A DNA stretch of 64,000 nt, taken from Hyaloraphidium curvatum. Taxonomy: Eukaryota; Monoblepharomycota; Hyaloraphidiomycetes; Hyaloraphidiales; Hyaloraphidiaceae. The notes beneath the pieces were generated by a model, which was not told the origin of the DNA, did no database searches, and saw nothing but the letters and a program-made list of their open reading frames with translations. The translations under genes and the position numbers were made by a program. The stretch spans positions 372,001-436,000 of the forward strand of contig JAIVFI010000043.1 of assembly GCA_025558095.1 (NCBI GenBank), given 5' to 3'. How positions within the stretch are numbered: the first letter of the stretch is position 1; every line of letters starts with the position of its first letter. Of the stretch, positions 1-64,000 are shown piece after piece.

Positions 1-2553
1 TCCAAGCGCTTCGTCTTGTTCACGGATGCCAGCGATATCGGCCTCGGCGCGGTGCTCAGCCAGCGGGACTCCGATGGCAAGGAGTACGTCATCGCCTACG
101 CCAGCCGCGCTCTGCAGCCGAACGAGCGCAAGTGGGACACTCGGGAGCGCGAAGCCCTGGCCGTTGTTTGGGCATGCGAGCATTTCCGGGCGTATTTGAT
201 CGGGGACGAGTTTGAGGTGGTCACCGACCATAGCGCCCTCAAATGGCTCTTGGAGACCTCCAAGCCGGGCCGCCTACAGCGCTGGATCCTCCGGCTCTCG
301 GACTTCAGGTTCCAGATCATCCATCGCTCGGGCAAAGCGAACTCCAACGCCGACTTCCTGTCTCGTCAGCTCGTGGCGCCGTCGCCCGACGAGGACGTGC
401 CTATGGGCGACCCCGAGGAAATCTTGGACATCCCTGCCTTTTGGCCCCCAAACCCTCCCGACCCCTTGCCTTTTTCTTCTTTTTCTGGGGGGGGACGGGC
501 GCCCGGATTCCTCTCCGGGAGTGATCTCGGTCAGACTTCCCGTTCTTCGTCAACCCCAGTCACCGAGTCAGACTCGGGACGAGCTACTGCGGGTTCCTCA
601 GTCAATTGTGAATCAATGGAGCGAGTGCTGTCTGGCACGGAGTTCCCGGCCACGGTTGCCGCAGTGGAGGGAACCCTGTGGAGCGATCCGGGGACCCTGC
701 CCGAGGCTGCGGCACCGGAGACGCAGATCCTCCTGCCGATCCCAACGACGAACGCACAGGTCGACCCGGCAGACGTGCCTGAGCGAGACCTGGCGTTCCT
801 TCATCCGGCACTGCTTGAGGTGCTACCCGATGTCGGGGGCATCAGTGCTATTGACCTTGCCGACGTCAGATCCCGGGATGCCCTGCGCAAAGTGCAAGAA
901 GCCGACGTCGAGACCAGCGCGCTGATCCGCTTCGTACGAGACGGGGAGCTCCCTCCCAACGTGAATCTGGCCAAATTCTGCAAGAAGTACGGCGAGCAGT
1001 ACTTCCTCGCTACGGACGGCGTGCTCTGCCGGCGCGATGTACTCGCGACTGGTACCCGTCGTATCCCGGTCACCCAGCTCGTGATACCGCACGAGCTGAG
1101 GGAGGCCTACCTGCAACGTGCGCACGACGATCCCCTGAGCGGGCACGTCGGGCGACACCGGGCGTACAGCAATCTGCGGCGCCGCGTATATTGGGTCGGC
1201 ATGGCGCACGACGTTCGCCGCTGGACGCGAGCCTGCCTTACATGCATGACCCGGAAGATGCCTTCGGTATCGAACCAGGGCTTACTGAAATCGGTTCCTC
1301 TCACAGGTCCCAACGAGGACATCTACATCGACTACATCGGCGAGATCAATCCGGCCACGCCCCGCGGCAACAAGTACCTTCTCGTCGTCTACGATCCGTT
1401 CACTAAATGGGTCGCGGCGTATCCGACTCCGGACCTCTCTGGGCCGACGACGGCGAAGCTGCTCTATACGCGATGGATTCTCGAGCACGGTCTTCCGAAG
1501 CGGATTCACCACGACAACGCCTCGAACCTGGACAACCATTACATGGAGTACCTGCTCAAGCTACTCGGCATCAACCGGGGCCTGGTCACGGTTGGGCATC
1601 CCAGGGCTTCCCTCGCGGAGCGCCCGAACCGGTGGATCATCGACGCCCTGAGCGCAGCGGTCTCCAAGAACTACCAGACATGGGACGAGGACATCGTGGG
1701 GGTCATCTTTGCCTTCCGGACCTCCATCCACGCGACGACCGGCGAAACTCCGTTCTTTCTGATGCATGGTCGGGATGCTCGTATTCCGCTCGACCTACTT
1801 TACGACGAGACCGAGATTCGCGAGCCAGTGCACCTGCGGGCCAGCGACGAGGAGGACAAGAAGACAGAGGATGAGCGCCGGCGGACCTACGTCGTGGAGC
1901 TCGTGGCGCAGCTTCGTGCGGCCTACGACCTGGTGGCCGAGAAGATGGCCGCAGCGGCGGAGACTCGGAACGCCAAGGCCAACGCTACCCGGCTTCCGAT
2001 TACCTTCCGCCCCGGCGACCTCGTGCTCATCTGGGGACCAGAACGACCGCGCAAGGGCGAGCCGGGCAAGTTCGTCTCTCGTTATCTTGGGCCCTACCGC
2101 ATCGAGGAGTCAGGCCACACCGAGCTCACCTGGAAGTGTAGACACGTCTACGAGACCGACCACGTCACCACTGTGCATGTGGACCGGCTGGCGCGCTACA
2201 AGCCTTGGGAGTCGGCCACCTTCAACGCGCGCTCGTGGAACGCACGCGCCCCGGAGCTCGCCGCCGGTGAAGAGCTCGATCTCTCGGAACCGGTGAACGA
2301 GTTCGAAGAGGAAATCGAGGTCGAGAACGCGCTTGGGAACGAGCAGGAGTACACCGTCGAGGACATCGTCGGCCACGAGGGCCAGGGTCACGGACTCAAG
2401 TTCGAGGTCAAGTGGCGGGGCTTCGCTCGCACGACCAAGCTCCCTCTGGACATGTTGCACGGCGCCATAGGGATCGTCCGCGCCTATGCCGATCGCGTTG
2501 GTCTCCAGCTCCCGACGGGTCTCCCCAGGCGCATGCGGACTCGGCGTCGCTAG
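1..2553 (+). CDS. Ty3/gypsy chromovirus Pol, 3' part (RNase H, integrase, chromodomain-like tail); 5' partial
   Basis: The reading frame is open from base 1, so the protein enters from the left; protease and reverse transcriptase are outside the window. Domains in order: Ty3-type RNase H (FTDASDIGLGAVLSQ near the edge, then VVTDHSALKWLL and ADFLSRQ, to about base 360); a low-complexity linker; the H-H-C-C integrase zinc finger (SGHVGRH, then CLTC, about 1125-1250); the integrase core with D (YIDYIG), D (HHDNAS) and E (SLAERPN), about 1310-1640; and a chromodomain-like tail (EYTVEDIVGHE, FEVKWRGF, about 2345-2440). No stop or frameshift is seen, so this part looks intact. I found no polypurine tract or TG...CA long terminal repeat after the stop. 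The domain order is typical of chromoviruses. Confidence 0.93.
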   Translation, partial: SKRFVLFTDASDIGLGAVLSQRDSDGKEYVIAYASRALQPNERKWDTREREALAVVWACEHFRAYLIGDEFEVVTDHSALKWLLETSKPGRLQRWILRLSDFRFQIIHRSGKANSNADFLSRQLVAPSPDEDVPMGDPEEILDIPAFWPPNPPDPLPFSSFSGGGRAPGFLSGSDLGQTSRSSSTPVTESDSGRATAGSSVNCESMERVLSGTEFPATVAAVEGTLWSDPGTLPEAAAPETQILLPIPTTNAQVDPADVPERDLAFLHPALLEVLPDVGGISAIDLADVRSRDALRKVQEADVETSALIRFVRDGELPPNVNLAKFCKKYGEQYFLATDGVLCRRDVLATGTRRIPVTQLVIPHELREAYLQRAHDDPLSGHVGRHRAYSNLRRRVYWVGMAHDVRRWTRACLTCMTRKMPSVSNQGLLKSVPLTGPNEDIYIDYIGEINPATPRGNKYLLVVYDPFTKWVAAYPTPDLSGPTTAKLLYTRWILEHGLPKRIHHDNASNLDNHYMEYLLKLLGINRGLVTVGHPRASLAERPNRWIIDALSAAVSKNYQTWDEDIVGVIFAFRTSIHATTGETPFFLMHGRDARIPLDLLYDETEIREPVHLRASDEEDKKTEDERRRTYVVELVAQLRAAYDLVAEKMAAAAETRNAKANATRLPITFRPGDLVLIWGPERPRKGEPGKFVSRYLGPYRIEESGHTELTWKCRHVYETDHVTTVHVDRLARYKPWESATFNARSWNARAPELAAGEELDLSEPVNEFEEEIEVENALGNEQEYTVEDIVGHEGQGHGLKFEVKWRGFARTTKLPLDMLHGAIGIVRAYADRVGLQLPTGLPRRMRTRRR

Positions 2554-2600
2554 TAACACCAACGACGTCTATCCGGTCACAGCACTACCATCTCTGTGCT
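1..2600 (+). mobile_element. Ty3/gypsy (chromovirus-type) retrotransposon, right part
   Basis: The pol gene fixes the class. The 3' boundary is not visible: no LTR, primer-related or target-site duplication could be recognised between the pol stop (2553) and the minus-strand gene that ends at 2624, so the right end given is nominal. Either the 3' LTR is deleted, or the three genes that follow (2.6-6.7 kb) lie inside a larger composite element. Confidence 0.7.
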
Positions 2601-2623
2601 CCGATCCCCGGCTTTTCACTGAC

Positions 2624-3609
2624 TCAAACCCGACGTACTACCTCGAGCCTATCCTCGACCCCCTCGAACGCCAACTTGTGATACCCGGACTGAAAATGCG
2701 TGTTCAGATTGCCCAGGAGGCCCTTAGCCTTGTGCTTTACCAGATGGCACCACGGGAACGAGCATACCGCCACTTCGCCCTTGGTGGGGCTCCGGTACAG
2801 TTCGCCGGCGTACGTTCCGGCAATCTTCCATCGGAGGAAGGAGCCTGCCGGCACGGCATCAGGGACCTTCTTCGTCACCCGTTCCGCCTTCAAGCCCCAG
2901 ACCGGCGACGACTTCTTCATCTGGCACATTCAGTGACGATCAGCGCTTGTGGGGCGTACTCCCGTCGAGCCGTTCACCTGCGCAATCTGCTCCCGGGCCT
3001 CCCCGCGCTGCACCACATGCCCCTCGTCTTTACCTGAAGTTGCCGTTTGGGCCGTCTGGAAGGCGCTCCCTTGTTCAGTGGCGGCCTCGAAGTCGCCTAA
3101 GTGGTCCAGCTCCCAAGAGGGCGCATGAAGCGTGACTGACAGCACGGGGACTTCGTCGGCCGCCTCGAGCTCCTCCCTCGAGTCCGCCGCCGACTCGCCC
3201 TCGCCGACGGAAGGCGCACCCTTCGACGACATCGCCGGCAGGAAGACGCCGGAGGTCCGGGTTGCGGCCGCGGCCGCGATCGGGTCGTTGCCTCTGGCCC
3301 CGCCAGCCTCGCGCAGCTTGGCGGTCCCGCCGGCCTCGCGCAGCTCGGCGACGAGCCGACGGAGCACTCGGACCTCGACAACGACGTTCCCAGCCTCTTC
3401 GGCCAGCGGCAACATCCCGCGCATGGCGGCCAGACGCACCAGTTGCAGGAAGCAGTCGACCACGTCGTCCTCCTGGCGCGGCGCTGAGCTCCCGTTCGAG
3501 GACCACGCCGCTACGCTCTTACCTTGGTGCACAGCAGGACGTCGAAGGTCGGCAACCGAACCTCGAACCACGAACTCGGCGGGACGACGTTCGGCAGCTC
3601 CGCACTCAT
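2624..3609 (-). CDS. Uncharacterised 292-aa protein with C-terminal CCHH (BED-like) finger
   Basis: Proposed exons (minus strand) 3609-3523, 3472-2978 and 2920-2624. Intron 1 has a GTAAGA donor and CAG acceptor, and removing it joins ...VLLCTK to EDDVVDCF. Intron 2 (57 nt, GTGAAC...CCAG) removes an in-frame TGA at 2930-2932, so the gene is intact only when spliced. The middle holds a charged helical stretch with a duplicated REAGG unit. Near the end CSFPWC and HFQSGYH give Cys-x4-Cys ... His-x5-His, like a BED or C2H2 finger and therefore possibly DNA binding (inference). It is transcribed divergently from the coiled-coil gene at 3978, with the palindrome array between them, and converges on the retrotransposon pol. 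No family was recognised. Confidence 0.6.
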
Positions 3610-3739
3610 GACAGGCGCGGAGATCCCCCCAGCTCTTCTGGACCCTACGTCGCGATCCCCCGCGAGCGCTTTCGTCGACGCAATGGCGTACGGCCCTCGC
3701 TCGCGCCCCGTCCCCCGTGGCGGGGACTGGTGACCCGGT

Positions 3740-3912
3740 GTGCGGGCGAACTCGCGGTCGACTCGACTCGCAGTTGACTCGCGGTTGACTCGCGGTTGGC
3801 TCGCGGTTGACTCGCAAGTGACTCGCGAGTCACTCGCGAGTCGCTCGCAAGTCACTCGCGAGCGACTTGCGATGCACTCGCGAGTTGCCTGCGCTTCGCA
3901 CCATATAAGCGG
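3740..3912 (+). promoter_or_regulatory. Palindrome array plus TATA box upstream of the coiled-coil gene
   Basis: About ten degenerate copies of a 10-12 bp unit (GACTCGCGGTT, GACTCGCGAGTC, ACTCGCGAGT and variants) run head to tail from roughly 3765 to 3890. Several are perfect palindromes centred on TCGCGA. A TATA-like CATATAAG follows at 3901-3908 and the start codon is at 3978. The spacing is close to one helical turn, as expected for repeated binding of a dimeric regulator (inference). The array may also serve the divergent minus-strand gene that starts at 3609. Confidence 0.7.
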
Positions 3913-3977
3913 CGGACCACAGGAGGCCGCGGCCGCGGACTACGCACCCAACGTCGACCTCGCCGCTACCGTCTCCC

Positions 3978-5243
3978 ATGGCGACCCCCACGACTGCCGG
4001 CCACAACCTGCGGCCCCGCCGGCCGCATGTGGCCACGGCGCCGCCGCCGGCGACTGCGCCCGTCGCTGCGTTGCCTGGCGTCGTACCCCCGGACTATCGG
4101 TCGGCGCTTGCCTCCCTCTCGACCCGGCTGGACGACCTCCGGGCCGACCTCGACGTCAGACACTCCCAGACGACGGCCCACTTGCACAAGGTCGAGCAGG
4201 CCGCCTTCTCCGCGGTCATGCCCATCCGCGCAGCCCTCGACGCACTCCACCCGGTGCTCAACACCCTCGTCAATGTCGGCAACCTGGAGCAGCACGCTCT
4301 TGACCGCGTAACGGCGACGCTCGAGCAGCAAGAGGCCCGCCTGGACGCCCAGATCCGCCAGCAGCGTGACGAGCTCCAGGTGGTCCTCAGTGGCCGCCAC
4401 CGCGAACTTGAGTTCGCCGTCACCGCCTTGCGCCGGACCGACGACGCTCGTCTCGGTGCCATCGAGACGCAGCTCGACCGGCTTGCGTTGGTGCTCGAGG
4501 CTCAACGTCAGAACTTCAACGGCATTCTCCTGGTGGACGAAGCTACCATCGAGGAGTTGAGGGAGTTCGGCTCTTCCCTCGCCGGGCTGGTTGCTCAGAC
4601 CGGGACCAACCTCGAAACCACCATCGAGACCGTCGTCGAGACCAATCTCGCCCGTCACAACAATGGCCCCATGGCGGAGTTTGCGGCCGACCTCAAGAGC
4701 GTCCTGGCGGCCCATCTGCAGCGATTTGGGTCGGAGCAGCACAAGCAGCTCATGCTTTCAGCTCAAGACCACACCACGCTCCTCACGGCCGGCCTGAACG
4801 CGCAGCGCGAGCACTTCACCAAGACCGCCGACGAGCAACGGGCCCTCCTGCGTCGCTTCCTCGGCAATCAAGTGGCTCCCCTGGCGGGGCAAACGACGCC
4901 CGCCGTGGTCACCTCCACGCCGGTCGGCCGCGTCAAGGACGAGGACCTCGTCACCTCCGACGATGAGGCTGGGGATATGCAACCTCCAGCTCCTCGCCCC
5001 GAGAGCGTGTCCAGCAGCGACGCCTCCTCCATCGTCTCGCAGGACGACGGCCTCTTGGCCGCCCTGTACGACGACATCCCGGCCGCTCCCTACAAGTCGA
5101 CCATGCCCCCGGTCTACACCCCCTCGGCCGCGGACGGCTCAGCCGTGCATGCCGCCTTCGCTCTCGGCTTTACCCGCCGGCTCCGCGCCCCGCCGCCGAG
5201 CGACGACGAGGCGGACGCCGACGTCGACTTTGAGGACGCCTAA
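3978..5243 (+). CDS. Uncharacterised 421-aa coiled-coil protein with acidic tail
   Basis: Single exon; this is the first ATG after the TATA box (70 nt). The N-terminus is Pro/Ala-rich and basic (about residues 1-35). A long, highly helical, heptad-rich region follows (about 36-315; for example LSTRLDDLRADLDVRHSQ), then a Ser/Pro linker and a strongly acidic end (SDDEADADVDFEDA). There are no membrane segments, signal peptide or enzymatic motifs. It could be a structural, capsid-like or scaffold protein of a mobile element, but nothing in the sequence proves that. It shares its upstream array with the nuclease-like gene downstream, which suggests joint regulation. Confidence is in a real gene, not in a function. 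Confidence 0.7.
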   Translation: MATPTTAGHNLRPRRPHVATAPPPATAPVAALPGVVPPDYRSALASLSTRLDDLRADLDVRHSQTTAHLHKVEQAAFSAVMPIRAALDALHPVLNTLVNVGNLEQHALDRVTATLEQQEARLDAQIRQQRDELQVVLSGRHRELEFAVTALRRTDDARLGAIETQLDRLALVLEAQRQNFNGILLVDEATIEELREFGSSLAGLVAQTGTNLETTIETVVETNLARHNNGPMAEFAADLKSVLAAHLQRFGSEQHKQLMLSAQDHTTLLTAGLNAQREHFTKTADEQRALLRRFLGNQVAPLAGQTTPAVVTSTPVGRVKDEDLVTSDDEAGDMQPPAPRPESVSSSDASSIVSQDDGLLAALYDDIPAAPYKSTMPPVYTPSAADGSAVHAAFALGFTRRLRAPPPSDDEADADVDFEDA

Positions 5244-5454
5244 GCCACCCTTCGGCCCTACACTCTCCAACATCTGTTGTCTCCACCTCGGCCTTCAACA
5301 TCTTCTACTGCAAGCATGACGTCACTCCGCGGAGGATCTTCGATTTCGTGGCGCCGAGGGCGGCGCCTTCTTTTGGGTGGGGGCGTGCGAAGGTACAGGA
5401 CGTCTGACATTCGGACAAGGGTATTTTCATTTTCGGTTCGGAGGCGTGGAGGCG

Positions 5455-5585
5455 TCGGTCCTCGCGATCGACTCGTGATCGACTCGCGATCGACTCGCGA
5501 GTGACTCGCGAGTCACTCGCGAGCGACTCGCGAGCGACTCGCAAGTGACTCGGCACAGCCACCCTCCTGGGATATATAAAGAGCG
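5455..5585 (+). promoter_or_regulatory. Second palindrome array plus TATA box
   Basis: Units of the same family as at 3.8 kb (GATCGACTCGCGATCGACTC, then GACTCGCGAGTC and GAGCGACTCGC variants) run from about 5460 to 5550. A strong TATA box, GATATATAAAG, follows about 20 nt later (5572-5582). The arrangement copies the first array in order and spacing. The first ATG of the following open frame is at 5959, so the 5' untranslated region would be long or contain an intron. Confidence 0.7.
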
Positions 5586-5958
5586 GGACATGTAACAGTA
5601 CAATCTTGATCGCCAGTTGACTCTACGTGCTCTCCGTGTCGTTCGACCACCGTGCGGAACCCCGCCCGGCCGGATCCTCGTTCTGAGAGCCCTTGGGACG
5701 CACCCCGGGAGACATCCCGTAACCTCTTTCCCCCGGCTACAGTCAAGTATCTTCAGCGCTGTTCGCTTATTCATATTCAGGGCCTATCCGACCCGAAGAG
5801 CCGAGCGGGATTCGCGCGCCGGGTTAGAGCTTCAGGCCCGGTTCCGACCCGGACCGTCGCACTTACTTGTACGCTTCCGGCTTTGCCTCCCGCTCCTGCA
5901 CGAGGCCGACTACCCTGGTCTTTCCTTGCCCTGCCGGCGGGGCTGCAAGCGATCGGCC

Positions 5959-6657
5959 ATGTCGCTGACGGGGGAGCACGCGTTCTCGGGCTGCTATGGC
6001 CGGGATCTCTTCAGTCCTGGTCACGACGACATTTGCGCGGCCATCCGCGCGGCGCTTCGCTCCATCCCGCTCCTCCGCGTGCACCCCATGCCGCCAAACC
6101 TCCTTGCGCATGGCTACGAGACTGTCACCCCGCCCACGCCTGCGGATGCTGGCCGCCTTGGCGACGTTCTCATCACGCACCGCGAAACCCGGAAACGGTG
6201 GTTGCTCGAGATCAAGACCCTCACCTCTATGGCCCATTTGCACACGGGCCTGGTCTTCTCGGTCCCGGGCCACGCAGTCGGACGGCGGGTCGAGGCCGCC
6301 AGGAAGGACTACTCCCGTTTCGTCTTCAACGCCAACTTCTACCCTCTGATCGTGCTTGCTTTTGATTCGTACAGCGCTGTCTCTGCCACTTTCTCGCGCT
6401 TCTCCTCGGAGATGGGGCGCATCCAGTATCCCGGGATCGTCGGCCGCGATGGACAGCCCGTGGACCTCGATGGCCTTTACTCTCGTTTTGTGCGGCGCTT
6501 CCGCGAACGGATCGCGGTGGCCTGGGCTCTTGGCTTCGCGGCCCAACTCCAACACTGGCTTCAGCTGTGCACCGAAGCCGCCGCTGTCAACGCTCCGGCC
6601 CCCGCGCCGGTCGCATTTGGTTTGAATGTAGATGAGGAGCTGATTCTTGGGGCGTAG
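5959..6657 (+). CDS. Uncharacterised 232-aa protein with PD-(D/E)XK nuclease-like signature
   Basis: The frame is open from about 5617, but the first ATG is 5959 (MSLTGEHAFSGCYGRD). Residues 61-86 carry PADAGRLGDV, then LLEIKTL: Asp69 in a hydrophobic strand, about 14 residues, then Glu84-x-Lys86. This is the D...ExK pattern of the PD-(D/E)XK nuclease superfamily, which also needs structural confirmation because the motif is short. The rest is helical, with RRFRERIAVAWALGF near the end. The stop lies only 58 nt before the start codon of the CWF19-like gene, so the two are packed very tightly. No close family was recognised; a mobile-element nuclease is one possibility. Confidence 0.6.
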   Translation: MSLTGEHAFSGCYGRDLFSPGHDDICAAIRAALRSIPLLRVHPMPPNLLAHGYETVTPPTPADAGRLGDVLITHRETRKRWLLEIKTLTSMAHLHTGLVFSVPGHAVGRRVEAARKDYSRFVFNANFYPLIVLAFDSYSAVSATFSRFSSEMGRIQYPGIVGRDGQPVDLDGLYSRFVRRFRERIAVAWALGFAAQLQHWLQLCTEAAAVNAPAPAPVAFGLNVDEELILGA

Positions 6658-6715
6658 GGGGATTTCTAAGTGTACGGTGGGATTGCTAGCTCCTCATTAC
6701 ACATTGCGCGCAGCA

Positions 6716-9082
6716 ATGGCGTCCGACGGCGAGCGGGGCCGCGATGGCGACCGGAAGGGCGAAAAGAAGGACAAGAAGCGGCGACGCTCGCGGTCGTCGA
6801 GCGGCTCGTCGGACTCGGACGCCGAGCGGCGACGGCGGAAGCGGAAGGAGAAGAAGGAGCGGCGGCGCGACCGCCACAAACACGCCGACGGGCAGCGCGG
6901 GGGCGGGGAGGAGCTCTGGGTCGAGAAGGCGCCGGCGGCGCCCGCAGCGGCGGGTGGTGCCCAGGCGGGGAGCCGGGAGGCCCCGAAGGAACCAGAGGAA
7001 CGCCCGACGGACACGGCCCCTGCGCCGGCTCGGCCCGCAGACGCCGGCTGGATGTCGTTTTCTGCTCCGAAACGGGACGACGATGCCGCCGAGGACGAAA
7101 ACACCGGGGCAGCAGCGGCGGTCGACTCGGGCCGACCGTCGGACCCATTCGCGGCCATGTTCGACGCCTCGACCACGCAGCGCAAGTCCAAGGCCGAGCT
7201 GCAGGAGGAAAAGCGCGCAGCCGAGGCGCGCCTGCGCGAGCCCGGCCGCTCGGACCGCGAGCTGAACCCGTACTGGAAGGACGGCGGCGACGGGCTTCCG
7301 TCCGACCAGCGGAAAAGGAAGCACGAGTACGGCGACGCCGGCTCCGCTTGGCGGATGCTGAAGCTGCGCAAGGCGAGGGAGATGGCTGAGGAGGAGGGGC
7401 GGAGCATCGAGGAGGTGGCGCTGGAGCGGTTCGGGTCGATGGAGGAGTACCTGGACGCCGTGGAGGAGCGGAAGTACCTCGACGCCCGCGGCAGGGGCTC
7501 GTCGGGCGGCCGCGACCGTGACAGGGACAGGGACCGCGATAGGGACGGGCGGCGAAGGGTGGAGGACCGCGACGTGGCCGGCCGCGCCGTGCTGGCCGCC
7601 CGGGGCGAGGCCTTCAGGCGGGCCGGCGACGACGGCGGGCGGTGGTCGCCCGCCCAGGGATCCCGCTCGGGCGGCACCCCGAGGACGGATACCCCGGGCT
7701 CGGACGCCGATCGTTGGCCCAACGACGGCACTTCCAAGCCCGCCGCGCCGACATCCGCCTCCCGCTACCCCCCCGTCTCCATCCCCTCCGCCATCCCCAC
7801 CCCGCCGCCCGGCACCCCGCCGCCCGGCCGCCCCGTGCTCACCACGGACCAGCTCAACAAGCTCCAGGCCCGCATCCTCAAGGCCCGCATCTCCAAGGAC
7901 CCCAACCTGCCCGCGCTGGAGCGCGAGTACGCCGAGGAGAAGCGCCGCGCCGCCGCGGCGCCCCCGGACGTCGTCGTGCTGCCCACCGTCGACTCGCGCG
8001 GCAGGCTGCAGGACCTCCCTTCTGGCTCCGCTTCGGGACCTCCGCGGTCTGCGGGACCGGCCAAGCGCGCCAAGCCGTGGGCCGCGGACAAGGCGCAGGG
8101 CGACGCCGAGGCCGACCCGTCCCGCGCGCCCGATCTTATGGAGCTGCTGCGGAGGGAGAAGATGGGCGTGGGGGAGGGGTACGACCGCGAGCTGGCGGAG
8201 CGGATCGCGCGGGACTCGGCGTTCCGGGACAACCTGGACTACATGGACGAGCAGTCGGACCGCATGGCCCGGCAGGTCGGGAGGTCGGACGACAAGAAGA
8301 GGCAGACGGCGGTGGACGACCACCGGAGGATGCAGACGGCGCTGGAGCGGTGCGCGTACTGCTACCAGGACGAGGGCAAGACGGCGCCCAAGGTGCCCGT
8401 GGTGTCGCTGGGGAACAGGACCTACCTGGGCCTGACGCAGACGGTGGAGATGGCCAAGGGGCACTGCGCGATTGTGCCGGTGCAGCACGTCAACAACTCG
8501 CTGGAGCTGGAGGACGACGCGTGGGAGGAAGTGAGGGTACGTCGCTCAAAGTGTTGTCTGGCCCGACTGCCGCTCATCCCTCCCCTCTTTCAGAACTTCA
8601 TGAAGTGCCTCACCCAGCTCTACGCCACCTTCGACCCGCCCTGCTCCCCCATCTTCATCGAGTCCTTCGCCAACCCCAAGCACCGCCGGCACTGCGTCAT
8701 CGAGGCCATCCCGGTCCCGCAGGACCTCGCCGCCGACGCCCCCGCCTACTTCCGCGACGCCCTCCAGAGCGCCGAGGAGGAATGGACGGTGCACCGCAAG
8801 GTGATCGACACGCGCGAGGGCGGCATCCGCCGGCACATGGTCAAGGAACTGCCCTACTTCCACGTCTGGTTCGGGCCCAACGGCGGCTTCGGCCACGTGA
8901 TCGAGGACTCGGCGTCGTGGCCGGACTGGTTCGGCAAGGAGGTGGTCGCGGGGATGATGGACCTGCCGCCGGAGCTGTGGAGGAAGCCGCGGTGGGCGGA
9001 CCGCAGGGACGAGGCGGGGAGGCTGAAGAGGTTCAGGGAGGGGTGGGACGCGTTCGACTGGACCAAGGCGCTGGATGAGTGA
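6716..9082 (+). CDS. CWF19-like (CwfJ family) spliceosome-associated protein
   Basis: Exons 6716-8536 and 8594-9082 (769 aa). The 57-nt intron (GTACGT...TTTCAG) is a multiple of three without stops, but splicing restores the family sequence EVRNFMKCL. The N-terminal half is a low-complexity RS/RD/KE-rich region with DRDRD repeats (about 260-290), typical of splicing factors. The conserved C-terminal CwfJ domains start at CAYC (Cys546/Cys549) and include GHCAIVPVQH, the HIT-like core, SPIFIESFANPKHRRH and the final WFGKEVVAGMMDLPPELWRKP. Family role: Cwf19/CWF19L2 proteins associate with late spliceosomes and aid lariat turnover in the nucleus. Identification is strong from the C-terminal third; MASDGERG is the first sensible Met. 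Confidence 0.92.
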   Translation: MASDGERGRDGDRKGEKKDKKRRRSRSSSGSSDSDAERRRRKRKEKKERRRDRHKHADGQRGGGEELWVEKAPAAPAAAGGAQAGSREAPKEPEERPTDTAPAPARPADAGWMSFSAPKRDDDAAEDENTGAAAAVDSGRPSDPFAAMFDASTTQRKSKAELQEEKRAAEARLREPGRSDRELNPYWKDGGDGLPSDQRKRKHEYGDAGSAWRMLKLRKAREMAEEEGRSIEEVALERFGSMEEYLDAVEERKYLDARGRGSSGGRDRDRDRDRDRDGRRRVEDRDVAGRAVLAARGEAFRRAGDDGGRWSPAQGSRSGGTPRTDTPGSDADRWPNDGTSKPAAPTSASRYPPVSIPSAIPTPPPGTPPPGRPVLTTDQLNKLQARILKARISKDPNLPALEREYAEEKRRAAAAPPDVVVLPTVDSRGRLQDLPSGSASGPPRSAGPAKRAKPWAADKAQGDAEADPSRAPDLMELLRREKMGVGEGYDRELAERIARDSAFRDNLDYMDEQSDRMARQVGRSDDKKRQTAVDDHRRMQTALERCAYCYQDEGKTAPKVPVVSLGNRTYLGLTQTVEMAKGHCAIVPVQHVNNSLELEDDAWEEVRVRRSKCCLARLPLIPPLFQNFMKCLTQLYATFDPPCSPIFIESFANPKHRRHCVIEAIPVPQDLAADAPAYFRDALQSAEEEWTVHRKVIDTREGGIRRHMVKELPYFHVWFGPNGGFGHVIEDSASWPDWFGKEVVAGMMDLPPELWRKPRWADRRDEAGRLKRFREGWDAFDWTKALDE

Positions 9083-9472
9083 TCCAATCGGACCGTGGCT
9101 GTTTTGCTGCTGTGGTGCTGTGGGCTTGGTCAGTCCGGTTTCGCCCGGAAATGTGGGGTGAACGAGCCCGATGACGTCTGTCGGAGGGCGGCTGGCCCTC
9201 TCCGAAAACCTCTGTTCTTGACCTCCGGGCCCAACAGCTGTATCTGCAGAGCCATTGCTGCTCTGCGATTATAGCACGTGCGCCTCGCTGCGTTCGGATG
9301 CGCCGGGCGGCCGGAAGTGCAAAGGACCGACGAGTGTGTCATTTCCCAGGGACGCTCAGGGACCGACCTGTGGCGGTGCTCCTTGGCCTCAAAATGGGCG
9401 ACGACGGAGTCACCCGAAATCCAACTTCACTCACACCAAACACAAGCGAATACCAACCCCAGCTCTGCGGAC
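9083..9472 (+). other. Intergenic, 390 bp
   Basis: This stretch holds the CWF19-like 3' region and the protease promoter and leader. I see no further gene, repeat or recognisable regulatory motif. Confidence 0.5.
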
Positions 9473-12400
9473 ATGCGCTGTTGTGCGGAGCTTTCCACGG
9501 ACGACAAGGGCGGCCGGCGCCCGCGCGGGCGCGGCACGCGGATCCTCCTCGCGGCGCTCGCCGTCTGCGCGGCAGCGGCGCCGTTCCTCCTCGCGGGCGC
9601 CGACGCGTACGCGATCCCGGTGCACCCGCTGCGCGGCCGTGCCGAGCGCCGCGGCCTGACGGCGCCCGCGCGGCCGGGCCCGGGCACCGCGCCGCCAACA
9701 ATCATCGGCGGCGGCCCGGCCTCCAACGCCCAGGCCTACCCGTTCCTCGGCATTCTCATGATGGAGCCCTACGGTGCGCCCTCCTGTCCCCGCACTATTG
9801 CCGCACTTGCTGACCTGGCGGCCCTCCCCATCCTCCGCTGTTAACCGGCCGACCTACCCGCACCCAGGCTTCAGATGTGGGGCCACCATGATCGGCCCCC
9901 TGACCGCCATGACCGCAGCCCACTGCGTCACGACGGACAGCTATTACAGCAGCAGCTCCTCGCGCCCCAACGACCCCAAGCGTCCCAAGACGCATTTCCC
10001 CATCGAGTCGCAGCTCTTCAGCCTGCACACGTACCGCTACAACCAGTCCAAGACCGCCGAGGAGGAGGGCGCGATCATCTACAACGTCACGGCCTTCGAG
10101 TACCATCCCGATTACGATCGCACCGGCAACCTCGAGAACGATGTCGCCGTGCTCTTCCTCTCGCTCTTCAACAACTACGGCTCGAACGAGGCCAAATACG
10201 TGGCCCTGAACCGCGAGCCGTCGGAACCCGTGCCGCCGGAGCCGCTGCGCGCCATTGGGTGGGGCGTGTCCGACATCTACGAGTCGTGGTGGGGAGGCGC
10301 CGGTTACTACTATCCCGACGTGAGCCATCCCGGTCTCCTTCCCTTCGTGCCGTCCTGAAGTAGATTTGGACATCCACAGATCCTGCAGCAGGTCGACCTA
10401 CCTGCGGTTGCCAGCGAAACGTGCGAGGACTACTACAATGAACTCTTCAACGACACCTGGGCCATGGATGCCTCGCAGCTATGCGCCGGCGAGCGTGGAA
10501 AGCAGCCCTGCTACGGCGACAGCGGAAGCGCTCTCCTCCGAGACCTCGGCGGCGGCGAATGGGAGCAGGTCGGCATCACCAGCTTCGGCATGCTCGGGTG
10601 CAAAGACCCCGCCTCGCCCTACAGCTTTTTCTCGCGCGTCTCGGCGGTCCTGCCCTTTGTCGAGACCTGGCTGTCGTTCCAGAACGGGTCGATGACCCGG
10701 ACGACCACCCCGACGGCGACGACCACGGCGTCGGTGACGAGGACTACCATGACCTGGGTTGGTAAATTGCTAGCCCAACCCGGCTGCCGGCCACTAACGC
10801 TCGCTCTCCGCAGGCGACTCCGACCATCGAGTACGGCAGGGTCCGCGTTTGCAGCAACAAGTATGAGCAGATCCCGCACGTCGACTCCCTGGTCCAGTCG
10901 ATTGACGTGGTCGGGCTGGGACCAGTCGGGGACGTCGACATTGAGCTGTTCATCGAGCATCCCTACCCGCAAACGCTCCAGGCGGAGGTGTCCTCGGTGA
11001 ACGGCGACGGAGTCTACGCCTACACCTTGCTCTTTTCCGGCCCTGGCTGCGATGACGGGGGCTTCGCGGGGCAGCCCATCACGTTCGACGACTCGGCCGG
11101 GTACATATTGGGCGAGGTCGACTGCAACGGCACTCGCTACAGGCCATGGAGCGGCATAAACGAGGAGTTCCGCAGCATCGGACGCCTGGACGATCCCAAC
11201 GGGCAGTGGAACCTCTCGGTGGTCGACATGGCGGGCCTGGACTATGGCTCGGTCGGGCAGTGGTGCCTCAACTTCCTCCCGCGCTCGGCCATGACGAGCA
11301 CGACCTTCATCCCCACGCCTACGTGCGAGCCCGTGACCGTGACCGAGACGACAACCGTCGGGGCGGCGCCGACGCCCGGCTGCGGGAGCGGCGTTGGTTA
11401 CTCGAACAACCTCGTCCACCGCTGGGTCTACGACGCTAGCCGCTCGACGACCACCTTCCCGGACTGTGTGGGCACGGCCGACACCACGGTGACGGACCCG
11501 TCCAAGGTCGCCTTTCCGCAGGAGATCATCAACGGCACCCTTCACCAACCCATGGAGGTCAATGGCACGCGCGACGGCCTGATCGCCCCGGCCGAAGTCG
11601 GCGCCATCGGGACCACGGACTTTACCATCACCATGTGGACCAAGATGCGCCTCGACTTCCCGTGGAACGGGACGGATGAGAGCTGGCAACGCTGGGAACT
11701 CTTCTGCAACCGCGGGGCCGACGACGGCGGGCCGTATGTCTGCTCGAGGGTGCGCAACTACGACAACACCGTCTCGCTCGAGATCGCCAACGGGGGCCAC
11801 GGCATCGGGGTGGTCGCGCAGAGCACGGACCAGCTACCCTTCCTGGACAACGAGTGGCACTTCCTCGCCCTGGTCCGCAAGGGCGCCGACGTGTCGATCT
11901 TTGTCGACGGCCTTCCCGTGGCGACCGAGACCGAGGTGCACGGGCACACCATCGACCTGCCGGCCAGCACGCTGCCCGTGGGCATCGGCTACTCGCCATA
12001 CTGGGGCGACTGGCCCGTGGGCCCCTTCCGTTTCAAGGGGCGGATGGACGACGTGCGGGTGTACTACGAGGCCCTCGACACGAGCGCGCAGGGGGCGATC
12101 ATGGATGCGTGGCGCGCTGCCGGCCCTTGGGTGGTCACGACTGTGACTTCCACGGCAATTTCCACCACAACGGCGACGGTGCCGACCACCCTCACCTCCG
12201 TTTCGACTACGACTGCTGTTTCCACTTCGACGGATGTTTCAACGACGACGTTTGTTTCCACTCTCACCACGACCTCCGTTTCTACGTCGACGCAGCTTTC
12301 CACGACAACGGAGCGCTCGACCGTGACGAGCACGAGCAGCATCACTTTGCCCCCCGTCACCGAAACGCAGACGCAGTGGTCGACGACCACACTCACCGTA

Positions 12401-12691
12401 GCGCAGCCAACCACGATCATCAACTACGTGCCGACGACCGTGACCTCCGTGAGCACCTCGGTGACCACGAGCATGGTTCCGACCACCACGACCTTCGTCT
12501 CGACGGCCGTGAGCTGGAAGACCAAGACGACCATCGTCAAGGCCTGCACCAAGACGCAGTTCCGCACGACCACCCAGAAGGTGTCGGTTACGACCACGAA
12601 GAGGATCCTCTCTACCGTCACCAAGACGATCCGCACTACCGCGACGAAGACGATCCGCACCACGGTGACGAAGGCGGTCAAGCGGAAGTGA
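9473..12691 (+). CDS. Secreted trypsin-like (S1) protease with P-domain-like and LamG-like modules and Thr/Lys tail
   Basis: Exons 9473-9773, 9868-10319, 10380-10757 and 10814-12691 (1002 aa). The N-terminus is basic then hydrophobic (about residues 22-45), a signal peptide or anchor. The S1 domain starts at IIGGGPAS; the catalytic triad is His119 (TAAHC), Asp192 (ENDVAVLFL) and Ser299 (CYGDSGSALL). A module ending GQWNLSVVDMAGLDYGSVG resembles the proprotein-convertase P domain. A LamG/concanavalin-like module follows (FTITMWTKM; WHFLALVRKGADVSIFVDG; FKGRMDDVRVYYEALD). The last 190 residues are a Thr/Ser-rich stalk ending in repeated TKTIRTT units and KRK. The third intron uses the donor GTTGGT, the only choice that keeps frame with the CGCAG acceptor. 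Likely an extracellular or wall-associated endopeptidase; substrate unknown. Confidence 0.88.
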
Positions 12692-12873
12692 TGGGTGCCT
12701 TGGCTCCGGACAGTCGTCGGCCCGATACCCTCGACATGTAAATATGTTGTCTGTCTCTGATGTATGTGGACTGGAAATGGAAAGCTGCTGATGATCATGG
12801 AAGGAGATTCGGAAAGTCGGGGATCCGCGTCACGAGGTGACGCGTTTTCGCATTGCCGCGGTCCGTAATACAA

Positions 12874-14360
12874 TCAGGCAACCTTAACCATCATTTTTCC
12901 CTTGTTTTTGCCTTCGAAGAGCTGATAGAAATAGTCAGCATCGGGTGGCAGGCCGCCGCGAGCGCGCCCACCTCCTTGAGCCACTTGCCAGCGTTCTCGA
13001 GACCCGGGCGGACGTCGTTCTCGATCCTCAGCTTGCCCGACAGCTTCATCTCGATCATCTGCTTCATCATGGGGCCGAACTCTGCGGCGTAGTCCGTGAA
13101 AATGAAGCCCTGTCCGAACCGTTAGAAATGAAAAGGCAAAAGGGGCGTGGCGCTGACCTCCATCCGGCACCGCTTGATGACCAGGGACATGTAGTTCGAA
13201 GGTCCCTTCGGGGCTGCACTGTCGTCTGCCGTGCCAACGTTGTCAACGGATGTTCTCCGACGGACCAGAGGCAACCAACATTGCGAAATGCCGCCGCAGA
13301 GGACGACCCGGCCGTTCAGGTTCATGAGGTCGAGCGCGAGCTCCAGCGTCCGGCCGCCGACTGTTCAATGTTGTCCGTGAGTGCCGGATTATGGCCGCTG
13401 GTGCGGCGTCCTACCGTTGTCGTAGTATTCCTCGATGCCTTTGGGGCACGCCGCCTTGAGCTTGGCCTCGAACTCGGGGTCCTTGTCTGGGCGTCCAATA
13501 AGCTGTGCTTCGAAATTCGAGGTCGATGGCACCCACAGTCAATGCATTCATCGAATCCGAGGGTCTCCTTGACGAACTTGCACTTCTCCGGTCCGCCGGC
13601 AGTCCCGACGACGCGGCACCCGAGCGCGTGCTTGTAGATCTGCCCGGCGAACGAGCCGGTCGATCCTGCAGCGCCCGAGACGAGCACAGTCGCGCCGGGC
13701 TCGAACTTGGCCTTGCCGATCTTGTAGATGCCGACCTGGAGGGCGGATCAGCGGCACCCAGGCGGGAGACCGTCAGACGGTACCATCGCGGTGAGACCGG
13801 TGAGCTGCATCGAAATCTGGTCCGCGGGAGTGATCCCCTCGGGTAGGCTGGAAGGAACAAGTTACAAGGACGAAGATGTATCGAAACGGGCAAGACCGAC
13901 TTCAGCTTGGTAGGACCCATGGGCTGGCTGTCGTTGACGAGCGCGTACTCCTGCCTGCGCAACGTCAGCTCAATCTAAAAGCTCAATCGCAAGTGCCCAC
14001 CATCCGATGAAGGCCTGGACCAGGTCGCCGACCTTCAGCTTCTCCGACTGGCTTTCGACAACCTCGCCGACCGTGCCGCCCCGCATGACGTCGCCGAGCG
14101 GCACCTTGGGCAGGTACGTGTCCTGTGGTACCCTCCCCAATGAGCGTCTTTCGCGCGCAAAGGAGGCGGGAAGAGCCCACGTAGGTCATCCAGCCCCTCA
14201 TCGTCGGGTCCAGCGACAGGTAGAGCGTCTTGACGACGACGTCGCCCGGCTTGGAGCACTTCGGGATCGGCGACTCCTTGAGCTCAAAGAGCTTTTCGGG
14301 CGCGAGCGGCCCGGGCTCGGGACGCGAGACGAGGATCATCTGGCGGTTGACGGTGGCCAT
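12874..14360 (-). CDS. NADP-dependent zinc-free MDR oxidoreductase (PTGR/alkenal reductase type)
   Basis: Ten exons (minus): 14360-14181, 14122-14001, 13954-13901, 13847-13784, 13735-13537, 13486-13415, 13360-13280, 13225-13158, 13109-12972 and 12921-12874; 341 aa, the usual family length. All nine introns are 46-58 nt and every phase matches. Motifs: SLDPTMRGWM, GDVMRGGTVGEVVES, TGLTAM at the domain junction, the nucleotide-binding VLVSGAAGSTGSFAGQI, GRVVLCGGIS and MIKR-like VIKRCRME. No zinc-ligand cysteines are present, as in prostaglandin reductase/leukotriene B4 dehydrogenase relatives, which reduce the C=C bond of alpha,beta-unsaturated aldehydes and ketones with NADPH in the cytosol. 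The physiological substrate cannot be told. It converges with the protease gene 182 bp away. Confidence 0.93.
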
Positions 14361-14816
14361 CGTTGGCGTGTCGGGTTGGGAGAGTCGGAGCGGGCGTGGC
14401 GGGAGCGCGGCGCGGGCGGAAGACGCGGGAATCGACTCGTGCGAAGCGAGAAAACGGGGGTGGAGCGCGATGGAGTGCGATTCGGTTGTCTCCCGGAAAG
14501 AGCCGCACGCCGATCTGTTTGGCGACTCGGGGCGGGGGGAGGAGGTTTTGCCGACCGATCCCAAACTCCCTCCGCACCCTCGCAGTCGTCGACTGCATGT
14601 AATCCTAACGGAAAACAAACAGACAAGCAGGAGCAGAGCAGAATGCTCACGGCTCCCCTGCCGTCTACCGAGCCGATCCAGCTCGCGACAGCATGCCCGC
14701 ATGGAAAGAACACACAAGATGTGAAGCATAGGTCCACTAGTCCAGCCGAAGACGCTGGGCTGCACTTCAGCTGGGGCAGTCCACGTCCGCGATCAAGAGT
14801 CGGCGCTAGCTCCAGT
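14361..14816 (-). other. Intergenic, 456 bp
   Basis: This separates the start of the MDR gene from the 3' end of the F-box gene and presumably holds the MDR promoter. No gene, repeat or clear motif was recognised. Confidence 0.5.
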
Positions 14817-15367
14817 TCAGCACCTCCACACCACGTCATCCGATCCCGCGACCGCTCCCATCTTCCGCCACGCTTCGATCTCCTCGAGACATGCGCGTGC
14901 TCGCTCCGGCGCCCACGAGCCGGGATCCTCGAACCTCAGCTGTCGGATAGCTACCCGCACGGGGGTCGGCTTTAGACACTGTAGCTCAGCCGGAGCAAAC
15001 CAGGACCGAGCAGGCCAAGCAGCCGCCTTGCTTGCGCTAGGACCACATTCCCAAATGGCCGCTGCACGGCCGGTTCCGACAAGACGAGGTCCAAATCACT
15101 GACGTGGTTCAGCGCCCCCGCGCGTTCCAAAGCGTCTATGGTCTCCCCCGCGCGATACGGTTCGACCCAGGCGAGCGAAAAACGCGCGTATAGCACCGGC
15201 ATCAGACACTCGCGCATGGTGCGGCACGTGAGGGACAGCTCAAGGAGGGTCCGCGATCCGGGTTGGAGGAACGAGGCGACGGCGAGGAGGACCTCGGGCG
15301 GGAGGGCCAGGCCGGGTTCATCGGCAGAGGATGGTTCGGGGGCAGCATGACTTCCGACCGATTCCAT
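14817..15367 (-). CDS. Small F-box protein
   Basis: Exons 15367-15001 and 14950-14817 (166 aa), joined by a 50-nt intron (GTTTGC...GGTAG). An F-box lies at about residues 21-65: LALPPEVLLAVASFLQ followed by LLELSLTCRTMRECL and VLYARFSL. The C-terminal exon reads AIRQLRFEDPGSWAPE with a helical end. F-box proteins link substrates to SCF ubiquitin ligases through Skp1; there is no obvious substrate domain (no LRR or WD repeats) in this short protein, so it may be a reduced member of a large family. Without the intron the frame stops at 14972, and the spliced model is preferred because the second exon reads as ordinary protein. It shares a 206-bp divergent promoter region with the hydratase gene. 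Confidence 0.75.
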
Positions 15368-15573
15368 GTCGTTTCGCCGGTTCCCGGGGTTTGTGACGGA
15401 CGCGTCCTCGGGCGCGCGTGGGCGAGGGCGCGGGTGACAAGTCGGCCCGGGCCACTTCCGAAGCGTCCCAAACACACCCTCGCCGAGCCTCCGGAAAGAA
15501 AGTGCGTGCTCTCCGGCATGTCTCCGTCTCCCCGAACGCGCGCTGACCGGCTTCCTTCCGTCCAGACGCCGAG

Positions 15574-16826
15574 ATGCCCCCCGTCGACCTCTCCAAGCTC
15601 CCCGTCTCCCGCTCGCCCTTCCAGTACACCCGCCGCGACGTCATCCTCTACGCCGTCGCCGAGGGCGCGTCGTGGGACGACCACAAATTCGTCTGGCAAG
15701 TGGCACCTCGGGCTTCGCGCGCTCGACGCGGTCTGACTTTTCGCCCTCGCGCTTTCCCTCTCCCCTCTCTCCCCTTCCTCCCGCAGGGAGCGCCACCCGG
15801 AGTTTGAGACGCTTCCAACTTATCCGACGGTGTTGGGACAGAAGGGGGATGGTTTCGAGCTCCGCAAGGTGGGCCGAACCCCCCCGTCCCCTCTCCGCTC
15901 CTCTGACTCCGGTCCAAGTGGGAGGACATGTCCCGCGGCGGCTTCAACATCCCCGGGGTCAAGCTCGACCCCCAGCTCTTCCTCGACGGCGGCCGCACGA
16001 TCGAGTGGCTCGCCCCGATCCCGACCTCGGGCAAGGGCGAGATCGTCGGGCAGACCACGGGTGTCTACGATGTGGGGCAGGCCGCGGTGATCGAGACCAC
16101 GAGCACGGTCATTGTGGACGGCGTCGAGGTGTGCAAGATCATCGGGCAGCTCTTTGGTGGGTGCGCTCGGCGTGGTGGTTGTCAGCTCCCTGATCCGCGC
16201 CCAAGCCCGCGGAGGTGGCGGCTTCGGCGGACCCAGGCCCCCCAAGGACCCCAACCCGGTCGAGATCCCCAAGGACAGGTGGGAGAGCGCTGATGCGGTC
16301 ATTATTTTGGCATCTGACTGGCCGGCATTGGCAGGGCCCCTGATGCCATCCAGGAGATCCCGATCCCGCTCAACCAGACCCTCATCTACCGCCTCTCGGG
16401 CGACACCATGCCTCAGGTGCGTGTCCTCTCGTCGTGCCTGTGCCCCCTCGATCAACCCTGAGCCCCTTTGCCCGGCAGCACGTCGACCTCGAGCTCGCCA
16501 AGCGGATGAACTGGCCCCGTCCCATCGTCATGGGCCTCGGCACCTACGGCATGACCGCCCGCGCGGTGCTCAGGCACTTTGCCGCCAACCAGCAGACCCG
16601 CATGCAGAAGATGAGCGGGCGGTTCGCCGCCGTCGTTTACCCCGGCGAGACGCTCTACGTCGAGATGTGGAAGGTGCGCGAGGACGCCGACACGGTGACC
16701 GTGGCGTACCAGAGCCGCGTCAAGGAGCGCAAGGGGCCCGACGGGAAGGACCTGGTGGTGATGAGCCAGGGTTCGGCGGTGTGCAGGAAGAAGGGGCTCA
16801 AGGACACCGTGCCGGCCAAGCTCTGA
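15574..16826 (+). CDS. MaoC-type (R)-specific enoyl-CoA hydratase 2-like protein
   Basis: Six exons: 15574-15699, 15791-15868, 15919-16156, 16215-16278, 16335-16416 and 16479-16826; 311 aa, the usual length for the double hot-dog hydratase of peroxisomal type 2 enzymes. Motifs: SPFQYTRRDVILYAVAEGAS at the start, PTYPTVLG, and the hydratase-2 signature YRLSGDTMPQHVDLELAK with the catalytic Asp (about 191) and His (about 196). The usual Asn after Asp is Met here. The protein then reads PRPIVMGLGTYGMTARAVL. Reaction: hydration of trans-2-enoyl-CoA to 3-hydroxyacyl-CoA. The end PAKL could act as a weak peroxisomal PTS1-like signal (inference). The acyl-CoA dehydrogenase gene downstream supplies the preceding step. 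Confidence 0.88.
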
Positions 16827-16965
16827 GGTCAACCTGTCAAAGGCCGCACCGGCAGCGAGCTGTAGCTTCAGCAGCAATAAGAAAATTCTCTCCAGAAAGT
16901 TGTTCGTACGTTCGCGACGGCATGCACGCAACGGCCCGACTCCCCGCCGCCTCGACCTAAAAACA

Positions 16966-18060
16966 ATGTCCCCCGAAGTCCTCTCGCCCGAGCTCTCCGC
17001 GCTCCGCACCAAGGCCGGCGAGCTCGCCTCGCTGATCGCCAAGCTGCGGGACGATGCCGCGCTCAGCGACGCGCAGCGCCTCGCGGCCACCCGCGACGCG
17101 TCCAAGGCCGCGGGCATCTTCCCGCTGATGCGCGGCGGCACCGCGCTCCAAATCGTCGTCGCCCGCGAGGAGTTGGCGCGTCAAGGCGTCGGCCACGCGG
17201 CGGGCATCTTCGGCCCCGACGAGGGGATGCTGCGCGGCGCCGCCGAGCCGCTGCGGTCGACGCACCTGAACCCCATGCTGGACGGCCTCAAGAGGGGCAG
17301 CCTGGGCATCACCGAGCCAAAGGGCATGCCGCGGCCGACGTACGCCACGATCGACGGCGATCACTTCGTCGTCACGGGCAAGAAGAGCTACATCACGGGC
17401 GGGCAGGAGGCAGACTTCGTCGTCGCCCTGGTCGAGGTCGAGGGGCAAGGGCCGGCCATGATCGCCATCGATCTCGACTCGCCCGGCGTCTCGGTCGAGC
17501 GCCGCTTCGAGTCCATCGACGGCTCGAGGCACGCCGCCTTCTCCTTCACCAACGTGCGCGTGCCCCTGGCCAACCGCGTCGGGCGCGCCGGCGAGGGCCG
17601 CTCCCAGGCCCTGCAGCGCATCAGCGCCGTCCGCCGCGCCGTCTCGGCCGACTGCGTAGGCACCATGATCCACCTGATCGACCTCGTCGCGGCCGACCTG
17701 AAGCGCCCGCGGCGGGGCGGGCCGCTGGCCAAGAGCGAGCGCGCGCGGCTGCGGTTCGGCGAGATGCGCGTGCTGGCCTACGCCGCGAGGTCGATGCTGT
17801 ACCGCACCGCGGTGCTGGCAGACGCCGGGGAGGACGCGGTCAACGAGACGATCGCGACCAAGGTGTTCTGCACCGAGGCCGCGGGCAAGGTGGCCGACAT
17901 GGCGATGCAGATGGTCGGGGGCGACGCGACGGTGGTTGGACACCCGGTGGAGAAGGCGGCGCGGGCGGTGCGGGTGCTGAGGTTGGCCGAGGGGGAGACG
18001 GACACGCTGCGGGTCAACCTCGCACGCGGGTTCCTGGACCTCAACAAGGGTAGGCTTTGA
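16966..18060 (+). CDS. Acyl-CoA dehydrogenase family flavoprotein
   Basis: Single exon, 364 aa, near the 380-400 aa of the family and slightly short at the N-terminus. Recognisable elements are SLGITEPKGMPRPTYA (substrate/FAD region), FVVTGKKSYITGG, a middle beta domain, HAAFSFTNVRVPLANRVG, then the helical C-terminal domain with AYAARSMLYRTAVLADAG, TKVFCTEAAGKVADMAMQMV and GGDATVVGHPVEK. It should oxidise an acyl-CoA to the 2-enoyl-CoA using FAD; the catalytic Glu position was not established by eye. It starts 139 nt after the hydratase stop, in the same direction, so the two may form a functional pair. No mitochondrial presequence is evident. Confidence 0.88.
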   Translation: MSPEVLSPELSALRTKAGELASLIAKLRDDAALSDAQRLAATRDASKAAGIFPLMRGGTALQIVVAREELARQGVGHAAGIFGPDEGMLRGAAEPLRSTHLNPMLDGLKRGSLGITEPKGMPRPTYATIDGDHFVVTGKKSYITGGQEADFVVALVEVEGQGPAMIAIDLDSPGVSVERRFESIDGSRHAAFSFTNVRVPLANRVGRAGEGRSQALQRISAVRRAVSADCVGTMIHLIDLVAADLKRPRRGGPLAKSERARLRFGEMRVLAYAARSMLYRTAVLADAGEDAVNETIATKVFCTEAAGKVADMAMQMVGGDATVVGHPVEKAARAVRVLRLAEGETDTLRVNLARGFLDLNKGRL

Positions 18061-18250
18061 GTTGGTGGGGGATTGGAATCAGCGATGTAAGTAAGTGCAG
18101 ACAGAAACCGACTCTCCTTGACTTAAAGAACTCGCACTATTAGATTGTTGTAGAGGGGCGAGCAGATCAGTTTGCTTATGTTTTAGGGGATTGTAGCGGG
18201 AGGAGCGTCCCTAATCGCAGGCCCGCCACGCCGCCGCAACGAAGTCCCCC

Positions 18251-20577
18251 ATGTCGAAGTTCGAGCAGTTTTTCGAAGCCGAGCTCGTCCCCGAATGGCG
18301 CTCGCAGTACGTGGACCTTGCGCGCCTCCGCGCGGGCGTCGAGGGCCTCGAGGCGGCGCTGCCCCGGCAGGGACGCGGCATGCTGCGTGAGCCCCACGCG
18401 GCGCTCCTCGCGGCGCTCGACGCGGAGCTGGCAAAGGCCCAGGAGTTCTACGCCGCGCGTGAGGCGGAGGCGGTGAGGCGGTGGGAATCTCTGAGGGCGC
18501 AGACCAGGCTCGTGGAGGACCTGGACCGCGAGCTCCGGGGCGGTGTTGTCCTGCCGGACGCCGCCCTCGGCCCGGACGGGGCGCCGCATGTGGCTGAGGA
18601 TGCCAAACGGACAGGTTCTGCCCCGCGGCAGGTTTTTCCATCCTCTCAAAGGGCTACTACGGAACCGAACGACGTCTCTAAGGCCTGGAAGGCGCTCACG
18701 CGTTACACACTGGAGTTCTACCGCTACCTCGTTCTCGTTCGGAACTTCCAGACGCTAAACCGTGGAGCGCTGGAGGGCTTTGCTGCCAGGATCGACGAGG
18801 TGATGGAGGCGGCAGCCGGCAAGACAAACAAGCATGCGGCCCTGAGCTTGGCGACGCTCCGTAGATCTCTAAGCCTGAAGAGTATCGCAATCGGGGATGG
18901 GATGGCATTGGACACCGAAGCTGGGAAAAGGTGGTTCAGAGGAAAAGCGGACTCGAGCTCCTTGGCCTCGAGCGACTCCATCGTCGAACTCATGGCTTCG
19001 ACCGAGGAATTCTACGTGGAGCTCTGCACGCATCCGCCCTACCCGGGTCAGCCAAAGCTCCCTACCCCCTCGGAGCGCCGTGCTCTGCTCCGCGAGCTGC
19101 ACCTGCCCCGTCAGCACATCGCCGTCGCGGCGCACTTCAAGACCGAGCTCGGGACGACCTACCGCAGCGGGCTGCTCCTGGGCCTCGCGCTGCCAGCCTA
19201 CGCCGCAGCCATCTTCTCCGTGGTCCTCGCCTCCATCCGCGAGCCCGACATCCCCTACAACACGCGGGTGCTAGTCCAGATCCACGGAGGCTTCTTCATC
19301 CCGTGCCTTCTGATCTACGCCTTCGGGGTCAACGCGATCGGCTACACGCGGGCGCAGATCAACTACGCCTTCGTTCTGGACCTCGACCCGCGCAACCACC
19401 TGGCCCCCCATCAGATCCAGGAGCTCGCCCTCTGGGGCATCCTGCTGACGGGTTACTCGCTCTTCCTCTCTGTCGGGTACAACTTCCTCCCCTTCATCCC
19501 CAGCACCCTCTACCCGGCCATCCTCGCGTGCCTCCTCTCCGCCATGGCCTTCTGGCCCTTCGACCACCTCTACCGCTCCGCGCGGTTCTGGGTGCTCCGC
19601 TCACTGCTCCGCATCTGCACACTAAGCAAGCTCGGCACCCTGTCCGTGCCCTTCTGCGACACCTTCGTCGCCTCGGCGCTCACCAGCGCGACATACAGCT
19701 TCACCGCCATGCAGGCGTTTGTGTGCGCGTACGCCTCGGGGTGGAACGGGATGGCGACGAACTGCGCCATGGGGGCCTCTTACTACGTCGCGCTGCCGAC
19801 GTGCCTACCGCCCTTGTTCCGCATGTCGCAGTGCCTGCTCAAGTTCTGGGACAAGGGACAGCGGAAGGACCTGGTCAACGCGGCAAGGTTCGCTTTCTCG
19901 GTGACGGTGGTCTGGTTCGCGGCGTGGTCCGCGATTTCCGGGCTGCCCGAGGCTCACATCCTGTGGATCGTCGTGGCGGCGGTGTCGGCAGCGTACAGTT
20001 ACTGCTGGGACATATACATGAGTGAGTGATCCGACGCGCTCGCCTACGTGTGGCCCTAGCCGTTGACCACCAACCCGACCAGGCTTTTCATTGCTGAGGA
20101 TCCGCGACCCCAAGGACCCGCACTTCCTCCTCCGGCCGGAGCTCCGTTACTCCCCCCAGGCGGTCTACTACTTCGCCATGGTGTCGAATCTGCTCCTCCG
20201 CGTCTCGTGGATCGTTACGGTTTCGCCCAGCTACTGGGGCATTCTCGTCGACGGCCGCATGCTCGCGCTGGTGTTTGCGCTGCTGGAGGTGGCGAGGCGG
20301 TTCCAGTGGAACTTGTTGGTCGCACGTCGCAGGCATTTGAAGAGGGTTTCGGCGACTTATCGGTGCCATCCGCAGCTTCCGGATCGAAACCGAGCACGTG
20401 GGGAACAGCGAGTCCAACCGGGCCGTGCGGGACGTTCCGCTGCCGTTCCGCATCCTGGAAGCCACGGGCGACGACCGCTCGGAAATGGGAATGGACATGG
20501 CGATCGCGGATCGCGCGGACGGGTGGGCTTTTGCGATGCCGCCGGTGCCTGGGACCGAGACCAGCACAGGGGTATAA
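18251..20577 (+). CDS. SPX-EXS domain phosphate transporter/signalling protein (XPR1/SYG1 type)
   Basis: Exons 18251-20021, 20083-20314 and 20376-20577 (734 aa). The N-terminal SPX domain (about 1-200) starts MSKFEQFFEAELVPEWRSQY and holds the helical TRYTLEFYRYLVLVRNFQTLN segment; SPX domains sense inositol pyrophosphates. After a linker, TYRSGLLLGLALPAY opens a series of membrane spans, and the EXS domain includes CYASGWNG-like AYASGWNGMATNC, AAVSAAYSYCWDIYM and RYSPQAVYYFAMVSNLLLR. The second intron (donor GTTGGT) rebuilds RRFQWNFFRIETEHVGNS, the hallmark EXS end; reading through gives a poor frame. Likely exports phosphate or signals phosphate status at the plasma membrane or Golgi. Confidence 0.92.
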
Positions 20578-20985
20578 GGGTGTAAACCGTGCTGTGTTAA
20601 CGTGCTTGAAAAGATTCGCCAAAGACCATGGCTGCCTTACAGAGCCCGAACACGCTGCCTCGCGCGAGATCGAAGAATGGCAGTCAGGGTTCATGCGGTC
20701 ACTCCTGCGTGCGTGCGCTGAAACAGTGCACCCCAAGGGCAGACAGGGTTCATGTATGCCTCGAGCGCCACCTTCCAGCGGATGGCATCCTTTCCGTGCT
20801 AGGTTGGACCGAAGCCCCATCGGGGACGCAGAGGAATCCTTGTGTGTAGTTGAGGTGATGCATCCGGTGATGTACGGTTCCGCGGCGCACGGTCCGTACC
20901 CTCCGCCGCCCCCAGTCTGAAGAACTGCAATTGGTGGCTCTACCCGCCCGCCTCCGCAAAGGGCATCCGGTCGCCCGGCCGCGCG
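20578..20985 (+). other. 408 bp between genes, possibly with an upstream exon
   Basis: The last part (about 20921-20985) reads NCNWWLYPPASAKGIRSPG in the frame of the next gene, so at least one upstream exon of that gene probably lies here after a CCCCCAG acceptor near 20919. No start codon could be assigned. The rest shows nothing recognisable. Confidence 0.4.
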
Positions 20986-21882
20986 ATGGTGCTGCTCCGC
21001 GGGAACCGGCTCGGCACGCGCGAGGGGATGCTGATGACCGGAGACGCCCCCGCGGGGAAGCCGTCTGGGGTGTGGTGGACCCGTCGGCGCCGGCCATCGC
21101 CGCGGGGACCAGGGTGCGGATCGACAGGTCAGCGATCCAGAAGGGCCCGGGCGTGCCGATGCCGGGCGACTTGGTGGAAAAGAAGACGTTCAGGGAGCTC
21201 AAGGGGTGAGAAGCCTAGTGGATGGAGCTCGAGGGGCCGCGGACGGTTGGGAGCGTCATCAACGGTGGGCTTCTCTTGCAAACTGCTCGCACGGGTCTTC
21301 ACTACCGCGCCCCACAGCGCTCGCCAACATCGAGTACGGCTGCACCGACGTCGAAAAGAAGTGGACTGCCGAGGATTTCGACCACCGCGACGACTGCAGC
21401 GACTGCCCGCGCAACGGTTTCATCGGGTTTGAGCGAATCGTTCTGCCCGCCGGATCCTCCGCCGGCATCGAGCACTGGAAGGCCGTCTGGTCGAGGTAGA
21501 TATCTCTCTTGTTGCCCCTAGGCTACCGTCGTTGAAGGACCCCCGTCACCGCAGGCCTTTTCGTCACTTAGGAGTCGACCTGTACGGCTCGTACGTACTC
21601 TCGCCCCCCGTCTCCGAGAAATTCTTCGACCCCCGCGTGCCCGGACAGAGCCAAGCCGAGGTGGATGCGACCCTGGAGGCGTACAATCGGGCGGTGAATC
21701 AGCTCGCGAGCGCGGATCCCGAGGTGCTCGAAGGCCTCGGAGCCAAGGTGGACGCGCTTTTGCGGGACCCCGCCGCGTTCTTCGGAGCCGGTACAGCCGG
21801 GGTGGCAGACGGGACAGCGGGCGGCTCGGAGGAGGAGGAAGAGACCATGGCGAGCCTGTTCGATCCTCGCGATCTGGACTAG
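20986..21882 (+). CDS. Unidentified multi-exon gene, Cys-rich centre and acidic end
   Basis: Proposed exons: 20986 (or earlier) to about 21070, about 21125-21173, 21219-21264, 21318-21495 and 21555-21882, joined by introns of 45-60 nt with matching phases. Reading: MVLLRGNRLGTREGML, then GPGVPMPGDL, WMELEGPRTVGSVIN, ALANIEYGCTDVEKKW, a CSDCPRNGF segment (two close Cys), FERIVLPAGSSAG, LGVDLYGSYVLSPPVSEKFF, and an end with EEEEETMASLFDPRDLD. No signal peptide, membrane segment or known domain was recognised. The exon chain reads as ordinary protein across four junctions, which supports a real gene, but the N-terminus is open and the product is unknown. Confidence 0.5.
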
Positions 21883-22314
21883 CGTGACCGCGCCTCCGAC
21901 GGCGCGAGGTTAGCGACACCGAGGTCAACGACAGACTGCCTTGCTGGTTGCAACCGATGTAGCCGAGTAATCAATTGGCATCTTCACCATCATTCGTTGG
22001 TCTGCTGCGCCCTAGCAGTGTCGCTTCTCCATCACCGTGCGGTCGATCGGCTCGGTGGGCCGCGTCTCGCAACCAAAACAGACCGGACGGCGCGCACATG
22101 GAGCGCAATCGGTCCCGCAGGAGCCGGTGGCCATATGAATCCGGATCCCAAGACATTGTTTAGGTGGTGGCCGTGTGGGAGATGCGGACGTTCGATCAAA
22201 ACGCCGTGGTGTGTCATGGTTCCAGACCAGGGCCCTGATCAGCACCGGCCCCTGTCCCGCGATGCCGTGGGATCCCGAAGGCCGGCCCCGCTCCCCGGGG
22301 CGCCCCAAGGACCG
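21883..22314 (+). other. Intergenic, 432 bp
   Basis: Presumed promoter and leader of the kinase gene that follows. No gene or repeat was recognised. Confidence 0.5.
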
Positions 22315-23579
22315 ATGAGCACGAGCGGGGTGCGGAAGCCGCGGCGCCGGCCCCGGTCGCGGGACGCCGGCGCGGTGCCGCTGCCGTCCCCGCCGCCGAG
22401 TTCCCCCGCCGCGCCGAGCGCCGTGGCAGCCGGCCACGCGCGCCGCAAGCAGTACCGCGTGCTGCACGGCGTGCTCGGCGCCGGCAGCCAGGGCGCCGTG
22501 CGGCTCGCCGTGGGGCCCGCGGGGCTGTGCGCGATCAAGACAGTGGGGGTCGCGCCGGGGAACGCCGACGCTGCGGAGGCCGTGCGGAGGATGAAGGCCG
22601 TGTGGGGCATCGTGCCGGAGCATCCTGGGATCGTGCGGCTGCTCGATTCGTTCCGGACGCGCAGCAAGTTCTACTTCGTTAACGAGTTCTGCGAGGGAGG
22701 GGTGGGTCCAGGCGGATAATCCGAACTCGAAGCCCGCCTCACCGCTTCCCTGCCCACAGGACCTCGCAAAATACCTCGAGCGGCACGCCGGCGAGATCGA
22801 AGAGGGCGAGTCCCGGGAGATCGTCCGCTCCCTGCTTGTTGCAGTGGACTGGCTGCACTCGCACTGCATCGTGCACCGCGACTTGAAACCCGCGAACGTG
22901 CTGCTGCGGGACGCATCCCGGCCGGCCGGGACGCTCTGCCTCGCGGATTTTGGGAGCTGCTTCGTGGAGGATCCCGCACGGACGGCAGACGGCCCGGGCG
23001 GGTCGGACTCGCCCATGAACACCATCTCCTCGATGCGCTCACTGTCTGACAGCCTCCGTGCCGGCTCCAGCACCCGCATGGACGCCATGAGGACTATCGC
23101 AGGTAGCCCGATGCGCGCTCGGCTCAAAGCCTCCCCTGATCAATCCCCGCCTCCCAGGTACGCCGTCCTACCTAGCCCCCGAGCAGATCCGCGGCATCCC
23201 TTACGGCCCCGGGGTCGACCTGTGGTCCCTGGGCTGCATCACCTACGTCCTTTTCTTCGGCGTGCACCCTTTCTCCCATGCGGGTTCGTTCCAGGACCTC
23301 TACGGGCGCATCGTGCGCGCCGAGTACCCGGTCCCCCAGGAATCCCCGGCCCCGGACGCGGCGCTGGAGTTCCTGGCATCACTGCTCACCGCCGACCCCG
23401 CTGCGCGACCATCGGCCGCAGACGCGCTGCGGGATCCGTGGATGCTGGCGCCGCGAACCGCGCCACCGCCGAGGCCGCGGGATGACGGCGGGGGATACGA
23501 GGTGCTGCTAAACGATTTAGGAGAGCTAGTGCTGGCGGATCTGGAAGTGGCGGACGACAGCGGGATGTTGCCTGCTTAG
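22315..23579 (+). CDS. Serine/threonine protein kinase, window family member 1
   Basis: Exons 22315-22701, 22760-23102 and 23158-23579 (383 aa). After a Pro/Ser-rich N-terminus the kinase domain shows LGAGSQGAVRLAVG (P-loop), CAIK (lysine), FVNEFC (hinge), HRDLKPANVLLRD (catalytic loop), DFGSCF, a Ser-rich insert of about 45 residues in the activation segment, and TPSYLAPE. The end carries a family tail, LGELVLADLEVADDSG. Intron 1 (phase 0) falls in the hinge after CEGG; intron 2 (phase 1) falls just before the GTP of the activation segment. All catalytic residues are present, so it should be active. Targets are unknown. It converges with member 2, 192 bp apart. Confidence 0.9.
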
Positions 23580-23771
23580 GCTGCGGACGCGGATCGCTCG
23601 CCAGTCGCGGGGAGTCCGCGGTCGAAGGAAGGGGGGACTGGCGGGGGGCCAGAAGCAGCGCGGCAAGCGGCGCCGCTCCAACTGAAGCCGGATCCCGTAC
23701 GAGGAAGTTCTTAGCTTTGACTTCGGACATCAGCAGGGGTCATCTTCCTCATCCGAACCATGGACAGCGCG

Positions 23772-25099
23772 CTAACTCCCCTTGCGTGAAAGGTACGTGC
23801 TGTCGTGTGACGCGTCCACGTCGGCGAGCACTAGCTCACCCAGCTCGTTCAGGGTGACTGCGTAACCCTCCTCGGGTAAGCCACCGTTCGGCGGGGATGC
23901 CCCCGCCATCCAGGGATGCGACGCCGCGTCCTCGGCGGACATCCGTGACTCGGGGTCGACAATCAACAGCGATCGGATGAAGCAGGCCGCCTGAGGGGAT
24001 ATAGGTCGGTCCGGAGGGAGCTCGTAGTCCGCCCGGCCGATGCGCGAGTACAGTTCCTGGAAGGAGCCGACAACCTGGAAGGGGTGTCGCCCGAAGAGCA
24101 GCTCGTAGACGATGCAGCCCAGGGACCACATGTCGACGCCGGGGCCGTAAGGAAGGCCACGGATGATTTCGGGTGGAAGGTAGAACGGTGTCCCTAGATG
24201 AAAGCCAAACGTGAGAGTTATGGACAGCTGGAGCTCGACGCGACGTACCAGCCAGCGTCTGCATCGCAGTGATGCTCGAGCTCGATCCGCGCCGTGTTTG
24301 ATTGCCGATCAGCAGGGGAGGGTTTGGCCTGTCGTTCGGGGACGTGGCCGCGGAGAAGAGGGTGACCGGCGAATCCGGCTCTCCCGGAGTGTTCCTCCCC
24401 GAGCCGTCCTCGTCCTCTCCCGCACCATCCACAAATGAACTGCCAAAGTCCGCCAGGCACAGGGTTTCGGCCGGGCGTGAAGAGTCTCTGAGGAGCACAT
24501 TGGCCGGCTTCACATCCCGGTGCACAACTCCGTGGGCGTGCAGCCAGCGCAGCGCCGACAGGATCGCAAAGGCAATGTTACGGGCCTCCTCCTCGCCGAT
24601 GGCACCCGCGTGACGCTCCAGGTACAGTGCCAGGTCCTGCAAACAGCTCGGTCAGTCAAAATGCCTGCCCTCGTAAAGACCGGCGTCCACCAACCCCGCC
24701 GGCGCAGTACTCGTGCACAAAGTACGCCTTGCCGCTCGTCCGGAAAAAGTCGAGCAGCCGCACAACACCGGGGTGGTGCGGCCGAATGGCAAACACCGCC
24801 CGCATGCGACGCACCATCTCGGCCGCGTCGGCGTCGCCCGGCAGCGTCTCGACGGCCTTGATTGCGCACACGCCCGGCGGCCCCACGGCGAGCCGTACGA
24901 CGCCCTGGCTGCCAGACCCCACGACGGGTTGCAGCGTGCGGTAGAGCCTCCGCCGTGCCCGGCCGGCTGCGAACGAAGACCGGGAGCTGGGCGACCGCGG
25001 CGGGGTGGTCGGTGGGCGGACCGGCGCCGCCGAGGGCGGAATCTCGAGGCTGTCCACAGACGGAGAGGGAGAAGGCACTGGTATTGGCGAGCGTTGCAT
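23772..25099 (-). CDS. Serine/threonine protein kinase, window family member 2
   Basis: Exons (minus) 25099-24695, 24636-24249 and 24193-23772 (404 aa). Same design and intron phases as member 1: VGSGSQGVVRLAVG, CAIKAVE, FVHEYC, HRDVKPANVLLRD, DFGSSF, a longer Ser/Pro insert in the activation segment (about 60 residues, with SPVTLFSAATSP), TPFYLPPE, and the tail LNELGELVLADVDASHDS ending SRKGS. Intron 1 uses the donor GTTGGT. The last exon is 422 nt, exactly as in member 1. It is closest to member 3 (shared FVHEYC hinge, GPGVDMWSLGCIVYELLFGR and SRKGS end). It should be catalytically competent; pathway unknown. Confidence 0.9.
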
Positions 25100-25786
25100 G
25101 TCCAGCTGGTGGTTGGTGGCGAATCGGGCCGCCTGTCCGCCCGGAGACCCTTAGCCGCGTGGCTTCCTCAACGGCACGGTTCCACAGCGGCCAAAAGACG
25201 TGCATCGCTCACCGACGTGAGAAGTGGCCGTTCCACCATGATGTCGTATTTGTCAAGGAAGCCCTCCCGGCACGGTACCCCTGAATGCGTCAAGTCGGGG
25301 TTTTGGAACCGCGCCCAGATTGACGGGACGGGCTGACGAAAGGCCCCCAAAACCGAACGCGGCCACCCTGATCACATCGCCGCCCCGGTCCGCAGCGCTC
25401 ACACTCGCTAGGCGGATGCATGAATACCGAGCGTAGGGAGAAGAGCCGCCCCCTTAAGACCGGGTTCTCAAACCGAGGCGGGAAAATGGTCGAGTAGCAC
25501 CGCCCTTCCTGGGGCTTCCGTCCTGCCGCTGCATTGCCTCCCTGCACACCCCGCTCTGTTTACGCAAGTAGGGTGTTCCATTCGTGCGAGTTTACTGCGC
25601 AACTCCGGTGCCCCAGTCCACTGCAGGTCGCCCGGATGCGACTTGGCGGCGGGCCACAGAGTCGGACCCTTCGAAGTTTCCCGCGATCTGCGCAACCGGC
25701 CGAACCGGCCACGAGCTCGCCATCGGCGGCTTGTCCGCGAGGCCGCAACCCGATCATCGCATGCATACTGCCAAGCCGCTCCTGAA
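25100..25786 (+). other. Intergenic, 687 bp
   Basis: Lies between the kinase start (minus strand, so this is its promoter side) and the 3' end of the pectate-lyase-like gene. Nothing recognisable was seen; short open frames here lack codon-like protein character. Confidence 0.5.
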
Positions 25787-27286
25787 TCACAGCGGCATTC
25801 CACCAGGGGGCCCGAGCCGCCTCGCGACCTGCGCGGCATGCACCTCCGCCGGCTCCACCCCCTCGGGCCCCGCCGCCTCCAGCCACCACCCCACTTCCGG
25901 CGTCGCCGACGGTAGTTCGGTGCGCAGCCCCACCATCGCCAGCTCCGGACCCGCCCAACCCGCCGGCGGCGGACACAGAGGCCTGCCAGCGCAGAGGTTC
26001 CAGAACAGCCCTCTGGCGCCGCAGAACCGCCCGAGGTCGGCGCCGCCGCCGCACCGCCATATGCGGTTCCCGGCGCCGCAGTCCAGGTCGGAAAAGAGGT
26101 TGGCGTGGTTGCACTTTCTGTGGTGGTCGAAGCACAGGTCGTTCCCCCGGCCGCGCGAGAAGACGTTGCCGGCCGCGGAAGCGCCCTCGACGGTCAGGTC
26201 GTGAACGTAGTTCGCGCGGAAATCGAACCGCGTGACGAGGTTATCGGACCCGTTGGCCGTGAGCCCGTGGTGTCCCACGCACCCGCCCTCGGCGAGGTAG
26301 GAATTGGAGGTCTCCACCGGCCTGTCCGCCGTGAGCACGATCCCGTCGAGGGTGCAGTGGATCCCGTTGGCGTAGACCCCGCTGTCGGCGTTGTGTATCG
26401 CGACATCGCGGATCCAGCAGTGCGCCGCGCCCGAGATGGCCGCGGCGTTGTGCCCCAGCTCGGTGAACTCGCCGCGCCACGGGGCGGGGGGGAATTCGAA
26501 CCGGAGGGACTCGATGCCCGAGTCGGTCACGGTGGGAGCGAGGGCGGCGAGGCGGGGGGCCCAGGATGGGCGGAGGTCGTTGCGGAGGGGGCGGTCCAGG
26601 CGGATCGTTTTGGTGTGCGCGTCGACGGAGGCGATTCGCGCGGGTTGTCGCGTGGTCGGCGGAGGCAGCTTGAAGAAGCCGCCCGGGTCGCCGCCGTGGA
26701 GGTACGAGGTCAAAGTGCGGGAATCGTCGTCTCGGATGCTGATTTCGACCCAGCGCCCGGGGCTCAGGCCGTCGACAGAAGATAGCGCTATCTCGAGGTC
26801 CCCGCGCCGGGCCTCTCCGACCACGTCCGCGACGTGTTGGGCGCCCATCGACGACCCCTTGATGGTGAGAAACCCGCCACTCCACGAGTAGTTGCTCGTC
26901 CGCAGCCCCGTCGTCGTCGCGCCCCAGTTTGGCTCCACGTCCGTCAGCGGCCGGTCGAACACGAGAACCGAGCGGCCCGGGCCCTCGCCGCGGAGCACCA
27001 CCCGCGGCCTCGATATGGTGACGACGCCCGTGATCCTGTACCGTCCCGCGGGAACCAACACGGCGCCCTCGGGGGCCTCGGCCAGGCCCGCGTTGAACGC
27101 GGCGGTGTCGTCCGAAAGGCCATCGCCCTTTGCGCCGTAGTCGACGACGCTGGCGATCACCGGCGGTTGCGGGATCGGGAGCTCGCCGCAGCGGTAGCCT
27201 GCAAAGGAAAAGTCGGGCACGCGGCCGGCGGGGTGCCACAGCTCGCCCGAGGCGCCCCACAGGAGGGAGCGCTGGGGCCCAGGCAT
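25787..27286 (-). CDS. Pectate-lyase-superfamily (right-handed beta-helix) protein
   Basis: Single exon, 499 aa. After an N-terminal stretch ending in GYRCGELPIPQPP, the segment VVDYGAKGDGLSDDTAAFNAG is the signature opening of the pectate lyase 3/GH55-like beta-helix fold, followed by VLVPAGRYRITGVVTIS and a long series of short beta-helix turns (HCWIRDVAIHNADSGVYANG, SNSYLAEGG, NLVTRFDFRANYVHDL). No signal peptide is obvious at the chosen start. Such proteins act on or bind polysaccharides; the exact activity is not predictable and catalytic residues could not be assigned. The intronless structure among intron-rich neighbours, and the common occurrence of this layout in bacteria, leave transfer possible (inference). 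It shares a 121-bp divergent promoter with the dioxygenase gene. Confidence 0.8.
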   Translation of the reverse strand: MPGPQRSLLWGASGELWHPAGRVPDFSFAGYRCGELPIPQPPVIASVVDYGAKGDGLSDDTAAFNAGLAEAPEGAVLVPAGRYRITGVVTISRPRVVLRGEGPGRSVLVFDRPLTDVEPNWGATTTGLRTSNYSWSGGFLTIKGSSMGAQHVADVVGEARRGDLEIALSSVDGLSPGRWVEISIRDDDSRTLTSYLHGGDPGGFFKLPPPTTRQPARIASVDAHTKTIRLDRPLRNDLRPSWAPRLAALAPTVTDSGIESLRFEFPPAPWRGEFTELGHNAAAISGAAHCWIRDVAIHNADSGVYANGIHCTLDGIVLTADRPVETSNSYLAEGGCVGHHGLTANGSDNLVTRFDFRANYVHDLTVEGASAAGNVFSRGRGNDLCFDHHRKCNHANLFSDLDCGAGNRIWRCGGGADLGRFCGARGLFWNLCAGRPLCPPPAGWAGPELAMVGLRTELPSATPEVGWWLEAAGPEGVEPAEVHAAQVARRLGPPGGMPL

Positions 27287-27407
27287 CGCCGTTCCATGGG
27301 ACCACGACAGGGCAATCGAGAAACCGCGCGCTCGAATCGCAACTTCCTAGATTTCTGGGACCGTAGCCGCTCTAGAGAATCCGTGCTGGAGGACTGGAAC
27401 TGAACAG

Positions 27408-28454
27408 ATGGGGCAAGGGCTTGACGTTCCCCCGTTCACATCCTTCTGTGGCAACGTCTCCCAGGGAGCGCCGCTGGCTATCGCCGCCATGCAGACGGCC
27501 GCCGCGAGCTCCTCCGCCGCCGGTGTGCCCGGCGTGGCGCCGATGCTCCGCGCGGGCGCTTCGCCCGCCGAGGTCGCCGCCGCCCTGCGCGAGAACGGCT
27601 TCTGCGTGCTCCCCGACGCCGTCCCGCCCGCACTCGTCTCCAAGCTCCTTTCGCACATTGACCGCTACATGGCCGGCGCGTGGCCGCGGTCGCTGGAGAA
27701 CTACTTCCACGGGCACAACACGTACCGCTACTTCGACCTGCTGAACGCGGACCCGGAATGGAGGCAGCTGACGATCCTGCCGGGGGTGCTGGGGGCCGCC
27801 AAGGAGATTCTGGGGAAGGATCTGCAGCTGGCGACGTTCGGGACGGTGTCGATCGGGCCGGGCGAGGAGGTGGGCGGCCGGCCTCGGGAGGTCAGACGAG
27901 TGGTCTGACGTACAACCTTCGACGTCGCCCACAGGCGCAGAAGATCCACGTCGACGACATCATCTACCACCTCCCGCGGCCGCACCCCGAGGTCTACCTG
28001 AACGTCATCTTTTCCCTCTCTGAGTTCTCGTGCGAGAACGGCGCGACCCACGTCGTGCCGGGCTCGCACCGCTTCCCCGACGAGTGGGTCCGCCGCTTGA
28101 CGCCTCCAGATTGCTCCTGACACTTCCCCACGCGACAGCCCCGATCCCGAGCACCCCCTCGCCACCCTGCAAGCCGCCATGCCCCCCGGCTCCGCGCTCC
28201 TCGTCCTCGGCTCCACCTGGCACGGCGGCGGCGCCAACCGCACCCCCAGCATCCGGCACGGCGCCACGATTGCCTACTGCGCGGGGTGGGTCCGGCCGAT
28301 GGAGAACTTCATGGTGTCGGTGGAGCAGGAGAAGGCGGCGGGGTTCGAGGAGGAGGTGATCGGGCTGATGGGGTACAGGCTGTGCAGGGGGAGGCTGGGG
28401 ATGGTGTTTGCGAGGAAGGATACGGGGCCGCTTATGGAGAGGGTGAAGCTGTGA
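27408..28454 (+). CDS. Phytanoyl-CoA dioxygenase (PhyH) family Fe(II)/2-oxoglutarate oxygenase
   Basis: Exons 27408-27869, 27935-28083 and 28139-28454 (308 aa; a second Met at 27490 could also start). LRENGFCVLPDAVPPALV is the typical PhyH opening. The metal site is His-x-Asp in KIHVDDIIYHL (about 160 and 162) with the distal His in STWHGGGANRT (about 232) and the 2-oxoglutarate-binding Arg shortly after (SIRHG). GATHVVPGSHRFPDD is the conserved loop before the last strand. It should hydroxylate a small organic substrate; the family covers phytanoyl-CoA, ectoine, secondary metabolites and others, so the substrate is open. No peroxisomal targeting signal is evident at the end (MERVKL). Confidence 0.88.
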
Positions 28455-28727
28455 GGGTGCAGCGGCGTGGGCTTTGGTTGTAGTCGGCTAATTGCGATTC
28501 ACTGATGCTTTCCAGTTGAAATTCGATCCTTCTTCTTTCCTTGCCGCATTTCCCTTCTCCATTTTCTGCCCCCGCGCCTCCTCTACTTCTCCGAGCCGCG
28601 AAGCCTTAGCGGGGGTGGGCCTAGTAGTCGGTGGCAAAGCAACCGCCGGTTCGAACGCTGCAACTTCCTGGTTGCCTGCGGGCAGCAACGGTACCGCCGG
28701 GAGCACTCCTGCCCCGCGGAGCACACG

Positions 28728-30261
28728 ATGGGCGATGCGGCACCGGAGGCCGACGTGGACGACTTCAGCGGGGCGGAATGGCTCGCCATCCTCCCCGCGC
28801 CGACACCGCCGAACGGTGCGCTGTTCAGCGGCGACGTCGGCGGCGGCTCGTCCACGGCGCGCCTCGACGGGAGCGAAGTGCTGCGCGAGATGCGCCGCGT
28901 GAGCGCGCCGCTGGCGTTCTTCTTCCGCGTCACCGTCTTCGCGGCGCCGTGGGCGCGGCGCGTGGCCGTGCGGGCGGTGCTGAGCGCCGTGCCGGTCACG
29001 TGCGTGATCGCCGCCGCCGCGGTGTTCGACGACGGCGCGCGGGGCACGGCGCGGCTGGCCGCAGGGATGGCCGCCGCGTTCATCGCCATCGCCGCGTCCG
29101 TCGCCGTCGCCCTGTTCGGCTCCGTGGCACGGCTGTACGGGCGGTTCGCGGCGGGCGGCAGGGCCGACCCGGGCAATGGCCCCGCGGCAAAGCCCGGCGA
29201 GCCGGACTACAGCTCGCACGCGCTCGCCGGCCTCGTGCGCTGGTCCGAGCTGGCTCACGCGGAGGGCGCTACAAGGAAGGACGGGCATGTCGAGGCAGGG
29301 AAGGAGGGGGCCGCCGAGAACGCAGGGCACTCGCGCCTCCTCGAGCACTGGCCCGACGACGCCTTCTGCCCGTGCCCCGCGAAATCCTGCGCCGGCCACC
29401 TCATCGGCAGCACAGCGGCGCTGGCCGTGCTCGGCCCCGTATCGCGCATGGTCCCGCTCACGGCGGCCCAGTTCCTGATCGTCTCCAACCCCACCTTCCT
29501 CTACGCTGCGCGCTTCTGGGCCTCCCCTTGGGCGCTCGCCGGCGCCGTCGCCCTGGTCGGCATCCTCGACTACGTCCCCGTCAATTTTGCCAGCACCTTC
29601 AGCCCCAACGTCGCGCTGCTCCGCCTCGCCATGCGCGTGCAGCGCCGCGCGACGTTCCTCGCCCTGCGCGGTTTCCTCGACCGCGCCGCCGCGGCGCTCG
29701 ACGGCCGCGGCGCTGCCTCGTTGGACGGCCGCACGGAGCTCTACGCGCGCCTGCACTACCGCCTGACCCTGTCGTGGGAGCGCCGCGCGACGTTCGGCTT
29801 CCTCGTCTCCAACCGCGTCCTCGTTGCCACCGGCATCACCTGCACGGCGATCCCGCTGCTGATCAACCTGGCCGCGGGCCCGTGCGTGCCCGCCTACGTG
29901 CTATGCTTCGCCGCCTGGACTGTGCTGATGGTGATCACGGATCTGGTGCACGTGGCCCTGGCCAACGAGCAGATCGAAAGGGTGACGGAGCTCTACGCCC
30001 AGGCGCAGGCCGAGATCCGCGACGCTCTTTCGCGCCTTCCCCGCGGGACAGGGCACCGCGGGGACGCGGCCGCGGTCCTGGTGCTCGAGCGGCACGACCG
30101 CCTGCTGGACTCGTTCCGCGCCGAGGTTCTTCGGCTTCGTCGCCTCGTTCGGCGTGCTGCGGACCTTTTGCGCGACCCTGCTGACCGTCGCCGTCGCGCT
30201 GTGGTCCGTCATGCGGGGGACGGTGGTGCTCACGGTGGATTCGATATGCCCGGGGCCTTGA
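28728..30261 (+). CDS. Polytopic membrane protein A (paralogue of protein B), C-terminal frameshift
   Basis: The frame from 28728 runs through several hydrophobic spans (APLAFFFRVTVFAAPW; RLAAGMAAAFIAIAASVAVAL; PWALAGAVALVGILDYVPV; GITCTAIPLLINLAAG; LCFAAWTVLMVITDL) and a CPCPAKSC motif. It resembles the gene at 39867-41342 from FSGAEWLAILPA to HDRLLDS. From about base 30105-30126 the similarity continues in the next frame (FFGFVASFGVLR, then TVAVALWSVMRG, stop at 30261), matching FFASFMGFRVSAAVLR and LGVGLWSVLKG of protein B, while the original frame continues as Arg-rich non-membrane sequence to 30410. A one-base indel, real or from sequencing, explains this. No family was recognised. Confidence 0.75.
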
Positions 30262-30916
30262 AGACGGGGGACGGACGGACGTCGGCGTTCGTTGCCCTGG
30301 TACTGCGGTCCTTGTATTCGATTGACCCAGCCCACCCCTTTCCCTCGTCCCTGCCATTGCGTTGTCGAGGGACGCGCCCTGGCTCGCCCCAGAAGCCAGG
30401 CATCGCATGAATCCGAATCGCCTGCTCGCATTGCCACAATCCGGAATCGCCCGTGATTGACCGCTTTCCCGGGTTGAGAGGGGCGGCAAGAGTCCGGCCC
30501 GACGCCGGCCATGTGCGGGGCCCCCGTTTTCGTGGGGGACGGCCCGGCAACACCTACTGAGATTGACGGCAGGTCGGGAAGCATGCCGTCGTCGGCCCGC
30601 CACTCGGTGGCAAAGCGGCCGCAAATTTGGCCGGTCGGGTTCGGGTCGGGTCGCCCGTCGGATCTGGTTCCGATGAACTGGGAAGGTTGCGTCATCTCAC
30701 TCTGTCTCATCGTTTGGGGAATGCATTCCTGCCCTCGCGGGTGGATGAGGGTAACCTGGAATGAAGTCTAGAGAGTGTGCGGATGGTCGGTTGCCCGAGG
30801 CGTTGTCTGGCTGCGCTTCCTCGAGCGGCCGACCGGCATCACGGGCAAGGGACGTGAGGGACGTTTGCCGCCCGGTGGGTGCGGCCACCGCCGAACTCAA
30901 CCACCGACAGGATCCC
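30262..30916 (+). other. Intergenic, 655 bp
   Basis: Presumed promoter and leader of kinase member 3. No gene, TATA box or repeat stood out. Confidence 0.5.
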
Positions 30917-32235
30917 ATGAATCGCACTCCAATATCCGCGGCCGAAGCCGCCATGCCGCCGCGCAGGCGGGAGACGCTCCCCGCGGGGGCTCCGTCCCGC
31001 TCGCCGCCGGCGGCACCGCCCTCCCCGGTGTCCGCGCCCGCCGAGGGCCGCGCCCGCCGCAAGCTCTACCGGACGCTGCAGCACTCGATCGGCTCCGGCA
31101 GCCAGGGCGCCGTGCGGCTCGCGATGGGCCCGCCCGGCGTGTGCGCGATAAAGTCCGTCGAGACGCCGGCGGGCGACGCCGATGCCGACGAGGTCGTGCG
31201 GAGGATGCGGGCGGTTTTCGCAATCAGGCCGGAGCACCCCGGCGTCGTGCGGCTGCTCGACTTCTTCCGGACGAGGAGCAAGGCGTACTTTGTCCACGAG
31301 TACTGCGCCGGCGGGGTGGGCGGTCCCCGGTTGCGGGAAGTGGCAAGCATGTGACTGACGCCGGAGTTGCAGGACCTGGCGGCCTACCTCGCCCGCAGCG
31401 CGGGGCCCGTGGGCGAGGAGGAGGCCCGCGACATCACCTTTGCCATCCTGTCGGCGCTGTGCTGGCTGCACGCCCACGGGATCGTGCACAGGGACCTGAA
31501 GCCGGCCAACGTGCTATTGAGGGACGCCGCCCGCCCCGCAGATACCCTGTGCCTCGCCGACTTCGGCAGCGCCTTTGTCGAAGATCCGGGAGACGATGAA
31601 GAGGACCCGGAGAGGACGGTGCCGGGCGAACCGGGTTCCCCGGCAACTGTCTACTCGGGGCTGGCGTCTCCCGGAAGCAGCTCCGGTCTTTCCGGGCCGT
31701 TCCCCAGGACACGCCGCGGTTCAAGCTCGAGCTTCACCGCGATGCAGACCCTAGCAGGCAAGCGCAGTCCCCGTTCTTGCCCTCCTTCAGCCCTGACCTC
31801 TGCCTTGCAGGCACCCCCTTCTACCTCCCCCCCGAAATCATCCGCGGCCTCCCCTACGGCCCCGGCGTCGACATGTGGTCCCTCGGCTGCATCGTCTACG
31901 AGCTCCTCTTTGGCCGCCACCCCTTCCAGGTCGTCGGCAGCTTCCGGGAGCTGTACCAGCGCATCGGCCGTGCGGACTACGAGATCCCCGTGGACCGGCC
32001 CGTCTCCCCGGACGCGGCATCCTTCATCCGCGCGCTGCTGGCAGCGGACCCCGAAGCGCGGATGTCGGCCGAGGAGGCGACCGCGCATCCCTGGATGGCC
32101 GGCGCGGCGGGAACGCGCGCGGCGGAGGGAGAGGAGGGCTACGCGGTGGTCCTGAACGAGCTGGGCGAGCTGGTGCTCGCGGACCTGGATGCGGCGGACG
32201 ACAGCGGGTACCTGTCGCGCAAGGGGAGCGGGTGA
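30917..32235 (+). CDS. Serine/threonine protein kinase, window family member 3
   Basis: Exons 30917-31315, 31373-31757 and 31811-32235 (402 aa; Met at 30953 is an alternative start). Kinase motifs: IGSGSQGAVRLAMG, CAIKSVE, FVHEYC, HRDLKPANVLLRD, DFGSAF, an activation-segment insert with SPATVYSGLASPGSS, TPFYLPPEIIRGLPYG, then the tail LNELGELVLADLDAADDSG ending SRKGSG. Intron 2 sits at the family position but has a GC donor (CAG|GCAAGC) and a CTTGCAG acceptor, so it is a GC-AG intron; the spliced join gives LAGTPFYLPPE as in the sisters. It pairs most closely with member 2. Catalytic residues are complete. Confidence 0.9.
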
Positions 32236-32378
32236 TGGGTGCCGCGTCGGCGTGCGGCCGGGCTGCTGTTGGCCGGCGGGCAGGAAAGAGGGGGTGTCGC
32301 GCGCGGCATGGGACCGAGAGCGTGCGGGCGTGTGTTTGCCTGCGATAAAGGATGACCATACACATTCGATTTTCCAAG

Positions 32379-33694
32379 TCAGAGCTCTACCGTATTGCAA
32401 TGTCCCGGGACGAGATACCAGTAGCTATCCAAAACAGGGTATAGTACTGCTGTCTGGTCAGCGAGGGTGCACATGTTCGCACTCGCGACGCATAAGCAGT
32501 TGCCGATGACGGCCCCGGATGGATTCTGCGTCCAGGACGAGTAAGCGTAGTAGGGGACCGTCAGCCCATTGCCCTTGGCAAAGTTGTGGGGCAGGTTCGC
32601 ACATGCGGCTGCGCAGCGCTGCGCACAGGTGGACCGCGGGGTGCCCGTGTCGCAGACCCAATCCGGGGCACCCATGATGACGGGGAGGGCGCCAGAGAAG
32701 AGGCAGAGCTTGCCGGGGCCGAGGCCGAAAGAGGCAGTCTGGTCGACGGTGTTAGCCGCGTCGCCGCCGCAGGCGCTCGAGGGGCAGTCCGAGTCCTTGG
32801 TGCACGGGATGGCCACCGCCGTCGTGGAGGTGGCACGGCGGGTGGAGGTGGCACGGCGGGTGGTCGTGGCTTTCTTCTTGGACGTGGTCTTCAAGCTCTT
32901 CCCCTTGGTCGTCGTGCGCTTCCTTGTTGTGGGGCGCTTCCCGGCCGTCGTATACCGCCTGCCCGCGATGGGAAAATTGCCCAGGTCGCTCCTAACGACC
33001 GGGTGCTTGGCTGCATTCGCGGGTCAGGGAGGGGAATGTGCGGACGCGCGGGTATCCTACCGAGCGCATTGCGAATGGGGGCACATGCCCAGTAGCAGTA
33101 GATTGACGTCGTAGCTCCCGTTAGGTCGCACGTCGTCTCGAAGTGAATGTTGAGCGCGTTTGCCCAATCGGCGAGGTACCCGATCCTCGTGCTCTTGTCC
33201 CACGGGGTAGCGCAGCCGGGCACGCTCCCTGGCCTCGGTCCGTCGTAGCGGAAGCCCAGCGAGTTGATCGGCGTCGCCGTCGAACCAGACAGCTTGCTCC
33301 TCGGAACGGTGAGGGCATTGTAGAAGGCGTCATCGCCGTTGGGGACGCCGAGGATGCCCCTGTACGACGGCAGCCGCGACAGCGGCACGGCCACGCAGAA
33401 GGTGGTCTGGAAGTAGGCGATGGGGTTGGCCGAGGGACCGACCGGGACGCAGGAGGCCAGGGCGGCAGCGAAGGTGGCCGGCCCGCCGGGCGGGCACGGC
33501 AGACGCTCCGGCGGGCCGAGCCGGACGTCGATGTTCGTGAGCGTCGCGGGGCGGCAGCCGGGTGCGCTCGCCGGCGAGCTGAACGAGAGGAAGTACGCCG
33601 CGAGAGTCGCGGCAGACGCCGGGGCAGGTGCGCCGAGCGCGGCGAGCAGTGCGAGCGCGAGCGGCGCGAGCGGCGCGAGGCGGAGGGCGGCCAT
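32379..33694 (-). CDS. Secreted protein with Thr/Arg/Lys-rich linker and Cys-rich C-terminal domain
   Basis: Exons (minus) 33694-33061 and 33010-32379 (421 aa), joined by a 50-nt intron that converts NAL to AKHPVVRSDLGNF. A clear signal peptide, MAALRLAPLAPLALALLAAL, opens the protein. The N-terminal domain (about 30-210) has paired cysteines (CRPATL, CPPGG, CVPVG, TTFCVAV, CDLTG, YCYWACAP). A basic Thr-rich linker follows (GKRPTTRKRTTTKGKS, then TTTRRATSTRRATST). The C-terminal domain (about 300-421) has at least twelve cysteines, including CTKDSDCPSSACGG and CAQRCAAACANLP. No known family was recognised; an extracellular or wall-associated adhesive or binding protein is inference. Confidence 0.7.
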
Positions 33695-33988
33695 ATCGGC
33701 CGTCGACCGCAGTGTTGAAAGGAGACCGTCGCGGGGCACCGCTGACGAGCTTCACGGCCGTGCCGAAAGGAGGGTGCTCCAAACTGCGCCACGCCAAGCC
33801 AGGTGGAAGATGATGCCGAGCCAGTTGAAAGAAAACCGAACCCAACCGACGAATCGGCAGAAGCTGACGTCTAAAACTCTCCGTGTCGAGTCTTCCGATC
33901 CATACACTGCGTTTGCGGAGACTTGGGCCGCGCCCACGGTAGTTCTTCGAAACACCAACCACCTCGAGTGCCGCGATCTCCGCTCTGC

Positions 33989-34294
33989 TCACCCGCGAAT
34001 AATAGCCGTTGACCCGGCTAACCCGTCCCCCCTATGATCGCTTGCGACCCATTTCGCCATCTGCGTTGTATTGCTGCTTGTCCTCCCGATGTCCTTCTCG
34101 ATGAACGCTGCCGCCGAAAAGTAGGGTCCCGCAGGCATTACCGCGAACGACAAGTTGCGAAGGAGGCTCACATGCACAAAGTGGAGCTTTGCCCTCCCTG
34201 CTTCGGGTGGCACGAAGTCGGTGAGCGGCGCGGCAGCGTCTACGGCCAAATATCCACGGATGCGTTGGACCTCGTCCTTTGCCACTAGGCGCAT
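33989..34294 (-). CDS. Hypothetical 101-aa protein
   Basis: Minus-strand frame MRLVAKDEVQRIRGYLAV to TAIIRG, with ordinary amino-acid composition (PLTDFVPPEAG, KLHFVHVSLLRNLSFAVMP). It starts 59 nt from the polyol dehydrogenase start on the other strand, so a shared divergent promoter is possible. No signal peptide, membrane segment or known motif was found. It may be a fragment or one exon of a larger gene. Confidence 0.4.
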   Translation of the reverse strand: MRLVAKDEVQRIRGYLAVDAAAPLTDFVPPEAGRAKLHFVHVSLLRNLSFAVMPAGPYFSAAAFIEKDIGRTSSNTTQMAKWVASDHRGDGLAGSTAIIRG

Positions 34295-34353
34295 CTTCCC
34301 CAACCGGCCGACCCCAGCTCCTGTTTGAACTCGCCTCCGGCCCGCGCAGCACG

Positions 34354-35735
34354 ATGACCAGTAGCCTCCCTGCCGGTCTCGAGCAGCCCGCGCCCCTCCG
34401 CGAGGGCGAAGCCCCGCGCAACTGGGCCACCGTGTTGACCGGCACAAAGAAGATTGCAAAGGAGCCCCGCGCGTTCCCCGTGCGTCCGCCGCGGCCTCCT
34501 CTCGTTGAAATCGTTCTAAGATCGTTCCAGGATGATCCGCCGGAGGGATTCGTGCAGGTCAACATCAAGCGCTGCGGGATTTGGTGCGTGGCGCCGGGAG
34601 ACGCTGGGAGACACTCGTGACCTGACGGCGCGCGCAGCGGAAGCGACCTGCACGTTTGGGAGGGCGTTGACATGAATGCAAAGAAGTCCGGGTACCCTCT
34701 GCCCATGGGTGGGTGGCTCGGAAGGCGGTCCAGCGGCCCTTCGATTGAACTCCGCGCTCACCCAGTGATGGGCCACGAGGCCTCGGGGATCGTCACCAAG
34801 CTCGGCCCCAAGGTGGACACCCTCAAGGTCGGGCAGGCCGTCGCGGTGATGCCGTGGACCTACTTCGGCCTCCTGGCCACGCACATAAACCACCCCGCCG
34901 CGCTCTGCTTGCCGCTCCCCGAGGGCGTGTCGCTGGAGGAGGGCGCCTACACGGAGCCGCTCGCTGTCGGGCTGAACGCGGCGCGGAGGGCCAAGGTGGA
35001 GGAGGGGAGCACGGTGCTGATCATCGGCTCGGGGAGCGTGGGGCTCGCGGCGCTCGCCTGCTCGCTGGCCATGGGCGCGAAGAAGGTGGTCGTGACGGAC
35101 CTGTCGGAGTCGAGGCTCGAGGCGGCGAGGAACTGCGGTGCCACGGCCACGGTCAACACCACGGGACTGGATCCGATGGAGGCGGCTTACAAGGTCGCCG
35201 AGGCGGTGACGGGGAAGCCGTACGTCAAGGGCGAGGCGCCGCTCGGGTTCGAGGTCGGCGTCATGGAGAACGTCGTGGACTGCGTCATCGACGCGGCCGG
35301 GTTCTCGTCCTCCGTCATGGTGGGTTGCCCTGGCGTTGCGCGCACTGGATGGGAAGCTCAACCCGACCGCCTCGGACCAGACCGCCGTCTACGCCGTCAA
35401 GCCCGGCGGCTCCATCTCCATCGTCGGCCTCGGCTCCAGCCTCCCCACCGTGCCCATCCTCTCCGCCACCATCAAGGAGGCCAACATCTACGGCGCCTTC
35501 GGGTACGGGGCCACTGGCTACGCGGACGCCCTGAAGATGATCGGGGAGAGGAAGGTTGACGTGTCGAAGCTGGTGAGCCACAGGTTGCCGATGGACAAGG
35601 TGCAGTACGGATACGAGATTTGTCACGGGACCAAGGACGGGGCGGTCAAGGTGGGTCGCCGTGGACGCGCGTTTGGGGTGCATGTGGACTAATGGAGGCC
35701 GTCATTAGGTCATCTTCTCGACGGACGAGGAGTAG
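34354..35735 (+). CDS. Zinc-type polyol (sorbitol/xylitol) dehydrogenase-like protein lacking the structural-zinc lobe
   Basis: Six exons: 34354-34479, 34531-34583, 34638-34708, 34766-35319, 35381-35650 and 35709-35735 (366 aa). Catalytic zinc ligands are Cys60 in CGICGSDLHVWEG (across an intron), and His87 and Glu88 in VMGHEASG. The Rossmann segment is VLIIGSGSVGLAALACSLAMGA with the NAD-type acidic residue in VVVTDLSES. The end, DGAVKVIFSTDEE, is reached only through the last intron. Between VAVMPWTY and LLATHINHP the usual segment with four cysteines binding structural zinc, about 35 residues, is missing with no intron in that place. Intron 1 (51 nt) is in-frame without stops. Reaction expected: NAD-dependent oxidation of a polyol to a ketose, if still active. 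Confidence 0.87.
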
Positions 35736-35917
35736 CTTGACAAGGCAAACCTTGAGACAGAACATGAATCGTGTTAGCCAGTCGCCCTTACATAGAGCCC
35801 GAAAGGCAGTTTCAATCAACGAGTATCAATACCCAAGACTTGTCTCCGACGCGAGCAAACCGCCCGGCCGAGCAACAGCACGTTCCCCTGCAGCACGAGC
35901 TCGGGAGAGTCCCGCTT

Positions 35918-36552
35918 TCAGGCGGTGCCGCCCTTCCCGTTCTGAAACGTCGGCGCAAGCCCCCCACCCGCCAGGCCGGCGGCCATCTTGTTGTCCATGA
36001 TGATCTTTACGGGTGAGTTTTGGTTGTAGCGCACTTCTACCCACACCCTGGACGGAGGCAGGTCAGCGACAGGCGGGCAGGTCAGCGACAGGCGGGCCAG
36101 CAAGGCGGCCGATCTCACTTCTCGACGACGCTCGGTTCCCTCGCCGCCTTTTCCCGGGCCCGCTCGGCCAGGACGTGCCCCGGAAGGTCCACCCTGCCGT
36201 TCCGCACCCCAGTCTTGATCCTAGCCGTGTCTCCGTGCCTCCTCGGCTTGAGCAGCGCCTGCACCGACGCCGCCACCGACTCGGCCAGCGACCTCGCGTC
36301 GTCGTCCCCGCCCTTCCACAGCGAGCGCCGGATCTTCTCGGCGAGCGTGCGCTCAATGTCCCCGTCCGATGCCGCGGCGAGCTCCGGCCGCAGCGTGCCC
36401 TCCCCGCGTGCCACTGCCCGCAGGCCGGAATCGACAACAATGTGCGCGTAGTCGTCGACAAAGTCGTCCACCGTCTCGGCGCGGGCCTGCGGGGGCGCGC
36501 CCAGCACGCCGTGCGACACCTCGCGGCGGTTGGAGGAGTGGGAGCCGGCCAT
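35918..36552 (-). CDS. Uncharacterised 187-aa protein (paralogue of the 174-aa protein at 46.9 kb)
   Basis: Exons (minus) 36552-36119 and 36047-35918; the intron (phase 2) contains a 19-bp tandem repeat. Conserved blocks shared with the 46933-47509 gene are: TVDDFVDDYA, GEGTLRPELAA, HVLAERAREKAAREP, and, in the second exon, VRYNQNSPVKIIMDNKMA and GGGLAPTFQNG. No signal peptide or membrane span is present, and it is rich in charged residues and probably helical. No known family was recognised. It converges with the polyol dehydrogenase. Confidence 0.7.
36057..36099 (+). repeat. Two tandem copies of a 19-bp unit inside an intron
   Basis: GGTCAGCGACAGGCGGGCA is followed directly by a second copy differing at its last base. 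It lies within the intron of the 187-aa gene; it does not disturb the splice sites and is probably a recent slippage duplication. Confidence 0.8.
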
Positions 36553-37228
36553 CGTGTCGGGAGACGGGGGTGGGTGCAAGGGCAGCGGCGGTGCGGCGTG
36601 CTCGTTTGACGCGGAGTAACCAACTCCCGAACCCTTCGATGAGGCGACAGGCACCGATGCACGGGCACAGACCAATGGAATTCGATGCAGATTAACAGAT
36701 TCTGGTATACGATCGGGATTCGGGGTGGGATTCGCGCGGCTGCCTTAATAGGGCAATTGCAGGACGCCCCGAGCTCCCGCACTGGATTCGATCGAAGCCA
36801 ACGGATAGGACCAACTAGGCATTTCGTTGGCGATGAACTAACAGCACATTAGTTTACGATCCTGAGTCCGATCGGGGTCTCTTGCGCGCCTTGTCGCCGT
36901 CAAGAGCAGTCGATACCGCGCGCCCAATCACCGCGCACCCTGCCCTAGCCAGTCGTATAGACTGCGGACGCTACCGCTCACTTCAAGGAGAAGTTGATGT
37001 TCATTCTCTCTGTCATCCATCCCAACTCGACAAAACCAGTTGCCTTTCTTGCCAAACATCTTCTCAGCAACGCAGCTGCAGATCGAACGTGCTCTTCAGG
37101 TGCGCGCCACCATCTACTCGGAGGGCGACGGCGGTGACCGAGTAAGATAAGACCGGCAAGGAATTCAGTCAGTCAGACATGGGCTGGTGGGGTTCCGCCC
37201 CGACGAAAAAGCACCCTCTCTCTCCCGA
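36553..37228 (+). other. Intergenic, 676 bp, divergent promoter region
   Basis: Lies between the starts of the minus-strand 187-aa gene and the plus-strand receptor-like kinase. It is somewhat less GC-rich than its neighbours in the middle part. No repeat or recognisable motif was found. Confidence 0.5.
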
Positions 37229-39499
37229 ATGGCCCTCGCGCGCGCCGTGCTGCATTCGCCTCTGCTTTTCGGCGTGGCCGTTCTGCTGGCAGCAGCCGTC
37301 CCGGCCGCGCGGGCGGCGTCGGTGGTCGAGGTCTCGTGCGGGCAGGAACACGCGCTCGCCCTGCTGGACAACGGGACCGCGCTCGCCTTCGGCGCCAACT
37401 ACGACACGCAGCTCGACGCGGGCAGGTCGCTGGACGGCGTCAGGCATGTCGCTGCTGGGGCGAACCACTCGATGGTGCTCTTCTCAACCGGCAAGGTGCA
37501 CGTGTGGGGCTACAACTTCGACGGCCAGACCATGATCCCGGCGGCGGTGCAGAGCGGCATCGTCAAGATCATCGCGACGGGCTACGGACACAATCTGGCG
37601 GTCACGACGGACGGCAATCTACACTGCTGGGGTTGGCAATCTAACGGCCAATGCACTTTCAACACCACGGGAAGCGACTTTCCACGGTGGGCGTACAATG
37701 TGCAAGACGTCGCCGGCGGGTCGCAATTCACCGTCGTGCGCATGCCGGAAAACAAGGTCAAGGCATGGGGCCTGCTTCCCGCGCCGGTGCCGGACAAAAT
37801 CATCGCCAAACCTGATGTGCTCAATGGCGACGTGGTGGCCATCGCCGCCGGCTACACGCACAGCCTGGCGTGGCTCAACGACGGGTCGATCGTGTCGTGG
37901 GGCGATCCAAAGGTGACCGACCTGAACGTGCCGGCGGACCTGGCGGTGCCCAACTCCAAGGTTATCTCGATTGGGGCCCGCGCGACCTCCTCGTGGGCGG
38001 TGCTCAAGGACGGCACTTTGCGGGTGTGGGGCGCGCTTTCCAATGTTCCGCCGGGGAAGTACACCGGTATGTGCGTCTCGGGACTCGGCTGGGCGCTGGG
38101 CATCACGGCCGAGGGCAAGCTCATGCCGTGGGGCGACCCGAACGCCAAGGTGCCACAGAGGATCCCTCGGGAGCTTGATGCCCGTTACGTCGCGCCGACA
38201 CCCACGCCGACCGTGGTAGATGGGGACAGCGGCGGCCCGCCGATCGGCGCGATCGTCGGCGGCGTGGTGGGGGGCCTCGTTACCCTCCTTGTGGCCGCCG
38301 GACTGGCCTACTACCTGGCCCGTCGGAACCGCACCAAGTCTTCAGCGGCGGCTGAACCAGGGGTAGATTACCCGATTAGCAACGGCGACGGAAAGCCCGA
38401 GGTTGCCACGCGTGAGTCCTTCATTTGCGATCACGGATTGGTGGATCGCTGACCTTGCCTTCCCCAGCTGTTTCGGCGGCTTCCGACGCCACAGCATACG
38501 AGACCATGGCCATGAACACGCTGGTCAAGCCGCCGTCCAAGGCGCCGGTGTCCAACGGCCCTCCGTCCAACGGACCCTCGACCCTCGCCGTTCCCACCGC
38601 CGGATCCAACGCATCCAACAATACGCCGAAGTCGCCCATGTCGCCGCGCCTGCGCATCGATCCCAAGGACCTGAACATCGACTACGGCGCCAAGCTCGGC
38701 GACGGCGGGTTCGGCGAGGTGTTTGCGGGGAAGCTGTTCATCACGACGCCGGTGGCGGTCAAGATCATGCGGGCGCGTGTGGACGACGCGACGCTCAGGG
38801 CGTTCGAGAGGGAGGTCACCACTTGGGAGAGCATGATCCACCCCAACGGTGAGCCGTGCTCGCGCTCTTTCGGCACCAGGCTCTCACGTTCCGATCGTGC
38901 CGCGCACAGTCATGCCTCTCATGGCCTACACCGTGTCCCCCCCGATGCTCATTTCTCCGCTCGCGGTCCAAGGCAACCTCCGGAAATACCTCGCCGCCCT
39001 CAACTGGCCGCAGCCCGACGGCATCCGCCTCCTGCACGGCGTTGCCCTCGGCATGTCCTTCCTGCACGCCCGCGGCGTCTTGCACGGGGACCTCAAGTCC
39101 CTCAACGTGCTCGTTGACGCCGGCGTGGCCAGGATCACCGATTTCGGGCTGGCGAGGTTCGCCTCGTGGGCGACGACGTCGGATGCGGGGCTGCGCGGGA
39201 CGCCGGCATTCATGTCCCCCGAATCGTTCGACAACGACCCGCCGAGGCCCCCGGCGGACGTGTACGCGTTCGGCATGGTGTGCTACGAGGTCGTGTCGCG
39301 GGGGAGGCACCCGTTCGAGGAGGCGGGGTCGCTGCCGGTGCTGATGAGGATGGTGCTGGAGGGGCAGAGGCCTGCAAGGCCCGCGGGGGTGCCGGATAGG
39401 CTGTGGAGGCTGATGCAGAGGTGCTGGGTCGAGAAGCCGGAGGATAGGCCGTCGTTCGTGGAGATCGTGGGGGAGCTGGGGACGATCATTGGAGTTTGA
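37229..39499 (+). CDS. Receptor-like protein kinase: RCC1-like ectodomain, single membrane span, non-RD kinase domain
   Basis: Exons 37229-38411, 38468-38848 and 38910-39499 (717 aa). A signal peptide (MALARAVLHSPLLFGVAVLL) precedes six or so RCC1/BLIP-II-like beta-propeller repeats (VSCGQEHALALLDNGTALAFG; HNLAVTTDGNLHCWGW; HSLAWLNDGSIVSWG; SSWAVLKDGTLRVWG). A Thr/Pro stalk and a span IGAIVGGVVGGLVTLLVAAG (about 337-360) follow, then basic ARRNR. The cytosolic kinase domain has LGDGGFGEVFAG, VAVKIM (Lys about 493), the catalytic loop LHGDLKSLNVLV, TDFGLARFA and GTPAFMSPESF. The catalytic Arg of HRD is Gly, so it is a non-RD, TKL-like kinase. Intron 3-side splicing gives HPNVMPLMAYTV, matching the family HPN motif. 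Likely a surface sensor; ligand unknown. Confidence 0.85.
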
Positions 39500-39866
39500 C
39501 GGTACCCAGGAGCTGAAAGATTCTAGCTCGATTGCTCGGCATGGAAATAGAAACATCCCCGATGAGAGGAACTTCCATTAGTGTCGGGGCGCTCCAGAGG
39601 GGGATTCGCGCTACGGGTCGTAGCGTCGCCCCGGGCTGCAACGCGGTTGATTCCAACGAAGCCAACAAATGGGATTCATCTGGCACTATATTGGCGACGA
39701 ACTTGCAAACCATGAAGCAGCGATCCTGACTTCATCGTGGTCGGAGCGGATGGGGACCGAGACAAGCCATGCACCGAGCTTCCATTGGACGCGTCGTCGG
39801 GGAGACAGCACCAACACCTCTCGCCCTCCCGAGCGGCTCCTCCCGCGGTGCATCATCGCCGGCTCC
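39500..39866 (+). other. Intergenic, 367 bp
   Basis: Separates the receptor-like kinase and membrane protein B. The open frame extends upstream of the chosen start for the latter (to about 39669), but the sequence there does not resemble protein A. Nothing else was recognised. Confidence 0.5.
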
Positions 39867-41342
39867 ATGGCCCCCGCGCCGGACGCGCCGCTCACCTTCT
39901 CGCCGCGGGAATGGCTGGCCCTGTTCCCCGCGGCTCCCCCGAGGAATACGGGCGCGTGTGCCGTGCCGGGCGCCCCGCCGGCGGACCCGGCCGGGGCGCT
40001 GCGTGCTTCGGAGCCGCTGACGCGCGAGGCGCTGCTGGCGGCACTCTCGCCGTCGCCGCTGCTGGCGGGGATGACGCGCGCGCAGCTCTCCCTGGCGCGA
40101 TGGGCCGTCCAACGGATTCGCCTGCGGTACTACCTGCTCACGCTGTCGGGCGCCATGCTCCTCGCTGTTGTGTGGCCGGCCAACGCGGCGCTGGGCAGGT
40201 TCACGCCCGGCCAGCTCGGCGTCGGCACCGCTGTTGTTCTTACCAATACGAGCGTGTCCCTCGTGAGCCTGCTTTTCATTTTCCGGGGTATTGGCGCCCG
40301 GTTCGCCTCCCCTGTGGACCTTTCGACGCACCCGCTGGCCGTCTTTGCGCGCTGGGCGCAGCTGTGCTCCGCTGGGGATCCCGGGGGCACGCTCTCCCCG
40401 CTTGTGGCCCACGCAGCTGAAGACTCGCTGTGCCCGTGCTCAGATTGCTCCAGGGACTTGCTCGCCCGTGCGGGCGCGCTGCGTGTCGCCGAGTTCGTGG
40501 CCCGCTTTTCCGCAGCCGCATTCTGGCACTTCGTGTTCCACGCGTGGATGCCTGCCATAACCCTGGGCGCCTACACCTGGGCGACGCCGTGGGCCGCCGT
40601 CCTCTGCTGCATTTACTTTGCAATCAGTGTCGAGTTCCACGTGACCATGCTGGTCGCCGCGTCGCCCTCCAACATCGCCGCGCTTCAGCTCTCTCTGCGT
40701 CTGCACAACCGAGCCGCGGGGCTTGCGCTGAGTGACATGCTGGGCAGGTACGACCGGCTGCTCCTGGACGCCGCCAGCATCCCGGGTGACCCACGGGCGC
40801 CGGCTTCGGAGCCATACGCCCTGCTGCACGACGGCATCGCGGGCACGTGGCGACGCCGGATCAGCTCCCTCAACTCGGGCGCGACGGTCGTCTTCGCCTT
40901 CGGCATCATTATCGCCGGCACTTTCGTTGTAGGCCTCGCCTCGGGCAACTGCGTCCTCGGCCCCACCCTCTTCCTCCTCCTCTACACCGTCCTCCTGATC
41001 GCAATGGACCTCGCCAACTTCGCCGCCGCCAACTCGCACCCCTCCGCCATCGTCGCGCTCTACGCATCCGCGCGCACCTCCCTCCTCCGCATGGGCTGCG
41101 CCGCCGCCGCCTCGGCCGCCCCCCCACCCGCGCACGCGAGGGAGCTCGCGGCGGCGCAGGACAGGCTGCTGGGCGCATACGTCGCCACCGCGCCGTCCTT
41201 CTTCGCGTCGTTCATGGGGTTCCGGGTCAGCGCGGCGGTGTTGCGCAACGCGGCGGCGACGGCGTTCACGCTGGGGGTCGGGCTGTGGAGCGTGCTCAAG
41301 GGGGCCGGGGTGGGGTTCACGATGAACACGACGTGCGGGTGA
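39867..41342 (+). CDS. Polytopic membrane protein B (paralogue of protein A)
   Basis: Single exon, 491 aa from MAPAPDAPLTFSPREWLALF, the first Met that aligns with protein A. About eight hydrophobic segments are seen, including YYLLTLSGAMLLAVVW, LGVGTAVVLTNTSVSLVSLL, WHFVFHAWMPAITLG, ATPWAAVLCCIYFAIS, TVVFAFGIIIAGTFVVGLAS and TLFLLLYTVLLIAMDL. A CPCSDCSRDLL motif occupies the place of CPCPAKSC in protein A. The end, VGLWSVLKGAGVGFTMNT, is intact and defines the reading frame that protein A has lost. No transporter or enzyme signature was recognised. It is transcribed in the same direction as the receptor-like kinase, 367 bp downstream. Confidence 0.8.
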   Translation: MAPAPDAPLTFSPREWLALFPAAPPRNTGACAVPGAPPADPAGALRASEPLTREALLAALSPSPLLAGMTRAQLSLARWAVQRIRLRYYLLTLSGAMLLAVVWPANAALGRFTPGQLGVGTAVVLTNTSVSLVSLLFIFRGIGARFASPVDLSTHPLAVFARWAQLCSAGDPGGTLSPLVAHAAEDSLCPCSDCSRDLLARAGALRVAEFVARFSAAAFWHFVFHAWMPAITLGAYTWATPWAAVLCCIYFAISVEFHVTMLVAASPSNIAALQLSLRLHNRAAGLALSDMLGRYDRLLLDAASIPGDPRAPASEPYALLHDGIAGTWRRRISSLNSGATVVFAFGIIIAGTFVVGLASGNCVLGPTLFLLLYTVLLIAMDLANFAAANSHPSAIVALYASARTSLLRMGCAAAASAAPPPAHARELAAAQDRLLGAYVATAPSFFASFMGFRVSAAVLRNAAATAFTLGVGLWSVLKGAGVGFTMNTTCG

Positions 41343-41459
41343 CTTGGTCCGCCCTAATGACATGTGTATTGACGTCAACGCATTGCACAACGAGCAACAA
41401 CGGTTCCAACTGCGGTCTTCCAAAGGACCAGCCTCCAAGCCATGCACCGCTCCGCCCAC

Positions 41460-42874
41460 TCACGAGTCCGAGACGGAGCTGATGACCCCGCCGGAGCACG
41501 AGAAGGACGACACCTGGGTGCTGCTCCCCGCGCCCGCGAACGCCGGGTTGGACCACTGCGGCGCAAAAGTCAGCCCCGTCCTCCCGCGCATCGGCGGGCG
41601 ACCCACCCCAAAGTACACCCATCCGTTGAACTGCTGGTTGTTGCACGTGACATACAGCCTGAGCAGCCTCCCCCTCAGCGATGCCTGGAACCACGTCGGG
41701 GCGTGCGTCGAGCCCTGCGCCTCGGTGTTGCAGTTGCGCCGCTGCAGCACGTCCACGCCCTGCCGCGTGGCGTAAAAGTTCATCTCCGGTGCCTGCGACG
41801 AGTACTGAGAGGGCTGGCCCGCGGGGACGGTGTACAGGGAGGTGATCGGGGAGCTGGCGAACTGGTTGGTGTTGTTGTTCCAGATCTGGAACATGCCGTT
41901 GGAGTTGCAGGCCTGCCAGTTGTTGCCCGGGCTCATGGCGGTGCCGTTGGCAAAGGCAAGGTTGGCGATCGGGGTGTCGCAGCCGGTGCCGGAGAGGAAG
42001 GGGATGACGCGGGAGGGGGACGAGCCGGTCGGGACGGCGACGAAGCTCGGGCATTCGCGGCCGATAAGGGCCTGCCGGATGGGATCGGAGGCGGGGGCCG
42101 CGGCGGTCGTGGTGGTGGGGACGGGGGTCGTCGTGGTACGGGCCGCCGTGGTCGTGGAAGGTGCCGCCGTCGATGTGCGCACATCCGGGGACGGGAGCGG
42201 CGGGGGCGGAGGGGGCGAAGGTGGGGATGGCGGCGGCGGGGCGACCCCGGCAGGGAGGCAGCGGCACTGGAATGGCGACGGCTGGTCAGCTTTCGAGCTG
42301 CCTATGGAGGCAATCGGTGTCTCACGTTGCCGGACGAGTAATCCGGGTAGAACCCGCCGACCTGGCGCCGCAGCAGCACGTGGCGCTTGCTTCCCGCGTC
42401 GCCGTGCGGCTCGACCTCGACGTAGTACCGCGAAGTGCCGCCCTCCTGGTCGGCGAACACGCCGTGCTCGTCGGCGCCGGCGGGGGAGACGGAGATGTCG
42501 GGCAGCGCGGACCACGCGTTGCGGTAGTCGACGCAGAAGCGCACGCCGTCTGCGGTCTCGCCGGGCGCCAGGCTGCGGGTGCCCTCCACCAAAATGGAGG
42601 CGCCCTCTGCGGAGAAGGCGGCCCCGGAGGAGGACGAGAGGGCGGCGCCGTCCAGCTTGAGGCTGCCGCGCCACACGCCGGCGACCATCCCGGCGGGGTT
42701 CGTCACGCGCAGCTCGGCGCACTGCCGCCACCGCGAGCCCGGCGCCGGCGTCGGCCCGGAGGTCTTGACGATCTCCACCGCGGCCGGCCAGCTCGGCGAC
42801 GCCGCGCCGGCATCGCCCGCCGCCGCGGCACACAGCAGGGCGAGCAGCGCCGCGCACGATGTGCGCTGCGGCAT
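41460..42874 (-). CDS. Secreted protein: N-terminal cellulose-binding-like beta domain, Pro/Thr linker, shared C-terminal domain
   Basis: Exons (minus) 42874-42326 and 42266-41460 (451 aa). A signal peptide, MPQRTSCAALLALLCAAAAG, leads to a domain of about 140 residues (CAELRVTNPAGMVAGVWRGS, RFCVDYRNAWSALPDIS) that may be a beta-sandwich. After NCRCLPAG comes a Pro-rich then Thr-rich linker (PPPPSPPSPPPPPPLPS). The last about 200 residues (PIRQALIGRECPSF; CDTPIANLAFANGTAM; LQRRNCNTEAQGSTHAP; LRGRLLRLYVTC) are clearly related to the end of the chitin-binding protein at 57.3-59.9 kb. The linker style is typical of cell-wall or carbohydrate-acting proteins. No enzymatic motif was recognised. Confidence 0.78.
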
Positions 42875-43989
42875 CGTTGCGATGTGAGAAATCGCTGCTA
42901 GGGACCCGAACTTGGGTTGGTCGCCCGTTGCACGTTGAATCCCTGGCCTGGATCGGCCGTCGAAGGGACCGCCCTGACGAACACCTTCTACGGACACGCG
43001 AGATACGGAAAAACCGAGTCAGCGGGCGCGCCACCGTCGTCAGACCCGGCGCGTCAATGTTTTGGACCCCGATTGCACTGCTCTGCGGACGGGCGCGGCC
43101 CGGGAACGCCTCCCGATCGGTCCGCCTCCTCTATCCCATCGCACCCTTCTCCGGGCCAATCCAAGGTTCGGCGCGATCATTCCGGCCGGGAACTCCGATT
43201 CTCCGATATCTCCCACCACTTTCGATCGCAGGCCGAGCACCACAGCCTTCTGCGGGCCCAGCGACCGCTCGGATCCAGCGTTTCCGCAGTCCCTGCTCCA
43301 GCCGGGAGGGTCCGAAGACGGACAACCGCCCGGGGGAAAGCCCATGCGGCCGGAACGGGAGACGGGTTTCGTGCCACGGGACCGCGGACGGCCGAAGCGC
43401 AACTCGCTTTTCGAGCGTTTCTCGCGCGGGATGGAGCGTTCCGGAGGTTGCTGGGACCGGTTGGGCACGGCTGTCTTGGTTTCAGACAACCGGTCCGGGG
43501 TGGCTCCGGGTCGAGCAGCAGGGGTCGTTTCGCATCTGAATCATTGTCGGCTTCCCTGCCGGGTACCTTCGAAGCCTGCAAGGAGTCGCGCTTGTAACCA
43601 TAGTCCTTATGCCCATAGTCCTTATGCCGCGTCCACCCACTCGGCCGGAGATTCGGACTGCGCCTGCCAGGCGGCGGCGCAGTGCGGGCCTTCCGGGTCA
43701 ATCGGGGGGATCCTGCCCTGTTTCTGCACCTTAGACGCGGGGCGGCCTTTCTAGCGAAGGTCGGGGTCGCGCTTCCCCAGCGTGTCTCCGCAGAGTCTGA
43801 CGAGATCCAATCCAGCAACGTGCCGGACGGTAGGGCTCCGGCGACGTCCACGCCGAGGCCCTTGATCGAGGAAGTCATAAGGTGCTGTCTTTGATCGTGA
43901 GCGATAGAGATCTGATCCGTTGAAGCACGACGACTGGACCCTTCCAGACGGACCCTGACATCCCGAACTCACACTCTTCCCGCCAGAGG
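42875..43989 (+). other. Intergenic, 1.1 kb
   Basis: Divergent promoter region between the secreted protein gene (minus) and the HAD phosphatase gene (plus). Several long open frames overlap here on both strands, but none has a conserved motif or splices into a neighbour. It contains one 15-bp direct repeat (see separate entry). Confidence 0.5.
43598..43629 (+). repeat. Direct repeat of CCATAGTCCTTATG
   Basis: Two adjacent copies of a roughly 15-bp unit, in an intergenic stretch. No coding or promoter role is evident. Confidence 0.8.
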
Positions 43990-44922
43990 ATGAGCCTGCA
44001 CGAGGAGAACCCGCTGCCCAGCTGGCGGGACGGCCCGCGCCGCCGCGCCCTGCTCGACTTTGTGGCGGCCGTGACGGCTGAGGGCGGCCCGGAGTTCGTG
44101 CCGCCGGCCGGGCGCATCGCCGTCTTTGACAACGACGGCACGCTGTGGGTCGAGCAGCCATACTACGTGCAGCTCGCCTTCATCCTGGACCGCATCCGCG
44201 CGCTCGCCCCCGCGAATCCGGGCTGGCGGGAGGACGCCGTGTTCCGCGCCGCCGTCGCGGGGGACAAAGCCGCGCTCGCCGCCGCCGGCACGGCCGGGCT
44301 GCTGAAGCTGGCCGGCGCCGCCATGGCCGGCATGTCGCCCGAAGATTTCCAGGATCTCGCCGCGGGGTGGCTCGGCGAGGCGCGGAATGCTCGCTGGGGA
44401 CGCCCCCACACGGCCCTCGTCTACCAGCCGATGCTCGAGCTGCTCGCCCACCTGCGCGCCAGCGGCTTCACCTGCTTCATCGTTTCGGGCGGCGGCGTGG
44501 AATTTGTGCGCGCCTTTTCCGAGGAAACCTACGGCATCCCCCCGCACCGCGTGGTCGGCTCCAGCTTCGCGCTCACCCCGGGCGAGGCCGACGGCCGCAT
44601 CGCCCTCACCCGCGAGCCCAAGGTGGATTTCATCGACGACGGCCCCGGCAAGCCCGTCGGGATCGCCCGCCACATCGGCGCCCGCCCCATCGCCGCCTTC
44701 GGCAACTCGGACGGCGACTTTGAGATGCTGCGGTACGCGACCGAGGGCGGCGGCAGGCGACTGGGGATGATCGTGCGGCACGACGATGCGGAGCGGGAGT
44801 ACGCATACGACCGGCAGACCCACGTGGGACGGCTGGCGCGCGCGCTCGACGAGGCACCCGCGCGGGGCTGGGAGGTTGTCTCCATGCGCGAGGATTGGGT
44901 GCGGATATTCTCTGCCGATTGA
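43990..44922 (+). CDS. HAD-superfamily phosphatase (phosphoserine-phosphatase-like)
   Basis: Single exon, 310 aa. Motif I is AVFDNDGTLW (nucleophile Asp47, general acid Asp49); motif II is FIVSGGGVEFV; the motif III/IV region is EPKVDFIDDGPGKPVGI and AAFGNSDGDFEML. These are complete for a type I HAD phosphatase with a helical cap (about residues 60-150). No signal peptide or membrane span is seen. The natural substrate is unknown; a small phosphorylated metabolite is likely. The intronless structure and close similarity in layout to a common bacterial HAD group leave bacterial origin possible (inference). Upstream lies a 1.1-kb gene-free stretch. Confidence 0.85.
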   Translation: MSLHEENPLPSWRDGPRRRALLDFVAAVTAEGGPEFVPPAGRIAVFDNDGTLWVEQPYYVQLAFILDRIRALAPANPGWREDAVFRAAVAGDKAALAAAGTAGLLKLAGAAMAGMSPEDFQDLAAGWLGEARNARWGRPHTALVYQPMLELLAHLRASGFTCFIVSGGGVEFVRAFSEETYGIPPHRVVGSSFALTPGEADGRIALTREPKVDFIDDGPGKPVGIARHIGARPIAAFGNSDGDFEMLRYATEGGGRRLGMIVRHDDAEREYAYDRQTHVGRLARALDEAPARGWEVVSMREDWVRIFSAD

Positions 44923-45528
44923 GAGCACAGACGGGGGGCTTCGCGGATGAAGGAGCTTCAGCAGCCCCGCGGGCAAATGGCGAACTCGCGGAATCAGGCC
45001 GGCCGAGATTTTAGGTGTTGGCCCGGGATGGAGCTCGACTGGCTCACTCCGTCTATTCTATTGTTGACAGGAATGATGAGTTGATGAGTACAAAGTCCGG
45101 CCGCCCCTAGTTTCCCCTGCGCCAGGTCCCTCTGACGTCACCCCGTACGGAACGTCCCGTCGTCATTGCGGGCGAAGGCCGGATCTGGAGGAAGGGGTTC
45201 CGAAAGACTTATACGACCCAGGGAGAGCGCTCCGCCGGCCCAGCTTCGCCTCGCTCGCCACACTTGGCGCTTGCGGGACTCACTCGATTCTGCCGTGGAC
45301 CCTTCGCGTCTCCGATCCCAACTTGGCGCGAAATCCCGGATTGGTTCCTGTCAAGATCCAAGTGTGACCGGGAGAGCCGGGGCGTAATTTTGCGCACGAT
45401 TGCACTGTCGCGGGAGGGACTCCGTGCCGCAGGGACTTGGGGCATGGGTCGCGCCGGAGGGCTGGTGGTTGAGCACGTCGGTGCGGAGAAACTTCGAAAC
45501 CGCCCCACTGTTTGGCCTCGTCAGCACA
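44923..45528 (+). other. Intergenic, 606 bp
   Basis: Between the HAD gene and the NHL-repeat gene. No gene or repeat was recognised. Confidence 0.5.
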
Positions 45529-46791
45529 ATGAAGAGATCGGCCGGGCTCACGACCGCCGCCACTTTTGCCATCGCCGTAGCGCTCTTGCTGGCAACGCTG
45601 GTGCGGCCGGAGGCCGCCGCTGCGAGGTGAAATCCCGTCCCCTCCTTGGCACCGCCCCGGCGCTGAGGGACCTCGGCCAACCCCCTCGTATCGGCCCCTA
45701 GCCCCATTTCCTAGTAAGTTTCTCACGAGGAGCCGGCTCCGTGCTGGGAAGGCGAGCAGCCGGGCATCGACCACACGGTGTTCAGGCGCTCCTGCGGCGA
45801 ATGCGGGGAGGATGACTACTGGTGGGGACCCCCGCTATCCCTCTTGCGGTCCCGCTGACCCCCCTGCCGCTCGGCAACATCGACGTACCAAGGGGCATCT
45901 GCCTCGACTCGGCCGGGAACGTGTTCTTTACTCAGACCTCGAACTCGGCCGTGCGCAAGGTCAACATCGCCACGAACATCATAACCACCGTGGCGGGCAA
46001 TGGCACGTCGGGATACTCGGGCGACAATGGCCAGGCCACAGCGGAAAAGCTCAACAACCCCGTGGCCTGTGCCTTTGACGCCTCCGGCAATCTGCTGGTA
46101 GCCGATCAAAGCAATAACCGCGTGCGCAAGATCGACATGACCACTGGGGTGATCACCACTTTTGCTGGCAACGGGGGCACCGGCGTATCCGGAGACAACG
46201 GCGCACCGACGTCCGCAACGCTCGAGACCCCGTGGGGTATTGTCGTGGGCTCCGACGGCGCCGTCTACATCGCGCAGAACCTCCAGAAGACGATCCGCAA
46301 GGTGCACAACAACGTCATCACCACCGTCGCCACGTACGCAAGCTACTCAGCGACCTTCATGGCACGTTACGACGACAACAACCTGCTGGTTTCGACAGCT
46401 TCATCCGGACACAGGGTTCTCCTCCAGCCCGTCAGCGGCGCGACTGCATCCGTGTTCATCGGGGACGGCACGAACGCGAACACTGGTGACAACGGTGCCG
46501 CGACCTCAGCGCAGATCGCCGGCCCCCAGGGGCTGGCCAGGGACCCGGACGGAAACACCTTCATCGCATCCAACTTCGGCAGGATGGTCAGGGTCGTCTC
46601 GTCTAGCGGAACCGTCACCACTCTGGCTGGCAACGGGACGTCGGGGTACGGGGGCGACGGCCAGCCGGCTTCGAACACGATCACGACCTTTGGAAACTTG
46701 TGGGGCCTTGCATACGACTCCACGAGTGAGGCGCCTCTACATCGCGGACGCAAACTGGAGGATTCGGATGATCCAGTTCTCGTGGTCATGA
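45529..46791 (+). CDS. Secreted NHL-repeat (beta-propeller) protein; model incomplete, probable frameshift near its end
   Basis: A first exon at 45529-45626 encodes a signal peptide (MKRSAGLTTAATFAIAVALLLATL). The main body is open from about 45822 and holds NHL repeats: IDVPRGICLDSAGNVFFTQT, TTVAGNGTSGYSGDNGQAT, ACAFDASGNLLVADQSNN, TTFAGNGGTGVSGDNGAPT, GLARDPDGNTFIASN. The join between them is unresolved; a stretch around 45735-45820 reads CWEGEQPGIDHTVF and CGECGEDDYW and may be a Cys-rich middle exon. At about 46725-46735 the repeat sequence continues in another frame (RLYIADANWRIRMIQFSWS, stop at 46791), whereas the original frame ends at 46826 with unrelated residues. Probable extracellular beta-propeller; ligand unknown. 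Confidence 0.65.
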
Positions 46792-46932
46792 CCTGGGGTG
46801 GGGTCCGTGGGTGCCATTCGGTCTAAAACATGTAACTCCAAACCAAGCAGGCAACATAGATATCACAAGTGCAACAAACGGCTGATCGGAAGCTGTTGCA
46901 TCCTAGCAGCAGGAGCCGGGATTCATTCTCCC

Positions 46933-47509
46933 CTACTTCTCCGCGCCTTGGAAGGTCGGCGCCTGCATCCCCCCGCCGAGCCCGTTGGCCGTCTTGTTGT
47001 CCAGCATGATTTTGAGCGGAGAGTTGATGTTGTACCGCAGCTCGTTCCAGATCCTGCCGGGGGTTGGGTCGGCATGCGGTCCCTGGCCCCTGCCGGGCGA
47101 CCCACTTCCGGGACAGCGTCGGCGGCCGCTCCGCCTTCTCCCTAGCCCGCTCCGCCAGCTCCGTCCCCGACATCTCCACCGCCCCGTTCTTGGGCTGCCC
47201 GGCGCGCAGCAGGCTCCGCACCGTCGACGCGCTCGATTTGACCGAGGCCGCGTCCCCGGTGGCCTTCCGCTCTGGCGCCGTCTTCAGCTGCTCCTTCAAC
47301 GCCCCCGCGACGTCCCCGGAGGCAGCGACACCGGGCCGCAGTTCTGCCTTGCCGAGGTTCACCTTGCGCTGCGCGGCCTCGGCGACGGTGCCGGCAAAGT
47401 CCGCGAGGAAGTCGTCGAATGTCTCGGCGGGCCGGACGGCCGGCGGGCGGACGACGGTGCTGCCCGTGGTCTCGCGCCGCTGCGGTGTGTCAACCCGGTC
47501 GCCGGCCAT
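46933..47509 (-). CDS. Uncharacterised 174-aa protein (paralogue of the 187-aa protein at 36 kb)
   Basis: Exons (minus) 47509-47106 and 47053-46933, joined at the same position and phase as in the paralogue. Shared blocks are TFDDFLADFA, GKAELRPGVAA, TELAERAREKAERPP, then LRYNINSPLKIMLDNKTA and GGGMQAPTFQGAEK. Sequence between the blocks differs, so the duplication is not recent. No domain was recognised. It lies just downstream of the phospholipase-like gene, in the same direction in a 46.9-49.1 kb minus-strand pair. Confidence 0.7.
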
Positions 47510-47680
47510 GGGATTTGGAGGGATAGGAACGCGTCGGCGCGCGGGAACGTGCGCGAGGATTCGAAAGTTCGGAGGTCGTCGGTCTGGGCTGAACCTATTC
47601 TTCCGATCTACCGATCGAGGAACGGCCACCAAAGGCTTCGCCGCGATGCGACTGCGACTCATTGGATGGCTCCGGGCCAA

Positions 47681-49135
47681 TCACCACCTCATCCTACCGC
47701 CCCCACCAAAGAGCCCCTTGACCTTCCCGAACGCCCCCTTGATCGAGTTCCCGGCGCTTTCAAGCGCCCCCTTGACCTTCTTGCCCGCGCCCTCCAATGC
47801 GGCCTTGGCCTTGCCCCCGGCCTTGCCCGCGGCCCCCTTGATCCCCTTCCCCAGCTCCTTCGCGTCCTCCTTGAGCCCCTCCCTGATCGGTATCGCCCAG
47901 TCGAACGGTATCTGCAGGTCATCGTCGAACCCGTTCGCCCCGCCCAGGGTGCCGCCGCCGACCCTGCGCACGCAGTCTTTGCGCGCCGTCTCGACCTCCT
48001 CAGCCGGCGCGATGCCCGAGAGGCACTGGTCTCGTTCCGCACCGGAAAAGGCCTGCTCGACGGTGCCGCCGTTCTGCTCCGCACCGCCGTTGGCCAGCAC
48101 CGCGGCGTCGTCGAACGAGAACCACTTCTTGATGATGGCGTCGGCCTCCCTCTGTGCGGCCTTGCTCCGGCCCGAGGATTTCACCGACCTCGCGCGGAGG
48201 AAGCCAGCCCACATGTCGCGCATTGCGTCCCGCGCCGCTGCCGCCTCGGGCTTCACATTGCCGGCACCGAAATCCGTCGCCACGTCCATCGCCGACGGGT
48301 CGAGCCAGATCACGTCTCCATGATCGTTTTTGACGGGCGGGCGGTGCGTGTGCTGCGCGCTGTCCTGGGTGCAGAGGTAGCTCTTGATCCCCAGCACGGT
48401 GCGGAAGCCGTCCGAGGCATCGCGGATGCCATGTTCAGTGGAGAACGAGTCCTGCAGCAGGTGCGCCGCGCGGCCGAGGAGGAAGAAGGGGCGTAGGGCG
48501 GTTCGCCGCACCGAGGCTGCGCCGCCGTCCCAGAAGTCGATAGGGGTGGCCTTGGCGGTCGCCGCGGCAAGGAAGGCGAGCTTGAACCGCAGCCGCACGG
48601 CACGGAGGGCCTTGAGAGCACCTTTTCCACCAACGTCGTCGGCTTGGCGCAGGAAATGGCTGTACTGCACGTGGGCCTGGCTCTGTGTAATGCTGTCCCA
48701 GCACACTTTGCCTCGCGGCCTGACGATGGAGAACCCCCCGATGTCGACCCATCGCTGGCCCATGACCGCCGACCAAACGGAAAAGTACTTTGCCCCGAAG
48801 GTTTGCAGCCCCAGTTTCCCCTGCGGGTCCCGCAGCATCGCCGCCTGCGCGTCCGTGATTTGCTGCCCCTCGCCCGGGTCCTCGGGCGGCGCCTCGGCGT
48901 CCAGCACGTCCGCGAGGCCCTGCAGCGCCGGCAGCCCCGCGTCGCCGGCGACTATCGAGTACGGCTCGCCGAGGAGGTCGAGCGCGGACGCCGCAGTGAG
49001 CCATTCGTGGCCGAGGGGCGTAATCGGAGAGCTCTGCGAGAACGCGAGCGCCGGCCGCGGGGCGCGTGCGGCAACGACGGCGAGGAGAAAGACGGAGAGG
49101 GCGAGGGCTCGCCGGACGCGCCGTCGACGCGCCAT
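47681..49135 (-). CDS. Secreted zinc-phospholipase-C/S1-P1-like protein with Gly/Ala/Lys tail
   Basis: Single exon, 484 aa from MARRRRVRRALALSVFLLAV, chosen because a signal peptide follows at once; the frame opens earlier (49243). FSQSSPITPLGHEWLTAASA is like the start of the mature protein. LLGRAAHLLQDSFSTEHGIRD (about 217-237) has the His-x3-Asp-x5-His spacing of zinc-phospholipase C and S1/P1 nuclease folds. Other potential metal ligands were not aligned. The last 75 residues are a Gly/Ala/Lys repeat (KGIKGAAGKAGGKAKAALEG, KKVKGALESAGNSIKGAFG), predicted amphipathic helix and unlike the usual family end. The fold hydrolyses phosphodiester bonds; lipid or nucleic acid substrate cannot be separated here. 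Confidence 0.65.
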   Translation of the reverse strand: MARRRRVRRALALSVFLLAVVAARAPRPALAFSQSSPITPLGHEWLTAASALDLLGEPYSIVAGDAGLPALQGLADVLDAEAPPEDPGEGQQITDAQAAMLRDPQGKLGLQTFGAKYFSVWSAVMGQRWVDIGGFSIVRPRGKVCWDSITQSQAHVQYSHFLRQADDVGGKGALKALRAVRLRFKLAFLAAATAKATPIDFWDGGAASVRRTALRPFFLLGRAAHLLQDSFSTEHGIRDASDGFRTVLGIKSYLCTQDSAQHTHRPPVKNDHGDVIWLDPSAMDVATDFGAGNVKPEAAAARDAMRDMWAGFLRARSVKSSGRSKAAQREADAIIKKWFSFDDAAVLANGGAEQNGGTVEQAFSGAERDQCLSGIAPAEEVETARKDCVRRVGGGTLGGANGFDDDLQIPFDWAIPIREGLKEDAKELGKGIKGAAGKAGGKAKAALEGAGKKVKGALESAGNSIKGAFGKVKGLFGGGGRMRW

Positions 49136-49622
49136 GCCGGCGGGAACGAGAAGCGATGGGTGTTCAGGCGGTGGACCCGCCGATGCCCCACCACCATCGA
49201 TCGCCGACAGCACATCTCGCAGCCAGGCCCCTGGGAACCGCAAGAGATCAGCGTCACAATAAAGCCAGCCCGCTATTAGCGTATCCTTGTGCCCGTGTTC
49301 CCTGTGTCTCGGTCCCCCATTATACCGCGAGTGCTGTGGGCCCTTCTCGCAGCCTCTACGGGAAGAACACGGTCCTGAAGGTCGCGGCTGGTCTCACGGC
49401 AGCATCGACGTCGTCTGCAGTCCCGCAGTATATGCCGGTGGCAAGGTGGGAGACGTCCGGGAACTGGTCGGAGCGGCATAGCCATGTTCTCCCAGGAGGG
49501 TCCGGACCAAGGCCTTCAGCCTTTCGGGATATCTTGCCGGCCGGTACCAACCGCGGAAGCCCTGGGCCGCCAAGATTACCGCTTATCGGAGCGGCCGGCT
49601 GCCTCGGGAGCGCGGGGGGTTC
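49136..49622 (+). other. Intergenic, 487 bp
   Basis: Divergent promoter region between the phospholipase-like gene and kinase member 4. Nothing recognisable was found. Confidence 0.5.
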
Positions 49623-50961
49623 ATGAGCCTCCCCGCCCCGCAAACCCCTCGCACCCCGGGATCCCCTTGGCCGGTGGATGCCACGGCGGCCACCTGGCCG
49701 GGCTCGCCACCGCCGACTGATCCTGCAGCAGATGGCCACGCGCGGCGCAAGCTGTACCGCGTGCTCAACAGGCTTGGCGCCGGGGCCCAGGGCGGTGTCC
49801 GGCTGGCCGTCGGGCCGGCAGGCCTGTGCGCCATCAAGACTTTGGAAGCACCCGCCGGCGACGCGAGAGCGGCCGAGACAGTGCGGAGGATGAAAGCCGT
49901 GTGGAATATCGTGCCGGAGCATCCGCACATCGTGCGGCTCCTGGATTGCTTTCGGACACGGAGCAAGGTCTATTTCGTCAACGAGTTCTGCGCGGGAGGA
50001 GTGGGTCTTCCAGCCGAGGCTGCAAACCGGGCATTCCCGCTGACTGATGCTCATTCGCCACCTCCACAGGACCTTGCCAAGTACCTCTCGCAGCACGGCA
50101 GCCGGATCGACGAGGACGGAGCCCGCGAGATCTCCCGCTCCCTGCTCTCGGCGCTCGAGTGGCTCCACTCGCGCTCCATCGTCCACCGGGACGTGAAGCC
50201 GGCCAACGTGCTTCTGCGGGACGCGTCGCGGCCGGCCGAGACGCTCTGCCTCGCGGATTTCGGGAGCTGCTTCGTGGAGAACCCGGAGCGGGACGTGGAA
50301 GAGGGGCAGGGTCCAGAGACGCCGGCGACGGTCTTTTCGGGTTTCCGCTCCGTCTTCGACGGCCCGCGTGCTGGCTCCAGCACGAGCATGGATGCGATGC
50401 AGAGCCTCGCAGGTGAATCGATGATATGGCTCTGTTCCGCGCCTTCTCTCATTCCAATCCCCGCCTTCAGGCACACCCTTCTACCTCGCCCCCGAGCTGG
50501 TCCGCGGCATTCCCTACGGCCCTGGGGTCGACCTCTGGTCCTTCGGCTGCATCTTCTACGAGCTCCTCTTTGGCACGCGTCCTTTTTCCCTCACGGGCTC
50601 GTTCGAGGACCTCTACGGCGGCATCCTGCGCGCCGAGTACCGCGTGCCCGACGACAGCGCGGCATCCACGTCCGCACTGGAGTTTCTCGCTTCTCTGCTC
50701 ACGGCCGAACCCGCCGCGCGGCTCTCGGCGTCGGATGCCCTGCGATGCCCGTGGATGCTTGCCCGCACTGCATCGCTCTGCGCCCCGAGGCCGCGGGACG
50801 ACGGCGGTGGCTACGAGGTTTTGTTGAACGAGATGGGGGAGCTCGTGCTGGCGGATCTGGACGCGGCGGACGACAGCGGGCTGTTGCCAACGTGGACGGC
50901 GGTGGACGGGACGGCGAAGCCGGGGAAGGCGTCCGCAGGGGGCAGCCTGCCCACAAACTGA
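49623..50961 (+). CDS. Serine/threonine protein kinase, window family member 4
   Basis: Exons 49623-50000, 50070-50412 and 50471-50961 (403 aa). Motifs: LGAGAQGGVRLAVG (P-loop with Ala for Ser), CAIKTLE, FVNEFC, HRDVKPANVLLRD, DFGSCF, a Ser-rich activation insert with TPATVFSGFRSVF, TPFYLAPELVRGIPYG, tail MGELVLADLDAADDSG. The second exon is 343 nt, as in member 1, and both share the FVNEFC hinge and GIPYGPGVDLWS, so members 1 and 4 form one subgroup. The C-terminus extends about 23 residues beyond the family tail. It should be active. It is the only member not within 10 kb of another. Confidence 0.9.
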
Positions 50962-51334
50962 ACTTGGGTGGAGACTTTGACATCCGGATGCTGAATGGGT
51001 CCCGACGAGTTGGGCTTGTTGGAGCCTTCAAGTATGATTCTTGGTACTGCATGACGTTTTCCCTTGCAATCGCCCCCTCCCGTCCCGTCCTCCCACCACC
51101 TCTTGGCCTCGGTAGTGATCGTCTTGAACGAGATCACCTGCATCGTCTCGGTCGTCTTTACCGTGTCGGATCCCGCTTTGGGCTGTGCGCGATTCTTTGC
51201 GATGAGAACGCCCCCCACGTGAGCCCATCGGAACCTGTCGGACCCCCTTACCGCGACAACTGCTATGGTCGAGAAGAATTGGACGATCATTCCTCGTTGC
51301 ACCGCTCATTGTTCGCGGTCCACTCCATGTACAG
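50962..51334 (+). other. Intergenic, 373 bp
   Basis: Between kinase member 4 and the hydrolase remnant. Open frames on the minus strand overlap the kinase end and have no conserved features. Confidence 0.5.
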
Positions 51335-51830
51335 TCATGGACCGAAGTCGTACTTCCCCTCGAGGTGCCCCGTTACCCGCGCCAGCAGCCCCGCCGCCAC
51401 AGCGGCATGACACTGCGTCGCCAGGTGGTTCTCATCCCACAGGTACCTCGCCCACGGATCCCCGCACAGCGGATCCTCGGGCTTCCTTTGCATAGACGTG
51501 CACCGCTCCTTCCCCGTGGCACCGAACGGGGCGCAGCCCGCGTCCATCCGGTGGAAAACGATCTCGGACCCCGGGAACAACGGGCGGAGGGAGTGCAGAG
51601 CTGCGGGAAGCAAGGAGTCGTGCAGCTTGATGGCGGCGACCTGCGAGTGGCCAGCGAGCCCGCGGGCGGGTCCTGGGGCGGGGGGTACCCGGCAAAGGGC
51701 GCAAAGTCGGTGGTGACGACGAGGATGCGGCACGAGAGGAGGGATATGAGGGAGGGAAGGACGGCGTCGCGGAGGTGCGCGACGTTGGACTCGACGGAGA
51801 ACGGGGAGGGGTGTCGGGCGGCAGAGTCGG
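51335..51830 (-). pseudogene. Remnant of an SGNH/GDSL-type hydrolase
   Basis: The minus strand ends with RYLWDENHLATQCHAAVAAG, resembling block V (Asp-x2-His region) of SGNH hydrolases, after FHRMDAGCAPFG and MQRKPEDPLCGDP. Upstream, in a different frame, lies NVAHLRDAVLPSLISLL with ILVVTTDFAPFAG. A splice from the first to the second frame is possible (GTCGTC...CGCAG), but no N-terminal GDS block or start codon exists before the fucosyltransferase-like gene begins on the other strand. I therefore read it as a 5'-truncated copy. It could also be a small gene with an unusual start. Confidence 0.45.
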
Positions 51831-51959
51831 GGGGAGAGGGTTCGGCGCCGCAGGGTAGTTCGGCTGAGCGCGGCGGCGGCGACACCTGCTTTCGCCGCCT
51901 GGCCGCTCGGCCTCCGACGCCCGGAGTCCCCGCGAGGGCGTGCCGCGGGCGGCGGCTCG

Positions 51960-53612
51960 ATGACCCCGAAGGCCCTGCGCCGGTCGCGCCGGGTCCTCTC
52001 CGTCCTCGCCGTCGGACTCGGGTGCTTCTCGCTTCTAGGCCGGCCCGCCCCGGAGCCGCCCCCGCCGCCGCCCGAGCCGTGCCTGATTTTCGCACGCTGG
52101 CCCGGCGCCAAAATGCATTCGAACCAGGCGCTGTTCACGTCGCGGGCCGCGGGGCTGGCGCGGGCGCTGGGCTGCCGGCTTCTGCCGCCGCTGCTTTCGA
52201 TGGGTTCCGGCGGCTGGGCGGATTACTCGATCCCCCTGGCCGAGTTCTTCGAGCCTTCGCGGCTTTTTGTGGACATGGCCAACGCCGAAGACGCGGCGTT
52301 CGTGGCTCGAGCTGTTTCTTGGGCCGCAGGGGAACCCGTCTCCCCTTCCTCGGACCGGGCCGCCATGCGCGTCGCCCAGAGTGCCAACAAACGCCCGCTG
52401 GACGTGCCGTGTCTTGTCGACCGCCTTTCTCTGATCGACCCGCGGTTTTCCGGCGGGATGCCGGCTTTCCGTTGCTCCGCTAGGCTGTTGCTCGAGCCTT
52501 GGGCGACCCACGCGCCCCACGCGGCGGACAATCCCTCGGCCCGGCCCTCTCGGGAGCTGATCACCTTCCGCAGGGAGTTTGGCGGCGGGCTGGTCGGCGT
52601 GCCCGACCTCGTTGGTCTCAACGTCAGCTGCGCCACCGAGATCCGCGGCAGCGCCGAGATGCCTCCCCGGCAGGAGCTGCTCCGCGCGGCCAAGTTCGCC
52701 CTGTGGAAGTTCGTACTGGGCCGTGAGGATCCCTCGGACGCCGAGCGCCTGCTCGAGGCGTGGGGCGGCGCGCCTCCCGTGAGCTCCCTTGCCTACGCGA
52801 GGTACCCGGACCCCGCCCCGGCGCTCGTCACGGCGCACCTCCGCTCCGGGTTCAACCACCAGCAGTATTGCTACGCCCGCATGCGGTTCCCGCTCTGCGC
52901 CACCAGCGACGCCCTCTCCGCGCAACACCTGGCCCCGCTGCTGTCGGGCTGCGGATCGCAAGTGGTGGCTTTGCTGGCCGGGGATACCCTGACGGGAGCC
53001 TTCGGCAAGTCATCGCTCCCCTCCCTCCTCCCGCCTCTTCTCGAGCGCCCGCACCCCAGGATAGTCTACACGCGGGATCTCGCCCGCGCGTACCTCGCCG
53101 CCCTGCGGCACCCCTCCCTCAACTTCACCCACCACCGCACGACGACCTGGATCAACTACTACGGGACCAACGCGGAGAACGCCTACTACTCCCTCGCCGC
53201 GATCCTCATCGACCAGGTGCTCCTGGCCTGCGGCTCCGCGGTGCCGGGGGGGGCCTATTTCCGGACCCACATGTCCACCTTCTCCTGGCGCGCCGCGATC
53301 CTCGGCTCCGACGTCCTCTCGGCGGTGTGCCTCCCCTCCGGCACCCGCCTCCCCACGTCCTTCGACGCCGCCTCCACCGCCGCCGACGCGGACGCCGAGC
53401 TCCACGCGTTCGCAGAGGCGGGCGTGGACCTCGCCGCGGAGCACAAGGCGCCCCCGGGCAACGTCACCAGGCGGACCATGGGCCCCGGGGCCTGGCATGT
53501 CGGGTGCACGGCGACGGGGAGGTTCCTCCCGAGCCTGCCGTTCGAGGATCGGAGGAGGGGGGATCCCAAGGGGGCCGGCAAGTGCTCGTCCTGCGGGGAC
53601 TCGAGGTGGTAG
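51960..53612 (+). CDS. O-fucosyltransferase-like type II membrane protein
   Basis: Single exon, 550 aa. A short basic cytosolic end and hydrophobic segment (RRVLSVLAVGLGCFSLLG, about 10-27) indicate a Golgi-type signal anchor, followed by a Pro stem. MHSNQALFTSRAAGLARALG resembles the N-terminal loop of protein O-fucosyltransferase folds (GxxNQ...A..LA). ALVTAHLRSGFNHQQYC fits the HxRxG motif that binds GDP-fucose, with Gly-x for Asp. The end has NYYGTNAENAYYSLAAILID and THMSTFSW. Cysteines are frequent in the C-terminal third, as in luminal enzymes. Sugar donor and acceptor remain inference. Other GT-B fucosyltransferases are possible alternatives. Confidence 0.6.
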   Translation: MTPKALRRSRRVLSVLAVGLGCFSLLGRPAPEPPPPPPEPCLIFARWPGAKMHSNQALFTSRAAGLARALGCRLLPPLLSMGSGGWADYSIPLAEFFEPSRLFVDMANAEDAAFVARAVSWAAGEPVSPSSDRAAMRVAQSANKRPLDVPCLVDRLSLIDPRFSGGMPAFRCSARLLLEPWATHAPHAADNPSARPSRELITFRREFGGGLVGVPDLVGLNVSCATEIRGSAEMPPRQELLRAAKFALWKFVLGREDPSDAERLLEAWGGAPPVSSLAYARYPDPAPALVTAHLRSGFNHQQYCYARMRFPLCATSDALSAQHLAPLLSGCGSQVVALLAGDTLTGAFGKSSLPSLLPPLLERPHPRIVYTRDLARAYLAALRHPSLNFTHHRTTTWINYYGTNAENAYYSLAAILIDQVLLACGSAVPGGAYFRTHMSTFSWRAAILGSDVLSAVCLPSGTRLPTSFDAASTAADADAELHAFAEAGVDLAAEHKAPPGNVTRRTMGPGAWHVGCTATGRFLPSLPFEDRRRGDPKGAGKCSSCGDSRW

Positions 53613-53848
53613 GGTGGGCGGATCGCGGGGGATACGCGCCGGCGTCTTCGATGCGACTGCCTACATGTCCGGCGCCGGATTCCAGCAGCTCTCGGGCACG
53701 CTCCAGCTGCTCGACCATCGCCAAAGCCCCGAAGCGACTTCCTCGGTCCAAGCAAGAGCCGGCAATGGGAAGCAAAAGTTTCCACGAGATCAACGACGAC
53801 AGTAAACACGGACGCTATGTACAACGACCTTCCTGGTCCGCTGCGGCC

Positions 53849-55702
53849 CTAGGCGACCGCCGCCATCCTCCCCTCCTCCTCCTCCTCCCTCTCCAGGGCG
53901 AGCCCGCGCTCTTGCACCCTGGCCATCTGCTCCGCCTCCCCCCCCAGCTTCTCCAGCATCTGCCCCACCTGCCTCCACCTCCTCGCCCCCAGCACGTCCC
54001 TCCTCCCGTGCTCCAGGATCTCCCTCCCGATCGCCTGCGCCCGTTCTCTCGTCTGCTCGAAGAACCGCGCGAGGAACGGCGGCGTGCTCCCCCCCGTCCC
54101 CGCCGCGCGGGACATCCCCCCAACGGGCTGCTCCGCGTAGATCATCCGCAGCACGTAGCTCCCGTGCAGGCACCTGTGCGACGCCACCGCGCACGCGAGG
54201 CGGAGCCTGTGGAACGCAGATACCTCCCAGCTGCCGGCCATCCTCGGATCGCTCCGCGGGTCGATCAGGTGCGGCCGCGCGCGCACCGTCTCCGACAGGT
54301 CGGCGAGCATCCCCAGGTGCACCGCCGGCCGGGTCAGCAGGTCGAACGCCCTCTGCATCGAATCGATCGGGTCGCCGCCCATCCCCCCGGCGTCCTCCTC
54401 CCCAGCCACCACCCGTGCGATCCGCTCCCTCCCCTCCGCGTCGGGCTCGTACGCCGCGCGCGAGCCCGCGACGCCGGCGAGCACGTCGAACCACTTGAAC
54501 ATGGTCGAGTTGGCCCCCGTCTGCCCGAACTCGCGGTCCACGAAGCACCCCCTGCGCCCCTTCCAGGTGTCGGCGCCGCACCCCTCGTAGAACACGCCGT
54601 GGGGCGGGTACACGGTGCCGCACGCCCCGCGGACGCCCTTGATCGGCAGCCTCACGGCGGGGTACGAAGCGGCGGGGGTGCCGCGCATCATGGTGGCAAA
54701 CACCCTGTGTGCGCGCTCGGCAGCCGACGCGACGGCGTCCCACCCGGCCTCGATCTCCGCCAAAGTGGCCCCGGGGCGGGAGAGGGAGGAGAAGGCGGCG
54801 ACGGCGGGGGGCATCTGCAGCTCCATGAGGGTGTGGTTGAACCGGAAGTTGTGCTCGGGGGTGCCCCCCGCGACGTCGAGGAAGCCGACGGGGGTGCGGG
54901 TGCGCGCGACAAAGGCGAGGATCGAGGCCGGGTCGGAGTAGTCCACCTCGGCGGCGTGGGAGGGGAAGGCGGCGGCCTTGAGCGTGTAGTCGTCGTAGAC
55001 GAACTCGATCTGCCGGCGGCCCAGTGCGGCGTTGGACGCGTGCGCGAGCGCGGAAAGGGGGTACGGGACGTAGGGATGGGTGTGGCGCTCGCCGTGGAGC
55101 TTGCCCTCGAACAGCACACCGCGGATGAGCCACGCGCACCAGAACGCCACGTCCGAGATGGCGTGCGCCTTGTTGTCCGTGGGGGCGCGGGCAAAGTCCT
55201 CCAGGAGGGCGAGGAATCTGGGGAACGCCTGCCGCTTGGGCTCGCCGTGCACCACGCGCCGCCAGACCTCCCTCCGGAGGCGGTTCCCCGCAAGCAGCCC
55301 CGGCCTGCCGTCGGCGAGGCGCACCGCCTGGGCCCCGGCGATCTCGGAGAGCGCCGACCAGGGGGTGCCGGCCAGCGGCGCCGCGGCGCGGTTCGGCAGG
55401 AACCCGGCGGTGTTCCAGACGGCGCGCTGCACGCCCGCCAGCTGCTCGGGCGACCAGCGCCGGCCGAAGATGTCGAGGGAGAACGACAGGCCGCCGTTCA
55501 GGACGGTCGGGTACGCGGGGCCGGGCACCGTGCGGAGGTCGAGCAGGCGGACGGCGCACCGCGCGGGCGGCGTGTGCAGGCCGCGGCGGGCGGCGGGTGC
55601 GCGGGGCAGGGCGGGGCGCAGCGAGCGGGGCAGCATGGCGCGGAGGGCAGAGGGCGGGTTGGAGCCGCGGGTGCGCCCGGAATTCGCGGGTGTTGTGGTC
55701 AC
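53849..55702 (-). CDS. PrnB/indoleamine-dioxygenase-superfamily-like protein
   Basis: Single exon, 617 aa; an inner Met (23rd residue) is an alternative start, followed by an Arg-rich, acid-free segment that could be a mitochondrial presequence. Middle part: VLNGGLSFSLDIFGRRWSPEQ, FARAPTDNKAHAISDVAFW, and, most telling, YPPHGVFYEGCGADTWKGRR with REFGQTGANSTMFKWFDVL. Conserved GxxYEG and GANS-type segments recall the heme-dependent PrnB/IDO superfamily, but I could not assign the proximal heme His, so the assignment is tentative. The C-terminus (about 560-617) is Glu/Arg-rich and helical. It converges with the fucosyltransferase-like gene. Confidence 0.5.
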   Translation of the reverse strand: MTTTPANSGRTRGSNPPSALRAMLPRSLRPALPRAPAARRGLHTPPARCAVRLLDLRTVPGPAYPTVLNGGLSFSLDIFGRRWSPEQLAGVQRAVWNTAGFLPNRAAAPLAGTPWSALSEIAGAQAVRLADGRPGLLAGNRLRREVWRRVVHGEPKRQAFPRFLALLEDFARAPTDNKAHAISDVAFWCAWLIRGVLFEGKLHGERHTHPYVPYPLSALAHASNAALGRRQIEFVYDDYTLKAAAFPSHAAEVDYSDPASILAFVARTRTPVGFLDVAGGTPEHNFRFNHTLMELQMPPAVAAFSSLSRPGATLAEIEAGWDAVASAAERAHRVFATMMRGTPAASYPAVRLPIKGVRGACGTVYPPHGVFYEGCGADTWKGRRGCFVDREFGQTGANSTMFKWFDVLAGVAGSRAAYEPDAEGRERIARVVAGEEDAGGMGGDPIDSMQRAFDLLTRPAVHLGMLADLSETVRARPHLIDPRSDPRMAGSWEVSAFHRLRLACAVASHRCLHGSYVLRMIYAEQPVGGMSRAAGTGGSTPPFLARFFEQTRERAQAIGREILEHGRRDVLGARRWRQVGQMLEKLGGEAEQMARVQERGLALEREEEEEGRMAAVA

Positions 55703-56118
55703 GCGGCGTGTCTCCCGGTCGTCGACTCACGCAGGCTGTGCAGACCCCCGGTCCCCATCGCTGAGGAGGAGGCACGTTTGCCATGTCTGCCATGGAGTTG
55801 AAAGATGGATACCACTCGTCGTTGGAATGCGAGAAGCGGGGACAGGCGAACAGTAGGGATGCAGGAGCGGCAAGGGAGGTGGCCTATAGCTGGGGACCCG
55901 TTGCGAGAGGGGCACCGGTCCCCAGATTGCGGATTCGGGCGACGGGAACTAGGGCGCGGACGCGGATGCCGGAAGTGTGTTCCAGCGGATAACCGACAGC
56001 CCGTGTCGCGCCCCGGCCACCCGATCGGCGATTTGTAAGCCGCCCGGCGGAACGAGGGCGGGTCCTGGCCGGGTCCACTTTCCGGCCGAACACCGGTCTC
56101 CACCCATCCGCCACCGCC
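55703..56118 (+). other. Intergenic, 416 bp, divergent promoter region
   Basis: Between the PrnB-like gene (minus) and the small secreted protein gene (plus). No motif or repeat was recognised. Confidence 0.5.
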
Positions 56119-56657
56119 ATGCGACGCGCCCCCGCGCTCTCCGCGCTTCTCCTGCTCCTCGTCCTCGCCGTTGCCCCCTCCGCCGCGTCGTGGGTGCGCC
56201 GCCGCCCGCCCCGCCCGCCCTCACCTCCCGCCCCAATTGCAGCCCCGCCCCGCCCCGCCTAGCCCCGCGAGCCTCCAACGCCTTCTGCGACGGCACCGGC
56301 TCCTCCCGCGACCGCCTCTGCCGCTCCAACGCGGCCTACGGCGAGGCGTGCGACTACTCGACCGGCAAGGCCGTGGACGGCACTTCAAGCACCGGCATCT
56401 GCATCTGGGGCTGCTGCAACCCCGCGCAGTTCCAGCTCGATTACTGCCGCGACGTTTACGCGCGGGCGTGCACCGCGGGGACGGGCAAGCTGGCGGTGGT
56501 GGGCTCGTCCGGCACGCTGCCGAGGTGCAACCCGTCCACGGGGGCCGTGTCGACGAGCGGAACGTCGACGTGCAGGGGGCAGAGCGACTGGTTCGGCAAG
56601 GCGATGGTGTGGAAGGGGATGACGGCTGGGTGCTGCAAGGTGCCGGGGCAGGCCTGA
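56119..56657 (+). CDS. Small secreted cysteine-rich protein
   Basis: Exons 56119-56189 and 56243-56657 (161 aa). A signal peptide, MRRAPALSALLLLLVLAVAPS, is followed, after the intron, by PAPPRLAPRASNAFCDGTGSS and a cysteine-rich domain: LCRSNAAYGEACDYS, CIWGCCNPAQFQLDYC, ACTAGTG, LPRCNPST, STCRGQSDWF and GCCKVPGQA. About eleven cysteines, including two CC pairs, suggest a disulfide-stabilised extracellular protein. No known fold was recognised; small size and secretion make an effector or wall protein possible (inference). Confidence 0.72.
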
Positions 56658-57330
56658 CGACTGGGGCAAGGTGGCCGCGGGGGCGAGGTGACTGCGGGGG
56701 GCGAGGGACCCGGGATCCCACTACCCAGGGACCGCGGGGACAAGCGCGGCATTCCGGACCGGGCGCACAAACTACAACCGGTGTGCAACGTAACGGATTC
56801 CTGCCCTTTCCCGTCCGCGTTCCCGTGCCGGGGTCGCCCCAGGGTGGCGAAAGGGCTGGAGGTGGCAACTCCCCGTCTCTTGCGGCTGGGCGAAGGGCAG
56901 CCAACTTGACCTTCCATGCCCGGCTGCGCCTTGCCCACCTTCCTTGCGGAAACCGCGCGACGGCAGTTGCCGTTGGCGGCACCGTCCAACGCCTGATTGG
57001 CCCAGTGATACGGCACCGACCGGGGCTGCGTGCCTCGATGAGCATTAGATCGTCGAAGCCGGATTCGGTACATTGATTCGGTAGCACGATGAGCAGCGGC
57101 GTGAGACCGAGCTCGCTGCAGAAGCGTGAATCGGAGCGCCGAAAGCTGTGCCCCACTTCAAACTGACGTCGCACCCCGGATGAGACGGCGAGGATCGCCG
57201 GAGAAGGGAGATCGCGCACGGATTAGCAGTGCAAGGGCGCCTAGGGTCAGAAGTGTGGTTGCGCTCTTTTTTTCCTGCTCCGCCTCGGCCCTCCGCCAAA
57301 CGCCGGACCCTTCTCCGAAACACCGCAACA
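56658..57330 (+). other. Intergenic, 673 bp
   Basis: Between two secreted-protein genes in the same direction; presumed promoter of the chitin-binding gene. Nothing recognisable was seen. Confidence 0.5.
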
Positions 57331-59892
57331 ATGAGCTCCCCCCGCCGCCCGCGCCCTCCGTGCCCCGCGGCGACGATGCGATCTTTTGCCACCTTGTCCG
57401 CCGCGGCTGCCGCGCTGGCCCTCGCGGCGCTGCTCGCCTGTGCGGGCGTCCCCCTCGCGGCCGCCGGCCCCGTGCGCCGGCAGCTGACGCCGGACTGGGC
57501 CGCCGATCTCTCCGCCGGTTCCGCCGCGGCACGCCAGCTGCCCGCCGCGCCCTCGGCCGCCTCGACGCCGTGCGCGGCGCTGCCCGTCGCGGCGGACTGG
57601 CGGTGCGGCCCGGACTTTGGCGCGCGCTGCCCCGACGGCCTGTGCTGCTCGCGCTTCGGCTGGTGCCAGGACAACGGCGGCGATTCCGATCCTCGGTGGT
57701 GCGGCGACGGCTGCCAGCTCGGGTACGGCAAGTGCCTGTTCCCGGCGGGCTCCCCCGTCCCGGACGCCGTGTGCCCGACCGCCTCGGCAAGGGCGCCGCC
57801 GACCACCGTGTCGGCCTCGACGACGGTTTACGCAGCCTGCACCACGGTCCCCGAGGCGGCGGACGGCCGCTGCGGGGCCGAGTTTGGCCGGCGGTGCCCG
57901 GACGGCCTGTGCTGCTCCCAGTTTGGGTACTGTCAAGGTGCGTTGGACCCCTCCCGGCCGATGATCTGCGAGCTCACCGGCATGATCTTCCAGACGACGG
58001 CAGCGACTCCGGGGCAGCCTGGTGCGGCGACGGCTGCCAGCTCGGCTTCGGCAAATGCTTCCTGCGCCCCGCCCCGCCCCGCTTCTCCTGCCCCACGCCG
58101 CGGCCCGACCCCACGCCGACCTACCAGCTGACCACCATGTCGTCGTCGACGCCGGTCTACATGGCGTGCCCGGATCTGCCCGTGACCGAGGACGTGCGCT
58201 GCGGACCCCAGGCCGGCAGGCGCTGCCCCGGCAACCTGTGCTGCTCGCAGTGGGGATTCTGCCAAGGTGCGTCGCCGCTCCGCCCCGTGCATCTGCCTGC
58301 CTGCTCATCTTCTGCTGCATGCTGCAGACGACGGCGGCGACTCTGGCGAGCCCTGGTGCGGCGCCGGTTGCGAGCTCGGCTGGGGCAAGTGCTTCCTCGG
58401 TACCGCGCCCTTTGCCTCGGATTTCGCATGCCCCACGCCGACCTCGGACGGCCCGCCGCCGACGTACCAGCTCACCTACGTGTCGGCCGCGACGCCCGTG
58501 TACATGGCCTGCCCGACGCTGGCGGTATCGACCGACGGGCGGTGCGGGGAGGGGTTTGGGACGAGGTGCAGGGACGGGTACTGCTGTTCGCAGTGGGGAT
58601 GGTGGGTAAATGCACCGCCGGGCTACCCAGCATCCGCTGACTTTGCTTTTGCCGGCTTCAGGTGCCAGGACAATGGGGGCGACTCGGGCTACTCGTGGTG
58701 CGGCGAGGGATGCCAGCTCGGCTTCGGCAAGTGCTTCGTCGGGTCGGCGCCGCTCTCGACCGCCTTTTCGTGTTCGGCGAGTCCCACGGCGGTGCCCGAG
58801 ACTGGCGTGCCGACGCCCCCGCCCGCTTCGACCTCGGAGGTAACACCGACGAGCACGGCCGCACTGCCGACCACCGAGACCTCGGCAACCGCTGCCTCGA
58901 CCACGGTCGCACAGCCAACTACAACCGCCACCCCCGCGCCGTACGTCGGCCTGCGCATGACGGCCGACTGCCCCTCGGGCACCTTCCGCGTGCGCAACGG
59001 CAACGCCTTCTCTGTGCCCTACAGATGGGACGTCTTTGGCGGCTCCCTGAACGGCAGCGGCGTCGCGGCACCCGGCACGACGATGGGCGCGATCGACGTG
59101 CGCCCGCTGACTGGGGTCACGGTGCGGCTGTTCGTGAACGGGACGGTGCTGCAGGATACCAAGGCTCAGAAGCCGGCGTCGGACTGCCCCGCGGATACCA
59201 CGGCTGCGGGGCCGACCAACACCGGGGCGGCATCGACAATCGTGCCGCCGGCCACGTCTTCCGTCACTCGTCCGGCCAGCACAACCGCTCAGCAGCCGGG
59301 AACGACGACGCGAACGACAGCCACCTCCACGCCCGTCGACACGATCCGCCAGGCCCTCACCTCGCAGACCCTGCCGTGCCCGGCCTTCTCCCTCGGCTCC
59401 GGCCTGTCGACGAACCCCATGTTCCCCTTCATCAGCAACCTCGCCTGCGACTCACCCCTCGCCACCCTGCGCTTCTGGAACGCCACCGCGTTCCCCCTCA
59501 ACTTCGGCGGCTGCAACTCCCAGGGCCGCTTCGACGTGCTCGCCTTGAACGGCACCTTCGTCCCCGCCCCCGACCGCTCGCAGATCGCCTTCCCCGCGGG
59601 CGTCGACCCCTCCGCCCCGCAGCTGGACATGGACTTTTACGTCACGGGTACCTCCCTGCAGCGCCGCAACTGCGGCACCGAAGCGCAGGGCAGCACCCAG
59701 GCGCCGTCGTTCTACGCCTCCGCGCTCCGGGGGCGTGTGCTCCGGCTGCAGGTCTCGTGCGCAAACGGGGCCTACGCGGGCCCGCTGTACTTTGCCTGGT
59801 CGGACCCGCAGTACTACGGAAGGCAGAACTCGACGATGGTGCAGCTGTTCAACTGCCTGGGCGGAAAGGTGGCCGGGGTCACCACGCCGTGA
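57331..59892 (+). CDS. Secreted multi-module hevein-type (ChtBD1) chitin-binding protein with shared C-terminal domain
   Basis: Exons 57331-57937, 57994-58266, 58328-58601 and 58662-59892 (794 aa); Met at 57376 may be the real start, directly before a signal peptide. Four hevein-like modules follow, each of pattern RCG..FG.RCPDGLCCS.FG.CQDN..D...WCG.GCQLG.GKC (for example DGLCCSRFGWCQDN, RDGYCCSQWGWCQDN). Introns fall right after the CQ or before it in modules 2-4, so modules are largely exon-coded. After a Thr/Pro linker comes a domain with FRVRNGNAFSVPYRWDVFGG, then a second Thr linker and the C-terminal domain (TIRQALTSQTLPCPAF; LQRRNCGTEAQGSTQAP; LRGRVLRLQVSC) shared with the 41-43 kb protein. 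Likely binds chitin in the wall or environment. Confidence 0.9.
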
Positions 59893-60081
59893 TCGGCGCC
59901 TCTGTGAGCGGGGCTGGCGGATCGGGACGGGGACGGCAGGGTGCCATCGCAGTCATGGGGCTTTCAGTAGATAGATGTGAGCTTTTGTCGCACCATCTTT
60001 GTCTTTGACCAATTCACCGCGCTCGAATCGCAATCGGCCCCGCCTGCCCAGGTCACCTTGACAGTCCTGGTCGTCTTGCCG

Positions 60082-60375
60082 TTACCTTTCCCACGCAGCG
60101 ACGGCGCCGACGCCGGCCAGGAGCAGCGCCGCGACTGCGGAGAGCGCGGCGCGGCCCGACATGATTCCCGGCGCGGACAGATTGCGGCAGACGGGGCGCG
60201 GCGCTCTCCTCCGCGGCCCGGCGGCGGCGTGCTCCAAAGCGGCAAAGTCGCTTGTGGGAGGACGGTGCTGCAGAAAGGAATCGCACTCGGGGTCGGCGCC
60301 TCCGCGGGTCCAGTACACTGCCAGCGTAGACACGGCGTTGGCGACTAGCTCCGGATCGGCGGGGGTAGTCTGACA
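60082..60375 (-). CDS. Fragment of a small protein with C-terminal membrane span (partial model)
   Basis: The minus strand reads TTPADPELVANAVSTLAVYW, DFAALEHAAAG, and ends SAVAALLLAGVGAVAAWER, a hydrophobic segment suited to a tail anchor. No ATG exists in this frame before MSGRAALS, so an upstream exon (beyond about 60375, after a TGTCAG acceptor) must supply the start and was not found. Composition looks like real protein. Function unknown. Confidence 0.35.
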   Translation of the reverse strand, partial: CQTTPADPELVANAVSTLAVYWTRGGADPECDSFLQHRPPTSDFAALEHAAAGPRRRAPRPVCRNLSAPGIMSGRAALSAVAALLLAGVGAVAAWER

Positions 60376-60744
60376 GGAGACTATGACCCTAACTCATGGA
60401 AAGTGTAATCCAGGCGAGAGATGCGTGCCAATGTGCGATGACTTCGCGATGTGGGAACCGGCGGAGCCGGGCACGTGATTCCGCAAAGAGATCGACGAGG
60501 ACGAGCTATAGCTTCCGCCGACCATCGAGGCATCGCCCGGACCGGCGACAATACTGCGCTCCGTTACGATTCAATCGCCTCTTTTCTCTACCCGCCGCGG
60601 TATCGGCACTCCAAAACGGCGTCATCAGAGCGGCCGAGGTCATCGGGGCTGGTGCACCCCTCCTTGCTCGCTTTCGCGCCCTTGGAACCGCACCCCTTCC
60701 CGCCCGCATCGCCACCCTCCCCGCCCTCCCGCCCCGCCGCTGCG
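60376..60744 (+). other. Intergenic, about 370 bp
   Basis: May hold the missing first exon of the minus-strand fragment and the promoter of the plus-strand membrane protein. Nothing definite can be seen. Confidence 0.4.
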
Positions 60745-61482
60745 ATGAGCTACCCCGGCGAGACCGCCAGCCCGGTCTCGGGCGTCATCGACGTGCCCCT
60801 CGGTGCGCGCGCCGCGCCGCCGGCCGGCAATCTCTGACGGGTCCCGGGGCAGACAACAAGCAGTACGAGGTGTCGGCGCCGCCGTCGGGCGGCGCAACGA
60901 TCTTCTGGAAGGTCGCGGACCCGATTGCACTCGCGCTCTTCACCGTCGGCGTCATCCTGAGCTGGGTCTACATCCCGAGGTGGGCCGGCCGGAATCGCCG
61001 CGAGATGCCGGCGCTCACACGCGACCGACAGCATCCAGACCGTCTGCTGCGGTCTCGCCAACCTGTATGTCCTCCGCCCGGACCGCGACGGCCCGCGATT
61101 GACCCGACCCCGACCCCGCCCACCCGTCCGCAATGCCTCCCCGCCCTCGCTACCCCCTCCCGCCCCATTCGCCGCCCAACAGCGCCCTTCTCGGCCTCGT
61201 CGTCGCGCTCACCTTCAAAGCCCTCCCCTTCTTCACCTCGCAGCTCCCCGCGGCCAACCACACCGTCGGCCGCGGCGTGATCTTCGTCTACATGGGCTGC
61301 TTCGCGTGCCTCGGAAACGGAGGGCTGGCGCTGGGGATGGGGCTGCCGGTGGTGCTTTACGGGCTGTTTTACGTGCTGACCAAGTACATCAACGTGCCCG
61401 GTGGGTGGTTTCCGGCTCGGGCGGGGCCGGCGATTGGTGACGGGGTTCGTTCGCGGCAGCGCTGGTCTGGGCGCCTGCCTAG
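60745..61482 (+). CDS. Small four-span membrane protein
   Basis: Exons 60745-60802, 60853-60979, 61032-61064, 61183-61400 and 61460-61482 (152 aa); all phases agree, including a 33-nt exon with GTATGT donor. After a short polar N-terminus (MSYPGETASPVSGVIDV) there are about four hydrophobic segments: IALALFTVGVILSWVYI, LANLALLGLVVALTF, GVIFVYMGCFACLG and LGMGLPVVLYGLFYVL. It ends YINVPALVWAPA. Size and topology resemble small Golgi/vesicle membrane proteins of the Tvp type, but no diagnostic motif was recognised, so this remains an unassigned tetra-span protein. Confidence 0.62.
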
Positions 61483-61851
61483 GCAGGACTGTGTGAGGGT
61501 GTCCGGCTCGAGCGAAGTGTCCGCGTTGGATACTGGGGTTATTTCCGGCATGGCGGGTCTGGGCGCCGACGTAGGCCGGCCTATGTGTGGTGTGGGGTGA
61601 TCAGAGGGACGTAGCTGTCTCCCCGTGGTGGACTTCCTCCCCCTTGTGCTGATCTCATCGGCGTCCTCTCGGTGTTTGGGGACGGCGCTCGGGCCCGACG
61701 CCGGGCCCGGAACCCGGTCGGCCTTGCTGGGTCCGCCGCGAGAACCCGGCCGCACTGCGCCACAATCCTCGGGGCCAGCCTCCCAAGCCCCGTGCCGACC
61801 CGACAACAAAAGCGCGCCCGGAAAGGCAACCGCCGCCCAACCGACACCGCC
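61483..61851 (+). other. Intergenic, 369 bp
   Basis: Presumed promoter and leader of the following secreted-protein gene. Nothing recognisable was found. Confidence 0.5.
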
Positions 61852-62848
61852 ATGTCCCGCGCAATCACCCTCGCCGTCGCGCTCGCGCTGCTGCTCGCCC
61901 CCGGCGCGCCCGCCGCGCCGTTCCCCAACAGCAAGGGCGTCGGGCGGCCGCGCTACGTGCCGTACACGCTCGGCGGCAGGCGGCTCGAGGACGTGTCCGC
62001 CGGCTGCGCGGCCGCCGCCAACGCCACCGGCCCCGTCGCGGAGCGCTGCGTCGCAACGGAGATGGGGAAGATCTTCCTCGCCGGGTTCGACAGCACGACG
62101 TGCTCGACGGGCTGCGCGAGCGCGGTCACCTCGTACTGGGACGGCCTCACCGCCGCCTGCGGTTCCGAGGTGGGCCTCCCGTGACTTTGTTCCTTCAAAA
62201 GTGGTCGCTAACCCCGCCCTTCCACGCCAGACGCTCGTGTCCATCGTGGCCCGCAACGCCTCGCTGTCGCGGAACCTGAGCGCCGCCGACCTCGCGCCCT
62301 CCAACCTGCTCGGCCGGGCGCTGTTCTGCGCCAAGGACGCCTCGGGAGCGTCGTGTATCCCCGGCGTGGAGTACATCAGGTCGGCGCCCAAGGGGGCGGG
62401 CTTCAACGAGACCCGCTGCAAGGAGGTGAGCATCACCGGTTGCGCCTTCGCCGGTCCGATTTCTGACCTCCCCCCCATCCAGTGTGCCGCCGCCGCCCTC
62501 GCTGCCGTCGACACCGTCGCCGGCGCCTACCCGTCGGCGACCTACTTCACGGGCAACTTCTTCCGCGCCGCCTCGTGGGCCGACGTCCGCGCCGAGCTCT
62601 CGGGCCGCTGCGCGCGCACCGCCGCCGCCGCCTCGAGCCGCTCCGCCGCCTGGGCGTCCAAGACCGTCTCCAAGGGCGCCAAGGGGACCAAGGGCGTCAA
62701 GGCCGTCGACCCCGTCAAGACCAAGGCGGGCGGGACCAAGACGGCCGGGACAAAGTTCCTCGCCAAGGCGACCAGGTCGGCCAAGTCCGCCAGGGCCAAG
62801 GGCACCAACAAGGCCTTTGCCACCCTGGTCGCCAAGAAGGCGCTCTGA
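61852..62848 (+). CDS. Secreted protein with conserved Cys domain and Lys/Thr-rich tail
   Basis: Exons 61852-62169, 62231-62425 and 62483-62848 (292 aa), introns phase 0. A signal peptide, MSRAITLAVALALLLAPGAP, precedes a helical cysteine-containing domain (VSAGCAAAANATG, RCVATEMGKIFLAGF, TTCSTGCASAVTSYW, ALFCAKDASGASC, ETRCKECAAAALAAV). The tail is basic and repetitive (SKGAKGTKGVKAVDPVKTK, GGTKTAGTKFLAKA). The cysteine spacing (C-x3-C in CSTGC) and helical pattern appear family-like but I could not name it. The basic tail resembles those of the protease at 9.5 kb and of the 32-kb protein in style. Confidence 0.72.
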
Positions 62849-63050
62849 GGGGGCGCACGTTGGACGGCCGCGGCCGATACCCGGATCCAAAAGCATACCT
62901 CTTTGTCGTCTGGACCTGCCATTTATGAATTAGATCCCGGGCTGCAGCCTTGACTCGAACAACTCCGCTTCCCATTACCCCGCAATACGTTACGTTGCCC
63001 CTACGTCCCTGGTCTAGTCCGTCTCTCTACGTCTCGGGGCCCGCATAGCC

Positions 63051-64000
63051 TCACACGGCCCCGCCAAAGTTGACCGCATCCGCAAACGCCTCCCCCTCGG
63101 CCTCACCCTCCTTCCCGCCGGCAAAGTACGCCACGCACTCGCCCCCCGGGTCAGATATCCGCAGCAGCTTGCCCTCGTCCTCCCTCCCGATCCCCGGCAG
63201 CGCGAACGGCAGGTCCGCGGCATCCACCACCCTTGCCACCCCCCTCGCCTGGTCCCCCGCGCGGTCGAGGTCGAACGCCTTGACGAGCTCGTACCGCTCC
63301 TGGCCCTCCCCCGGCGCCGTCAACGGGCGGCACCACAGCAGCACGTCGGCAAAGAGGATCAGCTCGTCGTCGCGGCCGGCCTCGCGGGGGGCCGCGGGGA
63401 TCACCGTCGTCGGGAGGAGGGGCACGGCTTCCTTGATCCGGGAGCCGAGGGGGCGCACCAGCACCGCGGGGGGAACCAGGTTGCTGTCCGAGCGCGGGGG
63501 GACGGGGGAAGAGAGCACGTCCTCGGGGGCCTGGGGCAGGCCGACGAAGGCGGCGACGGCGGCGTCGGGGACGTAGGCCCGCACGACGACCCGCACCGCG
63601 CGCCAGGGCGCCGCCTTGAGCAGCTTCCGCCGCGCGGAGAAGATGCGGAGCAGGCCCGCGCCCGTGGTCAAGGTCGTCAGCGAGGCCTGCGGGCTGCCGG
63701 GCGAGCCCGGCGGCGGCGACAGCGCGAGCGACGAGCCGCGCGCGGGGATCCCGCCCGACGGGCGCGCACGGTGTCCGGGCTGGTACCCAGGCGACGGCGA
63801 CCCCGGTACCGACGACGCCGGCGACGCGGACCCCGACGTCAAGGGGCTCGCGTCCTCCTCCGGCGCCCGGATCTGCCGCAGCACACCCTCCACTACCGAC
63901 GTGACCCCCTCCCACTCGCGCTTGCGCTCGTTGCACTCCCGCACCCGCAGCGCCAGCTCCTCCATCGCCTTCTCCAGGTCCTCGTTGTCGGGGTGCGACG
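63051..64000 (-). CDS. Rho GEF (DH-PH) protein, C-terminal part; continues beyond the window
   Basis: The minus-strand frame is open from the right edge. The first residues, SHPDNEDLEKAMEELALRV followed by NERKREWEGV, match the last helix of a DH (RhoGEF) domain. After a long Ser/Pro/Gly linker (LTSGSASPASSVPGSPSPG) come PH-like strands: AGLLRIFSARRKLLKAAPWR, VVRAYVPDAAVAAFVG, DDELILFADVLLWCR, RYELVKAFDLDRAG and LLRISDPGGECVAYFAG. The linker may be an insert within the PH domain. It ends with FADAVNFGGAV. Expected role: GDP/GTP exchange on a Rho-family GTPase at the membrane. The catalytic DH core lies outside the window. Confidence 0.72.
   Translation of the reverse strand, partial: SHPDNEDLEKAMEELALRVRECNERKREWEGVTSVVEGVLRQIRAPEEDASPLTSGSASPASSVPGSPSPGYQPGHRARPSGGIPARGSSLALSPPPGSPGSPQASLTTLTTGAGLLRIFSARRKLLKAAPWRAVRVVVRAYVPDAAVAAFVGLPQAPEDVLSSPVPPRSDSNLVPPAVLVRPLGSRIKEAVPLLPTTVIPAAPREAGRDDELILFADVLLWCRPLTAPGEGQERYELVKAFDLDRAGDQARGVARVVDAADLPFALPGIGREDEGKLLRISDPGGECVAYFAGGKEGEAEGEAFADAVNFGGAV

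Follow-up and report, generated by a model that had tools for sequence, protein, structure and literature searches.

Matched palindromic arrays in the LTR and ahead of an accessory gene of a fungal Ty3/gypsy retrotransposon suggest an exchangeable regulatory cassette

In the genome of Hyaloraphidium curvatum, an early-diverging fungus, two arrays of short palindromic units stand close to each other, each followed by a TATA-like box, and the question arises which genes such twin control regions serve and what reads them. The sequence-only reading of this locus (a window of 64,000 nucleotides, the whole stretch that was analysed) had seen in them the duplicated control region of a small selfish or defence-like regulon, with a coiled-coil protein, a nuclease-like protein and probably a zinc-finger-like protein as its members. 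We found that both arrays are parts of a single mobile element, designated here element A, and that there is no chromosomal regulon. The features of the element and of its right flank are collected in Table 1.

Table 1. Positions of the features of element A and of its right flank in the window
Feature	Position	Strand	Basis or counterpart
pol, 3' part: RNase H, integrase, weak chromodomain-like C-terminus	1..2553	+	Pfam
Antisense accessory gene, predicted exons 3609-3523, 3472-2978, 2920-2624	2624..3609	-	predicted splicing
Predicted 57-bp intron, phase 0, in-frame stop inside	2921..2977	-	splice prediction
Array 1, internal, 11-bp ACTCGCGAGTG-type units; last clean unit ends at 3885	3740..3898	.	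repeat search, autocorrelation
TATA-like box CATATAAG, presumed internal promoter	3903..3908	+	sequence
Sense accessory gene (421 aa; C-terminal part acidic)	3978..5243	+	14 full-length, stop-free copies among 23 matches
Polypurine-tract-like run ahead of the 3' LTR	5370..5385	+	by eye
3' LTR, TG...CA, 476 bp	5386..5861	+	identical to 5' LTR L005:5334-5809
Array 2, U3 array of the LTR	5461..5551	.	repeat search, autocorrelation
TATA box TATATAAAG of the LTR promoter	5573..5580	+	sequence
Target-site duplication CTTA	5862..5865	.	other copy L005:5330-5333
Interrupted non-LTR retroelement, 3' part; nuclease-like C-terminal region to 6657	5866..6700	+	uninterrupted copy L046:1-1470

The arrays themselves were found where the earlier reading had placed them, with a common unit. 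The repeat search grouped both arrays into a single family, whose 14 copies of 90 nt overlap at 11-bp offsets, nine in array 1 and five in array 2, and the autocorrelation peaked at 11 and 22 bp in both arrays (0.80 and 0.75 in array 2, 0.70 and 0.66 in array 1). The unit ACTCGCGAGT, with at most one mismatch, occurred 12 times in the window compared to 3.08 times expected, a count reached in none of 100 shuffles; ten of the 12 matches fall inside the arrays. Dyads with half-sites of at least 4 were moderately more frequent than in dinucleotide shuffles, which reached the observed level in 13 of 1000 cases for array 2 and in 44 of 1000 for array 1. Both arrays stop 10-25 bp ahead of the TATA boxes. 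Array 1 lies 3' of pol, between the antisense zinc-finger-like gene and the sense gene. The sequences from the TATA onward differ between the internal and the LTR promoters, the match being confined to the array.

Element A is a Ty3/gypsy LTR retrotransposon (Metaviridae). It has the domain order RT, RNase H, integrase as well as paired TG...CA LTRs, a short target duplication, a purine run and a tRNA-primer-like site 3' of the 5' LTR (these last two seen by eye). For the part of pol within the window, Pfam gave matches to RT_RNaseH (1e-37), Integrase_H2C2 (6e-18) and rve (1.1e-6, 29.3 bits against a cut-off of 32.6), while the Chromo match at the C-terminus was weak and below the cut-off (0.0081, 16.5 bits against 25.1, 26 residues). 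The pol frame extends upstream of the window into the genomic region L005, where we observed a gag-like ORF, a protease-like frame and the RT domain (RVT_1, 9.3e-35). The gag-like ORF carries a CCHC knuckle (by eye) and no Pfam gag match was found for it; the protease had a weak Pfam match, below the cut-off. The two LTRs are 10.05 kb apart and identical in 476 of 476 bases (blastn of window positions 1-12000 against selected genomic regions).

Across the genome, the listing of LTR matches held 73 rows: 34 full-length, 6 partial and 33 short opposite-strand matches to the array. With 40 of the 69 candidates scored, these copy numbers are a lower bound: at least 34 full-length LTR matches, at least 27 of them 100% identical. 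Given these identical LTR matches, the element is young and was active recently. Matching 4-bp duplications were seen by eye in seven of the eight LTR pairs with both ends available, the pair at C35:430111/437475 being the one exception. This pair belongs to a copy (L023, C35:424000-433999) in which the equivalent of window position 2304 is joined to that of 5119, so that the end of pol, the antisense gene, the internal array and most of the sense gene are deleted. At C11:502083-535794, a unit with an LTR, the sense accessory gene and a partial LTR is amplified in tandem and occurs three times, the period being about 11,078 bp.

Array 2 had been thought to lead into a gene of its own, just as array 1 does. 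For array 1, which is followed by the sense ORF, this was correct; array 2, however, is a part of the 3' LTR, and the ORF at 5959-6657 behind it belongs to interrupted flanking DNA. An open frame with an RT domain (L005:2214-5333; RVT_1, 5e-10) runs into the 5' LTR and picks up again at window position 5866, past the 3' LTR. The insertion target was also found uninterrupted elsewhere in the genome, on C1, where the same frame crosses the insertion site unbroken. Because of this unbroken frame, we take the ORF to be the C-terminal end, cut off by the insertion, of an ORF of a non-LTR retroelement, an assignment in line with the RT domain and the nuclease-like region standing in the same ORF. 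An independent nuclease gene with its own promoter is ruled out by the LTR boundary, the target duplication and the uninterrupted copy, and the nuclease-like protein drops out of the supposed regulon. The nuclease-like region has a D...ExK-like pattern, seen by eye only, that would hint at a PD-(D/E)XK fold; no Pfam match and no PDB sequence match was obtained for this piece, and its single-sequence structure model, with a pLDDT of 36, was too poor for use.

Several further observations were made on this flank. Copies of the non-LTR retroelement (that of the window, the uninterrupted one, and those in L001, L007/L008 and L024) end in ...CTCCTCATTACA or ...CTCCTCATTACAA, each copy having a different 3' flank; in L001 the tail is present a second time, and several of the copies have LTR elements within them or close by. 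A gene for a CWF19-like protein (CwfJ_C_1, CwfJ_C_2) occupies window positions 6716-9082 (scanned as 6719-9082), its likely start codon being about 15 bp past the end of the non-LTR element.

If the array were an ordinary satellite, its unit should be scattered with no relation to promoters. We found 49 sites of the 12-mer GACTCGCGAGTC in the 31.9-Mb genome, compared to one per strand for the reversed pattern used as control. The sites are indeed scattered, yet 33 of the 49 are in LTRs and the other 16 no more than 400 bp upstream of the accessory ORF, with none elsewhere. The assignment to LTRs used 39 LTR rows (a row for the 3' half of an LTR and the 33 short matches on the opposite strand were omitted), and the internal assignment used those 16 of the 23 sense-gene matches that cover the beginning of the accessory ORF. 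With all 49 sites inside the element, the satellite reading is ruled out.

The two genes that flank array 1 make up what stands of the proposed small selfish gene set, and the set is that of a mobile element; the nuclease has no place in it, and nothing observed suggests a role in defence (in Pfam and protein-sequence searches). The last exon of the antisense gene has a zinc-finger-like pattern C-x4-C-x16-H-x5-H (by eye), which is conserved in the sister element described below; 12 of its 15 matches are full-length and identical. The predicted 57-bp intron follows GEAREQIAQ, and a predicted 51-bp phase 0 intron follows GEAQHQIAS at the corresponding position of the sister protein, the residues GEA..QIA being common to both; retention would bring an in-frame stop in either case. 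Since such an intron is usable only in antisense transcripts, it would not be lost when the element passes through its sense genomic RNA. The acidic C-terminal part of the sense protein is conserved in the sister as well (RVKDEDLVTSDD... YDDIPAAPYKST). For four copies whose sense gene is complete (C2:164402 and the three at C11), no match to the zinc-finger exon was listed.

Neither accessory protein had a Pfam match above the cut-off in either element. The coiled-coil label once given to the sense protein is hinted at by Pfam matches, all of which are below the cut-off; weak matches of the sense ORF to Baculo_PEP_C (0.0014 and 0.0092) are below it too. The pieces of the antisense gene had no Pfam match in either element, TRP28 (PF04195) included, and the structure model of the zinc-finger exon (pLDDT 38) was unusable. 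The sense protein corresponds to the H. curvatum protein P0001 (100% identity over 80% of the query). With about 8000 candidates sharing most words scored in each search, the sense protein retrieved one protein, from H. curvatum, and the alignment of the two elements' proteins retrieved two, both from H. curvatum, with no homologue found outside the species; part of the antisense gene, searched against proteins, had no match.

Weak matches to the accessory genes led to the sister locus, C1:249000-257500 (L045), which defines a subfamily B next to subfamily A of the window. Identity to element A was 98.8% in the leader, 93.0% in gag-PR (with 445 gap columns, partly because the compared stretches differ in length), 88.0 and 90.7% in RT and 92.6% in the RNaseH-INT-chromo block, where, of 851 codons, 679 are the same in both elements, 129 carry silent differences and 43 encode another residue. 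The sister pol has one internal stop. The similarity breaks off at the pol stop codon: the accessory genes, the internal array and the stretch from TATA to ATG had identities of 48.6-54.8%, compared to 44.5-50.9% for shuffled sequences. Within the LTR, the identity was 58% in the first 50 bases (shuffled 44%), 58% in the U3 array (52%), 69% in R (48%) and 83% in U5 (47%). At the protein level, the zinc-finger exon retained 44% identity, the sense protein 32%, best in its acidic C-terminal part, and the middle exon 25% (E 2e-4).

Subfamily B has arrays of its own. The internal one (L045:4697-4791) consists of GACGGCGTC-type units followed by CTATAAAG and then by the sense ORF; its TRF periods include 9, 11, 22 and 31. 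The 3' end of this copy reads N. A second sister fragment ends at C1:522312, and 14 bp later there begins an LTR (L047) that starts like the LTR of A and has a U3 array of ACGGCGTCG units, then TATATAAAAG. The public protein of the first sister copy, P0002, ends in the first codons of an LTR of this type (by eye). The sister is essentially one locus and one fragment, and its 5' LTR looks interrupted. Its arrays are less regular than those of A (best autocorrelation 0.48 and 0.54, the latter for the internal array at 22 bp). In both subfamilies, the U3 array and the internal array alike are followed by a TATA-like box.

In each subfamily the U3 array matches the internal array of that subfamily, and not the arrays of the other. 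In A, 61 of 98 U3 8-mers occur in the element's own internal array, and in B 34 of 103; conversely, 60 of 155 internal-array 8-mers in A and 31 of 100 in B occur in its own U3. None of 300 shuffles reached these counts in either direction. Between the subfamilies, the sharing was 0-4, i.e. at the level of shuffles. The sister 18-mer ACGGCGTCGACGGCGTCG has eight exact sites in the genome, all in four sister-type LTRs or in the internal array; 11 further matches with one mismatch are scattered, compared to 3 sites, with at most one mismatch, for the reversed pattern.

Partial LTRs of both types were also observed. Those of the A type at C11:511977, 523055 and 534134, C13:757531 and C32:571471 end at about the same place, A position 322-323, while the B-type LTRs at C1:231580, C15:541871 and C22:167849 match L047 only to position 284, just past TTGGGACGC. 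At C11:534466/535630, a 1.16-kb insert separates two LTR halves that have about 11 bp in common. The shared endpoints and this insert suggest that some element, perhaps a LINE, has a preferred insertion site in this LTR.

A third relative, on C27, has a pol 71% identical to that of A with a frame open over 1386 aa. Its pol ends about 0.94 kb ahead of the LTR TATA, compared to 3.0 kb in the window, and the element appears to be without the accessory region, or mostly so. Because its pol is open though the accessory region is apparently absent, gag-pol may work without the cassette.

Taken together, the matched arrays and the block-wise divergence of A and its sister suggest an exchangeable regulatory cassette, made of one or more accessory proteins and two cognate promoters. 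We propose, with a probability of roughly 0.5, that at least one of the two accessory proteins binds the arrays and co-regulates the LTR and internal promoters, and that the cassette was exchanged in the sister by template switching. The U3 promoter would drive gag-pol, and the internal promoter would serve the two divergent accessory genes; one or both of their products would bind the arrays, probably as dimers. Such co-regulation would tie the output of gag-pol to that of the accessory genes in a feedback loop, with activation slightly favoured over repression. Matched arrays ahead of both TATA boxes point to joint control of the two promoters, and control by the element's own proteins is the economical reading because both arrays change together with these genes and gag-pol does not. 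This covariation is no proof that the proteins read the arrays, since linkage alone makes arrays and genes covary.

As for the exchange, the 3' third of the genomic RNA contains the accessory genes as well as the internal array and U3, and therefore one switch could swap the whole cassette. In retroviral replication U3 is copied from the 3' end of the RNA; hence the boundaries of the divergent block, the pol stop on one side and the R/U5 region on the other, would fit one template switch between co-packaged RNAs. Were reverse transcription to change template once, at the end of pol, the regulator and both of its target promoters would be replaced together. Fast divergence under selection is the other option for the origin of the sister block.

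Possibly, though we lean against it, the arrays are instead bound by host stress or cell-cycle factors, and the accessory genes reuse the enhancer for some other function, such as RNP assembly, transport or anti-silencing. The repeats of plant Sireviruses, in the available text of PMC2829016, matched mainly sites of plant stress factors, and the accessory proteins of element A have no recognised DNA-binding family. On the other hand, no GACTCGCGAGTC site lies outside the element in the 31.9 Mb, though an exact match over 12 bases is a strict test, and two elements with near-identical gag-pol have unrelated array units in one host.

The regulation by accessory proteins that we favour might go further, to a self-contained, exchangeable cassette with regulator genes, their own promoter and a U3 operator of the same specificity, in the manner of a phage immunity region; this form is rather unlikely. 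If true, elements with the same gag-pol and different cassettes would make separate regulatory groups in one genome, and a single template switch would carry the entire regulatory specificity.

Pieces of LTRs are readily duplicated by retroelements, and short-period arrays tend to expand, so the internal array might be a functionless copy of U3, produced by illegitimate duplication or template switching and kept alike by concerted evolution. The limitation of the match to the array, with different sequences after the two TATA boxes, and the recurrence of the order array, TATA, ORF in both subfamilies with different units make this origin improbable. Finally, the sense ORF lies between pol and the 3' LTR, the usual place of env and env-like genes, but it can hardly be the envelope gene, with its own promoter, of a retrovirus-like element, given no hydrophobic stretch of transmembrane grade (maximum 19-residue mean hydropathy 1.2 and 0.9), no Pfam envelope match above the cut-off and the presence of a second, antisense gene.

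The transcription of LTR retrotransposons is generally attributed to host factors. Element A and its sister, with near-identical gag-pol and different pairs of array and accessory genes, amount to a natural swap experiment on whether such accessory ORFs encode regulators of the element.

Among known systems, the closest arrangement is that of the plant Sireviruses (Ty1/copia; Bousios et al. 2010). In the available text of that paper (PMC2829016), palindromic repeats are described in the LTR before the TATA and again upstream of ENV; the repeat unit is largely element-specific, and the linker copies of the repeat are present in nine elements with ENV and in none of four without it. Its authors proposed stress-related factors, did not conclusively identify an internal promoter, and left the meaning of the twin repeats open. 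Element A likewise has palindromic repeats in the LTR before the TATA and upstream of a third ORF. Unlike the Sireviruses, in which integrase precedes RT, it is a fungal Ty3/gypsy element with RT-RNase H before integrase. The CGG-CCG core described for Sirevirus repeats is absent from the A unit ACTCGCGAGT, whereas the B unit ACGGCGTCG has CGG with no CCG partner. Further differences from the Sireviruses as described there are the TATA-like box after the internal array, the divergent and probably spliced antisense gene, and the whole 3' block that differs between two elements with near-identical gag-pol.

Foamy viruses, according to the available text of PMC3798896, have an internal promoter near the 3' end, before the accessory genes, on which Tas acts, as it most likely does on U3 too. 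The second array and TATA before the accessory gene of element A, matched to the U3 array, would be a similar layout, although the element has no recognised env and no Tas-like match, and a transactivator is here only a candidate. For Retand elements, the available text of PMC11963269 describes an ORF that lies antisense between pol and the 3' LTR and may encode a DNA-binding domain; about half of the elements studied there have tandem repeats in this region. Gene23 of maize Grande is transcribed from its own upstream promoter, and antisense extra ORFs of plant elements are reviewed in the same source (PMC7264820, available text); both sources call the functions of such antisense or extra ORFs between pol and the 3' LTR open. 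Element A resembles Retand and Grande in having an antisense gene between pol and the 3' LTR; it differs from Retand in that this gene has no TRP28 match, and from both in that its internal array matches the U3 array, which the available text of the two sources does not report. For bdelloid elements, captured third ORFs are documented, and the word 'promoter' is absent from the available text (PMC5408684). No paper on this element or on cassette exchange was recognised in the literature searches, many subscription papers being outside their reach. The kind of arrangement is known; its combination in a fungal Ty3/gypsy element, together with the exchange of the cassette, looks new within the literature searched.
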